Assembly: GCF_003814915.1 (NCBI RefSeq)
Contig: NZ_RKQK01000001.1
Span: forward strand, 62,001 to 126,000
Direction: 5' to 3'
DNA length: 64,000 nt
Source: Pacificibacter maritimus
Lineage (GTDB): Bacteria > Pseudomonadota > Alphaproteobacteria > Rhodobacterales > Rhodobacteraceae
The notes under the pieces were generated by a model. It had not been told where the DNA came from, did not search any database, and saw only the letters and a program-made list of their open reading frames with translations. The translations under genes were made by a program, and so were the position numbers. Shown here one piece after another: positions 1 to 64,000 of this stretch (positions are counted from its first letter, which is position 1; every line of letters begins with the position of its first letter).

Positions 1-20
1 AGTTTTTGAAGATTTTTCAT
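1..20 (-). CDS. 5' end of a gene running off the left edge, probably the ABC transporter substrate-binding protein
   Basis: A minus-strand ATG at position 20 is preceded by AAGGGA at a 6-nt distance and reads MKNLQK before the window ends. It lies 43 nt downstream of the OppF-type ATPase gene and in the same direction. The transporter operon has two permeases and two ATPases but no binding protein inside the window, so the binding protein is the natural candidate. This identity is inferred from context only. Confidence 0.45.
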
Positions 21-63
21 GTCGTTCCCTTGTGTTGGAGTTGGTGAGTTGGGCCTTGAGCCT

Positions 64-975
64 CTATTGGATCTCTTGATCAAGAACATAATGACCGGGT
101 GAAACTTCGATCATCGGGGCATCACGTGGCGGGATATTGCGCGCCACATTGAATGGGATACGGGGGCGATGTTTGCGGTCAGGGTCTGGCACAGGAATCG
201 CCGCCAGCAAGGACTGCGTATAGGGATGTCGCGGGTCCGCAAAAATCTGTTCGGTGGGGGCCAGTTCTACAATCCTGCCGCGCAGCATGACGGCCACGCG
301 CGAACAAAGATAGCGCACCATACTTAAGTCATGCGCGATGAAAAGATAGGCCAACCCCAATTGGTCTTGCAGATCTTGGAACAGGTTCACAATCTGTGCT
401 TGGATCGAAACGTCCAAAGCTGTGATCGGCTCATCGGCCACAATAAACGCAGGATTAAGCGCGATGGCGCGGGCGATGTTGATCCTTTGTCGTTGTCCGC
501 CTGAAAACTCATGCGGGTAGCGCGACATAAATGAAGGGTCCAAACCGACGGTTTGAAACAACTCTGCCACGCGGTCGGTCAGCGCTGAGCCGCTTTCCAC
601 TTGATGCACCACCAGCGGTTCTGCGACAAAATTGCCCACTTTCATGCGGGGGTTCAGCGCAGAATAAGGATCTTGGAAAATCATCTGCATGTGCTTGCGG
701 TAGGGTTTAAGCTGCGGCGGGGAGAGCGTCGTCAATTCTGTTCCACGAAATTTTACAGACCCTGAATCAGGCTTTTCCAATTGCAAAACAGCGCGTCCAA
801 TGGTGGATTTTCCAGACCCACTTTCGCCGACCAACCCCAGAGTCTCGCCCTCGGCAATCTCGAAAGAAACACCGTTGATGGCATGGATCACGGGTTTGTT
901 GCGATCAAAAAATCCAGTGCCGCCGCCAAAACTGCGCATCAGGTTTTTAGCTTCTAAAACATTTGGTTGCGTCAT
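64..975 (-). CDS. Peptide-type ABC transporter ATP-binding protein, DppF/OppF-like
   Basis: A 303-residue cytoplasmic ATPase that would power a peptide/nickel-class importer together with the neighbouring DppD-like ATPase. Seen: Walker A GESGSGKST near residue 52, signature FSGGQRQR, a Walker B of the VADEP type, and the C-terminal DPRHPYTQSLLAAIP segment of the oligopeptide-transporter ATPases. The N-terminus has the insertion typical of OppF proteins before the P-loop. The start overlaps the stop of the DppD-like gene by 4 nt, so the two are translationally coupled. The substrate cannot be read from the sequence; the enzyme genes in the same operon suggest a peptide-like or amide compound. 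Confidence 0.93.
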   Translation of the reverse strand: MTQPNVLEAKNLMRSFGGGTGFFDRNKPVIHAINGVSFEIAEGETLGLVGESGSGKSTIGRAVLQLEKPDSGSVKFRGTELTTLSPPQLKPYRKHMQMIFQDPYSALNPRMKVGNFVAEPLVVHQVESGSALTDRVAELFQTVGLDPSFMSRYPHEFSGGQRQRINIARAIALNPAFIVADEPITALDVSIQAQIVNLFQDLQDQLGLAYLFIAHDLSMVRYLCSRVAVMLRGRIVELAPTEQIFADPRHPYTQSLLAAIPVPDPDRKHRPRIPFNVARNIPPRDAPMIEVSPGHYVLDQEIQ

Positions 976-1982
976 TTCGCGACCTCATTTTCTTGTGCAA
1001 GCAGGGCTGGCAAATCATACCAAGCGGCCACTTTATGACCGGGCACATCGCCCACATCGCGCAGCGGGGGAACTTCGTTCAGACAGCGTTCGGTTGCATA
1101 GGGATTGCGCGGGGCGAATGGGTCGCCCTTTGGCGGATTGGCCATATTGGGCGGGGATCCGTTGATTTGGTACAGCCGCCGTTGAGCGCGCGCCCCCTCA
1201 TCTGGCAAGGATTTTAAGAGGCCATGTGTATAGGCAGAATGCGGGGTGCGGAAAACAGGGCTGACAGGGCCGCGTTCCATAATACGCCCACCGTACATGA
1301 CCTGAATAGTGTCTGCCAATTCTGCAACGACCCCCATATCGTGGGTGATCCATAAAACTGTGGTGCCGAAATCCTGTTTCAATTGGCGGACCAGATCAAG
1401 GATCTGCGCTTGCACAGTGACATCCAAAGCTGTGGTGGCTTCGTCCGCGACCAAAAGCCGAGGATTACAGGCCATGCCAATGGCAATCATCACGCGCTGG
1501 CGCATACCGCCTGAAAATTCATGTGGATACTGGTCGAGCCGTGCTTCTGGGTGGGGGATGCCGACAATTTCTAGCAGTTCAATCATCCGCGCCCGCAGTT
1601 TAGTACCCGTCAAATCGGTATGGCGCACCAACACTTCGCGCAGCTGCCGCCCGACAGTTAGAACAGGATTGAGCGAGGACATAGGATCTTGAAACACCAT
1701 TCCGATTTGACCACCACGCACGGCGCGCAATTCGCGGTCACTCATGTCCATCAGGTTCTGCCCGTCGAACCATGCCTCGCCAGAGACGATCCGACCGGGC
1801 GGCATGGGCAGCAAGCCCATCATCGCGAGGATATGCACGGACTTTCCCGAACCAGACTCGCCCACGATGCCTAATGTTTCGCCCGCTTCGACCGAATAGC
1901 TGAGCGAATTCACCGCATGGACGGTTCCTTCAGGCGTGTCGAATTCGACCGTGAGGTTTCGTATGTCCAAAAGCGGTGCCAT
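972..1982 (-). CDS. Peptide-type ABC transporter ATP-binding protein, DppD/OppD-like
   Basis: The second ATPase of the importer, 336 residues. Seen: Walker A GESGSGKSV, signature FSGGMRQRV, Walker B with LLVADEATTALDV, and the long C-terminal region of OppD/DppD proteins with a late conserved cysteine (ATERC). It starts 2 nt before the end of the M24 enzyme gene region and is followed by a 4-nt overlap with the DppF-like gene. The pair would form the heterodimeric ATPase bound to the two permeases encoded a little upstream, with an M24 enzyme gene inserted between permeases and ATPases. Confidence 0.93.
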   Translation of the reverse strand: MAPLLDIRNLTVEFDTPEGTVHAVNSLSYSVEAGETLGIVGESGSGKSVHILAMMGLLPMPPGRIVSGEAWFDGQNLMDMSDRELRAVRGGQIGMVFQDPMSSLNPVLTVGRQLREVLVRHTDLTGTKLRARMIELLEIVGIPHPEARLDQYPHEFSGGMRQRVMIAIGMACNPRLLVADEATTALDVTVQAQILDLVRQLKQDFGTTVLWITHDMGVVAELADTIQVMYGGRIMERGPVSPVFRTPHSAYTHGLLKSLPDEGARAQRRLYQINGSPPNMANPPKGDPFAPRNPYATERCLNEVPPLRDVGDVPGHKVAAWYDLPALLAQENEVAK

Positions 1983-1983
1983 T

Positions 1984-3174
1984 TTAAACCTCGATCAAGC
2001 CGCCAAGCGACTTGGTTAGAAACTCATGACCGTCTTCTGTGATCAGAATTGTGTCTGAGATCTGGGTGGAAACATTTTGATCGGGGACGCGCAGGTTTGG
2101 CTCAAGTGTGAACATCATCCCAGGCTCCATGATCACGTCGGTCACCCCGTCGAGTGAATAATGTTCATGCGCACCGATCCCGATCGTGTGGCCGATACGG
2201 CCAGGGATATTTTTTTCGTATCCTGCTTCGATCAAGCGGCGTTTCGTGATGTGATAGAGCTCTGCCAGTGGCACGCCTGGTTTCATCATCGGAATGATTT
2301 CTTCGCGGATATCTAGAATTGTTTTGAGCGCTGCGCGGTTTGCCTCGGGTACATCAGAAAAGATCACAGTTCTTTCGTTTTCAGCATGGATCCCATTGGC
2401 AATTGCCCAGATGAAAATAGCGCAGGCATCATGACTTTCAGGTTTGCGGATAATGGAATTATCGCAGTTGCGGAACATCCTTTCACCTGACAAAACCCAT
2501 GTATAAAGCCCACTGACTGCACCGCCCTCTAGCCCGCCAAAATCGGCGACTTCGATATCAGGCAAATGCTTGCGCCAGTGATCATTCATGGCCTTGGTAG
2601 AGGCGGCAACAGCATCGCGTTCTGTACCGCCTGCGGCCAATTCTGCCACCGCAGCATTCATACCACGGTCTGCTAGATCAGCAGCGATGCGGGCATTTGC
2701 AATTTCGTCGGGATCTTTGATCAGGCGGCATCGATCAATAAGTTTCGAACTGTCGGCAAGCGTCGCCGAAGGGACCAAACTCTCAACAGTTTTCCAACGC
2801 GCGACAGGTGTCGCATCAGCTTCGACGCCGATCGTTTTGCTGTCCAATCCCTTTTCGATCAGGATTTGTTGCAAAGCGTCTTCCCATTTGGGTCCCATTG
2901 TTTGCGTCGTTGACCAAACGCCGTAAGCACGCAAATCATCCACAAAGCCCTCATCACGCCCATGGGCAACCCGCAGGGCATGCACCAGCAAAGTGGGCGC
3001 GCCTTTTGCAGGTAAAATGACAATCACAGGATGTGAATAAAGAACTGGGTTAAAGCCAGACATGTAAAACGTATGCTCGGGCTTGAATGAGACAAGTGCA
3101 TCTATGCCCTCAGCAGCCATTGCAGCTTGTAGGCGTGAAATGCGGGGGCGAAGTGCGGTCGCGTCGATGCTCAT
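1984..3174 (-). CDS. M24-fold hydrolase (creatinase/aminopeptidase P superfamily) with degenerate metal site
   Basis: A 396-residue two-domain pita-bread protein: an N-terminal creatinase-type domain (about 1-150) and a C-terminal M24 catalytic domain (about 155-390). True metallopeptidases of this fold use D, D, H, E, E. Here the equivalents appear to be F254, E265 (in HAENERT), H329, E358 and S373 (in QISDT), so three of the five ligands are changed. The ERT in place of DxTRT resembles metal-free creatinase. It may therefore be a C-N hydrolase acting on an imported small molecule rather than an X-Pro peptidase. The gene overlaps the DppC-like gene by 4 nt and sits in the middle of the transporter operon. 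Confidence 0.85.
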   Translation of the reverse strand: MSIDATALRPRISRLQAAMAAEGIDALVSFKPEHTFYMSGFNPVLYSHPVIVILPAKGAPTLLVHALRVAHGRDEGFVDDLRAYGVWSTTQTMGPKWEDALQQILIEKGLDSKTIGVEADATPVARWKTVESLVPSATLADSSKLIDRCRLIKDPDEIANARIAADLADRGMNAAVAELAAGGTERDAVAASTKAMNDHWRKHLPDIEVADFGGLEGGAVSGLYTWVLSGERMFRNCDNSIIRKPESHDACAIFIWAIANGIHAENERTVIFSDVPEANRAALKTILDIREEIIPMMKPGVPLAELYHITKRRLIEAGYEKNIPGRIGHTIGIGAHEHYSLDGVTDVIMEPGMMFTLEPNLRVPDQNVSTQISDTILITEDGHEFLTKSLGGLIEV

Positions 3175-4028
3175 TTTTTGTTCCTTGTCTTTGGGTCAAA
3201 GTAGTCACGCAGCCAGTCGCCAAATAGGTTCACTGACAAAACGGTCAAAACGATAGCGAGGCCAGGAAAGGTGACTGTCCACCACGCTGATGAAATATAT
3301 ACCCGCCCATCGGCCAGCATCCGTCCCCAGGAAGGCGTCGGGGGTTGTACGCCAAGGCCAAGGAACGACAGCGCGGAATCCATGATGATAATCCGAGCCA
3401 GTTCCAAAGTGCCGACAACCAAGGCAGGCGTTAAAACATTGGGCAGAATATGAAAAAACATGATGCGCATGGTCGAGGCGCCAATCGCATGCGCTGATTG
3501 GACGAATTCACGTTCGCGCAAGCTGAGAACCTGTGCACGAATGATGCGGGCGTATCTGATCCAAGATGTCAAAGCGAGCACCAAAACCACATTGCGCAGA
3601 GATGGCCCCAAAGCCGCCACAACAAGCAGCGCCAATAGCATCAGCGGAATGGCCAACTGGATGTCTACAAGGCGCATAAGCACGCGGTCCACCAGCCCGC
3701 CTTTATAGCCCGCCCAAATGCCCAAAGCTGTGCCAACGATCCCGCCAAGCACCACAGCCGTTGTCGCAACAAGCAAGGTCACTCGCGATCCGTGGATCAT
3801 GCGAGACAGGATATCACGGCCAACTTCATCAGTCCCCAGCGGATGGGCTCCGGGTGAAAACAATCCGTCCCATGTAGGGCCAGCCAATCGGGCACGCAGA
3901 TCGCCGCGTGTGGGATCTGGAAGATCCAAAAACGGAGCGAAAACAGCCACGAAGACAATGAGCAACAGCAATATTGCACCGATAAGGCCAGCTTTTGATC
4001 GCATTAAATCTTTTATAAGGTTTTTCAT
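3171..4028 (-). CDS. Peptide-type ABC transporter permease, DppC/OppC-like
   Basis: A 285-residue inner-membrane permease. Seen: an N-terminal transmembrane helix (about 12-35), a periplasmic loop with HPLGTDEVGRDILSRMIHGS, the hallmark of DppC-type permeases, then about five more helices with the EAA-type loop around REFVQSAHAIGAS. The length is usual for the family. Its stop overlaps the start of the M24 enzyme gene by 4 nt, and it begins 11 nt after the DppB-like gene. It would form the translocation channel with that partner. Confidence 0.94.
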   Translation of the reverse strand: MKNLIKDLMRSKAGLIGAILLLLIVFVAVFAPFLDLPDPTRGDLRARLAGPTWDGLFSPGAHPLGTDEVGRDILSRMIHGSRVTLLVATTAVVLGGIVGTALGIWAGYKGGLVDRVLMRLVDIQLAIPLMLLALLVVAALGPSLRNVVLVLALTSWIRYARIIRAQVLSLREREFVQSAHAIGASTMRIMFFHILPNVLTPALVVGTLELARIIIMDSALSFLGLGVQPPTPSWGRMLADGRVYISSAWWTVTFPGLAIVLTVLSVNLFGDWLRDYFDPKTRNKK

Positions 4029-4039
4029 TGTTTTGCGCC

Positions 4040-4960
4040 TCAGCGAGCCGAACGGATACGAGGGTCAAGCACCCCGTACAACAGGTCGACTAAAAAGTTT
4101 ATCAGTACAAAAATCACAGCAATCAGGGTGATACCGGCTTGGATGACAGGGAAATCTTTCGCCTCGATCGCTTGGATGATCAGCCGCCCGATACCGGGCC
4201 ATGAAAAGACGGTTTCTGTCACAACCGACCCGCCCAAAAGTTCTCCTGTCAGGATGGCAGTCATCGTGACAACAGGGATCAAAGCATTGCGCGCGACATG
4301 CCAAACGAAGACCGTATGACGCAGCAGCCCTTTTGCTTTGGCGGTGCGAATGTAATCTTCTTGCAAGATTTCAAGCATTGAAGATCGTAAGAGGCGCGCG
4401 ATTGACGCTGAAACAAAAACCGCAAGCGTAAAGGCGGGTAAGATAAGGTGAGATAGCGTTCCATAGCCACCTGTTGGCAACCAGCCCAAGTTCACGCCGA
4501 AAAATAAGATGAGCATAATACCAAGCCAGAAGACGGGGGTCGCTTGGCCCAAGAGGGCAAAGGTCATCACGATGAATTCTATGGTCTTGCCGCGTTTTAG
4601 CGCTGCGATAGATCCCGCGATCCCGCCGATTACAAGACCAAGCGCAATCGCTGTCAGGGCAAGAGTTGCTGTCGCGGGCAGGCGCTCCAACACGACTTGC
4701 ATCGCATCGCGCCCGTGTTGAAAAGATGTTCCAAAGTCGCCTTGAACGGCTTTCACAAGGAACTGAACGTATTGCAGCATCAAGGGTTGATCCAACCCAA
4801 GCTGGGCACGCAGGGCATCAATATCTTGCGCTGATGCCCCAATCGGCAAAAGCAAAGCGGCAGGATCGCCAAGGATGCGGGTTACGAAAAAGACGATGGT
4901 GACAACGCCCCAGACAGCCAGCAAGGATTCACCAAGACGGCGAAGAACAAAACCTAACAT
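4040..4960 (-). CDS. Peptide-type ABC transporter permease, DppB/OppB-like
   Basis: A 306-residue inner-membrane permease beginning MLGFVLRRLGESLLAVWGVV. The frame stays open for 37 more codons upstream, but that stretch is cysteine- and charge-rich and unlike the family. The ATG at 4960 has AGAGAGG in front of it and gives the standard DppB N-terminus. Seen: the GLDQPLMLQYVQFL region after the first periplasmic loop, the EAA-loop around EDYIRTAKAKGL, and the C-terminal LVDLLYGVLDPRIR. The start lies inside the end of the hydrolase gene (7-nt overlap). Confidence 0.93.
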   Translation of the reverse strand: MLGFVLRRLGESLLAVWGVVTIVFFVTRILGDPAALLLPIGASAQDIDALRAQLGLDQPLMLQYVQFLVKAVQGDFGTSFQHGRDAMQVVLERLPATATLALTAIALGLVIGGIAGSIAALKRGKTIEFIVMTFALLGQATPVFWLGIMLILFFGVNLGWLPTGGYGTLSHLILPAFTLAVFVSASIARLLRSSMLEILQEDYIRTAKAKGLLRHTVFVWHVARNALIPVVTMTAILTGELLGGSVVTETVFSWPGIGRLIIQAIEAKDFPVIQAGITLIAVIFVLINFLVDLLYGVLDPRIRSAR

Positions 4961-5820
4961 GGTGCGCCTCTCTTTAAAAAATTGCGGATATGCTCGACAA
5001 CCAGCGCATTCTTTTCCTGATGGCAGGAATGATTTGCATCTGGCACATGCCAACTTTCGGCATTTGGACAAAGGTCAGCGATCAGGTCTGTTTGGCTGGG
5101 GGGGCAAATCCAGTCGTTTGCGCCACAAAAGGCCAGTGTTGGCACGGTGATGTTCGGCAAGTCATCGCGCAGATCGTGTTCTTTGATTTTGAATAAAGCA
5201 TTATGGGTTTCGGCATGCAAATGCATCGTGCGTGTGCGTTCCAATGCGGCATCGGGGTCAAAGTTTTCGAAATAAAGCGGCTGAAGCGCCAACCAGATCA
5301 GCCGCAACTCGGTGTCATCAATGATCTGATCTGAAAACAATTTGTCGATCATGGCGGGAGAAGCAGATGGCACTTTGGCAATCTGATCTTTGAAAATCTT
5401 AATCGCTTCAGCTTCGTGATGGTGACTGGGGGCTGTGCCGCGCAAAATGAGATGCGACAGGTGCTGTTGATAAGACACAGCATAGGTTAAGGCGATCATG
5501 CCGCCAAATGAGCCACCCTGCAAAATGATCTTGTCATCGTCACCACAAAAATGGCGTCGAAATGCATCAAGGTCATCGGCATATTGCGAAAACGTCAGCG
5601 GATAGGCGATGTCTGATCGGCCGCAACCGCGTTGGTCATAGGCAATGACACGGTACTGATCGCTTAACGCCTGATAGGCTGTGAATTCACCAATGTGATC
5701 CCCGATCCCGCGCCCGCCATGCAACAAAAAGATCGTTTCTGAGTTGTCTTCACCAGCTATACGGTAGCGAAAACGACAGTTGTTGAGGGTTATGAAATCT
5801 TCTTGTCCTAAAAGGTTCAT
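4954..5820 (-). CDS. Alpha/beta hydrolase, proline iminopeptidase-like (S33)
   Basis: A 288-residue cytoplasmic alpha/beta hydrolase without a signal peptide. The expected triad is visible: S104 in GGSFGG, D236 in GANDW and H264 in DANHS. The HGGRG oxyanion-hole segment (34-38) and DQRGCGRSD match proline iminopeptidases and related amide/ester hydrolases. The cap region is short. It starts 4 nt inside the monooxygenase gene and ends inside the DppB-like gene, so it is an integral part of the operon and probably acts on the imported compound. Real peptidase activity is not assured: the fold also covers esterases and C-C hydrolases. Confidence 0.85.
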   Translation of the reverse strand: MNLLGQEDFITLNNCRFRYRIAGEDNSETIFLLHGGRGIGDHIGEFTAYQALSDQYRVIAYDQRGCGRSDIAYPLTFSQYADDLDAFRRHFCGDDDKIILQGGSFGGMIALTYAVSYQQHLSHLILRGTAPSHHHEAEAIKIFKDQIAKVPSASPAMIDKLFSDQIIDDTELRLIWLALQPLYFENFDPDAALERTRTMHLHAETHNALFKIKEHDLRDDLPNITVPTLAFCGANDWICPPSQTDLIADLCPNAESWHVPDANHSCHQEKNALVVEHIRNFLKRGAPC

Positions 5821-7280
5821 CCTGTGGCCTCGCGAATGTCTTCACTGGCATCAACCCATTCATCGCCTTGTAGTTCTGACACATCATAGGCCTGTAACTT
5901 TTCAAAATGGGTTTCTACATCGGCGGCAAAAAGCGCGGCAATGATCCCGCGGGTGAGGCGTTCTGCGCCCGCAGAAACTGCAGGAATATCACCCGAAAGT
6001 TTGCCGTGGCTCAGCATCGCCGCGTCATTGAAACAATGAATACGCGCCAGCATCGGACAGCTTTCCTTTTCTTTTTCTAAAAACTGAAAGGCCTCTCCCA
6101 GATAGGGGGCGTCATTCATAAAAGCCGAACCGCGGCCCATCTCTGGGCTGTAGATACCGTCTTTCCAAGTTTTGATATGTTCCGAAAAGGCGGAAAATTC
6201 TTCGCGCCCTGTGAAGTCATTTCGAAATCCTGTGGCGGCGATCATAAAATCGACGACGAATGTTTTATGGGGTGTTGTCACCTCAAGCGCCGCGTCACGA
6301 ACCCGCACCTTTTCAACAGGGCAGCCCATAAAGAAACGCGAATTCGGGTGTGTCGAGACCCGCAAGGTCGAGGATCGCGGTGGGGGCACTTGCTGCGCAT
6401 TTACGTAGTCAAAAAACCTGTATTTCCATGCGTCTGGCAAGTAGCGCATGCCATGCACAACGCCTTGGCTGCTGATACCTGTCATTTTGTTCACCCGCGG
6501 CATGTTTTTGCGACGGATCAGCATATCAACCTGTGCAGCGCCTGCTTCTAACACCGTTGCGGCATTGTCCATTGCTGACGCGCCCGCGCCAATAACAACA
6601 ACACGCTTGTCTTTGAGCGCTGCAAAATCGATGTCATCTGCGCTATGCGCCCAAAAACGGCGATCAATACCCTCCAAGAAATCAGGCACAGCCCCACCAC
6701 CCAAGCCTGAGCGCCCAGTTGCTAAAACCAGATGACGACAATAGGTCTGCTGCGTGCCATTTGCATCGGTAATTTTCACCGCGATCAGCCCGTCTGGGCC
6801 GTCTTGAATGTCACTCACACGGGTTTCATTGGTGACAGGCAAGCGCAAAACATCACGATACCAACGCAGGTAGTCCATCCACATCCCTTTTGGGATTTTA
6901 TCCATCTCGTCAAACGCATCGGTGCCCCATTGGGCTTCAAACCATGCGCGAAATGTCAGGGCAGGCAGCCCAAGCGCGGGTCCCGCCAAAGTTTTGGGCG
7001 AGCGCAGGGTCTGCATGCGTGCAAAGGTGGACCACGGCCCCTCAAGCCCTTTTGGTGCCGCATCATATAAAACGATATTTTGCACACCTGACAGGGTCAG
7101 TTTGGCAGCCGCTGCAAGGCCACACATTCCTGCACCAACGATGATAACATCACGAACCAATTGTCCGTTGTGATGTCGGCTGGGAACCCATGATTTGGCG
7201 GGCAATTCCAACATCGACATGTCTTTGGCAAGGCGGGCTTCAAGCGCGTGGAGAGTTTGAACTGTGTCTTGCGGTGTCAT
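5817..7280 (-). CDS. Flavin-containing monooxygenase-like FAD/NAD(P)-binding protein
   Basis: A 487-residue flavoprotein. Seen: an FAD-binding GxGxxG at 49-54 (GAGMCG), an ATG motif near 188 and a second Rossmann GAGASA at 231-236 for NAD(P)H, with a third segment AATGFRNDFTG near 350. This is the layout of class B monooxygenases, which hydroxylate S or N atoms or carry out Baeyer-Villiger reactions, though the FMO signature FxGxxxHxxx(Y/W) is altered here (FLEGIDRRFWAH). It starts 1 nt after the LysR gene ends and overlaps the hydrolase by 4 nt. It is likely the first oxidative step in the pathway encoded by this operon. Confidence 0.85.
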   Translation of the reverse strand: MTPQDTVQTLHALEARLAKDMSMLELPAKSWVPSRHHNGQLVRDVIIVGAGMCGLAAAAKLTLSGVQNIVLYDAAPKGLEGPWSTFARMQTLRSPKTLAGPALGLPALTFRAWFEAQWGTDAFDEMDKIPKGMWMDYLRWYRDVLRLPVTNETRVSDIQDGPDGLIAVKITDANGTQQTYCRHLVLATGRSGLGGGAVPDFLEGIDRRFWAHSADDIDFAALKDKRVVVIGAGASAMDNAATVLEAGAAQVDMLIRRKNMPRVNKMTGISSQGVVHGMRYLPDAWKYRFFDYVNAQQVPPPRSSTLRVSTHPNSRFFMGCPVEKVRVRDAALEVTTPHKTFVVDFMIAATGFRNDFTGREEFSAFSEHIKTWKDGIYSPEMGRGSAFMNDAPYLGEAFQFLEKEKESCPMLARIHCFNDAAMLSHGKLSGDIPAVSAGAERLTRGIIAALFAADVETHFEKLQAYDVSELQGDEWVDASEDIREATG

Positions 7281-7281
7281 G

Positions 7282-8217
7282 TTAAGTCCTCAGATTTTCG
7301 GGGCGGTCTATGCGTTTGACCTGTGGAATCAGGTCAAAAAGCGCGGCTTCGCAGGCATCGAAAAACGTCGTAGTTTCAGTCGATACCGTGCCGCCCTCCG
7401 TGCTAAACAAGCCGAAGGTAAAATCGATTTGATCTGCGATCGGGCGCAAAATTATGTCGGGTGGGGTTGCCCCAAATGCGGTCACAGGTTCGACAATCGC
7501 AGGGACAGCCAAGAGGCGCGCAAGCTGTAGGGCTGCGGCCGATGAGTTCGCACGCATAACCCTTGGCGGTGTAACACCCGTTGCATCCAACGCACTTTGG
7601 ATGCGCCCTTGAAGTCGCGCTTGATCCAACATTGTAATCAGCGTGTCATTCATTACGTCTTGCAATGCGACAGGGACGCCTTTTGGGAATTGCTCTGCCT
7701 GCGCCGCGGGCAGGGCGATCACCAGCGGTGCGCTGTAACGTCTGTGACAAATCACGCCTGGCACATCTAAAGGCAAAGAGGCCAATCCGATACGCGCATT
7801 GCCTGACAGCAGATCCTGTGCCACGCCATTTGGAGTGCTTTGTATCATCCGTATTTCACGGGGCTGCTGCGCGGATGACCAGCGCGCGATGGCGTGCGGC
7901 ACCAGCCCTGTTCCCAGCGCGTAAGTCGATGAGATCGTGAGCGGAAATTGCATCGCACTGGCCCGCGCTCGCGTGCGTTCGGGCAGCTCTCGCATCAATT
8001 GCAACAGGCGGCGGGACTCTTCTTCGAAGGCCACCCCTTCTGCGGTCAAGCTGATCCGGCGTCCAACGCGCGTGAACAACGCAAATCCTAAGGTCGCTTC
8101 GAGATCTTGCAAACAACGCGTCACAGAAGGTTGGGATCTGCCCAGCGCGTCGGCTGATTGGGTGACCGATCCTGTTTCTGCGACCTTTAGGAAGGTTATG
8201 ATGTCTTTCTGATTCAT
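7282..8217 (-). CDS. LysR-family transcriptional regulator at the head of the transporter operon
   Basis: A 311-residue LysR protein: an N-terminal winged helix-turn-helix (about 1-60, with VTQSADALGRSQPSVTR as the recognition region) and a C-terminal periplasmic-binding-like effector domain. It is transcribed in the same direction as the catabolic genes, and its stop codon lies 1 nt from the monooxygenase start. This differs from the usual divergent layout and implies autoregulation of the whole operon. A perfect T-N11-A style palindrome and a TATAAT box lie 29-65 nt upstream. The ligand is unknown, presumably the imported substrate or a product. Confidence 0.92.
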   Translation of the reverse strand: MNQKDIITFLKVAETGSVTQSADALGRSQPSVTRCLQDLEATLGFALFTRVGRRISLTAEGVAFEEESRRLLQLMRELPERTRARASAMQFPLTISSTYALGTGLVPHAIARWSSAQQPREIRMIQSTPNGVAQDLLSGNARIGLASLPLDVPGVICHRRYSAPLVIALPAAQAEQFPKGVPVALQDVMNDTLITMLDQARLQGRIQSALDATGVTPPRVMRANSSAAALQLARLLAVPAIVEPVTAFGATPPDIILRPIADQIDFTFGLFSTEGGTVSTETTTFFDACEAALFDLIPQVKRIDRPENLRT

Positions 8218-8245
8218 ACCTATAGTGTTGGTGAATTAATTCCAT

Positions 8246-8281
8246 CAATCAATGCAATTTTTGAATTGATTGCCAATTATA
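8246..8281 (-). promoter_or_regulatory. LysR-type operator palindrome and -10 box of the 1-8 kb operon
   Basis: CAATCAAT at 8246-8253 and ATTGATTG at 8265-8272 are perfect 8-bp inverted arms around an 11-nt spacer, the classic geometry of a LysR-type site. On the minus strand a TATAAT lies at 8281-8276, directly upstream of the palindrome, so the site would cover the start of transcription. That placement suits negative autoregulation. No good -35 box was recognised. Confidence 0.65.
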
Positions 8282-8377
8282 ATGCTAAATTTGAATAGTG
8301 AGAGCGTATTGATGCAAAAATAGGCAGGTAGCATTGGGCATTAGAACCGGACGCCAGTAACGGCAAAGAGCATATGA

Positions 8378-8404
8378 AAATGGCCCTCATAAAGAGAGCC
8401 ATTT
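8378..8404 (-). terminator. Weak intrinsic terminator after the desulfhydrase gene
   Basis: AAATGGC (8378-8384) pairs with GCCATTT (8398-8404), extended by CTC/GAG after one C-A mismatch around a five-base loop. It lies 37 nt beyond the stop of the desulfhydrase gene on the minus strand. The T-run after it is short. Confidence 0.5.
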
Positions 8405-8440
8405 CAAATCGTATGAAGGGGGAGGGCACCTATAGGTTTT

Positions 8441-9574
8441 TCACGAGACCGTCGGAAGAATGAGATCGTCGCCTTGCAGGAAATTTTCTATCGCCTCTAT
8501 CCATGGTCCCAGTTCGAAACCTTGGCTTTGTAACCACTCATCGTTGTAGTAAGTATCTTGGTAGCGTGCGCCGCTGTCACAGATCACAGAAACGAGTGAT
8601 CCAGTTTGCCCTTTTTTTCGCATTTGAGCAGCGACCCAACACAGTCCAAAGAAATTTGTCCCCGTTGATCCCCCAACGCGGCGGAAAATTCGGTCTGACA
8701 AAACCTGCATTGCGGCAAAGGAAGCGACATCGGGGATGCGGATCATATGATCAATGACATTGGGCAAGAAAGAGGGTTCAACCCGCGGGCGTCCAATCCC
8801 TTCGATGCGAGATCCCTGATCACAGGTTTTGTCGCGATCCCCCGAACAATAGCTGTCATAGAATGCCGAGTTTTCAACATCGACAACACAAAGCCGCGTG
8901 GCAAAGTTACGATAACGAATATAGCGACCGATCGTTGCGGACGTGCCGCCTGTTCCTGCGCTCATCACCACCCATTCGGGCACAGGGTGGGCTTCGCCTT
9001 CCATCTGGGCAAAAATACTTTCCGCAATATTATTGTTCCCGCGCCAATCGGTCGCGCGTTCTGCATTGGTAAACTGATCCAGATAGTGGCCGCTGACCTC
9101 ATTGGCGATTGTCTGCGCGGCGGTGTAGACTTCGGAAGATTTTTCAACAAAGTGACAGCGTCCACCAAAGCGTTCAATTTCTTTCACTTTTTGCATCGAG
9201 GTGCTGCGCGGCATCACCGCCACGAAAGGTAGATTCAGCAAACGGGCAAAATAGGCTTCGGAAACGGCAGTGGACCCTGATGACGCTTCGACCAAAGTGG
9301 TGTTCTGGCCGATGTGGCCATTGCATATCCCGTATAAAATAAGCGACCGAGCAAGGCGGTGCTTGAGAGATCCTGTGGGATGTGTACTTTCGTCTTTCAG
9401 ATAAATATCAATGCCCTGTAGGTCTGGAAATACGGGCTTTATCAGATGGGTGTCCGCTGATCTGCGCGCGTCGCCTTGCAGCAAAGCAATGGCCCGCCTT
9501 GCCCATTCACGTTCTGCGCCATCGGGCAGGGGCAACAGATCACAGCAGTCCTTGGGGTTTTGTAAAATGCCCAT
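8441..9574 (-). CDS. PLP-dependent L-cysteine desulfhydrase, Cds1-type (cysteine synthase fold)
   Basis: A 377-residue fold-type II PLP enzyme. Seen: [15 protein letters not shown] with the PLP lysine at K71, [17 protein letters not shown], the phosphate-binding [14 protein letters not shown] loop and [16 protein letters not shown]. These segments agree closely with what I recall of mycobacterial Cds1, which splits L-cysteine into H2S and 2-aminoacrylate (then pyruvate and ammonia). The ATG at 9574, one base after the RidA stop, is preferred over an in-frame TTG four codons earlier. Position as the last gene after RidA fits: RidA destroys the reactive aminoacrylate. A cysteine synthase role is possible but less likely. 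Confidence 0.85.
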
Positions 9575-9575
9575 G

Positions 9576-9962
9576 TTACAACGCAATCACAGCTTCAACT
9601 TCGACCTGTGCGCCCTTGGGCAAGGCCGAGACTTCGTAACAGGCCCGCGCAGGAAACGGCGCGGATAAAGCGGCACCATAGGCGGCGTTTATATCGGCAA
9701 ATTGCGCAAGATCGGTCACAAGGATTGTCGTTTTCACGATGCGCGACATATCCGTGCCAGCGGCTTTGGCGATGGTTGCAATATTCGCCATACATTGCGT
9801 CATTTGTTCCACAGGAGATTCTGAATTGAATGCGCCAGTCTTGGGGTCGATGGGCAATTGACCCGAAACGAACAACAGATCGCCAACCTGTGTGGCTTGA
9901 GAATATGGACCGATAGCGGCAGGCGCTGCATCGGTTGTGATGTGTTTAAGGGGGGCTGTCAT
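9576..9962 (-). CDS. RidA-family reactive enamine/imine deaminase
   Basis: A 128-residue RidA (YjgF/YER057c/UK114) protein, exactly the family length when started at the ATG at 9962 rather than ten codons upstream. Seen: the catalytic arginine R106 in ARACYE, E121 near the C-terminus and the IGPYSQA segment at 18-23. RidA hydrolyses 2-aminoacrylate and related enamines/imines to keto acids. Its gene ends one base before the start of the Cds1-type enzyme, whose product is 2-aminoacrylate, so the two form a producer/scavenger pair. Confidence 0.93.
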
Positions 9963-9975
9963 GGTGTCTTGCCTT

Positions 9976-10548
9976 TCAGGTGGAGTGACCAAGTGGATGC
10001 ATCAGCCGGTTTGCCCAGCCAAAAATTGCGACCGCATGAATGAGGTCGATGATTTCTTTTGTGTCCAAACCCGCTTGGCGTAATGTTTCTACATGCTCTG
10101 CATCGGCTGATGGGGGCGTGGTTGTCAGCGCTTTTGAGAATGCCAAGATGGCTGACTCTCTGTCAGAAAGGGCATCAGGGCGTGCTGCATAAAGCGCGGA
10201 AACCATGGCAGAAGATCCAGAAAGTTTCGCGTGCTGGCGGGCATGTACATTGGCGCAATATCTGCACCCGTTTGCGATGGAGGCCACAAGCGCGCCCATT
10301 TCGCGATCTTCGCGTGGCAAACCTTCTTTGACATACATAATCGCATTGAAAAGTTCGGTGCGTGCCACATAGCTATCAGGATCATGGGCTAAGGTGCGCA
10401 CATAGGGCGACACTTTTTTAGCCGAAGGCGTAACCTTCATCGCAGCCAATTGGCGTGGTGTTGCATCCTCCATTTCGACGGGGGGCAGATGAGGTTCCCA
10501 TTTTAGTGCTTTGAGGGTGATTTGCGGGATGCCGGATCGGGTGCTCAT
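9976..10548 (-). CDS. Carboxymuconolactone decarboxylase/AhpD-fold peroxidase-related protein
   Basis: A 190-residue protein with a central CMD (AhpD-like) domain. The redox motif is intact: C95-R-Y-C98 followed by H102, the arrangement that gives AhpD its thiol peroxidase activity. The ATG at 10548 is used; the frame is open further upstream but overlaps the next gene. It overlaps the second CMD gene by 4 nt. Linked pairs of CMD proteins are known beside peptide-type ABC transporters (I recall TIGR families named after Avi_7169 and Avi_7170), and this pair may belong there. It may detoxify peroxide or thiol by-products of sulfur-compound breakdown. Confidence 0.8.
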   Translation of the reverse strand: MSTRSGIPQITLKALKWEPHLPPVEMEDATPRQLAAMKVTPSAKKVSPYVRTLAHDPDSYVARTELFNAIMYVKEGLPREDREMGALVASIANGCRYCANVHARQHAKLSGSSAMVSALYAARPDALSDRESAILAFSKALTTTPPSADAEHVETLRQAGLDTKEIIDLIHAVAIFGWANRLMHPLGHST

Positions 10549-11024
10549 AACGTGCCCTCCAGCAAGCGCAGACCATGAGCCACGCGCATTTGAAAGCAAA
10601 CATATGCCAAGAGTTCTGATAGGGCTATGATTTGCGGGACCGAATACCCCGCGCTTTGCAGGGCTGCGAGATGCGCAGCACTCGCCTTTGCGGGCGTGGC
10701 GGCAATCATATCTGCATGCGATGCAAGCGCAGCTAAGGCTGGATCTGTGACTGGCTTTCCTGTTGCAAGGTCGCTGAAGTCAGGGTTTTCTGGCATCGGG
10801 TACTCTGCCAGAAAAGTAGAGTTGTTCGCGCCTAAGGCGACCCTGCGTGCAATCGCTGCCCGCAGGTCTTGACTGAGCCCAAGATCATCCTCTGGTGTCA
10901 GAACCGCTAGACGACAGGCTTCGCTGCCTTCAACAAATTCGGGCCGAAAGGCGCGAAAGCTCCGCAGGGGGCTGTCGGCTGATAGTCCCGCTGCTCGGTC
11001 CATAGCGTCCAATTTTTGTGTCAC
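10545..11024 (-). CDS. CMD-domain protein without the CxxC motif
   Basis: A 159-residue helical protein, first gene of the CMD-CMD-RidA-desulfhydrase unit. The middle (about 85-155) has the helical pattern of the AhpD/CMD fold but lacks the CxxC pair, so it may be a structural partner of the downstream CMD protein. The GTG at 11024 is preceded by GAGGC at 5 nt; an internal ATG at 11003 is an alternative. The stop overlaps the next start by 4 nt, so the two are probably made in equal amounts. Confidence 0.7.
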   Translation of the reverse strand: MTQKLDAMDRAAGLSADSPLRSFRAFRPEFVEGSEACRLAVLTPEDDLGLSQDLRAAIARRVALGANNSTFLAEYPMPENPDFSDLATGKPVTDPALAALASHADMIAATPAKASAAHLAALQSAGYSVPQIIALSELLAYVCFQMRVAHGLRLLEGTL

Positions 11025-11128
11025 GAAAGCCTCACTGTTCTTTGCTTAAGGAATCGGGGTGCGCTGGTATGCTGTATATGCATAATAGGCGATATATAAT
11101 TCCCTTAGACAATCATGAAGTGTTGATT

Positions 11129-12043
11129 ATGTCAAACAAGAATAATGGACAACCCGATATGCGCGGGATCGAAGCTTTCGTCGCAGTCATGGCATCAGGC
11201 TCGATGACGGCTGCAGCAAAGCGTTTGGACCTCGGCCAACCCGCGATCACAAGACTGATACGGGACCTTGAAGCAGCACTGGGTTTCACTGTTTTCGAAC
11301 GCAATGGGCCGCGCATTTCCCCCACCCAAAAAGGTGTCTTGTTTCACGAGGACGCGTTGAGATTGTTGACCAGCTATACGCAGGTGGCGCAACGGGCGGC
11401 AACCTTGCGCGGGGAGCGGGCAAAGTCTTTAACCATTGGTGCGACACCCACCATGGCTGCTGGGATTTTGCCTGAGCTTCTAAAAGACATTGAGGATGCG
11501 CTGCCTGAATTGGTGACTGTGACGACAATGGATGCCGAACATCTGGCGCTTGCATTGCAGTCGGGCGAAGTGGAATACGGGTTTTCAGCTTTGCCACTGT
11601 CCCATGCGGGGTTGGATTGCTTGGCGGTCGCGCGCAGCGAATTAAAGGCCGTTGTACGTGAAGACTATGCAGAAATGCATGTTTCACTGACACAGCTACG
11701 CGACACACGCCTTTTGACTTTGGGAAATAGCTATAGGATTCGACATCGCATTGATGCGGCTTTGGCGCAGGCCTCTGTTGTGCCGCAAGCCGAATTGGTG
11801 TCCAACAGTTCGCTCAATGCAATGTTGGCAGCAGGCGCTGGGCTGGGCATTGCTTTGGTAGACCCAGTTTCAGCCAATGGCATTAAGATGGCTGGTGTTA
11901 AGGCCATTCCGCTGGATGTGAGTATTGAATATGAATGGGGCCTTTTCAGGCGCACCCAGTCTGAAACACCTCAACTAGATGCCTCATTACGCGCTGGTTT
12001 CAAAAAGATTTCCGAACAGCTTGATGGCAAAGTGATCGACTGA
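11129..12043 (+). CDS. LysR-family transcriptional regulator divergent from the desulfhydrase unit
   Basis: A 304-residue LysR protein with an N-terminal helix-turn-helix (SMTAAAKRLDLGQPAITRLI) and an effector-binding domain. The ATG at 11129 gives a normal N-terminus; the open frame upstream covers the intergenic region. It is transcribed away from the CMD-RidA-Cds1 genes with a 104-nt spacer, the standard arrangement for a LysR activator and its target. An AATCA-N8-TGATT inverted repeat (11111-11128) touches the start codon. It resembles the LysR at 7.3-8.2 kb in its helix-turn-helix, so the two units may share a signal. Confidence 0.9.
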   Translation: MSNKNNGQPDMRGIEAFVAVMASGSMTAAAKRLDLGQPAITRLIRDLEAALGFTVFERNGPRISPTQKGVLFHEDALRLLTSYTQVAQRAATLRGERAKSLTIGATPTMAAGILPELLKDIEDALPELVTVTTMDAEHLALALQSGEVEYGFSALPLSHAGLDCLAVARSELKAVVREDYAEMHVSLTQLRDTRLLTLGNSYRIRHRIDAALAQASVVPQAELVSNSSLNAMLAAGAGLGIALVDPVSANGIKMAGVKAIPLDVSIEYEWGLFRRTQSETPQLDASLRAGFKKISEQLDGKVID

Positions 12044-12164
12044 TGCTCTTTGGAGCTTCTCGGTTTGATGCCGCTGCTATGATAGCATTTACTGCTACAA
12101 AGGCGACGGAAGAATGCTGTGGATCTTTCCAAACGGAACACATGTGCAGCCTGTAGATATGCCG

Positions 12165-12509
12165 TTACGCGCAAGACGTTTCCGTTAATCTGGCAGACTT
12201 TGGAAGACGGAGATGTCCATGAACAAGGATCACCGCAAAAAGCCAAACTGCTGGCTTGCGGCGCAGCAAAAGAAATGGCACCGCCAAGAACCCAGTGACA
12301 TAGGTCAGGTTCGCGGCAAACAGTTCCCAGATTGGCCGGATTTCGATGAAATGCCGATACTCATCCGTCAAATTCATCGCTGCAACGGGATCCATTTGTT
12401 CGCGGACCAAAAAATAGACCATGCTATTGAAGGCCAAGGCGGTGAGCGCAACGCCGCAGATAAGCACAGTTGGATGTCGCAAAATGAACAGCAATGGAAA
12501 CGTCTCCAT
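12165..12509 (-). CDS. Hypothetical small membrane protein, possibly truncated
   Basis: A 114-residue frame within the 531-nt gap 12044-12574. The first 95 residues look genuine: hydrophobic helices at about 13-33, 62-82 and 85-97 separated by a charged loop with DPVAAMNLTDEYRHF. The last 20 residues turn basic and polar, as if the frame ran into unrelated DNA, so this may be the start of a longer membrane protein that has lost its end. No convincing ribosome-binding site precedes it. I do not recognise the family. Nothing else was seen in the gap. Confidence 0.35.
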   Translation of the reverse strand: METFPLLFILRHPTVLICGVALTALAFNSMVYFLVREQMDPVAAMNLTDEYRHFIEIRPIWELFAANLTYVTGFLAVPFLLLRRKPAVWLFAVILVHGHLRLPKSARLTETSCA

Positions 12510-12574
12510 TGACTACATGAGGGCCGCGACACGAACAGCGACCTGAGGCCCAGATCGCTGCACGCATTGCAGGT

Positions 12575-13393
12575 TTAGAATGTATAATTCAGAAAGACGC
12601 CTGCTCTGACCTGATCTTGCGACCCGCGTTCCTGCACGATTGATGAATTGCCGACATCGCCTGTCAGTTGTTCGTAATCCACAAAACCAATGAGCGATGT
12701 TTGAGCGCTAAGTGGTACCATCACATTTGCGCCTAAACCGTAGGAATTTATCCCGCCACCAGCGTCGTATTCACTGATGCCCGAGGCGGCAGACTGCGCG
12801 GCAGAGACGTCAAAGTAAGCGCTGTTATAAGCGTCGTCGCCAAAGCTAATCTTTGGCCCCACCCCGAAAAACACAGGCAGTGCCATCGCGTCAAACCTGC
12901 CGCGGTATTGCGCACGCGCTTCACCATGCAACCCATCATGGCCACCGTCGACACCTTGGCGCAGTTCGAAATGAGCAGCAAACGGGCCAGCCTCATAGGC
13001 GACAAAGCCGCCGATTTCGATTGTTCCGTCAACATCTCCTAAACCAATCAGGTCTGTAGAGGCCTCACCTGAAATCATAAAATCGCTTGCGTCTGGGGCT
13101 TCTTCGCGTCCGAAATCGTACCCCAATATGCCGCCCGCTTTCCATCCATCACCAATGATCGCGGTGTATTCAATGCCGCGTAACGATGCCTCAAGTCGGT
13201 CACCGTAGCGCAAGGTGACGTTTGGGAAAATACTTGTCTGGTAGTCGTCATCGCCAACAAAAGAAGGCGCGCTGACGATCCCGCCGCTGATGGTAACCTG
13301 AAGGCCGCTGTCTTGATCTGCGTGACCTTGGGCAAGTGCTGCGCTCGGCAGGCCTATGAAAGCGATAATTGGCAATATTGATCGTGACTTCAT
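12575..13393 (-). CDS. MipA/OmpV-family outer-membrane protein
   Basis: A 272-residue outer-membrane beta-barrel protein. Seen: a signal peptide ending near ALAQG (about residue 23), alternating aromatic/polar strands, the segment DDYQTSIFPNVTLRYGDRL typical of MipA/OmpV, and a C-terminal phenylalanine (VFLNYTF) as needed for barrel assembly. Family members are scaffold or stress-induced barrels, and many are switched on by a neighbouring two-component system. No such system is next to it here, but an inverted repeat lies 25 nt upstream. The ribosome-binding site is AAGGAGAC. Confidence 0.85.
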   Translation of the reverse strand: MKSRSILPIIAFIGLPSAALAQGHADQDSGLQVTISGGIVSAPSFVGDDDYQTSIFPNVTLRYGDRLEASLRGIEYTAIIGDGWKAGGILGYDFGREEAPDASDFMISGEASTDLIGLGDVDGTIEIGGFVAYEAGPFAAHFELRQGVDGGHDGLHGEARAQYRGRFDAMALPVFFGVGPKISFGDDAYNSAYFDVSAAQSAASGISEYDAGGGINSYGLGANVMVPLSAQTSLIGFVDYEQLTGDVGNSSIVQERGSQDQVRAGVFLNYTF

Positions 13394-13417
13394 CTACTGT
13401 CTCCTTTTGATGCCGAC

Positions 13418-13454
13418 CTAATGACCGCAACATCTTGCATCTATGCGGCATTAG
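13418..13454 (-). promoter_or_regulatory. Inverted repeat upstream of the MipA-like gene
   Basis: CTAATGACCGCA (13418-13429) and TGCGGCATTAG (13444-13454) are inverted arms of 11 pairs with one bulged A, around a 14-nt spacer. The repeat begins 25 nt upstream of the start codon, where an operator or promoter would be. The rest of the gap to 13748 shows nothing I would call; a 99-codon plus-strand frame at 13492-13791 has no family features. Confidence 0.4.
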
Positions 13455-13748
13455 ATAGGGATCTCCCTTGGGTGCATCATCGGGAAGATAGTTGAAGCTA
13501 CATTTCCCACGAGGAAACGATGAGGCCGCCACAGGCCTGTGGTCACGCCTGCGCAATTTCATTGAGAAACCTCAGCGCGCCATCATGACCCTCAACCCGG
13601 TTTCACGTGTGGACGTCCCTGATGCAGCCCCGCGAATTCGGGCGAGGGTACTGCCAATTCAACGGACTGACGAGCGAGGCGTTGCGGGTTGTCTTCTCTT
13701 ACGTTGGTATGAAAAAGCCACCCCAGATTTGGGTTTGAAGGCCCTAGA

Positions 13749-14858
13749 TCAAATGATGGCAGGGGCTAGGTCTCGAATGCGGCGGGAATAGTGTTGAGCG
13801 ACTTGTCTTTCAATCACCGAGTGACTGTTTTTCGCCAACCTGCACATGAACTGCCGTTGCTTGTGCCCTGACGGAACAGGATATCGTAGCGCATGAGCAT
13901 CTTGTTCCACAGTCATGTTTCGCAGAACCCTTGGAAGACTTTGCACAGCGACAGGGCCCAGCAGACAGCTTTCAGCAAAAGCCCCGTTTGCGCAGATGAC
14001 GGAATGGATCTCTAGCTGCAGATGAAAGAATTCCAATTGCGATGAGGCGCTGCAAGTGTCCACGCCGCAAAGGCCCACAAACCGTATTGCTGGGATTAAC
14101 ACCTCTGTCTTACCAAACATCCGAAAGGTCAGTCGCGATGCGCAAAGCATGCGGTGGTTGGCTGTGACCGTCAGGGGCTTGCTTGGCATGTTGTGGCCCA
14201 AAGAACCGCTTTCGAAACGGACAGGTGGGTTTGTGCCCGCCGAGTCGGCTGGCACTCGATAAACTGCGATGACTTTCTGCGCTTTGCCGTCGGTCGTCAG
14301 CACTTCATTTCCGGGGCGGAAATCCTCGACCAGGCGAAGGCCGTCAGGTGTCAGGATTTCAGTGCCCCGCGCAAAGCAAACCGTAGTGTTGTCGACGGAT
14401 TCGCTGGTGGCGGTACGACTGAAGTACGCATTTTTGACGGCCGTTGGCGTTATCGACTGGATGTCGAGATTGTCGAGTGACGTCGAAAATTCGTTCAGAA
14501 ACGTCTCACCACTCGGCGTCTGGAAAATGAGGGCGTTTGTCGAAAAGGTGCTGCCATCCCCCAACAGGATATCGATGTCATACCAGACTCCTTGATCCAT
14601 CGTTTCAGAGACAGGGCCGCCTCCAAAGTCGTAAATGATATAATCGCCACCCGAGCCGACTGTACCATCGTAGTCGATGAACCCGTCATTGTCGCCATCG
14701 GAGTAAGTGATCGTTTCGACAGACATCGTCGCGCCGGTAAAGGTCTGGTTCACCAAGGCAGCGGCGTTTTCCGCACTTCCGGTCCCGTCCGGATCAATAT
14801 CGGCAATACCGTCCGAGAAATTTCCCAGTCGTATGACTGTGCGTGTTACGTCGACCAT
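13749..14858 (-). CDS. Hint-domain (Hedgehog/intein-like) protein
   Basis: A 369-residue protein with two parts. Residues 1 to about 160 are acidic, Gly/Asp/Ser/Thr-rich and beta-like, as in secreted calcium-dependent proteins. A Hint_2 domain follows, starting at VCFARGTEILTPDG with the presumed autocatalytic cysteine, continuing through the VTANHRML histidine block and the EIHSVICANGAFAESLL-like end. Such proteins are frequent in roseobacters. Their exact role is unknown, though self-cleavage and export are suspected. The ATG at 14858 is chosen. The last 70 residues are basic and less typical. No type I secretion genes adjoin it. Confidence 0.8.
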   Translation of the reverse strand: MVDVTRTVIRLGNFSDGIADIDPDGTGSAENAAALVNQTFTGATMSVETITYSDGDNDGFIDYDGTVGSGGDYIIYDFGGGPVSETMDQGVWYDIDILLGDGSTFSTNALIFQTPSGETFLNEFSTSLDNLDIQSITPTAVKNAYFSRTATSESVDNTTVCFARGTEILTPDGLRLVEDFRPGNEVLTTDGKAQKVIAVYRVPADSAGTNPPVRFESGSLGHNMPSKPLTVTANHRMLCASRLTFRMFGKTEVLIPAIRFVGLCGVDTCSASSQLEFFHLQLEIHSVICANGAFAESCLLGPVAVQSLPRVLRNMTVEQDAHALRYPVPSGHKQRQFMCRLAKNSHSVIERQVAQHYSRRIRDLAPAII

Positions 14859-15262
14859 TGTTCTGCCGTGTCCTGCCTTGTGCTTGCGCAATTTTCACTT
14901 CAGTGGATACCCTATGAAGTTTAAAGAACACTAAATTTACCAAAGCAGGGCAATTTGTTGGAAAACATATTGGTTCTTTTCTCCAACAACACCTTCACCT
15001 TCCCAAGTCGGGCATGATGATCCGCGGCAAAGGCGCGTACTGCCGCATGCTTGGATATTGGCTTCACGGACCGCAGCATTTCCTTCGCATCTGCAGCGAT
15101 CGCCTGCATTTCCGACAGCACTTCATTTTAGCGCCAGTATGGCATTTGAAAATGCAGTCATTGGCGATGGAGTGAGCAAGGGTAATTTTTTCGCAAAGCT
15201 GTCATCAGGCGATCCATTGATTTCGCAAGTGCGACGACTGGCCGAAAGGCAGCCTGCGGTCG
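14859..15262. other. Gap with no convincing gene
   Basis: A 404-nt stretch between the Hint-protein start and the ferric-reductase-like gene. A 66-codon minus-strand frame (14921-15121, GTG start, helical and alanine/lysine-rich) is the only candidate; it has no recognisable domain and could be a gene remnant. I see no terminator or repeat. Confidence 0.4.
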
Positions 15263-15868
15263 CTATGCCGCCGTGGGTCGTGGTCGCAAATACCAATACC
15301 AGACACGGTAGGCCTCAAGCGCGATTAGGGGGCCAAAGTGGACAAGGGCGGGTGCGGCGCCACCCCAATCATGCAAAGCGGCCCAATGCACCAGTGTCAG
15401 CACGGCGGCGGCGTAGGTCCAGCGTTGCAGCCATTTCCACCATGTGCCCATCTTGCGCAGGAGGTAGTCCATAGATGTCAGCGCCAAGGGTATGAAAATG
15501 ATAAACGCGATCCAGCCGGTCCAGATGTAAAGGCGTGGCAGTTCACCGACAACAGTGGTCAGTGACGCCTTATCCAGCAGGTAAAACATCGTGTGTAGCG
15601 CCGCATAGCCAAACGACGCCACGCCCAGATAACGACGATTGCGTTTCAACCATTGCGGTCCGCGCCATCCCTTTAGCAGCATCGCCAAAGGGGTCGCGAT
15701 CAGTGTCACAATCAACAATCTTGCGGAAGTTTCTCCCGATGGGTGCACAAGTTGATGAAAGACCTTCGGATCCGTAGAGGTCAGCGCCGAATAGGTCATC
15801 ATGATGCCAAGGGAAGCCAGCACTGCCCATGTGAAAAAAGGTGAGGTCGCGGCGAAGAACCGTTGCAT
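15263..15868 (-). CDS. Ferric-reductase-like transmembrane heme protein, MsrQ-like
   Basis: A 201-residue inner-membrane protein with six predicted helices and paired histidines that could bind heme (AALHTMFYLL, LTLVHWAALHDW). This is the MsrQ/ferric reductase-like transmembrane layout. MsrQ passes electrons from quinones to the periplasmic methionine sulfoxide reductase MsrP, but no msrP gene is nearby. Here it is the last gene after a DoxX protein, a ring-cleavage-type dioxygenase and cytochrome b561, so another redox partner is likely. The ATG at 15868 is preferred over an upstream TTG. Confidence 0.75.
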   Translation of the reverse strand: MQRFFAATSPFFTWAVLASLGIMMTYSALTSTDPKVFHQLVHPSGETSARLLIVTLIATPLAMLLKGWRGPQWLKRNRRYLGVASFGYAALHTMFYLLDKASLTTVVGELPRLYIWTGWIAFIIFIPLALTSMDYLLRKMGTWWKWLQRWTYAAAVLTLVHWAALHDWGGAAPALVHFGPLIALEAYRVWYWYLRPRPTAA

Positions 15869-15942
15869 ATCAGGGCCCAAGTCTGTGTGTATTTGTGTGA
15901 TACGCCCGAGCCACGGTTTTCCGTCACGGCTTGGGCGATATT

Positions 15943-16443
15943 TTATTTCTTGAGGGCGGGGATCATCCGCGCCAGCGTGCCGTCCTTACGAACGAATTGG
16001 TTGAAAATGGCCGCTGCGGCATGGGCTGTAATCAGGCCAAACAGCACAATGTTCAAAAGCGAGTGCATATAGCCCAGATCAGCGACACCGTTCCATGTCA
16101 TCCCACCCGTGAGCACCATGGCAATCAGCGTGCCATAAAGTGACCAGTGAACCGCTGTGGCAATTTTGGCCTGCATCGGGGATGTGCCGGGGGCGTGGCC
16201 GGGTGTTCCATAGCGAAACCGCAGATAAATCCGCGCAAGCACCGCCAGCAGGATCGTTGACCCAAAGCCCACATGAACCAACGCCATCGTGGCGTCGTTG
16301 CCTTCGGGTGTTGCGCCTCTCTGCATGGCCTCAATGGTGCGTTTCATCGGCTCGTTGAAAAGCCATTGCACCCAGATGGCGGCGAAGACGACCCAGTGCA
16401 AAATGATCTGCGCAGAGCGGTAGGTTGTCGGGGTATCTGTCAT
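15943..16443 (-). CDS. Cytochrome b561-family membrane protein
   Basis: A 166-residue four-helix diheme cytochrome. Seen: HWVVFAAIWVQW in helix 1, LVHVGFGSTILL in helix 2, AVHWSLYGTLIAMVLTG in helix 3 and HSLLNIVLFGLITAH in helix 4, giving the expected heme-ligand histidines. It moves electrons from the quinone pool in the inner membrane. The ribosome-binding site AGGAGAG is strong. It lies 9 nt after the dioxygenase gene and 74 nt before the ferric-reductase-like gene, all on one strand. Confidence 0.88.
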   Translation of the reverse strand: MTDTPTTYRSAQIILHWVVFAAIWVQWLFNEPMKRTIEAMQRGATPEGNDATMALVHVGFGSTILLAVLARIYLRFRYGTPGHAPGTSPMQAKIATAVHWSLYGTLIAMVLTGGMTWNGVADLGYMHSLLNIVLFGLITAHAAAAIFNQFVRKDGTLARMIPALKK

Positions 16444-16452
16444 AATTCTCTC

Positions 16453-17340
16453 CTATTTTGCTGGGCGCAGGGTTACTGAGACGCCAGCGGGATCGGTCCC
16501 ACGCAAGACATCGCCGTCTTTGTGTAGATGAGGGGAGGTGACGACCTCGCCATGGGTGAACAATTCGTAGTGCACCAATCCAGCCATATCTTGCGGCATA
16601 GGCGGGTTGTTGTGACCAGCCCAGATATTCATGGCCAACCGGTGCGTGTTGGGGGCGCCAGCGCCCATATCGGCAAAACCCCATGCGTCCAGCGTTAGGT
16701 GGCGTTCAAATCCAAGGGTTTCGAACCAGTCCAATGCGGGTTCCAGTGCTGGCACTTTGAAGTGCAGATGCGCGAGGTAACTGTCGTCCGCCAAGGGGGC
16801 CAAGGGGTCTGCGCCCGTCGCATGGGCCAACTCGGCCCTCACATCCAGCGGTCCGCGTCCCGAATGGGGGTGTCCGTCAACATCATAGAGTGTCAGCCCT
16901 CGAGACATATCGCCAAAATGACCAAAGCGTTCTGGCGTCTCAAAGGTGATTTCAATTTCAAGACCGTCGGGGTCATGCAAGTACAGCGACTTCGCCATGA
17001 GGTGATCCGTCGGCGCGACCTGCACATTCAGATGGATCAAACGGGCAAGTATGCGTGAAAACTCGACCTGACTGCGCACACCGATTGCGACGTGATACAT
17101 ACCTGAAAAGGGCGCTTTGACAGCGGTTTGTGCACCGGGGTGAAGGACGATCAGCGTGCGATCTTTTGTTCCAAGGGCAACGCCGGGCGCTGATTGATCG
17201 CGTTCGATCAACCCCAAGGCCATGGTCCAAAAGGCAACAGCGCGATCCAGATCTGTCACCTGAAGTTCAACCTTCCCCCAAGATAGGCGGTCAGTTTGCG
17301 GGGAAAGGTTTGTGTTGGCGGCAAGCACAGAATTGAACAT
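16453..17340 (-). CDS. VOC-family dioxygenase, CatE/catechol 2,3-dioxygenase-like
   Basis: A 295-residue protein with two vicinal-oxygen-chelate repeats (about 20-135 and 165-290). Seen: GKVELQVTDLDRAVAFW at the start of the first repeat, YHVAIGV, LAHLHFKVPALEPALDWFETLGF in the second and THRLAMNIWAG, where CatE-type enzymes place a metal ligand. This matches CatE of Bacillus, which opens catechol and removes quinone-forming phenols. The next gene upstream encodes a DoxX protein, as in Bacillus catDE, which supports a quinone/catechol detoxification role. Confidence 0.8.
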   Translation of the reverse strand: MFNSVLAANTNLSPQTDRLSWGKVELQVTDLDRAVAFWTMALGLIERDQSAPGVALGTKDRTLIVLHPGAQTAVKAPFSGMYHVAIGVRSQVEFSRILARLIHLNVQVAPTDHLMAKSLYLHDPDGLEIEITFETPERFGHFGDMSRGLTLYDVDGHPHSGRGPLDVRAELAHATGADPLAPLADDSYLAHLHFKVPALEPALDWFETLGFERHLTLDAWGFADMGAGAPNTHRLAMNIWAGHNNPPMPQDMAGLVHYELFTHGEVVTSPHLHKDGDVLRGTDPAGVSVTLRPAK

Positions 17341-17405
17341 GGGAAGGAGCCTCTTGCAAAGGAGAGCGCGCCCCGGCGGGAGACACCGGAGCGCATTGGT
17401 TTGGA

Positions 17406-17834
17406 TTAAGCGCGCGGTGCGATCGGCGCCTTATTCGTGCGTCCCCAGACCACAAAAGCGGCCAGTGCAAACAAAACTAGGTTAACCGGCACCACTGCGA
17501 ATTCACCGCGAAGGATGTGGACGCCTGCGGCCAAAACCATGATGACGCAGAGTCCAGCCGCGGCCAGTTTCGTCAAATGTGGCATAATGCGTGTTGCGGC
17601 TGGCAGGATCAGACCAAGGGCGCCCGCGACCTCGGCCAAGCCAATAAATTTGATCAGCAAGAAGGGCGCATTTTCAGCCCAACCCATGCCCATCGCGACC
17701 AATTCAGCCGATCCGGACGCCAGCTTGGTGGCACCTGCCATCATGAACATCGCGGCCAAAAGACCTTGGGCGACCCAAAGGCCAATATTCCAGCCCTTGC
17801 CAGTTTGTGCGGCATTTGTTTCAATCGTTGTCAT
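17406..17834 (-). CDS. DoxX-family membrane protein, CatD-like
   Basis: A 142-residue protein of four helices. Seen: AQGLLAAMFMMAGATKL in helix 1, KFIGLAEVAGALGLILP in helix 2 and two further helices to the C-terminus, which is the DoxX pattern. DoxX-like CatD and MhqP proteins accompany ring-cleaving dioxygenases in electrophile and quinone resistance operons. It is the first gene of the four-gene minus-strand unit and stands divergent to a LysR gene 115 nt away. The ribosome-binding site is GAGAACGAG. Confidence 0.85.
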   Translation of the reverse strand: MTTIETNAAQTGKGWNIGLWVAQGLLAAMFMMAGATKLASGSAELVAMGMGWAENAPFLLIKFIGLAEVAGALGLILPAATRIMPHLTKLAAAGLCVIMVLAAGVHILRGEFAVVPVNLVLFALAAFVVWGRTNKAPIAPRA

Positions 17835-17901
17835 CTCGTTCTCTTTCCAAAAATTCGCTTTTGCAGCGTGTTGTGATGAGAATAGAAATAAACCATTCCC
17901 C

Positions 17902-17924
17902 TGAATGCATCATTAGGCTATTCA
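17902..17924. promoter_or_regulatory. Inverted repeat between the DoxX gene and its divergent LysR gene
   Basis: TGAAT (17902-17906) and ATTCA (17920-17924) face each other across 13 nt, about midway between the two start codons. The arms are short, so this is only a candidate operator for the LysR regulator. Confidence 0.3.
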
Positions 17925-17949
17925 TTGATCCAATGTTTACTGAGAGTTG

Positions 17950-18849
17950 ATGATGGATACACTTTTAAGCCTGCGTGTTTTTGCCGAAGTTGCAGAGCAA
18001 AAGAACTTTTCTGCCGTAGCGGAACGGCTTGGCCTGTCGCCTGCGATGACCAGCAAACACGTTAAACACGTCGAGGCGCGCGTCGGTTCGCGTCTGCTCA
18101 ATCGAAACAGTCGGAACGTGAGCCTGACCGAGGCTGGCGCGCAGTATTTGCAAACGGTCCGCCCGTTGCTTGACGGGCTGTTTGAGGCTGAAGCGCAATT
18201 GACCACTGACACACTCTCGCCGCGCGGAACACTCAAAGTGTCGATGCCCGTCTGGATGTCCAATCCGACCTTTGCGAAAATCTTGACCGCCTATCATCAG
18301 CAAAATCCGCATGTGACTTTTGATATCGACCTAAGTGGCCGCAAGATAAACATGGTGGAAGAAGGCATTGATTTGGCGCTGCGTGTCGCCTTCAAGTTGG
18401 ATGAAGGGCTCATAGCCCGCAAATTGGGAGAGGTGACGTTCCAATTGGTCGCGGCCCCAGCCTTTTTGGACAGCTTTGGACGCCCTGAGACCTCGGCAGA
18501 TCTGAACAACGCACCACTGCTTGCCTATTCGCAGGTTGCCGCAGACGGGCGGGTCAAATTTGGTGGGGCACATGGGTTGGATGTTAAGTTCAAATCTGTG
18601 TTGGTCAGCGGCAACGAAAGTATTCTGTATCAGGCAGCAATGGCTGGAATGGGCTTTGCAATGGTGCCAAGCTGGTCTGTACGAAATGATATCAACGAAG
18701 GCCGTTTGGAGGTCGTTTTACCCAAGGTTGATTGGCCAAAACTGCAATTGCAGGCGATCTATTCAGACCGCAGCTATTTGCCCGCCAAAACGCGCAGCTT
18801 TTTGGACTTTTTGGCTGGGCCAGAAGGGTTCAGCGCCGTTTTGAAGTAA
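17950..18849 (+). CDS. LysR-family transcriptional regulator of the DoxX-dioxygenase unit
   Basis: A 300-residue LysR protein with helix-turn-helix NFSAVAERLGLSPAMTSKHV near residues 19-38 and a substrate-binding domain. The spacing and look (RLLNRNSRNVSLTEAGAQYL, LRVAFKLDEGLIARKLG) put it in the CrgA/YhjC-like branch, which often responds to quinones or electrophiles. It diverges from the DoxX-VOC-b561-MsrQ-like genes, so it most likely controls them. Start candidates are ATG at 17950 or 17953; a TTG precedes them. Confidence 0.92.
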   Translation: MMDTLLSLRVFAEVAEQKNFSAVAERLGLSPAMTSKHVKHVEARVGSRLLNRNSRNVSLTEAGAQYLQTVRPLLDGLFEAEAQLTTDTLSPRGTLKVSMPVWMSNPTFAKILTAYHQQNPHVTFDIDLSGRKINMVEEGIDLALRVAFKLDEGLIARKLGEVTFQLVAAPAFLDSFGRPETSADLNNAPLLAYSQVAADGRVKFGGAHGLDVKFKSVLVSGNESILYQAAMAGMGFAMVPSWSVRNDINEGRLEVVLPKVDWPKLQLQAIYSDRSYLPAKTRSFLDFLAGPEGFSAVLK

Positions 18850-19397
18850 TGCAATGACAATCAAAAATATGTCCTAGGCGGTCAAGTCTTTTGGCTTCAC
18901 AAGATAATGTTGCACATGACAAACCACCGCGATGATCCTATTTTCGCCGTTGGTGTTCAGGCGGAACGCGAAAGGCGCGAATACCAGCCATTCCATCTAA
19001 AAGTATCGAAGTCAGCTTTGTCCCGCACTTTGTGAGTTCGGGCATGTGGCAGCGCAGGTCATCATTTACCACAACTTCAACGACGCTTCATCTCAGCAAG
19101 TTCACTTGCAGCATGAATGCGCATCGACACGCGTGGCCCAGAGCCGCCCTCACAGAGTAGGGGATGAGACCGACTTTGGGTGACATTCAACGAATGAATA
19201 CTATTTGGGCTACATAGGCATTGCGAGAGGTTTTAATGGCAAGTGGACACACCTATATTTATTTGCCGCTTGAATTTACTGACATCATAAACTCAGAGTA
19301 AACGCTGACTTGGCAAAATCGCTAATGACGTTTCATCTTGACGAACATATCTAAAGCTTCGAAGGGCCATTGCGCTTCATTTTAAAGGACAAAACCA
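18850..19397. other. 548-nt gap without a recognisable gene
   Basis: Only short frames occur here, among them a 40-codon minus-strand frame near 18880-19000. None has a ribosome-binding site or a familiar motif. The base composition is ordinary. It may hold worn gene remnants. The right end carries the AAAGGAC ribosome-binding site of the efflux adaptor gene. Confidence 0.4.
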
Positions 19398-20621
19398 ATG
19401 TCAAAGACCGCGATTGACACCCCTTCTGTTGGAGACGACCAAGTGCTAGACGAGGCGCCGCAGATCCCCGCTCAGACGACCGATGACCCGATCGCGTCCG
19501 AACAAAGTGATGCGATCCAAACGCCCACAGCTTTGGCGTTTCGTGCGGACAGTGGCGCATCGCGTTCGACATGGATTGCGGCTGCCCTTGTTTTTGGCAT
19601 CGTGGCTTGGATGGGAAGCGGGTTTGTGTTTCCTTCACAAGAGGCCGCAGTCGTTGTCACGCGCGAGGCGCCAAGGCCTGTGGCCGTCGCCGTGGAAACT
19701 GTGACGTCAGAAAAGGTGACACAATATTATCAGGCCGAGGGTCAGGCGCTGCCGGATCGGGATACGATCTTGCGCAGCGAGACCTCTGGTGATGTCGCTG
19801 AAGTCTTGGTGCGTAAAGGTCAGGACGTGGCAATGGGCGATGTCATCGCACGCCTTGATCCGACGCGTAACATTGCCGATGTAAGCCGCGCTGCGGAAGA
19901 ACTTGCCCGTGCCCAGCGTGAGTTTGATAATGCGCAAACGCTTCTCGAACGCGGGGTTTCGACGGCGGATCGCGTCTCTGTGGCGCGCGCTGCCCTTGCC
20001 GCGGCGCAAGCGCAGGTGGCTGCGGCGGCAGACGAAGCGCAATCTCTTACGATTACCGCCCCGTTTGCGGGGAGGGTCGAAATGCTTGATATTGACCAAG
20101 GCGAATATGTCGCCGCGGGAACCGAAGTCGGCCGCTTGGTCGATATCACGCCATTAACCGTTGCCATTCAGGCGTCACAGCAATCCTTGAATGCCTTGTC
20201 CGTCGGTCAAATCGCCAGCGTGAACTTTATCACCGGCGAAGAACGGGAAGGGGTCGTCAGTTTTGTTGGCACATCCGCGGCCGCCGAGACACGCACCTTT
20301 TTGGTTGAGGTCGAAGTGCCCAATGATGACGGGGCAATACCTGCAGGTATTTCCGCCGAGGTCATCATTCCCACTGGCGAAGTCAGCGCGCATTTCCTGT
20401 CTCCGTCGATTGTATCGCTTGATAGCCAAGGCCAGCTTGGGGTGAAGACGGTGGATTCGAATAATGTCGTGCAATTCTATCCGACCGAACTTGTGCGGGC
20501 CCAGATTGATGGTGTTTGGGTTGCGGGCCTGCCAGAGGAGGTTGATCTGATCACAGTGGGCCAAGGCTATGTCAACGCGGGCGAAACCGTCGCCCCGATG
20601 CCGGGTGAGGACGCGCAATGA
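19398..20621 (+). CDS. RND efflux periplasmic adaptor (membrane fusion protein)
   Basis: A 407-residue adaptor linking an RND pump to an outer-membrane channel. Seen: an unusually long 55-residue cytoplasmic N-terminus before a single membrane anchor (about 56-76), the biotinyl-lipoyl half-motifs around LVRKGQDVAMGDVIARLD and SLTITAPFAGRVEMLDIDQG, an alpha-hairpin rich in Ala/Glu/Arg between them, and a beta-barrel after it. The ATG follows AAAGGAC. Its stop overlaps the pump start by 4 nt. No channel gene adjoins, so the TolC encoded at 25.3 kb is a plausible partner. Confidence 0.93.
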   Translation: MSKTAIDTPSVGDDQVLDEAPQIPAQTTDDPIASEQSDAIQTPTALAFRADSGASRSTWIAAALVFGIVAWMGSGFVFPSQEAAVVVTREAPRPVAVAVETVTSEKVTQYYQAEGQALPDRDTILRSETSGDVAEVLVRKGQDVAMGDVIARLDPTRNIADVSRAAEELARAQREFDNAQTLLERGVSTADRVSVARAALAAAQAQVAAAADEAQSLTITAPFAGRVEMLDIDQGEYVAAGTEVGRLVDITPLTVAIQASQQSLNALSVGQIASVNFITGEEREGVVSFVGTSAAAETRTFLVEVEVPNDDGAIPAGISAEVIIPTGEVSAHFLSPSIVSLDSQGQLGVKTVDSNNVVQFYPTELVRAQIDGVWVAGLPEEVDLITVGQGYVNAGETVAPMPGEDAQ

Positions 20622-23600
20622 ACAGTATCATTGATGCGGCCTTCTCGCGGTCGCGGGTTGTGATGATGGCTTTGATAACGCTGCTCACCGTCGGAGCCTA
20701 TGCCTACAGCGCGATCCCCAAGGAATCCAATCCCGAAGTGCCGCTGCCCTTGTTCTATGTCTCGACGGACTTGGACGGGATCAGCCCCAGTGATGCGGAA
20801 CGGCTGTTGCTGGAACCGATGGAGGCCGAGTTTGCATCGATCGAGGGTCTGGACAGCATGAACTCGGATGCGACCGAAGGGTTTGCAAGCATCCAGTTGG
20901 AATTCCTGCCGGGTGGTGACAATGACGAAGCATTGGATAAGGTTCGCGAAGCGGCGGACCGTGTCCAAGGGGATCTGCCCGAAGATGCCGGCGACATCAC
21001 CATAACAGAAATCAATACCGCCCTTTTTCCGATCATCACAACGGTTTTGTCCGGCCCAGTGCCAGAGCGTACGTTGAATGCCCTTGCCGAACAGTTGCAA
21101 GAAGAGATCGAAGCACTGGAAGGTGTTCTTGAGGCCGAAATTGGCGGACAACGATTTGAATTCCTTGAGGTCTTGATCGATCCCACAGTATTCGAAACCT
21201 ACAATTTGTCCTTTGATGAGCTGATCGGGCAAATCCAGCGCAACAACCGTTTGATTGCGGCGGGCGCGATTGAAACAGGATCGGGGCGCATCGTTCTGAA
21301 GGTGCCGGGCTTGATCGAGGATCTGGACGATGTGATGGCGATGCCCGTCAAGGTACGAGGCAATGCGGTTGTGACCTTTGGTGATGTGGCGACGATCCGG
21401 CGCACGTTTGAAGACCCGAGTTCCTTTGCCCGTATCAACGGCCAATCGGCTTTGGCGCTTGAGGTCACAAAGCGGTCTGGCGCGAATATCATCGCCACTG
21501 TGGCAGAGGTCAAAGCCGTGGTCGAACAGCTGCGGGTGGATTGGCCGGATAGTATCGAGATCACGTTTTTGCAAGATCAGTCCAAGCAGGTGGAGGACAT
21601 GCTTAACGATCTGGAGGCCAATGTAATTGCCGCCGTGATCCTTGTGATGATTGTGATCGTTTTGGCGCTTGGTTTTCGCTCTGCCATTCTTGTAGGGCTG
21701 GCCATTCCGGGTGCGTTTCTGGCTGGCGTGACTGCGCTTTGGCTGATGGGCTATACGATGAACATCGTTGTGCTGTTCTCGTTGATCCTTGTTGTGGGAA
21801 TGCTCGTGGATGGGGCAATCGTCACCACAGAACTCGCGGATCGCAAGTTGCAAGAAGGGTCAAAGCCAAAGGCCGCTTATGCCTTTGCCGCCAAACGGAT
21901 GGCTTGGCCGATCATCGCCTCTACGGCCACCACCCTTTGCGTGTTTTTGCCTCTTCTGTTCTGGCAGGGCATGATTGGTGAGTTTATGAAATTTTTGCCA
22001 ATCACAGTGATCCTGACCCTTTTCGCATCCTTGTTTATGGCCCTGATTTTCATTCCGGTTGTTGGCGGCGTCATCGGCAAGCGCCAGCCACAAACCGCCG
22101 CACAAAAAGCGGCCCTTCACGCGGCGGAAATCGGTGATCCACGTGACATGCGCGGCTTGACGGGCGGATATGTGCGCCTGTTGGAATGGTCCATCCTGCG
22201 GCCCGGTGCGACGGTGCTGCTTGCGCTGGCGCTGCTGCTCGGGGGCTTTGGGGCTTATGGACAGTTCGGCAAAGGGGTGACCTTTTTCCCATCTTCTGAG
22301 CCTGATTTTATGCAGGTTCAGGTCCGTGCCCGTGACAATTTCTCGATCTTCGAGCGTGACGCATTGGTGCGCGCCGTCGAGGATCGCCTGTTGGATTATG
22401 ACGAAATCGCCAGCATCTATGCACGGTCCATGATGTCTGCAGGGCAGGGCGATGAAGAAACGATTGGCACTTTGCAGCTGGAACTCACCCCGTGGGATAC
22501 GCGTCGCACCGCCGCAGAAATCGGCGTCGATATCCGCAAAAGTGTTGCCGACATTGCGGGCATCGATGTGCAGGTGGAAACGGAAAGCGGCGGCCCGACT
22601 GGCGGCAAGCCCGTGAACCTCCAACTCACGACGCAAGATCCCGCAAGTATCGGGCCAGCGGTGCAGAAAATCCGCGACATTATGGATGGCATTGGCGGCT
22701 TCACCGATGTGACGGATACGCTGCCTGTTCCCGGTGTGGAGGTCTCCATTCTGGTTGATCGGGCCGAAGCCGCGCGCTTTGGGGCTGATGTCAGCCTATT
22801 GGGACAAGCGGTTCAATTGCTGACCCAAGGGATAACCGTGGCTGGCTACCGCCCCGATGATGTTGACGGATCGCTTGATATTCGGGTCCGGTTCCCGCGC
22901 GAAGAACGCACGCTCGCCGAACTGGGTGGGTTGCGTGTTCCAACGACTGTTGGGCTGGTGCCGATTGCAAACTTTGTGACTTTTGCCCCCACAGAGCGCA
23001 CCGGCATTATCCGCCGGATTGACGAAAAGCGCGTCACGACGATCGAGGCCAATGTCACAGCAGATGTCTTGGTAAATGATCAGGTGATTGCCCTGACCGC
23101 CGCCCTAGAGCAGGCGGGGCTGCCCGAGGGTGTCAGCTTTTCTTTCGCGGGTGAGGCAGAGGATCAGCAGGACAGCATGATCTTTCTTATCGGCGCTTTC
23201 GTATCGGCGATCTTGTTGATGTTTGTGATCCTCGTGTTGCAATTCAATCGGTTCTATCAGGCCTTTGTGGTCATGAGCGCGATCGTCTTTTCCATCGCGG
23301 GCGTTCTCTTGGGGCTTTTGATCATGGGCCGCCCCTTCGGCATCGTGATGGGCGGGATCGGTGTGATCGCTTTGGCGGGCATCGTCGTGAACAACAATAT
23401 TGTTTTGATCGACACCTATAATGATCTTCGCAAATCTGGTCAGCCGCCGCTTGACGCAGCCCTGCGCACAGGGGCGCAACGTCTGCGGCCCGTGTTCTTG
23501 ACGTCTGTGACAACGGCACTGGGGCTGATGCCTATGGTGATCGGGTTGAATATCAACTTCTTTACCCGCGACATCGTCTATGGTGCGCCATCCACCCAGC

Positions 23601-23737
23601 TTTGGACAGACCTGTCTTCGGCGATTGCAGGCGGGCTGGTTATCGCCACGATACTGACCCTGATCGTGACACCGGCGATGCTGATGCTCGGCGAAAAAAG
23701 GGCCAGCCGAACGCCCAGCAAACCTTTCGATGAATAA
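20618..23737 (+). CDS. RND-family efflux permease (AcrB-type)
   Basis: A 1039-residue inner-membrane proton-driven exporter. Seen: the first helix (about 13-31), two large periplasmic loops, a helix bundle with GMLVDGAIVTTELADRK (the usual acidic relay in TM4), and the second half with GIVVNNNIVLIDTYNDLRK and RLRPVFLTSVTTALGLMPM. The length is standard. It forms a tripartite pump with the adaptor made just upstream. Placement beside the quinone/catechol unit hints at export of aromatic or hydrophobic toxicants, but the substrate cannot be read from the sequence. Confidence 0.94.
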   Translation: MNSIIDAAFSRSRVVMMALITLLTVGAYAYSAIPKESNPEVPLPLFYVSTDLDGISPSDAERLLLEPMEAEFASIEGLDSMNSDATEGFASIQLEFLPGGDNDEALDKVREAADRVQGDLPEDAGDITITEINTALFPIITTVLSGPVPERTLNALAEQLQEEIEALEGVLEAEIGGQRFEFLEVLIDPTVFETYNLSFDELIGQIQRNNRLIAAGAIETGSGRIVLKVPGLIEDLDDVMAMPVKVRGNAVVTFGDVATIRRTFEDPSSFARINGQSALALEVTKRSGANIIATVAEVKAVVEQLRVDWPDSIEITFLQDQSKQVEDMLNDLEANVIAAVILVMIVIVLALGFRSAILVGLAIPGAFLAGVTALWLMGYTMNIVVLFSLILVVGMLVDGAIVTTELADRKLQEGSKPKAAYAFAAKRMAWPIIASTATTLCVFLPLLFWQGMIGEFMKFLPITVILTLFASLFMALIFIPVVGGVIGKRQPQTAAQKAALHAAEIGDPRDMRGLTGGYVRLLEWSILRPGATVLLALALLLGGFGAYGQFGKGVTFFPSSEPDFMQVQVRARDNFSIFERDALVRAVEDRLLDYDEIASIYARSMMSAGQGDEETIGTLQLELTPWDTRRTAAEIGVDIRKSVADIAGIDVQVETESGGPTGGKPVNLQLTTQDPASIGPAVQKIRDIMDGIGGFTDVTDTLPVPGVEVSILVDRAEAARFGADVSLLGQAVQLLTQGITVAGYRPDDVDGSLDIRVRFPREERTLAELGGLRVPTTVGLVPIANFVTFAPTERTGIIRRIDEKRVTTIEANVTADVLVNDQVIALTAALEQAGLPEGVSFSFAGEAEDQQDSMIFLIGAFVSAILLMFVILVLQFNRFYQAFVVMSAIVFSIAGVLLGLLIMGRPFGIVMGGIGVIALAGIVVNNNIVLIDTYNDLRKSGQPPLDAALRTGAQRLRPVFLTSVTTALGLMPMVIGLNINFFTRDIVYGAPSTQLWTDLSSAIAGGLVIATILTLIVTPAMLMLGEKRASRTPSKPFDE

Positions 23738-24207
23738 CTGCATGGCGAATTTTGAAAGCGAACGAAACGGCGTTAGCTTGCGTTTTGGTGATCTTTCAGC
23801 GGACGAACTTCGCTGCCAACTTTCAAAATTTGTCGAAAAAGTTCGGGTATACTGAAATTTCGCGATCGCAAGAAATGGCTCCATTCGCCCAAGCAGCACG
23901 ATATGGCAGGCATCCATGCGACACGCGTTCTGAATTGTGCGGTGGAAGAGGGGAAGCTGAAAGAGCTTGGCAGGCCTTTGACGGCCCGCTGGGCATCGAA
24001 GCAGATCACAGTTCTGATGAGCTGATCGGTTCGCTACGCGGCGCAAGTTATCGAGCATTATGCGCTGGTTTGCCCCGACGAAAGCGATGCGGTTTTGCGC
24101 AAGCTCAATCGAGCAAAATCACTGGCTCAAAACACAAAAATGTAAACACCCCTGTAAACGCGGGGCCTCAAACACAGCAAGGAGTGATGTAAGTGATTGT
24201 TTTTTAA
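23738..24207 (+). pseudogene. Degraded coding sequence between the RND gene and tRNA-Cys
   Basis: The 470 nt contain protein-like stretches in shifting frames on the plus strand: one from about 23862 (RDRKKWLHSPKQHDMAGIHA and onward) stops at 24022, and a second in another frame reads SVRYAAQVIEHYALVCPDES to a stop near 24144. The second has the RY...HYA look of a tyrosine recombinase end, but this is a weak match. Position against the 3' end of a tRNA gene is where integrases insert. I treat it as a decayed gene, perhaps an integrase. A 146-codon frame (23752-24192) across it looks non-coding. Confidence 0.35.
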
Positions 24208-24281
24208 TGGAGGCGAGTACCGGAATCGAACCGGTGTACACGGATTTGCAATCCGCTGCGTAACCACTCCGCCAACTCGCC
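24208..24281 (-). tRNA. tRNA-Cys(GCA)
   Basis: The minus strand folds as a 74-nt cloverleaf with acceptor stem GGCGAGT/ACTCGCC, discriminator U, encoded CCA, anticodon loop TTGCAAA (anticodon GCA) and T-arm CCGGTTCGATTCCGG. Its 3' end faces the degraded sequence and the efflux/quinone region to the left. Confidence 0.97.
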
Positions 24282-24611
24282 TCTTTGTTAACCCTAAATT
24301 TGCACGGGTTAATATTCGAACATAGGCCCATCAAAATGTGGTTGTTGAAGGCCCTTCGATTGTTCGTGAGGCTTATTACTTTTTTCCCAAGGCTTGTCCA
24401 GCACCTAATCTTTATGAAATGCGCCAATTTTACGATTGCTTTTTGTCTATGAAAATTTGCGCTTGCGCTAAAGTTGTGTGGATGATGGAAAATTGTGCTG
24501 TCACCAAAATGTGTTGATATGGCGCAGGTCGTGTTAGCTAATCGCGTGTTGCCGTGCGGGTTGTGATATGGCAATAACACGCAGACACTTCTGAACGAGA
24601 GAGTTCAATTT
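24282..24611. other. Intergenic region between tRNA-Cys and pcm with a short inverted repeat
   Basis: TTAACCC (24288-24294) and GGGTTAA (24306-24312) form a 7-bp inverted repeat with an 11-nt spacer just upstream of the tRNA gene on its strand; it could be part of the tRNA promoter region or a regulator site. The TTAACC half resembles CtrA half-sites, without the full spacing. The rest is AT-rich and probably carries the pcm promoter; no gene is seen. Confidence 0.4.
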
Positions 24612-25265
24612 ATGACAGATTTTGCCAAATTGCGCACAATGATGGTCGACACGCAGGTGCGCCCCTCTGATGTGACTAAATTCCCCATTATCGAAGCGAT
24701 GCTAACAGTGGCGCGCGAAAATTTTGTACCCGCAGCGCAGCGTGAAGCCGCATATGTTGGTGACGATATTGCCTTAGGCAATGGACGCGTTGTTTTGGAT
24801 GCGCGTGTTTTTGCGAAAATGCTAGATTCTTTGGATATTCAAAACGACGAACTGGTCTTGGATATCGGCACTGGTCTTGGATATTCATCAGCTGTGATGG
24901 CGCGCATGGCGCAGGCTGTTATCGCAGTCGAACAAGATGCGGATCTGGCCAAAGATGCCACAGCCGCTTTGGCAGCCGCTGGCGCAGATAATGTGGTTGT
25001 CGAAGTTGCTGGTCTTGCGGCGGGTGCTCCACAGCACGGACCTTATGACGTTGTGATCTTGCAAGGGGCTGCACAAGAGATTCCTGCTGCAATTTTAGAC
25101 CAAGTCAAAGAAGGTGGTCGCATTTGTTCAATTTTTCTCGACGGAAGCCTTGGAATTGTACGTATCGGTTACAAGATAAAGGGTAAGTTGACTTGGCGCA
25201 TGGTATTTAACGCGACTGCGCCAGTTCTTCCTGGATACGAAGCACAAAACGAGTTTGTGCTTTAA
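24612..25265 (+). CDS. pcm: Protein-L-isoaspartate O-methyltransferase family protein
   Basis: A 217-residue SAM-dependent methyltransferase. Seen: an N-terminal helical region with TQVRPSDVT, the SAM-binding loop VLDIGTGLGYSSAVMARMAQ near 80-98 with an acidic residue at the end of strand 2 (VIAVEQD), and a Rossmann core to the C-terminus. Pcm proteins methylate isoaspartyl residues in aged proteins to start repair. This alphaproteobacterial type sits upstream of tolC (52 nt apart), an association seen across Rhodobacteraceae. Whether it truly repairs isoaspartate has not been settled from sequence. Confidence 0.88.
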   Translation: MTDFAKLRTMMVDTQVRPSDVTKFPIIEAMLTVARENFVPAAQREAAYVGDDIALGNGRVVLDARVFAKMLDSLDIQNDELVLDIGTGLGYSSAVMARMAQAVIAVEQDADLAKDATAALAAAGADNVVVEVAGLAAGAPQHGPYDVVILQGAAQEIPAAILDQVKEGGRICSIFLDGSLGIVRIGYKIKGKLTWRMVFNATAPVLPGYEAQNEFVL

Positions 25266-25316
25266 CAGAACATTTGTGACGTGAATGTCATAATTTAGAA
25301 AAGTTAGGGCATTGAT

Positions 25317-26720
25317 ATGCGTTTAAAATTTGGGGCAGGGCGGTCGCTGGCTGCAAGTATGTTTGCTATGGTTGTGGCGCTTAGTCCCGCGGCTTTGAGT
25401 GCAGAAAGCCTTGGCGATGCTTTAGCCTCTGCATATAAAAACTCTGGTTTACTTGAACAAAACCGCGCCAATCTACGTGCAACAGATGAAGGCGTCGCGG
25501 CCGCTGTCTCTGCTATGCGTCCAACGCTTGGTTACACTGCGAGCGCTGGATATGACGCGGTCGGCGGTGGCGCTGGCGCTTGGGCAAAGTCTCTTGAATT
25601 TTCGGCCAGTATGACCCTGTTTACATTTGGTAAAAACAAGTTGAGCGTTGATGCCGCAAAAGAAACGGTACTGGCGACACGTGCAAGTTTGGTGGCAATC
25701 GAACAAGACGTGTTGGGCGCTGCGATCTCAGCCTATATGGATGTGCGTTATTACGAAGCCCAAGCCAATGTACGTGCCAACTCCGTGCGGTTGAATCAAC
25801 AAAATCTGCGTGCTGCCCAAGATCGCTTTGAAGTGGGGGAAATCACGCGCACTGAAGTCAGCCAAGTCGAAGCACAGCTTGCATCAGCCAGATCTCTAAA
25901 TGCCGCAGCGCAGGGCCAAGTTTTATCCGCGCGCGAAGCATATAAAGTTGCCGTTGGTAATTACCCGTCAAACCTATCGACGCCACCCTCAGTGAAAGTG
26001 CCTGCGAGCACTGTAGACGAAGCTGTGCGTTTGGCCGTTCAGTCGCATCCCGCGATTAAAGCTTTGCAACATAGGATTTCGGCCCTCGATTTGGCAGTGC
26101 AAATTGCTGAGCGCGGCCTGCTTCCTACGGTGTCTGCCTCAGCTTCTCGGACTTACGGCAGTGACTGGAATGACAATGCTTTGACGGTAGAAAATTCGCG
26201 TGACAGTTTTGGGATCGTTGCACGCGGCAACATTTATGCTGGCGGCAACGGGGCATCGGCGATTCGTAAAGCCCAAGCGAACCTAGACGCAGCGCGTGCT
26301 GAATTGCACACATCTGCGCGTCAGGTTGAACAAAATGTTCGGACCGCTTGGTCGATGTTGTCTGTCACTGCAGCCTCATCCAAAGCGACAGCCGCGTCTG
26401 TTCAAGCTCAGCGTGTTGCCTATCAAGGCGTGAAAGAAGAAGCTGACCTTGGCGCTTCAACCACATTAGACGTGTTGGAAGCGGAACAAGATTTGCTTGA
26501 TGCACAGGTTCTTGCAATTCAAGCGCGGATCAATAGCGAAAGTGCAGTCTTTTCACTGTTAAGTGCTATGGGTCTTTTGACAGTCAGCCATTTGAACTTG
26601 GATGTGCCAGTTTATGATCCTGCCGCTTATTATAACGCTGTGAAAACGGCTCCGACCTCAAATATAAGTGCTCAGGGCGAAAAGTTGGATCGCGTTTTGC
26701 AATCTTTGGGTCGCAACTAA
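25317..26720 (+). CDS. tolC: TolC-family outer-membrane channel protein
   Basis: A 467-residue outer-membrane efflux channel. Seen: a signal peptide ending near ALSAES (about 29), and two OEP repeats, each with long Ala/Gln/Glu-rich helices (NQQNLRAAQDRFEVGEITRTEVSQ in the first, AYQGVKEEADLGASTTLDVL in the second) and short beta segments (LGYTASAGYD). It would trimerise to span the outer membrane and periplasm and serve type I secretion and RND pumps, including perhaps the pump at 19.4-23.7 kb. A strong terminator follows. Confidence 0.93.
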   Translation: MRLKFGAGRSLAASMFAMVVALSPAALSAESLGDALASAYKNSGLLEQNRANLRATDEGVAAAVSAMRPTLGYTASAGYDAVGGGAGAWAKSLEFSASMTLFTFGKNKLSVDAAKETVLATRASLVAIEQDVLGAAISAYMDVRYYEAQANVRANSVRLNQQNLRAAQDRFEVGEITRTEVSQVEAQLASARSLNAAAQGQVLSAREAYKVAVGNYPSNLSTPPSVKVPASTVDEAVRLAVQSHPAIKALQHRISALDLAVQIAERGLLPTVSASASRTYGSDWNDNALTVENSRDSFGIVARGNIYAGGNGASAIRKAQANLDAARAELHTSARQVEQNVRTAWSMLSVTAASSKATAASVQAQRVAYQGVKEEADLGASTTLDVLEAEQDLLDAQVLAIQARINSESAVFSLLSAMGLLTVSHLNLDVPVYDPAAYYNAVKTAPTSNISAQGEKLDRVLQSLGRN

Positions 26721-26744
26721 GCAAAAAATGTATTTTGTGAAATT

Positions 26745-26776
26745 AAATCCGCTCAATTTTGTTGGGCGGATTTTCT
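26745..26776 (+). terminator. Intrinsic terminator of tolC
   Basis: AAATCCGCTCAA (26745-26756) pairs with TTGGGCGGATTT (26762-26773), one G-T pair, five-base loop, followed by T-rich sequence. Confidence 0.85.
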
Positions 26777-26837
26777 ATTTGTTGTGTGTCGTACAGAAGA
26801 TGGCTACCATAGAGCGTATAAAACTGGGGGAGTCGGG

Positions 26838-28079
26838 ATGTCTGATCCAATGACAAATATCGATGCGGATGATGTTTTGGCATCCATTCGCAGATTGGTT
26901 TCGGAAACCTATGATCCAATGGCGCGCAAGGCCAAGCCTACTCCTGTGACTGACCGTTTGGTTTTGTCCCCTGATTTGCGTGTGGTCGAAGGCAAAAAAC
27001 CTTCCGAAAATGATCGTGACACGACAGCACAATCGTCAGTCGAGAGGTCGCAAGCCCCCGCAACGACCGTGACCTCAGGTAAAGATATCCAGCCTTTGAT
27101 CCTTGAAGCGCAGGATGCCGTTACCCCTGTTGCTGATGCAAGTGATGAAACGCATGCTGCGCCAATTGCTACCGATGACGATAGCGGTGCCGATGTCAGC
27201 GAGCCCTCAGATAACCAAAATCCGCTGGAAGTGGCGGATGTTGTCAATGAAGATCTGCAGGGTGATGCAGTGCAGTCCGAACGCGGAGAAACGGTCGAAG
27301 ATGCCGTCTTAGCCGCCCAAGCTTTGATGCGCGATGTGCCACAACCTGTCAGCGCTGATACGCCACCGGAGCCGCAAGAAACGACAACGCAGGCAGAGCC
27401 GCATCATGCCCCGTCCACATCGATGAGCATTGAAGAACGCATTGCGGAATTGGAGGCCGCGGTTGAAGAACAACCCGTTGAGGCTGCATTCGAAGATTGG
27501 CAAGCGGATGAAACCGCAGGCTATGATGGCTATGAAGAAGACTATGACGCAGACGAACCAACTGCATTTTCGCCTGCTTGGGCTAATCCGTCCGCACGGG
27601 TTTTGGACTTTCAATCCGCCTCTGCGGCAAAATTCACTCATGCGCAACATACAGATGTTGCGGAAGCACCAGAGCCTGAAGTTGTAGATCAGACAGCAGA
27701 TGTTGCAACAGATCACGCGGATCAAGATCATGACCTAGAAGGCCCAAGTGATTTTGAAGCCTTCGAACATGATGTGCAAAAGGACAAGATGTCTGAGGAG
27801 GCAGAGGCCGCCGAAGCCTCCCCCTTTGAAACCACAGCCGAAGCCCTGCAAGAAAGTGATCATGTCGCCTATAGTGGATCAGAAGACGACGATGATGATT
27901 TAGCTTTGGCGGGCTATTCGGATCAAGAACTTTTGGACGAAGGCGCATTGCGCGATATGATTGCCGAAGTGATCCGCGAAGAGTTGCAAGGCAGCTTAGG
28001 CGAACGCATTACCAGCAACGTCCGCCGATTGGTGCGCCGCGAAGTGCAACGTGCCTTGACCTTGCGTGACTTCGAATAG
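26838..28079 (+). CDS. PopZ-like polar organizing protein (DUF2497)
   Basis: A 413-residue protein with the PopZ plan: an N-terminal segment DDVLASIRRLVSET (about 8-21), a long acidic, Pro/Ala/Asp-rich disordered middle, and C-terminal helices LRDMIAEVIREELQG and RRLVRREVQRALTLRDFE. PopZ forms condensates at the cell pole that hold the chromosome origin and signalling proteins. The middle is much longer than in Caulobacter PopZ and runs to extreme acidity (SEDDDDDLALAG). The ATG at 26838 follows GGGGGAG; the upstream frame extension is not used. The stop abuts the cobQ stop with no base between. Confidence 0.85.
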   Translation: MSDPMTNIDADDVLASIRRLVSETYDPMARKAKPTPVTDRLVLSPDLRVVEGKKPSENDRDTTAQSSVERSQAPATTVTSGKDIQPLILEAQDAVTPVADASDETHAAPIATDDDSGADVSEPSDNQNPLEVADVVNEDLQGDAVQSERGETVEDAVLAAQALMRDVPQPVSADTPPEPQETTTQAEPHHAPSTSMSIEERIAELEAAVEEQPVEAAFEDWQADETAGYDGYEEDYDADEPTAFSPAWANPSARVLDFQSASAAKFTHAQHTDVAEAPEPEVVDQTADVATDHADQDHDLEGPSDFEAFEHDVQKDKMSEEAEAAEASPFETTAEALQESDHVAYSGSEDDDDDLALAGYSDQELLDEGALRDMIAEVIREELQGSLGERITSNVRRLVRREVQRALTLRDFE

Positions 28080-29531
28080 TTACACAGTCTTAGCCAAAGC
28101 GATCAGGTGATCTATATCCATATGAGTTTCAATATGGGTGGCCAGGGCGTCGAGCGTATCGTCCACGCCTGCTTCGAAATTGACATGCGGGTCGGTCAAT
28201 CCGAATTGTGACAGGTAGCTGTGACGGAAATCGTCAGCAGCGAAGAGCCCATGCAGGTAACAGCCTTTGATCCGCCCGTTTTGTGCTGAAGCCCCTTCGG
28301 GACGTCCATCAATATCAAGCCAAGCCTGTACAGAATCTGGCCCTTGGGTGCGGCCGATGTGAATTTCATAGGCCGATAGTCGTGTGCCCGTATCTTTGTC
28401 GATAGCGGTGACTTCGGCCAGCCGTTTGGTGGGGCTCATCACCGTTGTCACATCAAGCAGGCCAAGACCCGCGTGCCGTCCTGCGCGGCCTTCGATGCCC
28501 TGTGGATCTTCAATCCATTTGCCAAGCATTTGATATCCGCCGCAAATTCCTAAAATATGCCCGCCACGGCGCAGGTGGGCTTGTATGTCGATGTCCCAAC
28601 CTTGGGCGCGCAGGTCGGCCAAATCGCTGATCGTCGATTTGGTGCCAAGCAGTAAAATCAGATCGCCATCTAGCGGTAAAGGGCGCCCTGCTTCGATAAT
28701 TTCAATCCGCACATTCGGCTCTGCGGCCAAAGGATCAAGGTCATCAAAATTTGCGATGCGCGATAGGCGTGGCACGATGATTTTGATCGGACCATCGCCA
28801 CTAGAAGCGATATCCATGATGTCTTCTGCTGGCAAACGATGCGCGGCGCTAAACCATGGAATGGTGCCCAGATCGGCCCAGCCTGTCATATCGGAAATGG
28901 CGCTGGCACCGTCTTGAAACAGGCTGACATCGCCGCGAAATTTATTGACGGCAAAGGCTTTAATGCGATCACGATCCTCAACGGGTAACACCGTATGCGT
29001 GCCCACCAGTTGTGCGATCACGCCGCCACGGTCTATATCGCCGATCAGTACGACGGGCACATTTGCGGCCTCTGCAAAGCCCATATTGGCGATATCTCCG
29101 CTACGCAGATTGATTTCGGCGGGGCTACCTGCGCCTTCGATAATGATGAAATCGACATCCTGCGCCAAGCGATGAAAACTTTGCAAAACGGCAGGCATCA
29201 AGGTGGCTTTCATCTTGCCGTAGTCACGCGCTTTCAGGGTTGCGATGCGTTTGCCCTGCACCACAACCTGCGCGCCGATATCTGTTTCGGGTTTGAGCAA
29301 AACAGGGTTCATATCCGTATGGGGGGGCAAACCGCAGGCGCGTGCTTGCAAAGCTTGCGCGCGGCCTATTTCGCCACCGTCCGCTGATACGGCTGCATTG
29401 TTTGACATGTTTTGCGGTTTAAATGGCGCGACCTTATATCCGCGCGCGGTAAGCGCTCGCGCGATCCCAGCGACCAACATGGATTTACCGACATTGCTGC
29501 CCGCCCCTTGAATCATAATCGCTTTTGCCAT
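28080..29531 (-). CDS. cobQ: Cobyric acid synthase
   Basis: A 483-residue glutamine-dependent amidotransferase that amidates four carboxyl groups of adenosylcobyrinate diamide in cobalamin synthesis. Seen: N-terminal dethiobiotin-synthetase-like ATP site GAGSNVGKSMLVAGIARAL, IIEGAGSPAEINLRSGDIAN, DIDRGGVIAQLVGT, and a C-terminal class I glutaminase with HILGICGGYQML carrying the catalytic cysteine and a late YLHGLF histidine. No other cobalamin gene is near it, so it is separated from the rest of the pathway. No cobalamin riboswitch was recognised upstream. Confidence 0.96.
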   Translation of the reverse strand: MAKAIMIQGAGSNVGKSMLVAGIARALTARGYKVAPFKPQNMSNNAAVSADGGEIGRAQALQARACGLPPHTDMNPVLLKPETDIGAQVVVQGKRIATLKARDYGKMKATLMPAVLQSFHRLAQDVDFIIIEGAGSPAEINLRSGDIANMGFAEAANVPVVLIGDIDRGGVIAQLVGTHTVLPVEDRDRIKAFAVNKFRGDVSLFQDGASAISDMTGWADLGTIPWFSAAHRLPAEDIMDIASSGDGPIKIIVPRLSRIANFDDLDPLAAEPNVRIEIIEAGRPLPLDGDLILLLGTKSTISDLADLRAQGWDIDIQAHLRRGGHILGICGGYQMLGKWIEDPQGIEGRAGRHAGLGLLDVTTVMSPTKRLAEVTAIDKDTGTRLSAYEIHIGRTQGPDSVQAWLDIDGRPEGASAQNGRIKGCYLHGLFAADDFRHSYLSQFGLTDPHVNFEAGVDDTLDALATHIETHMDIDHLIALAKTV

Positions 29532-29588
29532 TGCCGCCTCATCTACATCTTTGGAATGTTCTAGTGTGATTGCGGCTTAAGGCAAAGC

Positions 29589-30107
29589 TTAGTCATCGTC
29601 AGGTCCGCGCCTTTTCACATCTTTATAAGCTGTGCCATCAAGGTGATGATAAAAATTGGCGGATGAGGTATCCACCATCAGATCCAAACCGGGATAAAAG
29701 GCGCGTTCGCCTGTGATCCGTGACCCGACTTCCAAGATCACAACATCCTTATCGGTCCTATTTTGCAGACAATGGCCGATCTCAACGCCCGCCTTGAATC
29801 CCGCGCAATCGCCTGGCGCAAGCTCTTGTTCCGTGTCGCCGTAGACCAATGTTGGGTTGCCTTCGACCACATAGACAAATTCGTCTTCGCTTTCGTGCCA
29901 GTGGGGCAGGGCGGACCATGTGTTTGGTGCGAGGCGCGTTAGGTTCACCCCGAATTGGTCCAATCCCACGGCATCGCCGAGCGCCTGCTTTTCGCGGGCC
30001 TTGGTATTTTTATGAAAAGGCGGTGGATAGAGTGTACCAATCTTTTTGGGGGTCGCAGTGATATCAATCTTGCCGCCTTTGGGGGTGTCTGAATTTGTTG
30101 TGCTCAT
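29589..30107 (-). CDS. Cupin-domain protein
   Basis: A 172-residue protein with one cupin-2 barrel (about 60-135). Both motifs are visible: HWHESEDEFVYVVEG with two histidines and a glutamate for metal binding, and ELAPGDCAGFKAGVEIGHCLQN with a third histidine. Similar proteins act in sugar or small-molecule metabolism, but the sequence does not say which substrate is used here. The ATG at 30107 has GAGGAAC in front and is preferred over an ATG five codons upstream. Confidence 0.85.
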   Translation of the reverse strand: MSTTNSDTPKGGKIDITATPKKIGTLYPPPFHKNTKAREKQALGDAVGLDQFGVNLTRLAPNTWSALPHWHESEDEFVYVVEGNPTLVYGDTEQELAPGDCAGFKAGVEIGHCLQNRTDKDVVILEVGSRITGERAFYPGLDLMVDTSSANFYHHLDGTAYKDVKRRGPDDD

Positions 30108-30163
30108 CGTGCGGTTCCTCATCTGTTTGACCAGTATGCGGCATAGAGAGGCGCGGACAAAAC

Positions 30164-30199
30164 AAAAGACGCGCCAAGGTTTCCCGTGGCGCGTCTTTT
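30164..30199 (-). terminator. Strong intrinsic terminator
   Basis: AAAAGACGCGCC (30164-30175) and GGCGCGTCTTTT (30188-30199) are perfect 12-bp arms with a 12-nt loop. On the minus strand it ends with TTTTGTTTTG, 29 nt beyond the stop of the 106-residue protein gene. Confidence 0.93.
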
Positions 30200-30227
30200 C
30201 ATAAGAAATGGCAGTTTCTTTAAGGGG

Positions 30228-30548
30228 TTATGCCGCTTCAGCTTCTTGCTGTGCATTGCGACGTTCGCTTTCTTCGCGAGACAAAGCAACAGAAGTGCGG
30301 ACACCCTTAGATACGAATTCCATCAAGCCAGACACAACCCGTTCGTTTGGGTCGATACCAGAACATGACAATACTTCGCGCCCATCACGTGACCGCGCCC
30401 AACGCGCAATCTGTTCAGGGCCATTGCCGTATTTCTTGTTATCGGCGATCGCATCATCCAAAGCAGCAAGTACAACAGCGGCAAAAAGTTTGCGCGCACG
30501 CTGGCCTTGTTCATAATTGAATGCGGAGCCGTCAACGAAATCAGCCAT
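30228..30548 (-). CDS. Small conserved Rhodobacteraceae protein (DUF6280-like)
   Basis: A 106-residue, soluble, mostly helical protein: ARKLFAAVVLAALDDAIAD, then a polar segment with ARWARSRDGREVLSCSGIDP, then a charged helix ending in an Ala/Glu tail. I recall it as a strongly conserved family of unknown function in Rhodobacteraceae, tentatively DUF6280. It is a single-gene unit with its own strong terminator, opposite in direction to efp, with an inverted repeat in the shared upstream region. No catalytic motif is visible. Confidence 0.75.
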   Translation of the reverse strand: MADFVDGSAFNYEQGQRARKLFAAVVLAALDDAIADNKKYGNGPEQIARWARSRDGREVLSCSGIDPNERVVSGLMEFVSKGVRTSVALSREESERRNAQQEAEAA

Positions 30549-30640
30549 GATTTTTCCTTGTTTTATTGGTCTTGTCTTTTCGGCGTGAGGTGCCTTATGG
30601 CAGGTTCGCGTCGATTCGGATACAGTGTATTTGCATACCT

Positions 30641-30661
30641 GTCATGCGCTAGATGCATGAC
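30641..30661. promoter_or_regulatory. Palindromic site between the 106-residue protein gene and efp
   Basis: GTCATGC (30641-30647) and GCATGAC (30655-30661) are perfect inverted 7-bp arms with a 7-nt spacer, about 93 nt from one start codon and 100 nt from the other. The arrangement fits a dimeric regulator acting on either or both divergent genes. Confidence 0.45.
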
Positions 30662-30760
30662 CAAAACGTAAACGAGACCCATATCCGCGACTTGCGCCAA
30701 ACGGACTGTCCAGATATAGGGTGTGGCAAGTTTTATTCAACCATTAGCGCGGGTATATAC

Positions 30761-31324
30761 ATGCCAAAAATCAACGGTAACGAAATCCGTCCAGGAAATA
30801 CGCTTGAACATGAGAACGGTTTGTGGGTCGCCGTAAAGGTTGATCACGTGAAGCCAGGCAAGGGGGGGGCTTTTGCTCAGGTTGAGCTGAAGAACCTACG
30901 CGACGGCCGTAAATTGAACGAACGTTTTCGCTCTGCGGATAAAGTTGAACGTGTGCGCCTAGAGCAAAAAGACCAACAATTCTTGTACGAATCCGATGGG
31001 ATGTTGGTTTTCATGGACATGGATACCTATGAGCAAGTCGAACTGCCTGCGGATCTGTTGGGCGATCGTCGTCCTTTCTTGCAAGACGGTATGACAGTTG
31101 TGATCGAATACTATGATGTCGAGGCGCTTAACGTCACGGTGCCCCAAAAAGTGACCTGCAAAGTTGTTGAGACTGAGCCAGTGGTCAAAGGTCAAACAGC
31201 CGCCAATTCATTCAAACCAGCGATTTTGGACAATGGCGTAAAAGTCATGGTGCCGCCTTTCGTGGCCCAAGATGAAGACATCGTGGTTAACACAGAAAGC
31301 ATGGAATATTCAGAGCGCGCTTAA
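30761..31324 (+). CDS. efp: Translation elongation factor P
   Basis: A 187-residue EF-P, three-domain ribosomal factor that relieves stalling at proline runs. Seen: [20 protein letters not shown] at the start, the loop [10 protein letters not shown] with K34 at the residue that is modified in many bacteria, and the C-terminal EYSERA. The ATG at 30761 is used; the frame is open 36 codons further upstream but that part is not EF-P. No epmA or epmB gene is nearby. Confidence 0.97.
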
Positions 31325-31343
31325 TCGCGTCGTTATGCAAAAG

Positions 31344-31373
31344 AAAAAGGTCGCCTTCGGGCGGCCTTTTTTA
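31344..31373 (+). terminator. Intrinsic terminator of efp
   Basis: AAAAGGTCGCC (31345-31355), loop TTCG, GGCGGCCTTTT (31360-31370), then more T. UUCG-capped stem with one G-T pair. Confidence 0.93.
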
Positions 31374-31402
31374 TTTACTGTCCACATCAAAAGGAGACAG
31401 AC

Positions 31403-32023
31403 ATGCAGCATTCTAAGCCAAGTGATGACGGTCGCATCAGATGCAATTGGGCGCATATGGCACCTGATTTTCCGCTGTATCAGATCTATCACGACACAGA
31501 ATGGGGCATGCCGCAAGATGATGACCAATGCTTGTTCGAAAAGCTGTGTTTGGAAAGTTTTCAATCAGGTCTAAGTTGGCGAACGATATTGGCCAAACGC
31601 GATAATTTTCGCGCAGCCTTTGATGATTTCGATTTTCATAAGATCGCGCAGTATGATGAAGCAGATGTCGAGCGTTTGTTGCAAAATGCGGGCATCATTC
31701 GCCATCGCGGTAAAATAACCGCAACGATCAATAATGCACAACGCGCGCTCGATCTAATCGCCAGCCAAGGGTCTCTTGGCGCTTATATCTGGCAGTTTGA
31801 ACCCAGCCTGCAAGAAGTGTTGGGTTTAGAGTATCCCGCTGCAACATCGGCGTCTTCTGTGGCCCTGTCCAAAGATCTCAAAAAACGAGGCTGGAAGTTT
31901 GTTGGCCCGACAACCATCTACGCATTCATGCAGTCTATGGGGCTGGTCAATGATCACGCAAGCGATTGCATTTGCCATGCCACATGCGAGGCTGCGCGTG
32001 CGGGATTTATCCGTCCCAAGTGA
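31403..32023 (+). CDS. tag: DNA-3-methyladenine glycosylase I
   Basis: A 206-residue base-excision enzyme that removes 3-methyladenine from alkylated DNA. Seen: RCNWA near the N-terminus (zinc cysteine), YHDTEWGMPQDDDQCLFEKLCLE, SFQSGLSWRTIL, and FVGPTTIYAFMQSMGLVNDH with late zinc-type histidine/cysteine residues (CICHATC). AAGGAG precedes the ATG. The gene ends 17 nt inside the convergent ygfZ gene. Confidence 0.96.
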   Translation: MQHSKPSDDGRIRCNWAHMAPDFPLYQIYHDTEWGMPQDDDQCLFEKLCLESFQSGLSWRTILAKRDNFRAAFDDFDFHKIAQYDEADVERLLQNAGIIRHRGKITATINNAQRALDLIASQGSLGAYIWQFEPSLQEVLGLEYPAATSASSVALSKDLKKRGWKFVGPTTIYAFMQSMGLVNDHASDCICHATCEAARAGFIRPK

Positions 32024-32753
32024 CGCTGGCATCCCCCGCAGTCATCTCGGATTTGGCACGATCAAACCGCAGAAAGGCAATCGCTTGGTTATGCGATTGG
32101 GTGAATAGGGTACCCGCCTCTTTGCCGTCTTTGGAAATCAGTTTGGTGCCAATAGGCGCCTCACCCGTGATGTTGACAGTGGCCAAGCCTTTGCGCAATT
32201 CGGTTTTATGTTTCATGCGTGCGGTGATTTCTTGGCCGACATAGCAGCCCTTGCGGAAATCCACACCGTTTAGCCGCTCAAAACCGACCTCTAACAAATA
32301 GCTGTCAGGCGTAAGCTCAATCCCAGTTTCGGGAATGCAATAGGCCACACGAATGGCATCCCAATCCACATCTTCACTAGGGCGACCATCATAGGCACGC
32401 CAGCCTAACGCATCGTGGCGCGGGTCTGCAAAGGCGCCGTCTTCGGGCGTACCTAATCCGCGTGACACAGTGATATCAGTCATCTCAAGCGTCACATTTG
32501 ATCGCATTTTATACATCGTCAATCGCTTGAGCAAAGCAGGAGCTTCTTGGGTTTTGACGTCAATCCAAATGGTGTCGCCTTGTGGGACCAAAAAGAAATC
32601 GACCATGAACTTACCTTGTGGCGTCAAAAGGGCTGCATAGACAGATTTCTCGCTGAGTTTACTCACGTCATTTGACACCAGACCTTGCAAGAATTTGACG
32701 CGGTCTGGTCCTGTGACGGCGATAACGCTGCGATGGGCTGCATTTTGGGTCAT
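32007..32753 (-). CDS. ygfZ: Folate-binding YgfZ/CAF17-family protein
   Basis: A 248-residue GcvT-fold protein that helps assemble or repair iron-sulfur enzymes with tetrahydrofolate. Seen: the family signature KGCYVGQEITARMKHKTELRK near 195-215, DRVKFLQGLVSNDVSKL near the N-terminus, and the GRPSEDVDWDAIRVAY segment. The ATG at 32753 with AGGA upstream is used; the frame runs on for 97 codons into the glycosyltransferase gene but that part is its antisense. Its 3' end overlaps tag by 17 bp. Confidence 0.92.
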   Translation of the reverse strand: MTQNAAHRSVIAVTGPDRVKFLQGLVSNDVSKLSEKSVYAALLTPQGKFMVDFFLVPQGDTIWIDVKTQEAPALLKRLTMYKMRSNVTLEMTDITVSRGLGTPEDGAFADPRHDALGWRAYDGRPSEDVDWDAIRVAYCIPETGIELTPDSYLLEVGFERLNGVDFRKGCYVGQEITARMKHKTELRKGLATVNITGEAPIGTKLISKDGKEAGTLFTQSHNQAIAFLRFDRAKSEMTAGDASVTWDG

Positions 32754-32832
32754 GATCATTCCTTTGTTCCTGCAAAACATATAGGATCTTTTCAACGAGA
32801 CACCAGTGGCCCGAGCACAAAGAAAGTTCACA

Positions 32833-33522
32833 ATGCGCGCACCTATTTCTGTCATCATCCCGACTTTGAATGTGGCTGCCAATCTGCCCGATTGTTTAGC
32901 CCGAACGATGGAAGGCCTTAACGCAGGGGCTTTGCGCGAATTGGTGATTTCAGATGGCGGGTCAAGTGATGACATCAGTACATTGGCGCATGCTGTGGGG
33001 GCAGAACTGGTAACAGGTGAAGCGGGGCGCGGGGGGCAACTCATCCGTGGCGCTCAGGCTGCGCATGGTGAATGGCTGTTGTTCTTACACGCTGACACTT
33101 GGTTGCCCGAAGGGTGGTCAGAGGCGGCTTTAGATCATATCCAAGCCCATCAATCTGGGGCGCATAAGGCAATGGCGTTTTCTTTGTCTTTTCGGTCCAC
33201 TGCACTTATGGCACGGATCACAGCAGGCTGGGCCAATCTGCGCAGTCGCAGGTTTGGCTTGCCCTACGGGGATCAAGCTTTGCTTATTTCGCGCGCGCTT
33301 TACGATCAGATCGGCGGCTATCCCGATCTGCCTTTGATGGAAGATGTTGCGATCGCGCGCAAACTGAAAGGCCAGATTGTGATCAATCCGCTTTGCGTCC
33401 AAACAGACCCAGCGCGCTACCAATCCAACGGCTGGCTGCGCCAAGGGGGCCAGAACCTGTGGCGGCTGTTTCGGTATTTGATCGGCGTCGATCCCGCGCA
33501 GCTACACCGCGATTATCGGTGA
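32833..33522 (+). CDS. Family 2 glycosyltransferase, TIGR04283 type
   Basis: A 229-residue GT-A fold transferase. Seen: PISVIIPTLNVAANLPDCLA, ISDGGSSDD, the DxD-like LFLHADTWLP and YGDQALLISRALYDQIGGYP followed by MEDVAIARKL. These match the short glycosyltransferases often paired with radical-SAM/selenium-related genes and implicated in arsenosugar synthesis; none of those partners is adjacent. The ATG at 32833 is chosen over a GTG at 32806. The last 140 bp overlap the end of the convergent ABC exporter gene. Confidence 0.88.
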   Translation: MRAPISVIIPTLNVAANLPDCLARTMEGLNAGALRELVISDGGSSDDISTLAHAVGAELVTGEAGRGGQLIRGAQAAHGEWLLFLHADTWLPEGWSEAALDHIQAHQSGAHKAMAFSLSFRSTALMARITAGWANLRSRRFGLPYGDQALLISRALYDQIGGYPDLPLMEDVAIARKLKGQIVINPLCVQTDPARYQSNGWLRQGGQNLWRLFRYLIGVDPAQLHRDYR

Positions 33523-35290
33523 TGGTTTTGCCCTCGGAATACTGCAATCTATAGAGATCGGCATAAAGCCCGCCACGCGACAAAAGTTCATCATGGCTAC
33601 CTTGGTCCACGACACGGCCTTGATCCATCACCACGATTTTATCTGCGCTGCGGATGGTCGAAAGACGGTGTGCGATGACCAAAGTTGTGCGATTTTGCGA
33701 GAGCTTCTCAAGGGCCTCTTGGACAACCTTTTCTGACTGTGCGTCCAATGCTGATGTCGCTTCATCCAACAGTAGAATCGGTCTGTTGCGCAAAATAGCA
33801 CGCGCGATTGCAACCCTTTGGCGTTGGCCTCCTGATAAAGCCGACCCGCGCGGGCCCGCCATCGTGTCCAAACCTTTGTCCAGATCGTTGATGAAATCGG
33901 TGACATGGGCGGCATCCATCGCAGCTTTCAAGTCGGCATCGCTGACCTTTTGCCCCATGGTAATATTGTCGCGCAGGGTTTCGTCAAACAGAAGTGAATC
34001 CTGTGAAACCACAGAATAGAGCCCCCGCAATTCCGCCAAATCCAGATCGGTATTTTGGACATCGCCCAAGGTAATAGATCCAGATTGTGCATCAGCCAAG
34101 CGTGTTAAAAGGCTGAAAATGGTGGATTTCCCAGCACCTGACGCGCCGACAAGCGCTGTGGTTTGCCCTGCTTTTGCTGTGAACGTGGTGCCTTGCAACA
34201 CAGGGGAGTCTGTGTAGGAAAACACAATGTCTTTCAGCACAATATCAGCTTGGCCTGCTGGCATATCGAGTTGTTTTGGCACCGCTGGGCTTATGATTGT
34301 GGGCCTGTGCATGAATATCTCGTACAAGCGTTCCACAGGGGCCATAGCTTGCTGCCACGTGCCCAATGCAGTCCCTAAACGGCGTGCGGGATCAATGACC
34401 AAACCTATAGCGGTGAAAAAGGACATAAATTCGCCAATGGTTTTTTCACCGCTGATGATCTGCCCACCCCCATAGTAAAGCACTGCGCAAAATCCGATGC
34501 CCGCAACAATATCAACCAAAGACGGAATAGCCGCTTGTCCACGTACTGAGCGCAATTCTGAGCGCACGAAAGACGAAATGGTCGATTCAAAACGACCTGT
34601 CTCGCGCTCCTCGGTGCCTGAGAATTTAATCGAGGTTGTGCCGTGAAACACTTCGTCCAAGCGGTTGGAAACCTGTGAGGAAAATTCGCGCGCTTGATAG
34701 GACGTTCGGCGCACCACGTTTTGCAAGGCCGCGATGGGCATCACCAGCAAAGGTGCCGCCGATAAAACGATCAAAGTCCATAGCCAGTCGGTGTATAGGG
34801 CCACGGCCAAAAGCGAAATAACGCCAACCAGATCGCGCCCTAGGCTGGTAAACAAATTGCCCCAAAGTTGTGAAATCTGCTGACTATCGCCACGTGTACG
34901 TTCGATCAAAATGCCCGGAGGGTATTGATGGAAAAAAGGCCCATCTAATGTCAGAATATGTTTCACCAATGATGTTTGCACGCGTGCCGATGTATGTTGC
35001 TGCGCCATTGTGATCAAAACGCGCTGCACAAATGATGACAGGGCGCGCACAACAAAAACCCCCATGATAGCAAAGGCGACCCAAGTGATCGACGATGTGC
35101 TGCCACTGGTCAAAATAGTGTCGAACATCGGCTTGATCATATAGCTGAGCGCCCCCAATGTGAGGCCCTCTAACACCATAAAGACCATCGCACCCAAAAG
35201 TGTTGGCGTGGATTGACGCAGATACCCGCCCCAAAACCAATTCATCAAAACGCGCGACGTCATGGGTTTTCTAGGCTCGGAATTGGTCAT
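33383..35290 (-). CDS. ABC exporter with fused membrane and ATPase domains, MsbA-like
   Basis: A 635-residue half-transporter: six transmembrane helices (about 35-330) then an ATPase domain with Walker A GASGAGKST, signature LSGGQRQR, Walker B ILLLDEATSALD and the H-loop IAHRLST. It works as a homodimer at the inner membrane, probably moving lipid or lipid-linked cargo. Related exporters end near residue 590. Residues 590-635 here are a polar/glycine-rich tail read antisense to the glycosyltransferase gene, so the tail looks like a late extension by overprinting. A phosphatase gene lies 99 nt upstream in the same direction. Confidence 0.92.
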   Translation of the reverse strand: MTNSEPRKPMTSRVLMNWFWGGYLRQSTPTLLGAMVFMVLEGLTLGALSYMIKPMFDTILTSGSTSSITWVAFAIMGVFVVRALSSFVQRVLITMAQQHTSARVQTSLVKHILTLDGPFFHQYPPGILIERTRGDSQQISQLWGNLFTSLGRDLVGVISLLAVALYTDWLWTLIVLSAAPLLVMPIAALQNVVRRTSYQAREFSSQVSNRLDEVFHGTTSIKFSGTEERETGRFESTISSFVRSELRSVRGQAAIPSLVDIVAGIGFCAVLYYGGGQIISGEKTIGEFMSFFTAIGLVIDPARRLGTALGTWQQAMAPVERLYEIFMHRPTIISPAVPKQLDMPAGQADIVLKDIVFSYTDSPVLQGTTFTAKAGQTTALVGASGAGKSTIFSLLTRLADAQSGSITLGDVQNTDLDLAELRGLYSVVSQDSLLFDETLRDNITMGQKVSDADLKAAMDAAHVTDFINDLDKGLDTMAGPRGSALSGGQRQRVAIARAILRNRPILLLDEATSALDAQSEKVVQEALEKLSQNRTTLVIAHRLSTIRSADKIVVMDQGRVVDQGSHDELLSRGGLYADLYRLQYSEGKTITDNRGVAARDRRRSNTETAATGSGPLGAASRWIGSALGLFGRKAD

Positions 35291-35389
35291 TTGAAATCCT
35301 TTGCTAGGCCCTGTGATCTGGCCAAAAGTGCGATCCGTTCAAAACTGCTGTTGAGTATCTTTTCGCCGCTTTGGACGACTTTCGTGGAG

Positions 35390-36079
35390 TTAGGAATGTT
35401 TCCAAAGCGGATTGAACGTGCTGGTGATGGCTGCGCGATCATAATGGGATTCAAACCATGTGCGGATCGGCATATCTCCAAGCCGTTTGGTATCGGCCTC
35501 GTAGCAATCCAGCATATGATCTAAAACGCCAGTTTTGGTACTTTTTAGGTGCATATAACGCCAATTCAATTGCTTGCGCGCCTCGTCGATTGAGGCCCCT
35601 TCGATGTGCAACAAATAAAGTGCTGACACCAATCCAGCGCGGTCTGCGCCAGATTTACAGTGAAACAAAAACGGCTTTTTAAGGGTTTCAAGCAGATCCA
35701 ACAGGTCCAAATATGTCTCTTTTTGCGCCAAGCTGCGCGCGCTGAGGGAGGTGGTGATCAATTCGATCCCCAATTCTTCGCAGGCTTGTTTTTCAAGCAA
35801 CATAAAGCTGATCCGTTTATTCGGATCTCCGCGCAATGACAAAACGGTTTCAATGCCCATACGTTTGTATTTTTTCAATCGTTTGGGCGAAGGCTGGTTC
35901 GACCGCCACACGCCCGGTGCAATTTCCCATAGGTTTTGCCACAGGTCGCGCAAAAATGCGTGATCAAACAGGTAGAAATGCCACATTGCCAAACGGCGGG
36001 TCCGTGGGGTCGATACGTCATTGCCGAAATTGCCGACTCGCGCGTATTCAATATCCTTGAACCGTTGCTTAAGTGTCAT
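35390..36079 (-). CDS. Dual-specificity/tyrosine-type protein phosphatase
   Basis: A 229-residue cysteine phosphatase. Seen: the catalytic signature HCKSGADRAG with nucleophile C141 and R147, preceded by a DSP-type fold (VLSLRGD, ELGIELI) and a general-acid loop region. These bacterial forms may act on phosphotyrosine, inositol phosphates or lipid phosphates. The start is ATG 36079; 46 upstream codons in frame are shadow. It is probably co-transcribed with the ABC exporter gene downstream. Confidence 0.88.
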   Translation of the reverse strand: MTLKQRFKDIEYARVGNFGNDVSTPRTRRLAMWHFYLFDHAFLRDLWQNLWEIAPGVWRSNQPSPKRLKKYKRMGIETVLSLRGDPNKRISFMLLEKQACEELGIELITTSLSARSLAQKETYLDLLDLLETLKKPFLFHCKSGADRAGLVSALYLLHIEGASIDEARKQLNWRYMHLKSTKTGVLDHMLDCYEADTKRLGDMPIRTWFESHYDRAAITSTFNPLWKHS

Positions 36080-36206
36080 GTTCCAACTGCCTCGTTTGGG
36101 TGATTTAATCACAGGTATGTAGCGGCTTACGTGCCTCGTCGCAAGGTTTGGCTGACGATGATGCATGACAGGCGCGGGCGTTGCGCGAGACCAAAAAGAA
36201 TGCGTT

Positions 36207-37313
36207 TTACGCGCCACAGTCTTGCAACGCTAAAGGCAGCGCTGCGGCAAACATTTCCACCTCTGCGGGCAGGCCGATGGACACGCGAATGCACCGATCG
36301 AGCGGCGCCGCCGCGGGCATGCGGATAAAGATACCTCGTTGCGCCAAGGCTGCCACCAAACTGCGGGCAAAGGCGCCATCTTTACCGCAATCTATGGTGA
36401 CAAAGTTTGTGGCCGAGGGCAGGGGGATCAAACCATTGTCTTGTGCGATCTGTGCAATTCTCGCGCGTGCCTTACCCACATGAACAAGCGTTTCATTGAG
36501 ATAAGTTTGGTCCGCCAAAGCCGCATGCGCGCCTGCTTGTCCAACACGATTGACGCCAAAATGATTGCGAATTTTATCGAAGCCGCTGACAATTTCAGGG
36601 TGAGAAATGCCATAGCCGATGCGTGCGCCAGCAAGGCCGTAAGCCTTTGAAAATGTACGAAAACGTATCACGCGCTTGTCGGCCGTGTTCAAGGCGGGGC
36701 GGGTGCTTTGGTCGGCAAATTCACAATAAGCTTCATCCAAGACCATTAAGCAGCCATGGGGCACAGCGTCGATCATGTCTTGCACTGTTTGCGCGCTATG
36801 GGTGCTGCCCATCGGATTGTTCGGATTGGATAAGTATACCAATTTTGCACCGACCTCTTTCGCCTTGGCGATGAGCGCTTTCGGGTCTTCAAAATCCCCC
36901 ATGTAAGGAACTTTGTGCAAGGCGCCGCCAGCGGCGGCCACATGGTAGTTAAATGTGGGATAAGACCCATCGGAGGTCACAACCGCGTCGCCTGCGCCAA
37001 CATAAAGTCGTACCAAAATACCAAGCAAACCGTCGATGCCTTCGCCGATGGTGATGGCCTCAGCTTCGATTTGGTGGTGCTCCGCTAGAGCTGATCGTAG
37101 CGGTTCGTTTTCAGGCACGCCGTATTTCCAGATGCCGCTCAGCGACTCTTGCATGGCTTTTGTGGCTTTGGGAGACGGGCCAAAGGACATTTCATTGGCG
37201 CCCAAACGCGCTTTAAACGGTGCGCCGCGCTGGGCTTCCATCGTTTCTGGGGCGATGAAAGGAATTGTGCTGGGCAGGCTGGCTGCGATGGGTGTGAGGC
37301 GTTTATCTGTCAT
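36207..37313 (-). CDS. Histidinol-phosphate aminotransferase-like PLP enzyme
   Basis: A 368-residue fold-type I aminotransferase of the HisC branch. Seen: LGANEMSFGPSPKA, the PLP-binding VLDEAYCEFAD aspartate/tyrosine pair, FRTFSKAYGLAGARIGY with the Schiff-base lysine, and a late IRMPAAAPLDRCIRVSIG carrying the substrate-carboxylate arginine. It may make histidine precursors or act on aromatic amino acids; no other his gene is nearby. ATG 37313 is preferred, with ATG 37322 as an alternative. The 73-codon extension upstream overlaps the promoter and the divergent small Tat gene. Confidence 0.88.
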   Translation of the reverse strand: MTDKRLTPIAASLPSTIPFIAPETMEAQRGAPFKARLGANEMSFGPSPKATKAMQESLSGIWKYGVPENEPLRSALAEHHQIEAEAITIGEGIDGLLGILVRLYVGAGDAVVTSDGSYPTFNYHVAAAGGALHKVPYMGDFEDPKALIAKAKEVGAKLVYLSNPNNPMGSTHSAQTVQDMIDAVPHGCLMVLDEAYCEFADQSTRPALNTADKRVIRFRTFSKAYGLAGARIGYGISHPEIVSGFDKIRNHFGVNRVGQAGAHAALADQTYLNETLVHVGKARARIAQIAQDNGLIPLPSATNFVTIDCGKDGAFARSLVAALAQRGIFIRMPAAAPLDRCIRVSIGLPAEVEMFAAALPLALQDCGA

Positions 37314-37410
37314 GGATATCATTTGCCCGATTGGCAAATCTGCTGCAACCCCTTGAAAAAGGTCAGCACTGTTACCATATATGTAGAGTAAGCCGAGAGG
37401 AGGGCCATAA

Positions 37411-37584
37411 ATGACCCAGCTGAACCGACGTACATTTCTAATGACTGCTGCTGCGGCGACAACTGCGCGTGCAGTGCCACCTGTGGCAGGATTGATGAAA
37501 TCGCCACCTGCGAAACGCATTTTGACGCTTGTCTACGACAAATCAATCGGCGCGATGCGGGCGATTGATCGCTTGGTGCATTGA
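37411..37584 (+). CDS. Very small twin-arginine-signal protein, 57 residues
   Basis: An ATG preceded by AGGAGGG encodes 57 residues that begin MTQLNRRTFLMTAAAATTAR, a textbook twin-arginine signal (RRTFL), followed by about 30 residues with KRILTLVYDKSIGAMRAIDR. The mature part is too short for a folded cofactor enzyme. It diverges from the HisC-like gene and ends before a strong terminator, so it is a complete transcription unit. I recall similar short proteins in other Rhodobacteraceae but no function. The Shine-Dalgarno and terminator argue that it is real. Confidence 0.75.
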   Translation: MTQLNRRTFLMTAAAATTARAVPPVAGLMKSPPAKRILTLVYDKSIGAMRAIDRLVH

Positions 37585-37616
37585 TTTGGATGTTCCATAG
37601 TCAAAGATGCACAGAA

Positions 37617-37648
37617 AAACGGGCGCGAGATGTCCCTCGCGCCCGTTT
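37617..37648. terminator. Bidirectional intrinsic terminator between the small Tat gene and valS
   Basis: AAACGGGCGCGAG (37617-37629) and CTCGCGCCCGTTT (37636-37648) pair over 13 bp around a 6-nt loop. It serves the small plus-strand gene and the minus-strand valS gene, whose stop is 23 nt away. Confidence 0.93.
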
Positions 37649-37670
37649 GTGATTTTGACGACTGAAATGC

Positions 37671-40600
37671 TTATCCGATTTCAGCCAAGCGATTCAAAGC
37701 CGCTTGCAGTTTGGCTTCTTCCTCTTCGCGGGCTGCCAAATTGGCTTGGGCTTCGGCCACCACGTCAGCTGGAGCAGAGGCTGCGAATTTCGGGTTTTTC
37801 AACCGTCCACGCAGACCGCCCAGTTCTTTGGCCAGTTTTTGCATAGATTTCTCAAGCCGCGCTTTTTCTTCCGCGATATCAATCACGCCTTCAAGGGGCA
37901 GGGCGAATGTGCCGCCCTCAACAGGGATGGTGATCGCACCTTTTGGCATGGCGCCCACAGTCAGGCTATCAACGCGGGCCAGTTTCATGATCAGCGCCTC
38001 ATTGTTGGTCCAAGCTGTTTTGCCAGCCTCATCCAAGTCGACCTGCACCATCGGGATTTTCAGACCCGCAGGCACATGCACTTCGGCGCGCGATGATCGG
38101 ATGCGTTCAATCAGATTGATCACCCAGTTCATTTCACGATCCGCATCGGCATCGATCAATTCGGCGCCATATGTCGGCCAATCGGTGACAGCCAAAAGCC
38201 CGCGATCTGTTTGAACCGTGCCCCAAAGCTCTTCGGTGATGAAGGGCATAAACGGGTGCAACATGATCAGCGCTTGATCCAAAGCCCAACCCATGGTTTG
38301 GCGCGTTTCGGCCAGCACCGCTTCGTCTTCGGCAAAGAGCAATGGTTTCGCGAGTTCCACATACCAGTCGCAGAATTTACCCCAAACAAAGGCGTAAAGC
38401 GCGTTTGCTGCATCGTTGAAACGGTAGGCTTCAATCGCGGCATCGACTTCGGCGCGGGTTTTTGCGACCTCGCCGATGATCCATTTGTTCACCGTGGCCT
38501 CAGGCGTTGGCATCACGGAGGGGTCATAAACCTCGAACACTTGGTTCATTTCGGCAAAACGCGCGGCGTTCCAGATTTTGGTGCCAAAGTTGCGGTAGCC
38601 TTTGATGCTGTCCTCGGACAGTTTCAAAACACCACCGATGGCCGCCATAGAGGCATTAGTGAACCGCAGCGCATCAGCGCCGTATTCGTCAATGATTTCC
38701 AGCGGATCAATGACATTGCCCGTGGTCTTGGACATCTTCTTGCCCTTCTCGTCACGCACGAGCTGGTGCAGGTAAATGGTGTGGAACGGCACTTCGTCGA
38801 CCACAGCCAATTGCATCATCATCATCCGCGCAACCCAGAAGAATAGAATGTCTTGCCCAGTGACCAATACGTCTGTCGAAAAGTATTTCGATGTTTCTTC
38901 AGTCCATTCAGGCCAGCCGAGCGTGCCGATAGGCCAAAGGCCAGAGGAGAACCAAGTGTCCAAAACATCAGGGTCGCGGAACATTGGCACTTCCATCGGA
39001 CCCTCAAAGGATCTGATTTCACCTTCGTTCTTGGTGTCCATCAGCTTGATCTGTTCGGCCAAAAGCGCTGCGGCTTCTTGTTCATCTGCAACGATTCGGA
39101 AATCTGTGCCGTCAGCAGATTGCAGTTTGGCCTTTTCGATTGCCTCTGCTTCCGTCGCCGCACAAATAGGGTACCAATCTTCTTGGCCTGGAACATACCA
39201 AACCGGAATCTGATGCCCCCACCACAATTGACGCGAGATACACCACGGTTCGATATTCTCAAGCCAGTGGTTGTACACTTTGCGCCCTGAATCTGGGATG
39301 ATCTGGGTTTTGCCGTCACGAACAGCATCCAGCGCAGGGCCAACGATTTTTTCAGCGTCAACAAACCACTGATCCGTCAGCATAGGCTCGATCACCACTT
39401 TGGAACGGTCGCCAAAGGGCTGCATCACAGGTTTGTTTTCAACGTAAGGCACGACTTCGGAGACCTCAGTTTCGACGCCCTCATCGTCTTTCACCTTTTT
39501 GGTGACTGTGTGCATCACGGCCAAACCAGCATCGGTGATGTCAGCAATCACAGCTTTGCGCGCCTCAAAACGATCCATGCCACGGTATTTTTCTGGCACA
39601 AGGTTCAGCGCGTCGATCTCAGATTCCGTGGCCTCAGCCCCCGCCGCGATTTCACGCGCGCGGTCCACACACACATCATAAGCCTCGCCATCATCACGCA
39701 TCGCGCCTTTGCGATCCATCAAGCGGTACATCGGCAATTTGCAGCGTTTGGCGACTTGGTAGTCGTTGAAATCATGCGCGCCAGTGATTTTCACAGCCCC
39801 AGAGCCGAAGTCTTTGTCAGGGTATTCATCAGTGACAATCGGGATCAAACGATCACAAAGCGGCAGATGCACCATTTTGCCAACAATAGGCGCGTAACGC
39901 TCGTCACTTGGGTGAACGGCCACAGCGCCATCGCCCAACATGGTTTCGGGGCGTGTGGTTGCGATGGAAATGTAGTCGCGGGTCTCGCGCAGCGTCACAT
40001 TGCCGTCTTCGTCTTTTTCCACGTATTCGTAAGTGTCACCACCCGCGAGCTTGTATTTGAAGTGCCACATGTGGCCTGCAACTTCGATGTTTTCCACCTC
40101 GAGATCAGAAATCGCGGTTTCGAAATGCGGGTCCCAGTTGGTCAAGCGTTTGCCGCGATAGATCAGGCCCTGTTTGTGCATCTCGACAAAGACTTTGATC
40201 ACGGCGTCATGGAAATTGCCCTCTTCGCCAGTAGGGGCGTTTGGCGCGCCAGACATGGTAAAGGCGTTGCGCGACCAGTCACAGGAATTGCCCAAGCGTT
40301 TCATTTGCTCAACGATGGTAGTGCCGTATTGGCCTTTCCAATCCCAAACGCGAGACAGAAAATCATCGCGCGACAATTCAGAGCGTTTCTTGCCCTCATC
40401 GGCCATGAGTTTCTTTTCGACCTGAAGCTGCGTCGCGATACCTGCGTGGTCTTGGCCAGGTTGCCACAGGGTGTCAAAGCCGCGCATACGGTGCCAACGC
40501 ACCATGATGTCTTGCAATGTATGGTTAAAGGCGTGGCCCACGTGCAAAGCGCCTGTCACATTTGGCGGGGGTAACATGATGGTAAAGGTGTCATCGCGTT

Positions 40601-40697
40601 GAGCATTGGCCCCCGCTTTAAAGGCGCCTGCCTTTTCCCAGTCGTCATAAATCCGCTTTTCTGCCGCTTTTGCGTCAAAAATTTTGTCCATGGTCAT
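37671..40697 (-). CDS. valS: Valyl-tRNA synthetase
   Basis: A 1008-residue class I synthetase. Seen: [17 protein letters not shown] (HIGH box, about 41-57), a long editing domain (roughly 200-400), [14 protein letters not shown] (KMSKS box near 665), the anticodon-binding helical domain and a C-terminal coiled coil with [17 protein letters not shown]. The ribosome-binding site is AGGCGG, 6 nt before ATG 40697. The coiled-coil arm is present and full length. It is transcribed alone. Confidence 0.98.
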
Positions 40698-40854
40698 GTT
40701 AAACCGCCTAATACGTCATTCCTGTTGCTGCGTTATGTACCGCGCAGACGCACTGAGGGAAAGGGTGAAACCCGTTGATGTAGATCTCCTGAAGGACCAC
40801 GACCGCCACGTTTTTCGCCAATTACGGTGTTTAAGCGTCTTGGCCCTAGGAGAA

Positions 40855-42057
40855 ATGCTTATGCGACAGTCGAATTCTGGTATCCAAAACAAGCTTGATA
40901 GCCTTGTCGCACGGCGGGGGCATCACGGCGCCGCTTTTTCGGCTTACCGTGAAAATGATGGGGCAGAGTTTCATTTCAAAAGCGGAAATCTGACAGCTCG
41001 CAAGGCATATTTTGGTATGAGCACAACGCATTTATATGTCACTGCGATCATTTTACAGATGTGTGCCGAGGGAAAGCTGGCGCTCGATACGCCTTTTACC
41101 GCCTATTTGACGGGGCACAGATACTGCGAAAATCTGCATGTCCTAGCGGGGGAGGATTACACCGAAAACGTGACTTTGCGTCATTTGATGCAGCATCGTT
41201 CTGGCCTACAGGGGCGGCCTTTGTTTGATCAGGCTGTCTACGGCAGGGGCAAGGATCTTGATGCTGCATGGACTGTTGAAGATGTCGTGGCGCGGGTGCG
41301 CAGCCACGGGGCCATTTGCGCGCCAGGTGGGCGTCGCCGTGCCCTCTATAGTGATGCGCATTTTCACCTGTTGGGTAAGGTGATCGAAGAAATTGATGGC
41401 ATGTCATTTGCAAAAGCTGTGCAGTGCCGCATCACGCAGCCGCTGGGGTTGACGTCGACCTATGTTTATTGTGATCCCTCTGATCGGCGCCCAGCGACTT
41501 TGATCGGCCGCCGCGGACCGCTTCATGTGCCTTTGGCGATGGCATCCTTGCAAGCAGAAAGCGGAATTGTCACCACATCGCGCGAAGCATTGCTGTTTTG
41601 TCGGGCCTTTTTTGAAGGCTATCTTTTTGATCGCAAGTACCTGAAATATATCGAAGAATTTTCACCAATGCGGGCAGGTATTTCATACGGATTGGGGTTT
41701 ATGCAAGCAAAGCTGCCGTGGATCGCAAGGTTGCCTGCTGCGCTGGGCGCGCCGACAGGGATATTGCAGCAAGCGCCACGATTTTCGGGGTATCTCGCCG
41801 GAAACAATTCATTCTTATTTTTTGCACCTGAGGAAAGAATATATATCGCGGGCACTTTGAATAAGATGGCTTCGCCCAATAGTTGCCTGCGCTTGTTGAC
41901 CGAATGTGTGGAGGCGATTGCGCAGCATAAAATCGCGCCTGTTCAACCGCCAGCTGCCCCGCGTGTTGCGCGTTCATTTGGTGCGAATGGGGTGGGCAGC
42001 ACGCCGTCGCAGCCCGTGAAGGCGCGTTGGTCTTTGAGGCAGGTTGTCCAAAGCTGA
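40855..42057 (+). CDS. Beta-lactamase-fold serine hydrolase with altered active-site motifs
   Basis: A 400-residue class C beta-lactamase/esterase-like protein. The helix after the nucleophile (YVTAIILQMCAEGKLALDTPF) and LMQHRSGLQG place it clearly in the family. The SxxK motif reads S56-T-T-H59, so the general-base lysine is histidine, and the YxN motif reads Y165-S-D167. No signal peptide is visible, so it may be cytoplasmic. The ATG at 40855 has AGGAGAA just upstream; the open frame before it overlaps the valS promoter. It could be an esterase with unusual chemistry or a non-catalytic binding protein. Confidence 0.78.
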   Translation: MLMRQSNSGIQNKLDSLVARRGHHGAAFSAYRENDGAEFHFKSGNLTARKAYFGMSTTHLYVTAIILQMCAEGKLALDTPFTAYLTGHRYCENLHVLAGEDYTENVTLRHLMQHRSGLQGRPLFDQAVYGRGKDLDAAWTVEDVVARVRSHGAICAPGGRRRALYSDAHFHLLGKVIEEIDGMSFAKAVQCRITQPLGLTSTYVYCDPSDRRPATLIGRRGPLHVPLAMASLQAESGIVTTSREALLFCRAFFEGYLFDRKYLKYIEEFSPMRAGISYGLGFMQAKLPWIARLPAALGAPTGILQQAPRFSGYLAGNNSFLFFAPEERIYIAGTLNKMASPNSCLRLLTECVEAIAQHKIAPVQPPAAPRVARSFGANGVGSTPSQPVKARWSLRQVVQS

Positions 42058-42117
42058 CCTATCTATTGGCCTCGCGTTGTGGTGGTGAATGTGCCGCGCC
42101 TTTTGGGCGCGCACTGT

Positions 42118-42549
42118 TTAAATCGAGCGGTCGAATTTAACGCTGAGGTGAATCAGACTTTCGATATCCTGCACCTCTGTAATGGCTGTGATTTGATCGA
42201 GTGTTTGATCAATTTCTTCAGTGCTGGCGCAGGCGATTTGTGCAATTAAATCAACACGCCCCGTCGAGGTCGCGACCATTTCTACTTCTGGGATGCTTTT
42301 AAGTTTGGCAACGACGCTGACAGAGGCGCGCGATTCGCAATATATCAAAACAGTGGCTTTGATACGCCGCGCTAAGGCGACATCCCCAAGCTTGATCGTG
42401 TAGCCTGCAATTGTGCCGTTGGTTTCAAGTTTTTCAAGACGGGCCTGAACCGTGGAGCGCGCCACTTTAAAACGGCGCGCCAATCGTGACACCGAAGTTG
42501 ATGAATCAGTTGCCATCGCCGTCAGGATTTTTTGGTCGAGATCGTCCAT
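42118..42549 (-). CDS. Lrp/AsnC-family transcriptional regulator
   Basis: A 143-residue regulator: an N-terminal helix-turn-helix (DLDQKILTAMATDSSTSVSR, RFKVARSTVQARL) and a C-terminal RAM ligand domain. It diverges from the ornithine decarboxylase gene with 278 nt between start codons, so control of polyamine or amino-acid supply is plausible. Paired direct repeats and a hairpin lie in the shared region. The ligand is probably an amino acid such as ornithine, arginine or lysine. Confidence 0.92.
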   Translation of the reverse strand: MDDLDQKILTAMATDSSTSVSRLARRFKVARSTVQARLEKLETNGTIAGYTIKLGDVALARRIKATVLIYCESRASVSVVAKLKSIPEVEMVATSTGRVDLIAQIACASTEEIDQTLDQITAITEVQDIESLIHLSVKFDRSI

Positions 42550-42570
42550 ATTTTAACCTTATCAGTGTTG

Positions 42571-42641
42571 CCACGGGGATGTTTCCGTGGGGGCAGCCTA
42601 TCAGAGCTTACAATTTGACTTCAATACCTAACAATTTAACT
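42571..42641. promoter_or_regulatory. Hairpin and paired direct repeats between the Lrp gene and the decarboxylase gene
   Basis: CCACGG (42571-42576) pairs with CCGTGG (42585-42590) around 8 nt. To its right ACAATTTGACT (42610-42620) and ACAATTTAACT (42631-42641) agree at 10 of 11 bases and start exactly 21 bp apart, two helical turns. Lrp-family proteins bind such phased repeats. The TTGACT in the first copy could also be a -35 box. Confidence 0.45.
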
Positions 42642-42677
42642 GACATTATGTACATTTCAACTCTTTTTATCGGTGAA

Positions 42678-42764
42678 ATGACGATGCATATATCCGGAAC
42701 TTGTTTTCAGGATCAAAGGGCAGCGGCGACGCTCGTACCTGGCCTGGTTTGGATTAACGCGTAA
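42678..42764 (+). CDS. Putative 28-residue leader peptide upstream of ornithine decarboxylase
   Basis: An ATG with GGTGAA directly before it opens a 28-codon frame starting MTMHISGTCFQDQ and ending PGLVWINA; a second ATG lies two codons later. The TAA stop (42762-42764) falls in the loop of a predicted hairpin. The encoded peptide resembles no known leader that I can name. Leader peptides that sense ornithine control speF in gammaproteobacteria, so an analogous role is possible. The evidence is position and structure only. Confidence 0.4.
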   Translation: MTMHISGTCFQDQRAAATLVPGLVWINA

Positions 42765-42827
42765 GCGCATTCCCAACCGGACACCCCGGGTAAGATAGTG
42801 GCTGCAACTGTTGGTGAGGACACGCTA
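42720..42827 (+). promoter_or_regulatory. speF-type structured leader of the ornithine decarboxylase mRNA
   Basis: An RNA motif called speF has been described upstream of ornithine decarboxylase genes in Alphaproteobacteria. The region here is strongly structured: AGCG/CGCT (42722-42733) with loop GCGA; GGTTTGGA (42746-42753) with TCCCAACC (42771-42778), one mismatch; and CCGG (42777-42780) with CCGG (42786-42789). The last two stems share bases 42777-42778 and cannot form together, which suggests a switch. No T-run follows, so control would be at translation or by Rho. Assignment to the Rfam family is from memory and context. Confidence 0.6.
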
Positions 42828-44006
42828 ATGGGGCTTTCGAAAACACTTTGGGCATCGCCCGCAGACTTTCTTCGTACACATTCACCTGAGCATCCGGTGA
42901 TGTTGTTTTCGCCTGAAACACTTCAGGCCTGCGCGCAAGAATTCTTGCAAGGTTTCCCTGGACTTGTGACCTATGCGGTCAAAGCCAATCCTGAGGAAGA
43001 AGTGTTGATCAACTTGATCAATGCTGGGATCAGTGGTTTCGATGTGGCTTCTCCTGTCGAGATGGACACCATCAAACGTTTGGCCCCTCATGCAGCTTTG
43101 CACTACAACAACCCAGTGCGTTCACGCACCGAGATCAAACATGCTGTGGCGCTGGGCGTTAAATCATACTCAGTTGATAGTCACTCTGAGCTGGTCAAGC
43201 TGGGCGAATTGGTGCCTGCGGATGGCGTAGAAATGGCTGTGCGGTTCAAATTGCCTGTGGATGGGGCGGCTTATAACTTTGGTGCCAAATTTGGTGCGAC
43301 TGTTGAAAAGGCTATAGAATTGGTCACTTTGGCCGATCAGCTGGGCTATGACGTGTCACTCAACTTTCACCCTGGTACACAGTGTACAGATCCGAAAGCT
43401 TGGGAAACCTACATTCAAACAGCAGCTAAGATCGCTGAAGCCACTGGCGTGCGTATTCATCGTTTGAATGTTGGTGGCGGCTTCCCCTCCCACCGTTTGA
43501 ATGAAGTTTTGCCGCAGCTCGCGCAGACATTCGCCTTGATCGAACGTGTCACCCATGAAGCTTTTGGTGTCGAAGCAGCGCCAGCTTTGATCTGTGAACC
43601 TGGTCGGTCGCTGGTGGCGGAAAGCTACACTTTGATCACCCGTGTGAAATCCATCCGCGACGATGCGCATGTGTTTTTGAACGATGGTGTTTACGGTGGC
43701 CTGTCTGAACTGCACCTTGTGGGTGTGATTGATCGCATTAAGGTTTATGGCCCTTACGGCAATCTGCGCCAAGGCGATCTAGTATCACGCACTGTTTTCG
43801 GACCGACTTGTGACAGCACCGATAAATTGCCATCAGAATTGGGTTTCCCTGCTGATATGGAAGAAGAAGATCACGTGGTCTTCTCAGGCCTTGGGGCATA
43901 TTCTTTGGCCACTGCCACACGGTTTAACGGCTTTGGCAATATCTCAATCGAGACAATGCAGGCACTTGTGAAACCTGAGACAGACAAAGAAGTCCTTTAC
44001 GCATAA
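42828..44006 (+). CDS. Ornithine/lysine decarboxylase, fold-type III (eukaryotic-like)
   Basis: A 392-residue PLP enzyme that decarboxylates L-ornithine to putrescine, the entry to polyamines. Seen: the N-terminal barrel with the PLP lysine K52 in TYAVKAN, HPGTQC, the glycine loop NVGGGFPSH, ICEPGRSLVAES, and the C-terminal FGPTCDSTD with the subunit-interface cysteine. The ATG at 42828 has GAGGA in front; a GTG ten codons earlier is less likely. It has its own structured leader and a strong terminator. Relaxed lysine activity is common in this branch. Confidence 0.93.
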   Translation: MGLSKTLWASPADFLRTHSPEHPVMLFSPETLQACAQEFLQGFPGLVTYAVKANPEEEVLINLINAGISGFDVASPVEMDTIKRLAPHAALHYNNPVRSRTEIKHAVALGVKSYSVDSHSELVKLGELVPADGVEMAVRFKLPVDGAAYNFGAKFGATVEKAIELVTLADQLGYDVSLNFHPGTQCTDPKAWETYIQTAAKIAEATGVRIHRLNVGGGFPSHRLNEVLPQLAQTFALIERVTHEAFGVEAAPALICEPGRSLVAESYTLITRVKSIRDDAHVFLNDGVYGGLSELHLVGVIDRIKVYGPYGNLRQGDLVSRTVFGPTCDSTDKLPSELGFPADMEEEDHVVFSGLGAYSLATATRFNGFGNISIETMQALVKPETDKEVLYA

Positions 44007-44037
44007 GTGATTTCCTACACAGTTTCTTGCCTTTACA

Positions 44038-44078
44038 CGGCCCCATGACGCGTTAGTTTACCGTCATGGGGCCGTTTT
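44038..44078 (+). terminator. Strong intrinsic terminator of the decarboxylase gene
   Basis: CGGCCCCATGACG (44038-44050) pairs perfectly with CGTCATGGGGCCG (44062-44074) around an 11-nt loop, followed by TTTT. Confidence 0.92.
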
Positions 44079-44127
44079 CGGTTTCGGGTTGCTTAAGTTT
44101 CGAGATGCTTCAAAGGACACGCAAACC

Positions 44128-45168
44128 TTGCCAATTAAATCTGTTGTGCGCCGTCTTTGGCATCTTTTAGATTTTAAAAAACAAGTCACCACATCAGGCG
44201 GCGTGCATGGGCGCGGGCCGATTAGCCATGTCATTATTATGGATGGCACCCTGTCGTCTTTGGAACCTGGGTTTGAAACCAATGCGGGGCTGACCTATAA
44301 GTTATGCGCCGAGGCCGCTGATATCGGCGGAGAGGGCAGCAATATGTTAGTGCGCTATGAGGCTGGCATCCAGTGGCGCACATGGCGCGACACAATGAGT
44401 GTTATCGAAGGGCGCGGCATCAACAAACAAATCATGCGGGTCTACGGTGGTTTGGCATCGCGCTATCGGGCAGGGGATAAGATCTATCTGTTTGGCTATT
44501 CGCGGGGCGGCTATGCCGTGCGATCTTTGGCAGGATTTATTGATAAGGTCGGGCTTTTAGAAGCGGATAAAGCGACTGAGCGCAATATCCGCACTGCCTA
44601 TCGCCATTATCAAAAAGACCCCCTATCGGACAGCGCACGACAATTTGCCAAGGCCAATTGCCACGAAACCATTTCTATCGATATGTTAGGCATCTGGGAT
44701 ACCGTGGCAGCTGTGGGGATGCATTTTCCTGTGATCTGGCGCTTTTCCAAAGTGTTCCATGAATTCTATGACAATAAGCCACCCTTATGCGCCAAACGGG
44801 TCTATCATGCCTTGGCCTACCACGAACGCCGCCGCGCCTATCAGCCTGTGATGTTTGAAACGAATCCTGAGGCGCATCAGGTCTTAGAACAAATGTGGTT
44901 TCGCGGGTCGCATTCCGATGTGGGGGGGCAATTATCTGGCCACAACCCAGAACGCAAATTGTCGAATGCGACGATGGTCTGGATGTTGGAAAAAGCCGTC
45001 CACGCAGGGCTAACCTTGCCCGCGGACTGGCGCAGTCGCTATTTGGCTGACCCGAATGGGCGTTCGATTGGAATGAGCAAGGGGTGGGGCAAATTCTTTT
45101 GGCTCAGACGCAAGCGGATCGTGGGGCGTGATCCATCCGAAACGTTGCATCCCACATTGAAACAATAA
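44128..45168 (+). CDS. DUF2235-domain alpha/beta hydrolase
   Basis: About 346 residues. The DUF2235 core is clear: IIMDGTLSSLEPG, YEAGIQW, the nucleophile elbow LFGYSRGGYAVRSLAGFI, DMLGIWDTVAAVG and the late WFRGSHSDVGG with histidine and aspartate. The same fold is used by type VI phospholipase effectors, but no secretion genes lie nearby and no signal peptide is visible, so this is probably a housekeeping hydrolase. No ATG is suitable: a TTG at 44128 behind AAAGGAC is chosen, an earlier TTG at 44089 is possible. Confidence 0.85.
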   Translation: MPIKSVVRRLWHLLDFKKQVTTSGGVHGRGPISHVIIMDGTLSSLEPGFETNAGLTYKLCAEAADIGGEGSNMLVRYEAGIQWRTWRDTMSVIEGRGINKQIMRVYGGLASRYRAGDKIYLFGYSRGGYAVRSLAGFIDKVGLLEADKATERNIRTAYRHYQKDPLSDSARQFAKANCHETISIDMLGIWDTVAAVGMHFPVIWRFSKVFHEFYDNKPPLCAKRVYHALAYHERRRAYQPVMFETNPEAHQVLEQMWFRGSHSDVGGQLSGHNPERKLSNATMVWMLEKAVHAGLTLPADWRSRYLADPNGRSIGMSKGWGKFFWLRRKRIVGRDPSETLHPTLKQ

Positions 45169-45172
45169 GTAA

Positions 45173-45202
45173 AATGCCCCGCATGACTGCGGGGCGTTCG
45201 TT
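45173..45202. terminator. Bidirectional terminator between the DUF2235 gene and metF
   Basis: AATGCCCCGCA (45173-45183) pairs with TGCGGGGCGTT (45188-45198) around a TGAC loop with T-rich flanks on the plus strand and AAAA on the other side. Confidence 0.88.
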
Positions 45203-45218
45203 TTCGGGCATGCTGAGA

Positions 45219-46061
45219 TTACGCTGGGTTAATGCCCAAATTGGCACAAACAGCTTTTGACAGATGCGGTTTGTTCAGCGTGTAAAAGTGCAGATCTTCA
45301 ACGCCGCCTGCGATCAGTTTTTCACACATCTCGGTGGCCAGATCGATAGAGAGTTGTTCTGCATTTTCTCCCGCTTTGGCGTAGAGGTCGTCCAAATGCG
45401 TTGGCACAGGCGTGCCACAGCTTTGGGCAAATTTCTTAACACCGTTCCAGCTGCCAATCGGTAAAATACCTGGCAAGATTTTACCAGTGATGCCAGCGGC
45501 CTCTGCGCGGTCGCGAAAGCGGAAAAACGTATCAGGATCAAAAAAGAACTGGGTGATCGCGCTATCCGCACCCGCATCGAATTTGCGTTTCAAAAACTGC
45601 ACATCGGCGTTTTCATCAGCCGCCTCTGGATGCGGATCAGGATAGGCGCCTACGCGCAATTTGAATTTACCCGTTTGAGCTAAAGCTTCGATCAACTCGA
45701 TGGAATTGGCAAAGCCGTCAGGGTGTGGTTTGAACCCGCCAGCCCCTTGGGGCGCATCGCCGCGCAAGGCCACAAGTTCGGTGACGCCTGCATCATAATA
45801 TGCATCGGCAATCGCCAAGGTTTCTTCGCGGGTCGCATCAACGCATGTCAAATGCGCGGCAACGTTTAGGCCGAATTTTTTGTGTAGCAATTCAACGGCT
45901 TCATGGGTCAAAGTCCGCGTTGTGCCACCTGCGCCGTAGGTGACAGATACAAAGCCAGGATTCAAATCATGCAGGGCGTTTACGGTTTCAAACAGACCAA
46001 AAGTGGCCGCCATGTTCTTCGGTGGGAAGAATTCAAATGAGATATTTGGCGTTTTGGTCAT
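45219..46061 (-). CDS. metF: 5,10-Methylenetetrahydrofolate reductase
   Basis: A 280-residue FAD enzyme that makes 5-methyltetrahydrofolate for methionine synthesis. Seen: SFEFFPPKN at the start, VTYGAGGTTR, AHLTCV, ALRGDAPQG, KFDAGADSAITQFFFD and the C-terminal GVEDLHFYTLNKP. The ATG at 46061 behind GAGGA is used; the frame runs on 30 codons into the divergent regulator's control region. It is divergent from a MetR-like regulator gene, the standard pairing for this enzyme. Confidence 0.97.
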   Translation of the reverse strand: MTKTPNISFEFFPPKNMAATFGLFETVNALHDLNPGFVSVTYGAGGTTRTLTHEAVELLHKKFGLNVAAHLTCVDATREETLAIADAYYDAGVTELVALRGDAPQGAGGFKPHPDGFANSIELIEALAQTGKFKLRVGAYPDPHPEAADENADVQFLKRKFDAGADSAITQFFFDPDTFFRFRDRAEAAGITGKILPGILPIGSWNGVKKFAQSCGTPVPTHLDDLYAKAGENAEQLSIDLATEMCEKLIAGGVEDLHFYTLNKPHLSKAVCANLGINPA

Positions 46062-46109
46062 AATGGTCGTCCTCGTTGCGTGTTGGCGTCTTGTGTCATG
46101 TTCCGCCAT

Positions 46110-46133
46110 GTGAGACAAATTCATAGTTCTCAC
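46110..46133. promoter_or_regulatory. Inverted repeat in the metF/metR-like divergent promoter region
   Basis: GTGAGA (46110-46115) and TCTCAC (46128-46133) are perfect 6-bp inverted arms with a 12-nt spacer. It lies 49 nt upstream of metF and 12 nt upstream of the regulator gene, and is the best candidate for the binding site of that regulator. Confidence 0.5.
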
Positions 46134-46144
46134 TATTATTATGA

Positions 46145-47062
46145 ATGGCACTCACAATGCATTTGGAATTTCGTCACCTGCGCACCATAAAGGCGATCTT
46201 TGAAGAAGGTGGATTGGCCCGCGCAGCAGATCGGTTAAACATCACGCAGTCTGCCCTCTCACATCAGGTCAAAGGCCTAGAGGATCAAGCTGGCGTGGAA
46301 CTGTTTGTGCGTCGCTCAAAACCATTAAAACTTTCTGCAGCAGGCATGAAATTGCTGCGCTTGGCCGAAGATGTATTGCCCCGTATCGAAGAGATAGAAG
46401 CAGAGTTTCGCGGCATAGAAGACGGCACAAAAGGGCGTTTGCATATCGCGATTGAATGTCACGCCTGTTTTGATTGGCTGCTGCCTGTGCTGAATCAATT
46501 TCGCAAGGCTTGGCCCGATGTCGATGTGGATATTCGCCTGCGTCTGGCCTTTGGCGCGATGACAGCATTGGAAAAAGAACAAGTGGATTTGGTGATCTCC
46601 AGCGATCCCGATGTGCCAACAGGCGTGACATATATTCCGTTGTTTGACTACGCGCCTATGTTTGTCTGTTCGTCTAAAAATCCACTGGCAGAGCAAAAAT
46701 ATGTCGAGGCCAGCGATTTCGAAGATCAAACACTGTTCACCTATCCGATGGATCACGCGCGCCTTGATGTGTTCAAGGAATTGCTGATCCCTGCGGGTGT
46801 GACGCCCGCCCATGTGCGCCAAGTGGAATTGACAGATGTGATCATGATGCTTGTCGCGTCAAATCGCGGCGTAGCGGTTTTGCCAGACTGGGTGATGCGC
46901 GATGCCAAAACCAATCCCGAATATGCTGTGCTTCCTTTGACAGAACAAGGCAAGACCCGCCGTTTATATGCGGCCGTGCGCGATGATGATGTCTCGAAAC
47001 CCTACATGGCGCATGTCATTCGCATTGCAAAAACCGAGGCTGTGAAACTTCAACGGGGGTAA
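46145..47062 (+). CDS. metR: MetR-like LysR-family regulator
   Basis: A 305-residue LysR protein with LEFRHLRTIKAIFEEGGLARAA at the N-terminus and helix-turn-helix LNITQSALSHQVKGLE, close to the MetR pattern, and an effector domain with IAIECHACFDWLLPVL, typical of MetR, which senses homocysteine. Divergence from metF supports the assignment. ATG 46145 and ATG 46157 are both possible starts; no clear ribosome-binding site decides. Confidence 0.88.
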   Translation: MALTMHLEFRHLRTIKAIFEEGGLARAADRLNITQSALSHQVKGLEDQAGVELFVRRSKPLKLSAAGMKLLRLAEDVLPRIEEIEAEFRGIEDGTKGRLHIAIECHACFDWLLPVLNQFRKAWPDVDVDIRLRLAFGAMTALEKEQVDLVISSDPDVPTGVTYIPLFDYAPMFVCSSKNPLAEQKYVEASDFEDQTLFTYPMDHARLDVFKELLIPAGVTPAHVRQVELTDVIMMLVASNRGVAVLPDWVMRDAKTNPEYAVLPLTEQGKTRRLYAAVRDDDVSKPYMAHVIRIAKTEAVKLQRG

Positions 47063-47140
47063 CTGGGGCATTTAGGCATAAACTTGCAATAAAACTAGGC
47101 CCCAGACCCTTGGCAGCAGGGGTCCATATGCGTATACGCA
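47063..47140 (+). promoter_or_regulatory. Structured leader/promoter region with a perfect palindrome before the inositol monophosphatase gene
   Basis: Three elements in a row: CTGGGGC (47063-47069) with GCCCCAG (47099-47105); GACCC (47105-47109) with GGGTC (47120-47124); and TGCGTATACGCA (47129-47140), a perfect 12-bp palindrome 30 nt upstream of the start codon. The first could terminate or fold the mRNA, the last looks like an operator. An RNA motif named suhB is known upstream of such genes in Alphaproteobacteria; I cannot confirm a match. Confidence 0.45.
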
Positions 47141-47170
47141 GCACTTGAACATCTTCGGAGCCGTATACCC

Positions 47171-47959
47171 ATGCAAGGCAGTGCAAATCTAAACGTTATG
47201 ATCAAGGCCGCGCGCGCGGCTGGTCGTTCTCTTGTCAAAGACTTCCGCGAAGTCGAAAATCTTCAGGTCTCGTCAAAAGGCGCGGGGGATTTTGTGACGA
47301 AGGCCGATATCAGCGCCGAGGAAATTATCCGCGAAGCTTTGATGGAAGCGCGTCCAACCTACGGCTGGCTTGCTGAAGAAAGCGACCCAATCGAAGGCGC
47401 TGATCCCACACGCCGCTGGATTGTTGATCCGCTTGACGGCACAACCAACTTTTTGCACGGTTTGCCACATTGGGCAGTGTCCATCGCGCTTGAACATAAA
47501 GGCGAAATCGTTTCCGCTGTGGTCTTTGATCCAGCCAAAGGCGAATTGTTCTGGGCGGAAAAAGGCGCAGGCGCTTGGATGAATGATCAACGCATTCGTG
47601 TTTCTGGCCGTACCAAGATGATCGAATCTCTTTATGCAACGGGTCTGCCCTTTGGTGGCAAATCTGATTTGCCTGACACATTGAAAGACCTCGCACGTAT
47701 TTTGCCAGCCTGTTCTGGCGTGCGCCGTTGGGGTGCTGCCTCATTGGATCTCGCATTCGTGGCAGCTGGTCGTTTTGATGGCTACTGGGAACGCCGTTTG
47801 AAACCTTGGGATATTGCCGCAGGTTTGCTTTTGGTCAAAGAAGCGGGCGGTTTTGTAGAACCTCTCGTTGCGGGCCGTAGCATTGTTGATGATGGTGAAA
47901 TCATCTGTGCCAATGAAGCTTTGTTTGAGCGTTTTGCAAAAGTTATTCGCGCAGAGTAA
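47171..47959 (+). CDS. suhB: Inositol monophosphatase family protein, SuhB-like
   Basis: A 262-residue magnesium-dependent phosphatase. Seen: the first metal site WLAEES with E69/E70, WIVDPLDGTTNFLHGLP with D86 and D89, and the late WDIAAGLLLVKEAGG with the third-site aspartate. It would dephosphorylate inositol monophosphate or related sugar phosphates; SuhB also acts in rRNA transcription in some bacteria. The gene stands alone with its own terminator. Confidence 0.94.
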   Translation: MQGSANLNVMIKAARAAGRSLVKDFREVENLQVSSKGAGDFVTKADISAEEIIREALMEARPTYGWLAEESDPIEGADPTRRWIVDPLDGTTNFLHGLPHWAVSIALEHKGEIVSAVVFDPAKGELFWAEKGAGAWMNDQRIRVSGRTKMIESLYATGLPFGGKSDLPDTLKDLARILPACSGVRRWGAASLDLAFVAAGRFDGYWERRLKPWDIAAGLLLVKEAGGFVEPLVAGRSIVDDGEIICANEALFERFAKVIRAE

Positions 47960-47981
47960 GCTTTCAAAAATTGAGAATTTT

Positions 47982-48016
47982 AAAACGCGTCTTGGAAAAC
48001 CAAGGCGCGTTTTTTC
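47982..48016 (+). terminator. Intrinsic terminator of the inositol monophosphatase gene
   Basis: AAAACGCGTCTTGG (47982-47995), AAAA loop, CCAAGGCGCGTTTT (48000-48013) with one G-T pair and a T-run. Confidence 0.92.
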
Positions 48017-48151
48017 ATTTTGGTCTGCTTCAGGCGATAAAAACGCTATCATGGACGACTTTTCCACGATGTGACCGTAAAAACCTAGTTTTGGCCGCAT
48101 TCTTGTCGATATTGCGTGTGATATCGGGGTATCCAAACGGAGGACAAACCT

Positions 48152-48376
48152 GTGTTAAAAACGCTTGCCCAAAAGGTGAAAAGCCATAGTGCGCTTGAAG
48201 ATGGCGCGATCACTGTGGACTGGGTGGTTATTTCAGCTGCGGTCATAGGGCTTGCAATTGCCGTGATTGCCAGCATTTCTGGTGGTGCGATCACCTATGC
48301 AACATATCTCAACGAAGATGTCGTGGATATTGCATATGAGGCAGGATATTCTGGAAAAACGGGCGTGCCAGATTAA
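48152..48376 (+). CDS. Flp/pilin-like small membrane protein
   Basis: A 74-residue protein: a charged 16-residue leader, then EDGAITVDWVVISAAVIGLAIAV with one hydrophobic helix, then a short acidic tail. This matches small Flp/Fap-type pilin precursors, cleaved after the glycine of EDG. The expected Glu at position +5 is Asp here. It starts with GTG behind GGAGGACAAACCT. No tad or cpa assembly genes or prepilin peptidase adjoin, so this is an orphan pilin-like gene. Confidence 0.65.
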   Translation: MLKTLAQKVKSHSALEDGAITVDWVVISAAVIGLAIAVIASISGGAITYATYLNEDVVDIAYEAGYSGKTGVPD

Positions 48377-48390
48377 GCGCGCCAAAGGCG

Positions 48391-49137
48391 TTACTTTCGG
48401 CGTTTGACCACAGGCACTGACGTTTTTACGAATGTATAGACCGCTTCAGGATGGGCTGGGTGGCCAAATGTGCGATCCCAATAGCGGCGCCCTCCAAGAG
48501 CCAGAAAACGCGGGTACACCACCACAATCCCCGCGATGAATCCCCCCAGATGCGCCCAATAGGCCGTGCCTCCGCCCTCTGTGACCGTGGAGAACCCGCC
48601 AAAGATTTGCATCACGCCCCAAAGGCCCAGCATGAGCCAAGCGGGGACTTGGAAAACTCTGAAGAAAATTAACAAAATCAATAGGATGTCTATTTTTGCT
48701 TTCGGGTAAAGCAATAAGTAGCCGCCCATCACCCCCGCGATCGCACCTGATGCGCCAACCATCGGAACAAGTGAGTTTGTGCCCGTCAAATATTGCGCTA
48801 AGCCCGCAATGACTCCGCAAAACACATAGAAGCCTAGAAATTTCCCATGCCCCATTTCGTCTTCTAAATTATCGCCAAAAATCCATAAAAACAGCATGTT
48901 ACCCAATAGGTGCATAAAACCTGCATGCATAAACATGGAGCTGATAAAGGTATAAGACCCTTCTCCCGATGACACCCGCGCAGGCACCAAAGCCCATTTC
49001 GCATAGATGTCATACAAAGCGGCATCTGAACTGCTGGCTGGCAGCATCGCCAGAAACACAGCAATATTGAGCGCTATAAGTGTGTAGGTCACATAGGCGG
49101 GGCGCAGGGATGGGTTGTGGTCACGAATTGGAAACAT
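48391..49137 (-). CDS. Rhomboid-family intramembrane serine protease
   Basis: A 248-residue inner-membrane protease with six helices. Seen: HLLGNMLFLWIFGDNLED in helix 2 (with the oxyanion H/N pair), GASGAIAG with the nucleophile S130 and the base H196 in WAHLGGF. It cleaves transmembrane substrates; the targets are not known. It converges on the pilin-like gene, with only 14 nt between the two stop codons. Confidence 0.94.
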   Translation of the reverse strand: MFPIRDHNPSLRPAYVTYTLIALNIAVFLAMLPASSSDAALYDIYAKWALVPARVSSGEGSYTFISSMFMHAGFMHLLGNMLFLWIFGDNLEDEMGHGKFLGFYVFCGVIAGLAQYLTGTNSLVPMVGASGAIAGVMGGYLLLYPKAKIDILLILLIFFRVFQVPAWLMLGLWGVMQIFGGFSTVTEGGGTAYWAHLGGFIAGIVVVYPRFLALGGRRYWDRTFGHPAHPEAVYTFVKTSVPVVKRRK

Positions 49138-49307
49138 AGACCCACATTGGCCGCAATAAGGCGAAGGTCAAGAGGCAAGCGAAATCACCGTGAGAGAATT
49201 GGGGAAAAGTTGCGAAAACTGCTTGGCTCTGCTGCTGTATCGGCTTAAACAACTCAATGTTGCACGCTGTGTTCGGTGAAAATCGGATGCGGCACTGCAG
49301 CACGGTT

Positions 49308-49393
49308 GCGGACGTGGTGGAATGGTAGACACACCAGACTTAAAATCTGTTGGGCGTATGCCCGTGGGGGTTCGAGTCCCCCCGTCCGCACCA
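49308..49393 (+). tRNA. tRNA-Leu(UAA)
   Basis: An 86-nt cloverleaf with acceptor stem GCGGACG/CGTCCGC, a long variable arm (TGGGCGTATGCCC), anticodon loop CTTAAAA with anticodon TAA, T-arm GGGGGTTCGAGTCCCCC and encoded CCA. Confidence 0.97.
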
Positions 49394-49696
49394 AAGTCTT
49401 ATACATTCTCGATCTGTACCGATCCAATGTGATCAATCTTGCGCTCTTGCGTCTGATGGGATTCGAGCGGTCTGGCTTATGCGTTCGCGTATGAAGCGGC
49501 ATTTGTGCTAGATTTTGCATCAACTGCGAATTTTTACCAAAAAGAAAAAGCTCTTCAGATTGTTTTTTGCTATGGGAGCAAAGTCACACGATGTAACAGT
49601 CGCGTTACGATAAGCGTGCGGCGCTAGAACGTCGCGCCACTCAGACAACTGACAGTTCGAACGACGGACAAAACAGACAGAGCAATGGAGACACTC
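49394..49696. other. Intergenic region upstream of the purine permease
   Basis: About 300 nt with no gene. Two hairpins lie near its right end: GTAAC (49593-49597) with GTTAC (49604-49608), and GGCGC (49620-49624) with GCGCC (49634-49638). They may be part of the mRNA leader. I see no match to the three-stem purine riboswitch. Confidence 0.4.
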
Positions 49697-50989
49697 ATGT
49701 TAGAAAAGCTCTTTAAGCTAAGCGCATCAGGGACAAGCCTGCGTAAAGAAGTGATGGCAGGTTTCGCGACCTTCCTGACGATGGCCTATATCATGGTCAT
49801 CAACCCTAGTATTTTATCAACAGAAGGCACGGGCATGAGCTTTGGTGCCGTGTTCACAGCCACTATTCTGGCTGCAGCTATCGGCACACTCATCATGGGG
49901 CTCTACGCCAATTGGCCTGTGGCCTTGGCACCCGGCATGGGCCTGAACGCCTTTTTCACTTTTGGCGTGATCTTCGGCATGGGCTATACCTACCAACAAG
50001 CGCTCGCCGCGGTGTTTGTTGCTGGTGTCGTATTTATCATTTTGTCTGTTACACCTGCGCGCAAATATCTAATCAATGCCATCCCGCGTTCGATGAAGCT
50101 GGGAATCGGGGCAGGGATCGGTTTGTTTTTGGCCATTATCGGCTTTATCGGCTCGGGCCTTGTGGTTGATAACCCCGCGACTTTGCTCAGCATTGGTGAC
50201 GTCTCCTCTGCACCTGTTCTACTGGCGGGGCTTGGCCTCGTGATCATGACCGTTTTGGACCGTCTTGGCGTGCCTGGCGCTGTGATTATCGGTATTTTGG
50301 TGGTCTCTGTGATTGCTTGGGTGACGGGTGTCTCAAGTATCGGTGGTATCGTGAGCGCGCCGCCTGCGCCATCTCACATGTTCGAATTGGATTTCAGCCT
50401 GATCGCAACGGGTGGCTTTATCGGCGTGGCTTTTGCATTCTTGTTCGTTGATTTCTTGGACACTGCGGGCACATTGACTTCGGTCGCCAATTTGACATCT
50501 CGTGTGAATGAAAATGGCGAAGTGGAAGACGTTGAGCGTGCTCTTTTGGCTGACAGTGCGGCGACTACAGTGGGCGCGGTTCTAGGGACATCTAACACCA
50601 CATCATATATTGAATCAGCTGCTGGTATCCGCGAAGGCGGCAAAACTGGTTTGGTTGCTGTGACTGTGGCTGCGTTGTTCTTGGTTTGCTTGTTCTTTGC
50701 CCCACTGGCGCAAAGCATTCCTGCCTTCGCGACAGCGCCTGCATTGGTCTTTGTTGCGACCTTGTTCTTGAAGAATCTCAAAGATATCGACTGGGATGAT
50801 GTGACAGAATATGTGCCTGCGGTGCTGGCAGCTTTGTTGATGCCGTTCACCTATTCGATCTCTCACGGGATCGCTGTCGGCTTTATCACATATGTGCTGG
50901 TCAAAGTTCTATCAGGCCGATTCTCTGATCTGAATTTGGGATCTATTGTGATTGCAGCTGTTTCAGTGCTCTACTTCGTGGCGATCTAA
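49697..50989 (+). CDS. NCS2-family purine permease, AzgA-like
   Basis: A 430-residue inner-membrane permease with about twelve helices. Seen: EVMAGFATFLTMAYIMVINP, APGMGLNAFFTFGV, FLFVDFLDTAGTLTSVAN, GTSNTTSYIESAAGIREGGK and the C-terminal FTYSISHGIAVGF, typical of adenine/guanine/hypoxanthine transporters. The ATG at 49697 has GGAG 8 nt upstream; ATG 49685 is an alternative. It is a single gene with its own terminator. Confidence 0.92.
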   Translation: MLEKLFKLSASGTSLRKEVMAGFATFLTMAYIMVINPSILSTEGTGMSFGAVFTATILAAAIGTLIMGLYANWPVALAPGMGLNAFFTFGVIFGMGYTYQQALAAVFVAGVVFIILSVTPARKYLINAIPRSMKLGIGAGIGLFLAIIGFIGSGLVVDNPATLLSIGDVSSAPVLLAGLGLVIMTVLDRLGVPGAVIIGILVVSVIAWVTGVSSIGGIVSAPPAPSHMFELDFSLIATGGFIGVAFAFLFVDFLDTAGTLTSVANLTSRVNENGEVEDVERALLADSAATTVGAVLGTSNTTSYIESAAGIREGGKTGLVAVTVAALFLVCLFFAPLAQSIPAFATAPALVFVATLFLKNLKDIDWDDVTEYVPAVLAALLMPFTYSISHGIAVGFITYVLVKVLSGRFSDLNLGSIVIAAVSVLYFVAI

Positions 50990-51012
50990 ATTAAGGTCCA
51001 GTCACCAAAAAG

Positions 51013-51044
51013 AAAGCGCCCTTACATCAAGGGCGCTTTTTTCA
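51013..51044. terminator. Intrinsic terminator between the purine permease gene and metG
   Basis: AAAGCGCCCTT (51013-51023), ACATC loop, AAGGGCGCTTT (51029-51039) followed by TTT. It lies between convergent genes and can work for both. Confidence 0.93.
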
Positions 51045-51067
51045 TTTTCGAACTTTGTGCTGCGCGT

Positions 51068-52786
51068 TTAGTCGCGCTTGCCTGAGAATTGTTCTTGCCA
51101 CAAAGCGCGTTGATCATCATCAATTTTGACGAACAGGTTTTCAGGCACTGTAAAGGCATGGCCTTCTTTAAATTCGCTCAATGTGGTGGCGATATCTGTA
51201 GGCCAATCAAGATTGTCCATGTTCAGGGCGTCTTTGATTTTTTCAGCTGTGTCAGGAATGAAAGGCGCAGACAGTCGCGCGTAAAGTCCAATCAAATTCA
51301 GCCCCAGACGTACTTGTGCTGCGGCCTGCTCTGGATCGGTTTTAAACGTGGCCCAAGGGGCTGTGTTTTGCAGATATTCGTTACCAGCGACCCAAATGGC
51401 GCGCAACGCCGTGGCAGATTTTCGTATATCTATATCTGCCAGATTGGTTTCGTAAGTCTTTAATTTTTCGGACAAATCGGCAATCAAAGCAGTCTCGATC
51501 TCGCCATATGCGCCGCCTGCGGGGACTTCTTGTGAGAATTTCGACCGACAGAATTTGGTGATCCGCGATACAAAGTTACCCAAGACATCAGAAAGGTCTT
51601 TGTTCACAGACTGTTGGAAATTTTCCCACGTAAATTCGGAATCTGAACTTTCGGGTGCATGGGACAATAGCCACCAACGCCAGTAATCCGCAGGTAAGAT
51701 AGACAGCGCCTGATCCATGAACACGCCGCGTCCACGTGAGGTCGAGAATTGCCCGCCATCATAATTTAGATAGTTAAAGGATTTGATGTAATCGACCATC
51801 TTCCATGGCTCGTTTGATCCAAGCATGGTGACAGGGAAAGATAGGGTGTGGAACGGCACATTGTCTTTGCCCATAAATTGTACATATCGAACATCGTCGG
51901 CACCTTTGTCAGTGCGCCACCAGCGCTCCCAATCGGCATCCGGCAGCCCGTTTTTATCGGTCCATTCATTGGCACAAGCGATATATTCAACGGGGGCATC
52001 AAACCACACGTAGAACACTTTGCCTTCCATGCCCTCCCAAGGCTCATCGCCTTTTTGCACAGGCACGCCCCATTTTAGATCGCGGGTGATGCCGCGGTCT
52101 TGCAATCCATCACCGTCATTGAGCCATTTCTTAGCAATTGATGTGGTCAGGATCGGCCAGTCTTTTTTCTCATCAATCCAAGTGTTCAATGCATCGCGCA
52201 TCTTGGATTGACGCAGATACAAATGCTTTGTTTCGCGTTCTTCCAGATCGGTTGCACCTGAAATTGTAGAGCGCGGATTGATCAGGTCGGTGGGGTCAAG
52301 TTGCTTGGTGCAATCGTCACATTGATCACCGCGCGCAGACTCGTAGCCACAGTTGGGGCAGGTGCCTTCTATGTAGCGGTCAGGCAGAAAACGCCCGTCA
52401 GTTTCTGAATAAACTTGGGTTTCGGAAACTTCTTCGATCAAACCTTCGTCAAACAGACGCTTGGCAAAGTGCTGTGTGAGCTTACGGTTTTGCAGCGATG
52501 AGGAGCGCCCGAAGTGATCAAAAGACAGTCGAAACCCATTGGCAATCTCGGCCTGCACGTCATGTAATTCCGCGCAGTATTCATCAACAGGCTTACCCGC
52601 TTTTTGCGCTGCGATTTCCGCAGGTGTGCCATGCTCATCTGTGGCGCATAAAAACAAAACTTCATCACCTTTTGCGCGGCAGTAACGCGCATAAAGATCA
52701 GCGGGCAATTGTGAGCCCACGAGGTTTCCAAGGTGTTTGATGCCATTGATATAGGGCAGGGCGGAAGTGATAAGTGTACGTGCCAT
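51068..52786 (-). CDS. metG: Methionyl-tRNA synthetase
   Basis: A 572-residue class I synthetase. Seen: [20 protein letters not shown] (HIGH region), the zinc-knuckle pairs [17 protein letters not shown] near 140-160, [15 protein letters not shown], and [14 protein letters not shown] in place of a canonical KMSKS box, as in several alphaproteobacterial enzymes. There is no C-terminal tRNA-binding EMAPII-type domain, which is normal for this shorter type. The ATG at 52786 behind AAGGGA is used; 50 in-frame codons upstream are not family-like. Confidence 0.96.
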
Positions 52787-53002
52787 GAAGTATCCCTTGC
52801 GGTGGGTCATGTGAAAACTGTTTCCCTGTCCTAACGCGCCTTTTGGCAAAGAGCCAGAGGACATAGAACACAGGCGCAGTGCTTGATGTGCTTCTCCTTG
52901 TTTTTTTGCGCACAAGGGGCAGGTGCAAAGGCACACTTGAGTTCCGCCAACTTCCCAATAGGATAGCGCTAACTGTTTATTTTAAGAGAAAATGGATCGC
53001 AC

Positions 53003-54043
53003 ATGCGCTATCGTACACTTGGCAAAACTGACATCGAAGTTTCCGAAATCTGTTTAGGCACAATGACATGGGGGACACAAAACACCCAAGAGGAAGGCCA
53101 CGCGCAAATAGATCGTGCTTTGGCTGATGGTGTGAACTTTATGGATACCGCCGAAATGTATCCTGTGAATCCTGTGCGCAAAGAAACCGCAGGCGACACG
53201 GAAAGCATCATTGGTGAATATTTCGCCCGCACAGGCAAACGCAACGATTGGATCGTTGCCACGAAAATCGCGGGCCCAGGCCCTTTGGGTGCAGAGGGCA
53301 TTACGGCCAAAACCATGGTCAGCCAACTTGAGGCCTCCTTGAAGCGTTTGAAAACCGATCACGTTGATCTCTACCAACTGCATTGGCCGAACCGTGGATC
53401 ATACCATTTCCGCCAAAACTGGACCTACGACCCTGCGCAGCAACCGTCTAAAAACGAGATTCTGGACAACATGCGCGCGGTCAACGAGGTGATGGGCGAC
53501 TTGCAAAAAGCGGGCAAGGTTCGCGCCTTTGGCACGTCAAATGAATCCGCATGGGGCATGGCGCAGTGGCAACGTGTGGCCGAGGAAACAGGCGGTCCGC
53601 GCATGGAGACCATCCAAAACGAATATTCCCTGCTGTGCCGCCTCTACGATACCGATTTGGCTGAATTTGCGGTGCACGAACAGGTGACTTTGCTGGCCTA
53701 TTCTTGTTTGGGCTGTGGCCTTTTGACGGGCAAATATAATGGCGGCACCACAGTGGCACCTGACTCGCGCATGGGGTTGAATGGCGATCTGGGCGGACGT
53801 GTAACACCGCAGGTTTGGACCGCGACCCAAAGCTATTTGGATGTGGCGAAAAAGCACGGGATTGATCCTGTTGCCATGTCGATTGCTTGGACAATGACGC
53901 GCCCCTTTGACGTCATGCCTATCATTGGCGCGACATCTGTAGCGCAGTTGGAACAGTCTTTGGCGGGTGAAGATCTGGTCTTGTCGCAAGAGGTTTTGGA
54001 TGACCTCACGCAAGCGCACCGCGCCCATGCGATGCCATTTTAA
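53003..54043 (+). CDS. Aldo/keto reductase, Tas-like
   Basis: A 346-residue NADPH-dependent oxidoreductase with a TIM barrel. Seen: MRYRTLGKTDIEVSEICLGTMTWG, FMDTAEMYPVNP with the catalytic D/Y pair, KRLKTDHVDLYQLHWPNR with the histidine, ATKIAGPG with the lysine and the late cofactor-binding MPIIGATSVAQLEQSL. The PVNPVRKETAGDTESIIG segment is characteristic of the Tas branch, whose substrate is unclear. Its stop overlaps the next start by 1 nt, and three short genes follow in the same direction. Confidence 0.93.
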   Translation: MRYRTLGKTDIEVSEICLGTMTWGTQNTQEEGHAQIDRALADGVNFMDTAEMYPVNPVRKETAGDTESIIGEYFARTGKRNDWIVATKIAGPGPLGAEGITAKTMVSQLEASLKRLKTDHVDLYQLHWPNRGSYHFRQNWTYDPAQQPSKNEILDNMRAVNEVMGDLQKAGKVRAFGTSNESAWGMAQWQRVAEETGGPRMETIQNEYSLLCRLYDTDLAEFAVHEQVTLLAYSCLGCGLLTGKYNGGTTVAPDSRMGLNGDLGGRVTPQVWTATQSYLDVAKKHGIDPVAMSIAWTMTRPFDVMPIIGATSVAQLEQSLAGEDLVLSQEVLDDLTQAHRAHAMPF

Positions 54044-54423
54044 TGCGGTTGCCGTTTGTGCCTGTGCGCAGCCTGAGCCGAGTATGTGCCTTGGGACTGA
54101 TGGTGACTTTGATGGGCTGTATGCCTGACAATGAAGCCTCGGCCCCATTGGGCTACGGCTTGGCAGGCTATGATCCCAATGCGGAAGTGCGCGCAGAAGA
54201 AAGCTGTCTTGCGCGCGGTGGCACCTATGGAACAGGCGGGGCCGCGGGGCTTAAGGTTTGTTATGAGACGCCGAAAGACGCAGGAAAATCTTGCAGTAAA
54301 TCAACGGATTGCGAGAGCCAGTGTTTGGCGCGCAGTAAATCTTGTGCGCCGCTCAAACCCGTGTTCGGCTGCTCATCTATATTGGACAGTTTAGGGCGCG
54401 AGGTTACGCTATGCACCGATTGA
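54043..54423 (+). CDS. Cysteine-rich putative lipoprotein
   Basis: A 126-residue protein with a lipobox LMGC (Cys26) after a basic, hydrophobic leader, so it should be anchored to the outer or inner membrane by lipid. The mature part carries eight further cysteines, clustered in KSCSKSTDCESQCLARSKSC and paired around it, which would fit disulfide-bonded folding in the periplasm. I do not recognise the family. It begins in the stop codon of the aldo/keto reductase and overlaps the lipocalin gene by 13 nt. Confidence 0.75.
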   Translation: MRLPFVPVRSLSRVCALGLMVTLMGCMPDNEASAPLGYGLAGYDPNAEVRAEESCLARGGTYGTGGAAGLKVCYETPKDAGKSCSKSTDCESQCLARSKSCAPLKPVFGCSSILDSLGREVTLCTD

Positions 54424-54926
54424 GTTTTCAGGTCACAGCCGCGCTTCTTATGGGGTTGACCCTGACCGCCTGTAGCAAGCCGAGCGAGGTTGCAGTGGGG
54501 CCACGCGATCAATCCGTGCCTATGTCGTCTATGGCTGGCTTTGATCCAGCACGTTTTTCTGGGCGGTGGTATGAGGTCGAAGCCTATGTGCCCGCGGGCG
54601 CTTCTTGTGTGATGGGCGCCGTCACCTTTAGCCCCCAAAAATCAGGTGATATGATCGTGACCGAAGGTCCATGTGCCGATGGTGCGCCGCGTCGAGGTGT
54701 GGCTATGCGCACAGGCCCTGGGCGTTTCACATTCGAAGGTGATGCGCTTTGGGTGCTTTGGGTCGATCAAAGCTACGATGCGGCGGTCATCGCGACCCCC
54801 ACAGGCAAGGCGCATGTTCTGAGCCGTGCCTTGACCATTCCCGCCGACAAACGCCGTGCTGCGCGTGACATTTTAACGTGGAACGGCTTTGACATTTCAG
54901 GGCTGACCTCTGCGCGGCGCAAATAG
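54411..54926 (+). CDS. Lipocalin-like lipoprotein
   Basis: A 171-residue protein with a lipobox LTAC (Cys21) and a lipocalin-type opening FSGRWYEVEAYVP (GxW motif), followed by eight-strand-like segments. It resembles bacterial Blc lipocalins, outer-membrane carriers of lysophospholipids or other hydrophobic compounds, although the order of motifs is short of the whole set. ATG 54411 overlaps the end of the lipoprotein gene by 13 nt, suggesting translational coupling of two membrane-anchored proteins. Confidence 0.75.
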   Translation: MHRLSFQVTAALLMGLTLTACSKPSEVAVGPRDQSVPMSSMAGFDPARFSGRWYEVEAYVPAGASCVMGAVTFSPQKSGDMIVTEGPCADGAPRRGVAMRTGPGRFTFEGDALWVLWVDQSYDAAVIATPTGKAHVLSRALTIPADKRRAARDILTWNGFDISGLTSARRK

Positions 54927-54948
54927 TCCGACAAGAAAGGAAAGTTAT

Positions 54949-55833
54949 ATGCGTATTCTCTTTACAGGTGGGTCCGGCAAGGCGGGCAAACATGTTGTGC
55001 CCTATCTTTTGGCGCGTGGACACCGCGTGGTAAATGCTGATTTGGTGGCGCTTGACGTTGAGGGTGTCGACAATCTGATCGTGGATATTACAGACAGCGG
55101 GCAGGTGTTTAACGCTTTGACATCTTATGCAAATTTCGATGAACTTGAACCAGGCACAGGTGTACCAAAATTTGATGCCATCGTGCATTTCGCCGCCATT
55201 CCACGCATCATGATCAAGCCTGATAATGAAACCTACCGTATCAACACCATGAGCACATATAATGTGTTGGAAGCGGCAGTGAAGCTTGGGATCAAAAAGG
55301 TGATTTTTGCGTCAAGCGAGACCACCTATGGTGTTTGTTTTGCCGATGGCGAACGCAAACCTGACTATATTCCGCTGGATGAAGAACATCCCGTGATCCC
55401 CGAAGACAGTTATGCCATGTCCAAGGTTGTGAATGAGGTGACTGCAAAATCGTTCCATCAGCGGTCTGGCTTTGATATCTATGGCATTCGCATCAACAAC
55501 GTGATCGAGCCGCATGAATATGCGCAGAATTTCCCTGATTATTGCGCAAATCCTGATCAACGCCGCCGCAATTTCTTTGCCTATATAGACACGCGCGATT
55601 TAGGACAAATGGTCGATTTGATGTTGCACAAAGACGGGTTGGGCTTTCAAATTTTCAACTGCGCAAATGAAGGCCATTCGGTTGATCTCACCACCGATCA
55701 AATCATTGAGCGCTATTATCAAGGCGTACCCCAAGCTGCCAAAATGGGAGAGGATGAAACATTCTTTTCCATTAAAAAAGCCAAAGACATGTTAGGGTTT
55801 GCCCCGCAATACGACTGGCGCAAACAGCTATAA
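54949..55833 (+). CDS. NAD-dependent epimerase/dehydratase
   Basis: A 294-residue short-chain dehydrogenase of the extended class. Seen: MRILFTGGSGKAGKHVVPYL with the GxxGxxG dinucleotide loop, VHFAAIPRIM, FASSETTYG and DSYAMSKVVNEV with the YxxxK pair. It acts on a nucleotide sugar or other substrate; the sequence does not tell which. AAGGAAAG precedes the ATG. It ends the four-gene unit begun by the aldo/keto reductase. Confidence 0.9.
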   Translation: MRILFTGGSGKAGKHVVPYLLARGHRVVNADLVALDVEGVDNLIVDITDSGQVFNALTSYANFDELEPGTGVPKFDAIVHFAAIPRIMIKPDNETYRINTMSTYNVLEAAVKLGIKKVIFASSETTYGVCFADGERKPDYIPLDEEHPVIPEDSYAMSKVVNEVTAKSFHQRSGFDIYGIRINNVIEPHEYAQNFPDYCANPDQRRRNFFAYIDTRDLGQMVDLMLHKDGLGFQIFNCANEGHSVDLTTDQIIERYYQGVPQAAKMGEDETFFSIKKAKDMLGFAPQYDWRKQL

Positions 55834-55848
55834 CAACTGAATAAGCAA

Positions 55849-55887
55849 CGGATACGGCGCCTTAGCCTTGTAAAAGCGCCGTATCCG
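55849..55887 (+). terminator. Hairpin after the epimerase gene, possible terminator
   Basis: CGGATACGGCGC (55849-55860) and GCGCCGTATCCG (55876-55887) pair perfectly over 12 bp with a 15-nt loop, 16 nt beyond the stop codon. No T-run follows, so it may end transcription with Rho or protect the mRNA 3' end. Confidence 0.6.
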
Positions 55888-55983
55888 CAGTTCAAAATTT
55901 GTTGTCCTAGCCATTCCAAAACATCGTCAAAAGTTACCCTTTTTTGACTCGGCACTGTTACAGTTTGCCCCTATAGGCTGTCT

Positions 55984-57369
55984 ATGACTCAGATTGATAT
56001 GACCCCCGATTCCCATCCCGAGCGTAGCTATGCCACGCATGCGCGTAGTATTTTGATCCTTGGCCTGCCCCTTGCGGGCAGTCAATTGGCGCAATTTGCG
56101 GTGCATATGACGGATGTCATTATGATGGGGTGGTACGGGCTAGATGAATTGGCCGCGCTGGTTTTGGCAGCAGGCTATTGGTTTATCACATTTATTTTGC
56201 TCGGTGGTTTTGCCTTCGCCGTGATGCCTTTGGTGGCCAAAGCCATAGGTGAAAACGACACGACTTTGGTGCGCCGCGCGACGCGGATGGCGATGTGGCT
56301 GTCGGTGATCTTTGCTGTGCTGGTCTATCCAATATTTCTATTTTCCGAGAGCGCTTTGATCGCTTTGGGTCAACAGCCCCATATCGCAGCGCTTGCACAG
56401 CCCTATTTGATCATCACGGGGATTGAAATGATCCCTGCTTTGATTGTGGCTGTGTTTCGGTCGTATTTCTCAGCTCTTGAACGCACACGGGTTGTTTTGA
56501 TGGCGGTCATCGCGGCAGTTGCCGTGAATTTCGTGCTCAACTACGCCTTTATATTTGGCAACTTTGGCCTGCCTGAAATGGGCATGGCGGGGGCTGCATT
56601 GGCATCTGTAATGGTCAGCACTTTGATGATGATTGGCTTGATGGTCTACGCACAGATCGCGACCCCTGAAAATGATCTGTTTCGCAATCTGTTCAAACCC
56701 GATTGGGACGTCTTTGCAGCCGTTTTCAAAATGGGCGTGCCTATCGGACTGACATCTTTGGCAGAAGTCAGCCTGTTCAATGTGGCAGCAATTATGATGG
56801 GTTGGATCGGGACAACCACTTTGGCCGCGCATGGCGTGGTACTGCAATTGTCAGCGATCGCCTTTATGATGCAACTGGGATTTGCGCAGGCCGCGACCAT
56901 TCGGGCAGGCAATGCTTTTGGGCGCAAGGACGAGGCGGATTTGCGCCGTGGCGCTTTGGTTGTGACACTGCTGTCCTTGGGGATGGCTGCGATCACATGC
57001 CTTGTGTATTTGGCCTTTCCAGAGCAATTGATCGGCGTCTTTATTGCGCCAGATGAACCCGCACGTTTGGAGGTTTTGCAGATTGGTGCAACGCTTTTGA
57101 TCTTTTCAGCGCTGTTTCAATTCTCAGATGGGGGACAAGTGATTGCCCTATCTTTGCTGCGTGGCTTGCAAGACACGGCGATCCCTATGTGGTTGGCCAG
57201 CCTGTCATATTGGGGCATCGGTTTGCCCATCGCCTATGTCTTGGGATTCGTCGTCGATTGGGGCGCATCTGGCGTTTGGATCGGACTTTTGGTCGGGCTA
57301 AGTGCCGCTTGGGTACTTATGGGCTGGCGTTTTTGGTTGATCAAATCGCGCCTGACAACAGTTGACTAA
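55984..57369 (+). CDS. MATE-family multidrug/sodium efflux transporter
   Basis: A 461-residue inner-membrane exporter with twelve predicted helices. Seen: LGLPLAGSQLAQFAVHMTDVIMMGW, GFAFAVMPLVAKAIGEND, an internal repeat beginning near FKMGVPIGLTSLAEVSLF, and FAQAATIRAGNAFGRKDE, all typical of NorM-like MATE proteins. It uses a sodium or proton gradient to export cations and dyes. The gene stands alone. Confidence 0.93.
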   Translation: MTQIDMTPDSHPERSYATHARSILILGLPLAGSQLAQFAVHMTDVIMMGWYGLDELAALVLAAGYWFITFILLGGFAFAVMPLVAKAIGENDTTLVRRATRMAMWLSVIFAVLVYPIFLFSESALIALGQQPHIAALAQPYLIITGIEMIPALIVAVFRSYFSALERTRVVLMAVIAAVAVNFVLNYAFIFGNFGLPEMGMAGAALASVMVSTLMMIGLMVYAQIATPENDLFRNLFKPDWDVFAAVFKMGVPIGLTSLAEVSLFNVAAIMMGWIGTTTLAAHGVVLQLSAIAFMMQLGFAQAATIRAGNAFGRKDEADLRRGALVVTLLSLGMAAITCLVYLAFPEQLIGVFIAPDEPARLEVLQIGATLLIFSALFQFSDGGQVIALSLLRGLQDTAIPMWLASLSYWGIGLPIAYVLGFVVDWGASGVWIGLLVGLSAAWVLMGWRFWLIKSRLTTVD

Positions 57370-57376
57370 ACAAGGT

Positions 57377-57405
57377 TTGAAGCGGGCTTTACCCTGCTTC
57401 AAGTC
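57377..57405. terminator. Terminator hairpin between the MATE gene and the minus-strand hypothetical gene
   Basis: TTGAAGC (57377-57383) pairs with GCTTCAA (57396-57402), with GGG/CCC inside after a bulged T; T-rich sequence follows on the plus strand. Confidence 0.6.
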
Positions 57406-57806
57406 TCTTTGTTCAGAATGCGATCAGCTTTTTTGCGCACCAAAACCGTGCGCAGGTCGTGCATCGCCATCAAAATCGCATCTGTTACATTTTCAAGCTG
57501 TTCAGGTGTTGCACGCGATTGCGCCCAATGCGTTGTCAGGTTGAGGTAATCCACAGCACGGTGAATGTCATCGATATCGCGCTGCGCCAATAGCGCCACA
57601 CGATCCGCCATCCATGTATCAATAGCTTGCATATCGGCGGCAGACAGGTCGCGGCCACCATGAGGTTTTACATCGCCGTTCTTGATATTGACGACGGCGA
57701 TCTGATCCATTTCGATCCGTCGTTGACGGTTTTCTGTGTCAACACGGAACACAAAAGCGCCGTTTTCGCGCACACGAAAGTAATAGTCGGGCAGGTCTGC
57801 GCTCAT
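57399..57806 (-). CDS. Conserved hypothetical protein
   Basis: A 135-residue soluble protein. The first 60 residues are beta-like (DYYFRVRENGAFVFRVDTEN, MDQIAVVNIKNGDV), the rest is helical with a leucine-rich region. I recall homologues in Rhodobacteraceae without a known role. It has no signal peptide or catalytic motif. It is a single gene between the MATE gene and the aminotransferase gene. Confidence 0.7.
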   Translation of the reverse strand: MSADLPDYYFRVRENGAFVFRVDTENRQRRIEMDQIAVVNIKNGDVKPHGGRDLSAADMQAIDTWMADRVALLAQRDIDDIHRAVDYLNLTTHWAQSRATPEQLENVTDAILMAMHDLRTVLVRKKADRILNKET

Positions 57807-57907
57807 TTAAAGTCTCTATATTTACTATGGTTTTACCAAGGGGCGCGGCAGTGATGCGCTGCGATGGGACCATGCTAACAGCCCCATCTCAGAGTTTCTA
57901 GGGCGTG

Positions 57908-59194
<1,287 letters not shown>

Positions 59195-59229
59195 TCAAAG
59201 TGCAAAAACAAGACAAAATGGAGATATCA

Positions 59230-59541
59230 ATGTCACAGCAATCTCAATCCCCTCGTGTCGATGAGACGCATGAACACCGTTTGAAGCGCCTGAAAATCCG
59301 TGCTTGGCGGCGTGGTATTAAAGAAATGGATCTGTTGGTTGGCGGCTATGCAGATGCGCATTTGCACAAGATGACACCGCAAGAATTGGATGATTTTGAA
59401 ATGCTCATGTCCGAGCATGATCAGGATCTTTTGGCATGGGCGACAGGGCAACATGAGGTTCCTGTTGAACTAAAGCCGACCCTAGATCGCATGCTGGCTT
59501 TTGCGGCTGACAAAGGCGTGGCGCATGGGGGGGTAATGTAG
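59230..59541 (+). CDS. sdhE: FAD assembly factor SdhE
   Basis: A 103-residue five-helix protein that helps attach FAD to succinate dehydrogenase. The conserved RGxxE motif is seen as R28-G29-I-K-E32, followed by MDLLVGGYAD, HKMTPQELDDFEMLMSEHDQ and LLAWATG. The ATG at 59230 with GGAG 8 nt upstream is used; ATG 59218 is possible. The sdh genes are not in the window. Confidence 0.94.
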   Translation: MSQQSQSPRVDETHEHRLKRLKIRAWRRGIKEMDLLVGGYADAHLHKMTPQELDDFEMLMSEHDQDLLAWATGQHEVPVELKPTLDRMLAFAADKGVAHGGVM

Positions 59542-59571
59542 CCTATTATGGTTAACATAACACCCTGTTTT

Positions 59572-59589
59572 TATTCATATATATGAATA
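59572..59589. promoter_or_regulatory. Perfect 18-bp AT-rich palindrome upstream of the LdtR-like gene
   Basis: TATTCATATATATGAATA (59572-59589) reads the same on both strands. It lies 115 nt upstream of the LdtR-type start codon in the 163-nt gap after sdhE and is a candidate operator for a dimeric MarR-type regulator. Confidence 0.5.
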
Positions 59590-59704
59590 CTCATTAATAG
59601 TTTGGAACTGCGGAAAATTTCCCTAAAAAAAGTCGCGTCATTTAACAGAATTTTGGGGAATTGCAGGCAAATTAAACTCCTACATACTAACGATGGAGTA
59701 CCTA

Positions 59705-60202
59705 ATGAGTATGCATTCCGCGATCACAAAACCCAATGAAGCAAGCTTTATGGGGCAATACCTAGAAGCCCTTTCTTTGGTCGAACGTCTGCACAGACTT
59801 CTTCTTGATGTTATCAAAGATGAATTCGAACGTGTCGGTGTTTTGGAAATCAATGCCGTTCAGGCCCTGTTGCTGTTTAATGTTGGCGAAAACGAAGTCA
59901 CAGCGGGCGAACTGAAATCCCGTGGTTACTATCAGGGATCTAATGTCAGCTATAATCTAAAGAAATTGGTTGATATGGGCTATATGCACCACCAGCGCTG
60001 CGAAATTGACCGTAGGTCTGTGCGCGTAAAGCTAACAGAAAAAGGCCGCCATGTGTCTGAAACAGTCTCAGAATTGTTCGAACGTCACGCAGAAGGTCTA
60101 GAGAAAAAGGCAGTGCTAACACCGAGCCATATTGATGAAATCAACACATCATTGCGGCGAGTCGAACGCTACTGGACTGATCAAATCCGCTACATCTACT
60201 AA
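59705..60202 (+). CDS. MarR-family regulator, LdtR-like
   Basis: A 165-residue winged-helix regulator. Seen: INAVQALLLFNVGENEVTAG, KSRGYYQGSNVSYNLKKLVDMGYMHH as recognition helix, and CEIDRRSVRVKLTEKG as the wing. This central block is almost the sequence I recall for LdtR of Rhizobiales, which controls an L,D-transpeptidase and cell-wall and osmotic stress responses. The ATG at 59705 with GGAG upstream is used. No ldt gene is adjacent. Confidence 0.88.
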   Translation: MSMHSAITKPNEASFMGQYLEALSLVERLHRLLLDVIKDEFERVGVLEINAVQALLLFNVGENEVTAGELKSRGYYQGSNVSYNLKKLVDMGYMHHQRCEIDRRSVRVKLTEKGRHVSETVSELFERHAEGLEKKAVLTPSHIDEINTSLRRVERYWTDQIRYIY

Positions 60203-60296
60203 ACGACCATACGGCGCGATAATGGACAGAACGTCCAGTCCGTCGCAAATTTAAACACAACACTTACACACTACCCAACCACATTCTAGATGCCAC

Positions 60297-60332
60297 AAAG
60301 CGCCCCGCCACAACAGCGAGAGCGCCTTTTTT
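60297..60332 (+). terminator. Weak terminator after the LdtR-like gene
   Basis: AAAGCGC and GCGCCTTTTTT face each other across about 18 nt, pairing with one bulged C, followed by a T-run. The fold is weak. Confidence 0.4.
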
Positions 60333-60373
60333 ATGTCTAACGCCATGCGCAATTTGCGCTCAGCAATTTGGTC

Positions 60374-60796
60374 TTACCAGCTACCAGTGTTGCCCATAGA
60401 GGCCCAAGGTTCTTGTTCTGGCAAGCTGTCGCCCAGCTGAAGCAACTCAATCGAAATATTGTCAGGTGAGCGCACAAATGCCATATGCCCATCACGCGGC
60501 GGGCGGTTGATGATCACGCCATTGTCTTGCAAGCGTTGGCAAGTTTCATAAATATTTTCAACACCATAGGCCAAATGCCCGAAGTGACGGCTATCTGACG
60601 GCAAAGCATCATCGCCATCCCAGTTATATGTCAATTCGACGGGACAATCCTCATCACCCTCTGCGGCCATGAAAATTAATGAAAAACGCCCAGCTTCATT
60701 ATCGATGCGGCGCGTTTCTTTTAATCCGAGCAATTCAAAAAACGCCATTGTTTTTTCAAGATCTTTAACGCGTACCATCGTGTGTAGATATTTCAT
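60374..60796 (-). CDS. gloA: Lactoylglutathione lyase (glyoxalase I)
   Basis: A 140-residue metalloenzyme that turns the methylglyoxal-glutathione hemithioacetal into lactoylglutathione. Seen: HTMVRVKDLEKTMAFFELLGL with the first histidine, ELTYNWDG with Glu, FGHLAYGVENIYETC with the second histidine, and IELLQ with the last glutamate. ATG 60796 is used; the frame extends 11 codons upstream. The gene is divergent from thyA. Confidence 0.93.
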   Translation of the reverse strand: MKYLHTMVRVKDLEKTMAFFELLGLKETRRIDNEAGRFSLIFMAAEGDEDCPVELTYNWDGDDALPSDSRHFGHLAYGVENIYETCQRLQDNGVIINRPPRDGHMAFVRSPDNISIELLQLGDSLPEQEPWASMGNTGSW

Positions 60797-60932
60797 GTGA
60801 TGCTCCTTTATTTTGGGGGATAGTAACAAGGGCAGTCAAAACATCCAGAGCGAAGCTCGCGAAGCCCCTTTGCACTTTTAGTCTGATGAATTTCACCGTA
60901 CAAATACCCAAGAGCCAAATGGGAGACGACAA

Positions 60933-61766
60933 GTGCAGCAGTATCACGACCAATTGCAGTTGATTTTGGACAAGGGCGAACGCACAATTGATCGCACTGG
61001 CACTGGCACCACCTCTTATTTTGGATTGCAAGCGCGCTATTCTATGGCCGATGGTTTTCCACTGGTGACGACCAAAAAACTACATTTGCGGTCGATTATG
61101 CACGAACTTTTGTGGTTTTTGACGGGCGATACCAATGTCAAATACCTGCAAGACAATGGTGTTTCGATTTGGAATGAATGGGCGGATGAGAATGGGGATC
61201 TTGGCCCCGTTTATGGCCATCAGTGGCGCCGTTTCCCCGCATTGGAAAAAACCAACGAGACCTTGAATGGCGAACCGCTGTTTATCGCCAATTCTGTTGA
61301 CCAGATCCAAAACCTCTTGGATATGATCAAACATTCGCCAGACAGCCGCCGCTTGATGGTCTCTGCGTGGAATCCCGCGGATGTGCCCAATATGGCTTTA
61401 CCTCCTTGTCATACTTTGTGGCAGGTGAAGATTCTCGGCGGGAAGCTACACCTGCAATTGTACCAGCGTTCTGCAGATATGTTCCTTGGTGTCCCGTTTA
61501 ACATTGCATCCTATTCCATGCTTTTGCTGATGCTTGCACAGGTCACAGGCTATGAACCTGGTGATTTTGTTCATTCTATTGGCGATGCACATATCTATTC
61601 CAACCATATGGAACAGGTCGAATTGCAGTTGTCACGCAAACCCAAACCCTTGCCGCAACTGCGATTGAACCCTGATGTAAAATCCTTGTTCGATTTCAAA
61701 TACGAGGATTTTGAAGTTCTCAACTACGACCCAGATCCGATGATCAAAGCCCCAGTGGCCGTATAA
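60933..61766 (+). CDS. thyA: Thymidylate synthase
   Basis: A 277-residue enzyme that methylates dUMP to dTMP with methylenetetrahydrofolate. Seen: [11 protein letters not shown] at the start, [21 protein letters not shown], the catalytic cysteine C159 in [24 protein letters not shown] and the C-terminal IKAPVAV. It starts with GTG behind GGGAG. It is followed 23 nt later by folA, which regenerates the folate it oxidises. Confidence 0.98.
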
Positions 61767-61789
61767 GTGCCCAATTTCAGGAGAGCATC

Positions 61790-62269
61790 ATGATCACATT
61801 GATCGTCGCACGTGATCGCAATGGCGCGATTGGCAAAGGCAATGAAATCCCTTGGTATGCCCCAGAAGATTTGGCGTTTTTTAAACGCGAAACCTTGGGG
61901 GGCGCTTGTATTATGGGGCGCAACACATGGGATAGCCTTCCGTTTAAGCCTCTGAAAAATAGATTAAACTTGGTGGTCTCATCACAGGGTGTTGATCATG
62001 ACCATGTGTTCACCACGCTGCCCGAAGCCATCGCATATGCGACGCAACACAATTATCGCCGTATCTATGGCATGGGCGGGTTTGGGATCTACAAAGCGAT
62101 GCTGCCCATGGCTGACCGGCTTTTGATTACCGAAGTCGACCTTGAGATCGCAGAAGCTGACACGCATTTTCCCGAATTCGATCCCGATGATTGGACAGAA
62201 CTTGGTCGTCAGCCTGTGCGTGCGTCTGATCCAAAGTGTGACCTAGTCGAATTTATGCGCAAAGCGTGA
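61790..62269 (+). CDS. folA: Dihydrofolate reductase
   Basis: A 159-residue enzyme that reduces dihydrofolate with NADPH. Seen: IVARDRNGAIGKGNEIPW, the substrate acid D/E in YAPEDLAFFKRETLGG, the NADPH loop CIMGRNTWDSLP and GMGGFGIYKAMLP. It forms an operon with thyA. The C-terminus FMRKA ends at the usual length. Confidence 0.96.
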   Translation: MITLIVARDRNGAIGKGNEIPWYAPEDLAFFKRETLGGACIMGRNTWDSLPFKPLKNRLNLVVSSQGVDHDHVFTTLPEAIAYATQHNYRRIYGMGGFGIYKAMLPMADRLLITEVDLEIAEADTHFPEFDPDDWTELGRQPVRASDPKCDLVEFMRKA

Positions 62270-62357
62270 TTTGATCTTGAGCTAAGACAAAGCAATCAGA
62301 TCGGGCACATTGTTGCAGCTATCGAACCAATACGGCCAGTTTTGTGGTAAACTAAAA

Positions 62358-62386
62358 TTGACCCACCACACCTTGTGGAGTAACTT
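62358..62386 (+). promoter_or_regulatory. Possible sigma-70 promoter of the small secreted protein gene
   Basis: TTGACC (62358-62363) and TAACTT (62381-62386) are separated by 17 nt. The spacer contains CCACA and TGTGG facing each other, so a repressor could bind between the boxes. The start codon is 43 nt downstream. Confidence 0.4.
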
Positions 62387-62428
62387 TTGTGCATATGAGC
62401 AAAGCTCGGTTATGTTTGGAGTAGGAAA

Positions 62429-62734
62429 ATGGTCGTGAAATCTTTTTTAGCTGCAGTGGCAATGGTCGGACTGTCTGGGGCTGCATTTGCAGACAGCACA
62501 CAAGCCTACAGTCCAAGCGTTACATTGTTCGCTTACGAAAAAGGCGTTGAAAACTTTTGTCCCGCAGGCACGCAACCGATCCGCTACATGGGCGTCGTTT
62601 GCTGCGGTGTGCCCAATGCGACAGGTTATTCGGACGCGCCTGTGATCCATCGCAAGGTTGCACAGCGTATGGCCCCCACATATTCCGCGCGTATTCCTTT
62701 GGGGAAAAGCCCGAATTCTTACGACGGCATGTGA
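62429..62734 (+). CDS. Small exported protein of unknown function
   Basis: A 101-residue protein with a clear signal peptide ending AAFA before D23. The mature part is about 79 residues with cysteines in ENFC and VVCC and a basic, proline-containing C-terminus (RIPLGKSPNSYDGM). No domain is recognised. The ATG has TAGGAAA upstream. It is separated from folA by 159 nt with a possible promoter, so it is probably its own unit. Confidence 0.65.
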   Translation: MVVKSFLAAVAMVGLSGAAFADSTQAYSPSVTLFAYEKGVENFCPAGTQPIRYMGVVCCGVPNATGYSDAPVIHRKVAQRMAPTYSARIPLGKSPNSYDGM

Positions 62735-62779
62735 TCCAAGACTTGATCTGATGCGTAGCCTTACCGAACAGGAGACGAT

Positions 62780-63178
62780 ATGCAGATCATAATACTATAC
62801 ATTTCGACCGTCGTGGTTTTCTTGGGCGTGGACGCTGTTTTTTTGAAAAACGTCCTGCGGCCAGTTTTCGAGACGCATCTCAACGATTGGTTGTTGGATG
62901 ATTTTCGGATCGGTCCAGCTGCCGTGTTTTATCTGGCCTACATTGGGGGCGTTTTGTTCTTTGTATCATGGCCGGCGATGGATGCAGGCAGCTTAACCAG
63001 CGTGTTTTGGAAAGCGGCTTTGTTAGGGATGATGGCCTACGGCACATATGAATTCACAAATTACGCAACTTTGACCCGCTGGGATCCTACGATGGTGGCG
63101 ATAGATGTGGTTTGGGGAGGTGTTTTGACAGGGCTTTCGGCGTCAGTCGGCCTATGGATTACACGTGCTGTAACTTAA
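62780..63178 (+). CDS. DUF2177-family membrane protein
   Basis: A 132-residue inner-membrane protein with four helices. Seen: LYISTVVVFLGVDAVFLKNV, RIGPAAVFYLAYIGGVLFFV, AYGTYEFTNYATL and IDVVWGGVLTGLSASVG, matching DUF2177, a family of unknown function with the conserved YGTYExTNYATL segment. It has AACAGGAG upstream of its ATG and follows the small exported protein gene by 45 nt. Confidence 0.88.
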   Translation: MQIIILYISTVVVFLGVDAVFLKNVLRPVFETHLNDWLLDDFRIGPAAVFYLAYIGGVLFFVSWPAMDAGSLTSVFWKAALLGMMAYGTYEFTNYATLTRWDPTMVAIDVVWGGVLTGLSASVGLWITRAVT

Positions 63179-63185
63179 GTCGTGG

Positions 63186-63222
63186 TCAAGGGTGAGTGAG
63201 TGCTCACCCTTGATCCGTTTTA
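63186..63222. terminator. Bidirectional terminator between the DUF2177 gene and the SGNH hydrolase gene
   Basis: TCAAGGGTGAG (63186-63196) and CTCACCCTTGA (63203-63213) pair perfectly over 11 bp with a 6-nt loop, followed by TCCGTTTT. Confidence 0.85.
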
Positions 63223-63858
63223 GTCTTCTTGTACTTCAGATGTGATAAAGTCAGCCACTGCGACGCCTAAGCGGGCGTGTGCCTCTTCATTCAAATGAAT
63301 GCCATCTACGGTCGATGTTTTGACAACGCTTCCAGCATCGAAAAAAGCTATGTCCCGCGCCTCGCACAGGGCTTTCAGGCCAGCTGTGACTTGTGCTGTT
63401 TTAGATGCGGCCCCCGCAAACTCATCTGCCAAAGGGCTGATTTCGGCGCAAAGTGGTGGCGCAATAATGATCGGTTCAAAACCACCATGGCGCGCTTGCA
63501 TTTCATCAGACAGGCAGACATCCAGAAAAAATGAAGCGCCCGCGACAACATCACTTGGGCTCGCCTCAAAATGTGCTTTCAGATCGTTGGTGCCCAACAT
63601 AATCACAACAGCATCAAGTGGCCCATGACTTTCAAGCGCCATAAATAGCCCTACGCGCCCATCCATATGTGGCCCCATCATCGGGCAAGGATACTGAAAA
63701 GTACGCCCTGGCAATCCTTCTTCTATCAAGGTCCAGCCTAGTTTTTCGGCCATGCCTATGGGCCAGCGCTGCGCCATACGGGGTTGGATGTGATCCAAGT
63801 CTGATATGGGCGGGGTGCCATAAGTATTGCTATCGCCAAAACATAGAATCGTCGGCAT
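63220..63858 (-). CDS. SGNH/GDSL-family hydrolase, arylesterase-like
   Basis: A 212-residue esterase. Seen: LCFGDSNTYGTP with the nucleophile serine (S10), GLPGRTFQYP with the block-II glycine, VIMLGTNDLK with the oxyanion asparagine, and DGIHLNEEAHARLG with the catalytic D/H pair. There is no signal peptide, so it is probably cytoplasmic. Its substrate is an ester or acyl compound not defined here. Confidence 0.92.
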   Translation of the reverse strand: MPTILCFGDSNTYGTPPISDLDHIQPRMAQRWPIGMAEKLGWTLIEEGLPGRTFQYPCPMMGPHMDGRVGLFMALESHGPLDAVVIMLGTNDLKAHFEASPSDVVAGASFFLDVCLSDEMQARHGGFEPIIIAPPLCAEISPLADEFAGAASKTAQVTAGLKALCEARDIAFFDAGSVVKTSTVDGIHLNEEAHARLGVAVADFITSEVQED

Positions 63859-63932
63859 GGGGGGATCCTTACATAGAAAATGGCCCCCTTCATGCGATGG
63901 GAGCCAAGTGAATTCAAGTCATAGCAGGCGTC

Positions 63933-64000
63933 TTAAAGCGCTTGCAAATCCGTCGCAGAAGATCGGCCATCGCGACCTTCGCTCAGTTCAAATGAAATCT
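63933..64000 (-). CDS. 3' end of a gene entering from the right, possibly a cold-shock-domain protein
   Basis: A minus-strand frame open from the window edge ends with TAA at 63933 and gives ISFELSEGRDGRSSATDLQA and one more residue. The pattern V/I-S-F-E-L ... G-R ... A-x-x-L resembles the end of cold-shock domains. Twenty-odd residues are too few to be sure. Confidence 0.4.
   Translation of the reverse strand, partial: ISFELSEGRDGRSSATDLQAL

Follow-up and report, generated by a model that had tools for sequence, protein, structure and literature searches.

Translational riboswitches combine a 5' domain with an expression platform at the start site, and usually bury the SD rather than the AUG. 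Several leader RNAs have been described at genes for ornithine decarboxylase (ODC). The speF RNA is an alphaproteobacterial leader of a COG0019 ODC in which a conserved block near the putative transcript start precedes a long stem-loop, and more than 150 nt separate it from its gene. The speF RNA of A. tumefaciens bound none of ornithine, lysine, diaminopimelate, putrescine, cadaverine and spermidine, according to the accessible part of the report (Corbino et al. 2005, PMC1273637). The alphaproteobacterial odc1 RNA (uORF-25-1) is described, in the accessible part of its source, as an RNA that sequesters the RBS and has UUG-N2-UUG starts together with a conserved uORF of 11 residues (PMC8632094). 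In gammaproteobacterial speF, the SpeFL/orf34 leader forms an inhibitory structure at the initiation region of the ODC and needs a translated leader peptide, as far as the accessible text of PMC6386406 and PMC8429421 goes.

We analysed a window of 64,000 nucleotides from Pacificibacter maritimus (Rhodobacteraceae). The original prediction had seen in it a regulated-looking ODC leader with two competing stems, a possible sensor peptide and a link to the speF RNA. The frame, stems and letters that it gave are all present in the window. The two overlapping stems are kept by relatives and survive here, and the sensor peptide and the speF link do not. From sequence comparison, the leader looks like a new control element, with no match in Rfam, and not like a sensor peptide. 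It is a member of a conserved RNA element that lies directly 5' of the same ODC. The comparison supports the predicted promoter position, the 5' block and a hairpin at the start codon (P5), as well as two putative middle stems (P3 and P4A) in the lineage of the window. As far as the published descriptions are accessible, the element resembles speF in being an alphaproteobacterial leader of a COG0019 ODC that has a conserved block near the putative transcript start and no known ligand; unlike speF, it includes the start codon. It resembles odc1 in that both are alphaproteobacterial ODC leaders with a presumed role in translation start and no known ligand, and is set apart by the description of odc1: it has one AUG, no conserved uORF, a paired start codon and an SD in the loop. 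With SpeFL/orf34 it shares a structure at the ODC initiation region, but not the need for a translated peptide. As in translational riboswitches, a putative 5' sensor domain would precede a platform at the start site, but here the AUG is buried and ligand binding is hypothetical.

The gene behind the leader (42828-44006, forward strand) encodes a PLP-dependent ODC of the Orn/DAP/Arg decarboxylase family 2 (Pfam PF02784 and PF00278). Among solved structures, the chains closest to it are those of ornithine decarboxylases (E 1.6e-34), and it scores under every NCBIfam cut-off. An Lrp/AsnC-type regulator (PF01037, PF13404) is encoded divergently at 42118-42549 on the reverse strand and, judging by its position, could plausibly regulate transcription from the ODC promoter. 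Between this gene and the promoter (42600-42665), the window and its genus relatives L005-L016 have TTTGACC..TCGTCAAAATGACC-like boxes in common, which are plausible candidate binding sites for the divergent regulator. Downstream of the ODC, a frame of 359 aa (44089-45165, forward strand) lacks any NCBIfam match; we take its GYSRGG motif to resemble that of an alpha/beta hydrolase. The frame at 40684-42054 (forward strand) encodes a serine hydrolase resembling beta-lactamase/PBP4B-type proteins, under all curated cut-offs.

The distribution of the element was studied with a covariance model built from 28 leaders (R1), whose sole structure is the start-codon hairpin. At E ≤ 1e-9, R1 matched 69 of the 394 sampled genomes of the family, once in each except G628, which has two matches (70 in total). 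An ODC follows all 70 matches, of which 68 were located with the RNA model only, and those of G000 and G015 came from the ODC search. By the listed coordinates the ODC starts 7-8 nt before the end of the R1 match (by translation in L120). The ODC search itself gave a match in 52 of the 61 genomes of the sample of relatives, paralogues counted, and 50 loci were added from named records. A close ODC is present in 19 of the 20 sampled genomes of the same genus, the window's own included, and all 19 have the leader. Named strains with the element belong to Cereibacter, Celeribacter, Thioclava and Pacificibacter. Twelve matches of the family search were weaker than 1e-9, and nine genomes had weaker matches only. 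One weak match (L023, genome G026) is followed by an ODC, and tblastn of the fetched stretch found none behind three others (L160 in G693, L161 in G638 and L165 in G061); L161 gave one 23% piece on the reverse strand (E 0.003). When R1 was run on 289 genomes of the class, the only strong match was that of the window's own genome, and the next best scored 25.7 bits. The two best class matches outside the family, L163 (which starts with CAGGAAAAGGGCG) and L164, had no ODC within the fetched stretch; the check covered these two, among class matches that also include G183 and G242. When presence of the element is mapped on a 67-row ODC tree, four changes are required, versus 14.6 with shuffled labels; such label changes alone neither show nor exclude a single origin.

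At a profile score of at least 25 we collected 130 loci, some genomes being represented by both a named and an unnamed record. Two of the loci, L154 and L156, lie before an ODC but were not caught by the start pattern; the other 128 loci gave 105 unique elements. The analyses below used subsets of these: 99 anchored leaders for the promoter, uORF and AUG-pairing counts, 91 unique sequences in alignment A2 and 37 in alignment A3, 54 anchored leaders (38 unique) for P4A, 37 (23 unique) for a Rhodobacter-like stem, and 41 (35 unique) for P3. Leaders were picked by an [AG]TGGG pattern; among the 105 unique ones the ODC begins with AUG, except in L063 and L125, which have GUG.

The best-supported element of the leader, absent from the list of the original prediction, is the start-codon hairpin P5 (42808-42831, forward strand). 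It pairs 42808-42816 with 42823-42831, so that the AUG (42828-42830) lies in the stem and the SD-like GAGGA (42816-42820) mostly in the loop. In the 91 unique 3' ends of A2, ten pairs set the AUG and the letters that follow it opposite the stretch around and before UUGG. Standard pairs form in 93.8% of 901 cells, versus 91.1% in shuffles (none of 500 as high), and in 29-54% of cells when the partner is slid. Cells changed on both sides numbered 31, versus 9.2 in shuffles (0/500), where cells count sequences and not events. Five pairs changed on both sides, versus 2.3 (3/500), and further pair types were not above shuffles (14 versus 13.3, 192/500). For the outermost pair, whose 3' base is the synonymous third position of Gly2 (GGA/GGG), 58 sequences have U-A and 22 have C-G, while 11 leave it unpaired. 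Since the 3' strand of P5 doubles as coding sequence, part of its constancy comes from the protein. When the 99 leaders were folded with the coding start, the probability that the AUG is paired averaged 0.90, versus 0.57 in dinucleotide-shuffled leaders; it exceeded the mean of the leader's own eight shuffles in 92 of the 99, was above 0.8 in 81, and reached 0.96 in the window. The mean paired probability of the SD across the same 99 leaders was 0.15. As a whole, the leader folds with ordinary energy, at z -1.08 and -1.55 only modestly below shuffles. P5 is not intact everywhere: L046, L055, L142 and L146 are examples of leaders in which it is disrupted or displaced, and by eye it seems shifted to CAG/CUG in L059, L061 and L107. 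Run on crude groups or on all lineages at once, RNAalifold returned mainly P5.

A promoter is predicted at 42666-42692 (forward strand) from the spacing in relatives, with a -35-like TTTATC (42666-42671) and a -10-like CATATA (42687-42692). The best -10-like hexamer is CATAT[GCA] in 83 of the 99 anchored leaders (CATATG in 49) and sits 13-16 nt 5' of the CAGGA block in 91. A scan with an E. coli-type consensus missed this promoter. Transcripts usually begin 6-8 nt after the -10 hexamer, and this rule puts the predicted transcript start near 42699, some 8 nt 5' of the block. The 5' block itself, CAGGA..AAGGGC..ACCUGGCCUGGUU (42708-42749, forward strand), was delimited by profile and model matches, and is longer in the window and its genus than the 36-nt form of most relatives. 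The minimum-energy fold contains P0, a weak pairing on the forward strand of GCGGC (42723-42727) with GCUGC (42801-42805), whose partner is lost in several relatives (by eye). It also contains P2, in which UACCUGG of the block (42736-42742) pairs with CCGGGUA (42786-42792, forward strand); in relatives the P2 partner reads CCGGG or CCAGG (by eye, uncounted). The ODC homologues L023, L067, L071 and L078 have no clear 5' block. In L023 and L071 the UUGG..CCAA start-codon hairpin is still visible by eye, hinting that this hairpin is older than the block.

In the window, the middle domain of the element holds the two stems of the original prediction. The first joins GGUUUGGA (42746-42753) to UCCCAACC (42771-42778) with seven of eight pairs and one U.C mismatch, and the second joins CCGG (42777-42780) to CCGG (42786-42789). 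They overlap at 42777-42778, hence exclude each other, and both are kept in relatives above chance. The minimum-energy fold holds the first stem as 42744-42749/42775-42780 plus 42751-42753/42771-42773, and gives the 3' strand of the second to UACCUGG of the block instead, as P2. We term P3 the first stem in its extended form (5' strand 42744-42753, 3' strand 42771-42780, forward strand), on the basis of the fold and of duplex energies. The second stem, termed P4A, is the hairpin CCGG-acacc-CCGG (42777-42789, forward strand), which excludes P3 at 42777-42778 and P2 at 42786-42789. A small hairpin, CGC-GUAA-GCG (42758-42767, forward strand), has a tetraloop of the GNRA type; a pattern asking for such loops found it in 48 of the 105 leaders (GUAA in 36, GCAA in 9, GCAU in 2 and GCGA in 1).

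Two subgroups of A3 are one base out of register, therefore P4A was counted by anchors and P3 was assessed by duplex energies. The P4A anchor pattern itself demands [AGT]AC[CT], and P3 strand counts taken from anchors are not evidence. P3 had a mean duplex energy of -9.71 kcal/mol across the 35 unique leaders in which the small hairpin occurs, versus -9.03 (sd 0.29) with exchanged partners and -6.0 with shuffled 3' strands. None of 300 partner permutations was as low (lowest -9.70), related leaders not being independent. P4A has an exact Watson-Crick partner in 46 of the 54 anchored leaders among the 105, with CCGG/CCGG, CCCG/CGGG and CUGG/CCAG among the forms. Counting unique pairs, 31 of 38 match, versus a permuted mean of 21.2 and a maximum of 28 (500 permutations), with the same dependence between related leaders. 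All six leaders with CUGG have the form CUGG...CCAG, and the changed base serves both stems, with G-U in P3 and A-U in P4A. These results support alternation or shared use of P3 and P4A, which is not proof of switching.

The middle domain varies between lineages, and P3 and P4A are mostly not seen in the Rhodobacter-like group. There, an alternative stem closing the middle has 127 of 161 cells paired, which is marginal relative to shuffles (mean 120.9, sd 3.2, maximum 130). The same-genus leader L014 (genome G017, reverse strand, about 2660-2767) has an extra hairpin of about 45 nt between CCUGG and GGA of the middle domain. Of a conserved sensor domain joined to an expression platform, the platform, P5, is well supported, and the sensor fold is supported in the lineage of the window only and marginal elsewhere.

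We consider that the leader probably controls the translation of ODC in cis, as a structured RNA that sequesters the start codon. In the mRNA begun at the predicted start, the AUG and the two G after it would pair, within P5, with the sequence around UUGG, and the SD would stay in the loop. This would be the off state: a ribosome arriving there would find the SD accessible but the AUG hidden in the stem. Sensing would fall to the 5' block together with the middle domain, their folding deciding whether P5 stands. This might occur by two routes. In the first, ACCUGG of the block and P4A would contend for one downstream strand (P2 versus P4A). In the second, AAGGG of the block would compete with AUGGG for the pyrimidine tract before UUGG. 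Both AAGGG and AUGGG can pair with UCUU/CUCU at this place in many relatives (by eye, uncounted). The tract of the window reads AACU, and P0, P2, P3 and P5 coexist in its predicted fold; the competition between AAGGG and AUGGG is therefore not general in that form. Because the element is seen only at ODC, the most likely signal is a compound that polyamine synthesis consumes or produces; a protein, another ligand or temperature are also possible. No terminator-like site was found in the leader of the window, and transcription attenuation was set aside for this leader.

A more specific version of translational control is possible, and we put it forward tentatively. The element may be a further independent class of RNA at the alphaproteobacterial ODC, a metabolite switch in which a near-invariant 5' block of the mRNA competes with the start region (AAGGG versus AUGGG, ACCUGG versus P4A). 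A ligand would decide whether the start codon is buried, and the codon of Gly2 (GGG/GGA) would co-evolve with the leader.

The same block may be read otherwise. A protein or an sRNA acting in trans could bind it as an operator and stabilise or open P5, in an RNA that binds no small molecule. Allowing up to six mismatches, 75 of the 105 leaders retain the block at its 36-nt length, and in 53 of these 75 it is identical, while the surrounding structure varies, as expected of a recognition sequence. That the element is seen at one gene only counts somewhat against such an operator and does not decide; we regard it as rather unlikely. It is less probable still that P5 merely tunes translation passively or senses heat, i.e., that a G-U-rich hairpin sets a low or temperature-dependent rate of translation with no sensor domain. 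P5 is indeed rich in G-U pairs and, by eye, persists in leaders whose block is absent or degraded (L023 and L071 are examples), but the constant block and the middle stems would be left unexplained.

A diverged speF (RF00518) or odc1 RNA would concern the same enzyme family in the same class of bacteria, and speF also has, in the accessible text of PMC1273637, its conserved block near the putative transcript start and then a long stem-loop. When the whole window was searched against Rfam, just two tRNAs reached the gathering score. The link to speF made by the original prediction found no backing in this search, which gave no match to RF00518 or any other family in 42300-43000 at E ≤ 10. In 12 relatives searched against Rfam, none of 11 weak matches falls on the leader. 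RF00518 matched none of 149 genomes of the family, a silence that alone is no proof, and 11 of 289 genomes of the class (nine over the cut-off). Conversely, R1 was run on ten of these eleven speF loci (the cut-off locus L081 was left out) and gave one weak match, in L088, of 10.9 bits, on the other strand and away from speF. No model matched significantly in either direction. The UUG-N2-UUG start pair of odc1 was not found either: the ODC of the window starts with AUG, and no start codon lies 5 nt before it. We therefore hold descent from speF or odc1 to be very improbable. The class relative L030 has TTG-AA-TTG near its ODC start, the start-codon architecture described for odc1, and may serve as an odc1 comparison. 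The element may be among the further motifs of the study in PMC8632094. In the open-licence literature searched, no title or abstract start among the papers listed described it.

The sensor peptide was the centre of the original prediction. The 28-codon frame exists (42678-42764, forward strand; ATG 42678-42680, TAA 42762-42764), with an RBS-like GGTGAA just before it (42672-42677), and it ends in the loop of P3. We judged that it is not a gene, from its position, its non-conservation and the placement of its stop. Its start and the GGTGAA fall within the conserved promoter-like stretch: the ATG is about 21 nt 5' of the predicted transcript start, between the -35-like TTTATC and the -10-like CATATA. 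Within Pacificibacter, neither start, frame nor stop is kept, which is the loss of frame that the original prediction had itself named as refuting the peptide. L002 lacks the ATG, has a one-base deletion and reads CAA in place of the TAA, and in L003 the reading frame differs. The apparent stop belongs to the GUAA/GCAA tetraloop, whose loop type is kept where the stop is not. The 36-nt block does not look coding: with 19 distinct substitutions, no frame is clearly enriched in synonymous changes (4/19, 3/15 and 6/15, versus expected fractions of 0.27, 0.23 and 0.28). No ATG at all occurs from the predicted transcript start to the ODC start in 43 of the 99 leaders. A closed ATG uORF of at least six codons follows the predicted transcript start in 13 of the 99, and none is conserved, by eye, in the rows printed. 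An ornithine-sensing leader peptide of the SpeFL kind is on these grounds scarcely credible. Two other frames were tried and rejected, as neither has a conserved start or stop or a clear synonymous bias: one from the AUG of CATATG, and the block frame QEKGGSYAPGLV, which has an ATG, GTG or TTG before it in 30 of the 67 leaders with CAGGAAAAGGGCGG.

The compactness of the element, its near-invariant block in most relatives and its presence in named strains make the hypotheses of a ligand, a protein or temperature directly testable. It would be another ODC leader RNA in a single bacterial class, beside speF and odc1. This would suggest that RNA control has been invented repeatedly at the committed step of putrescine synthesis.
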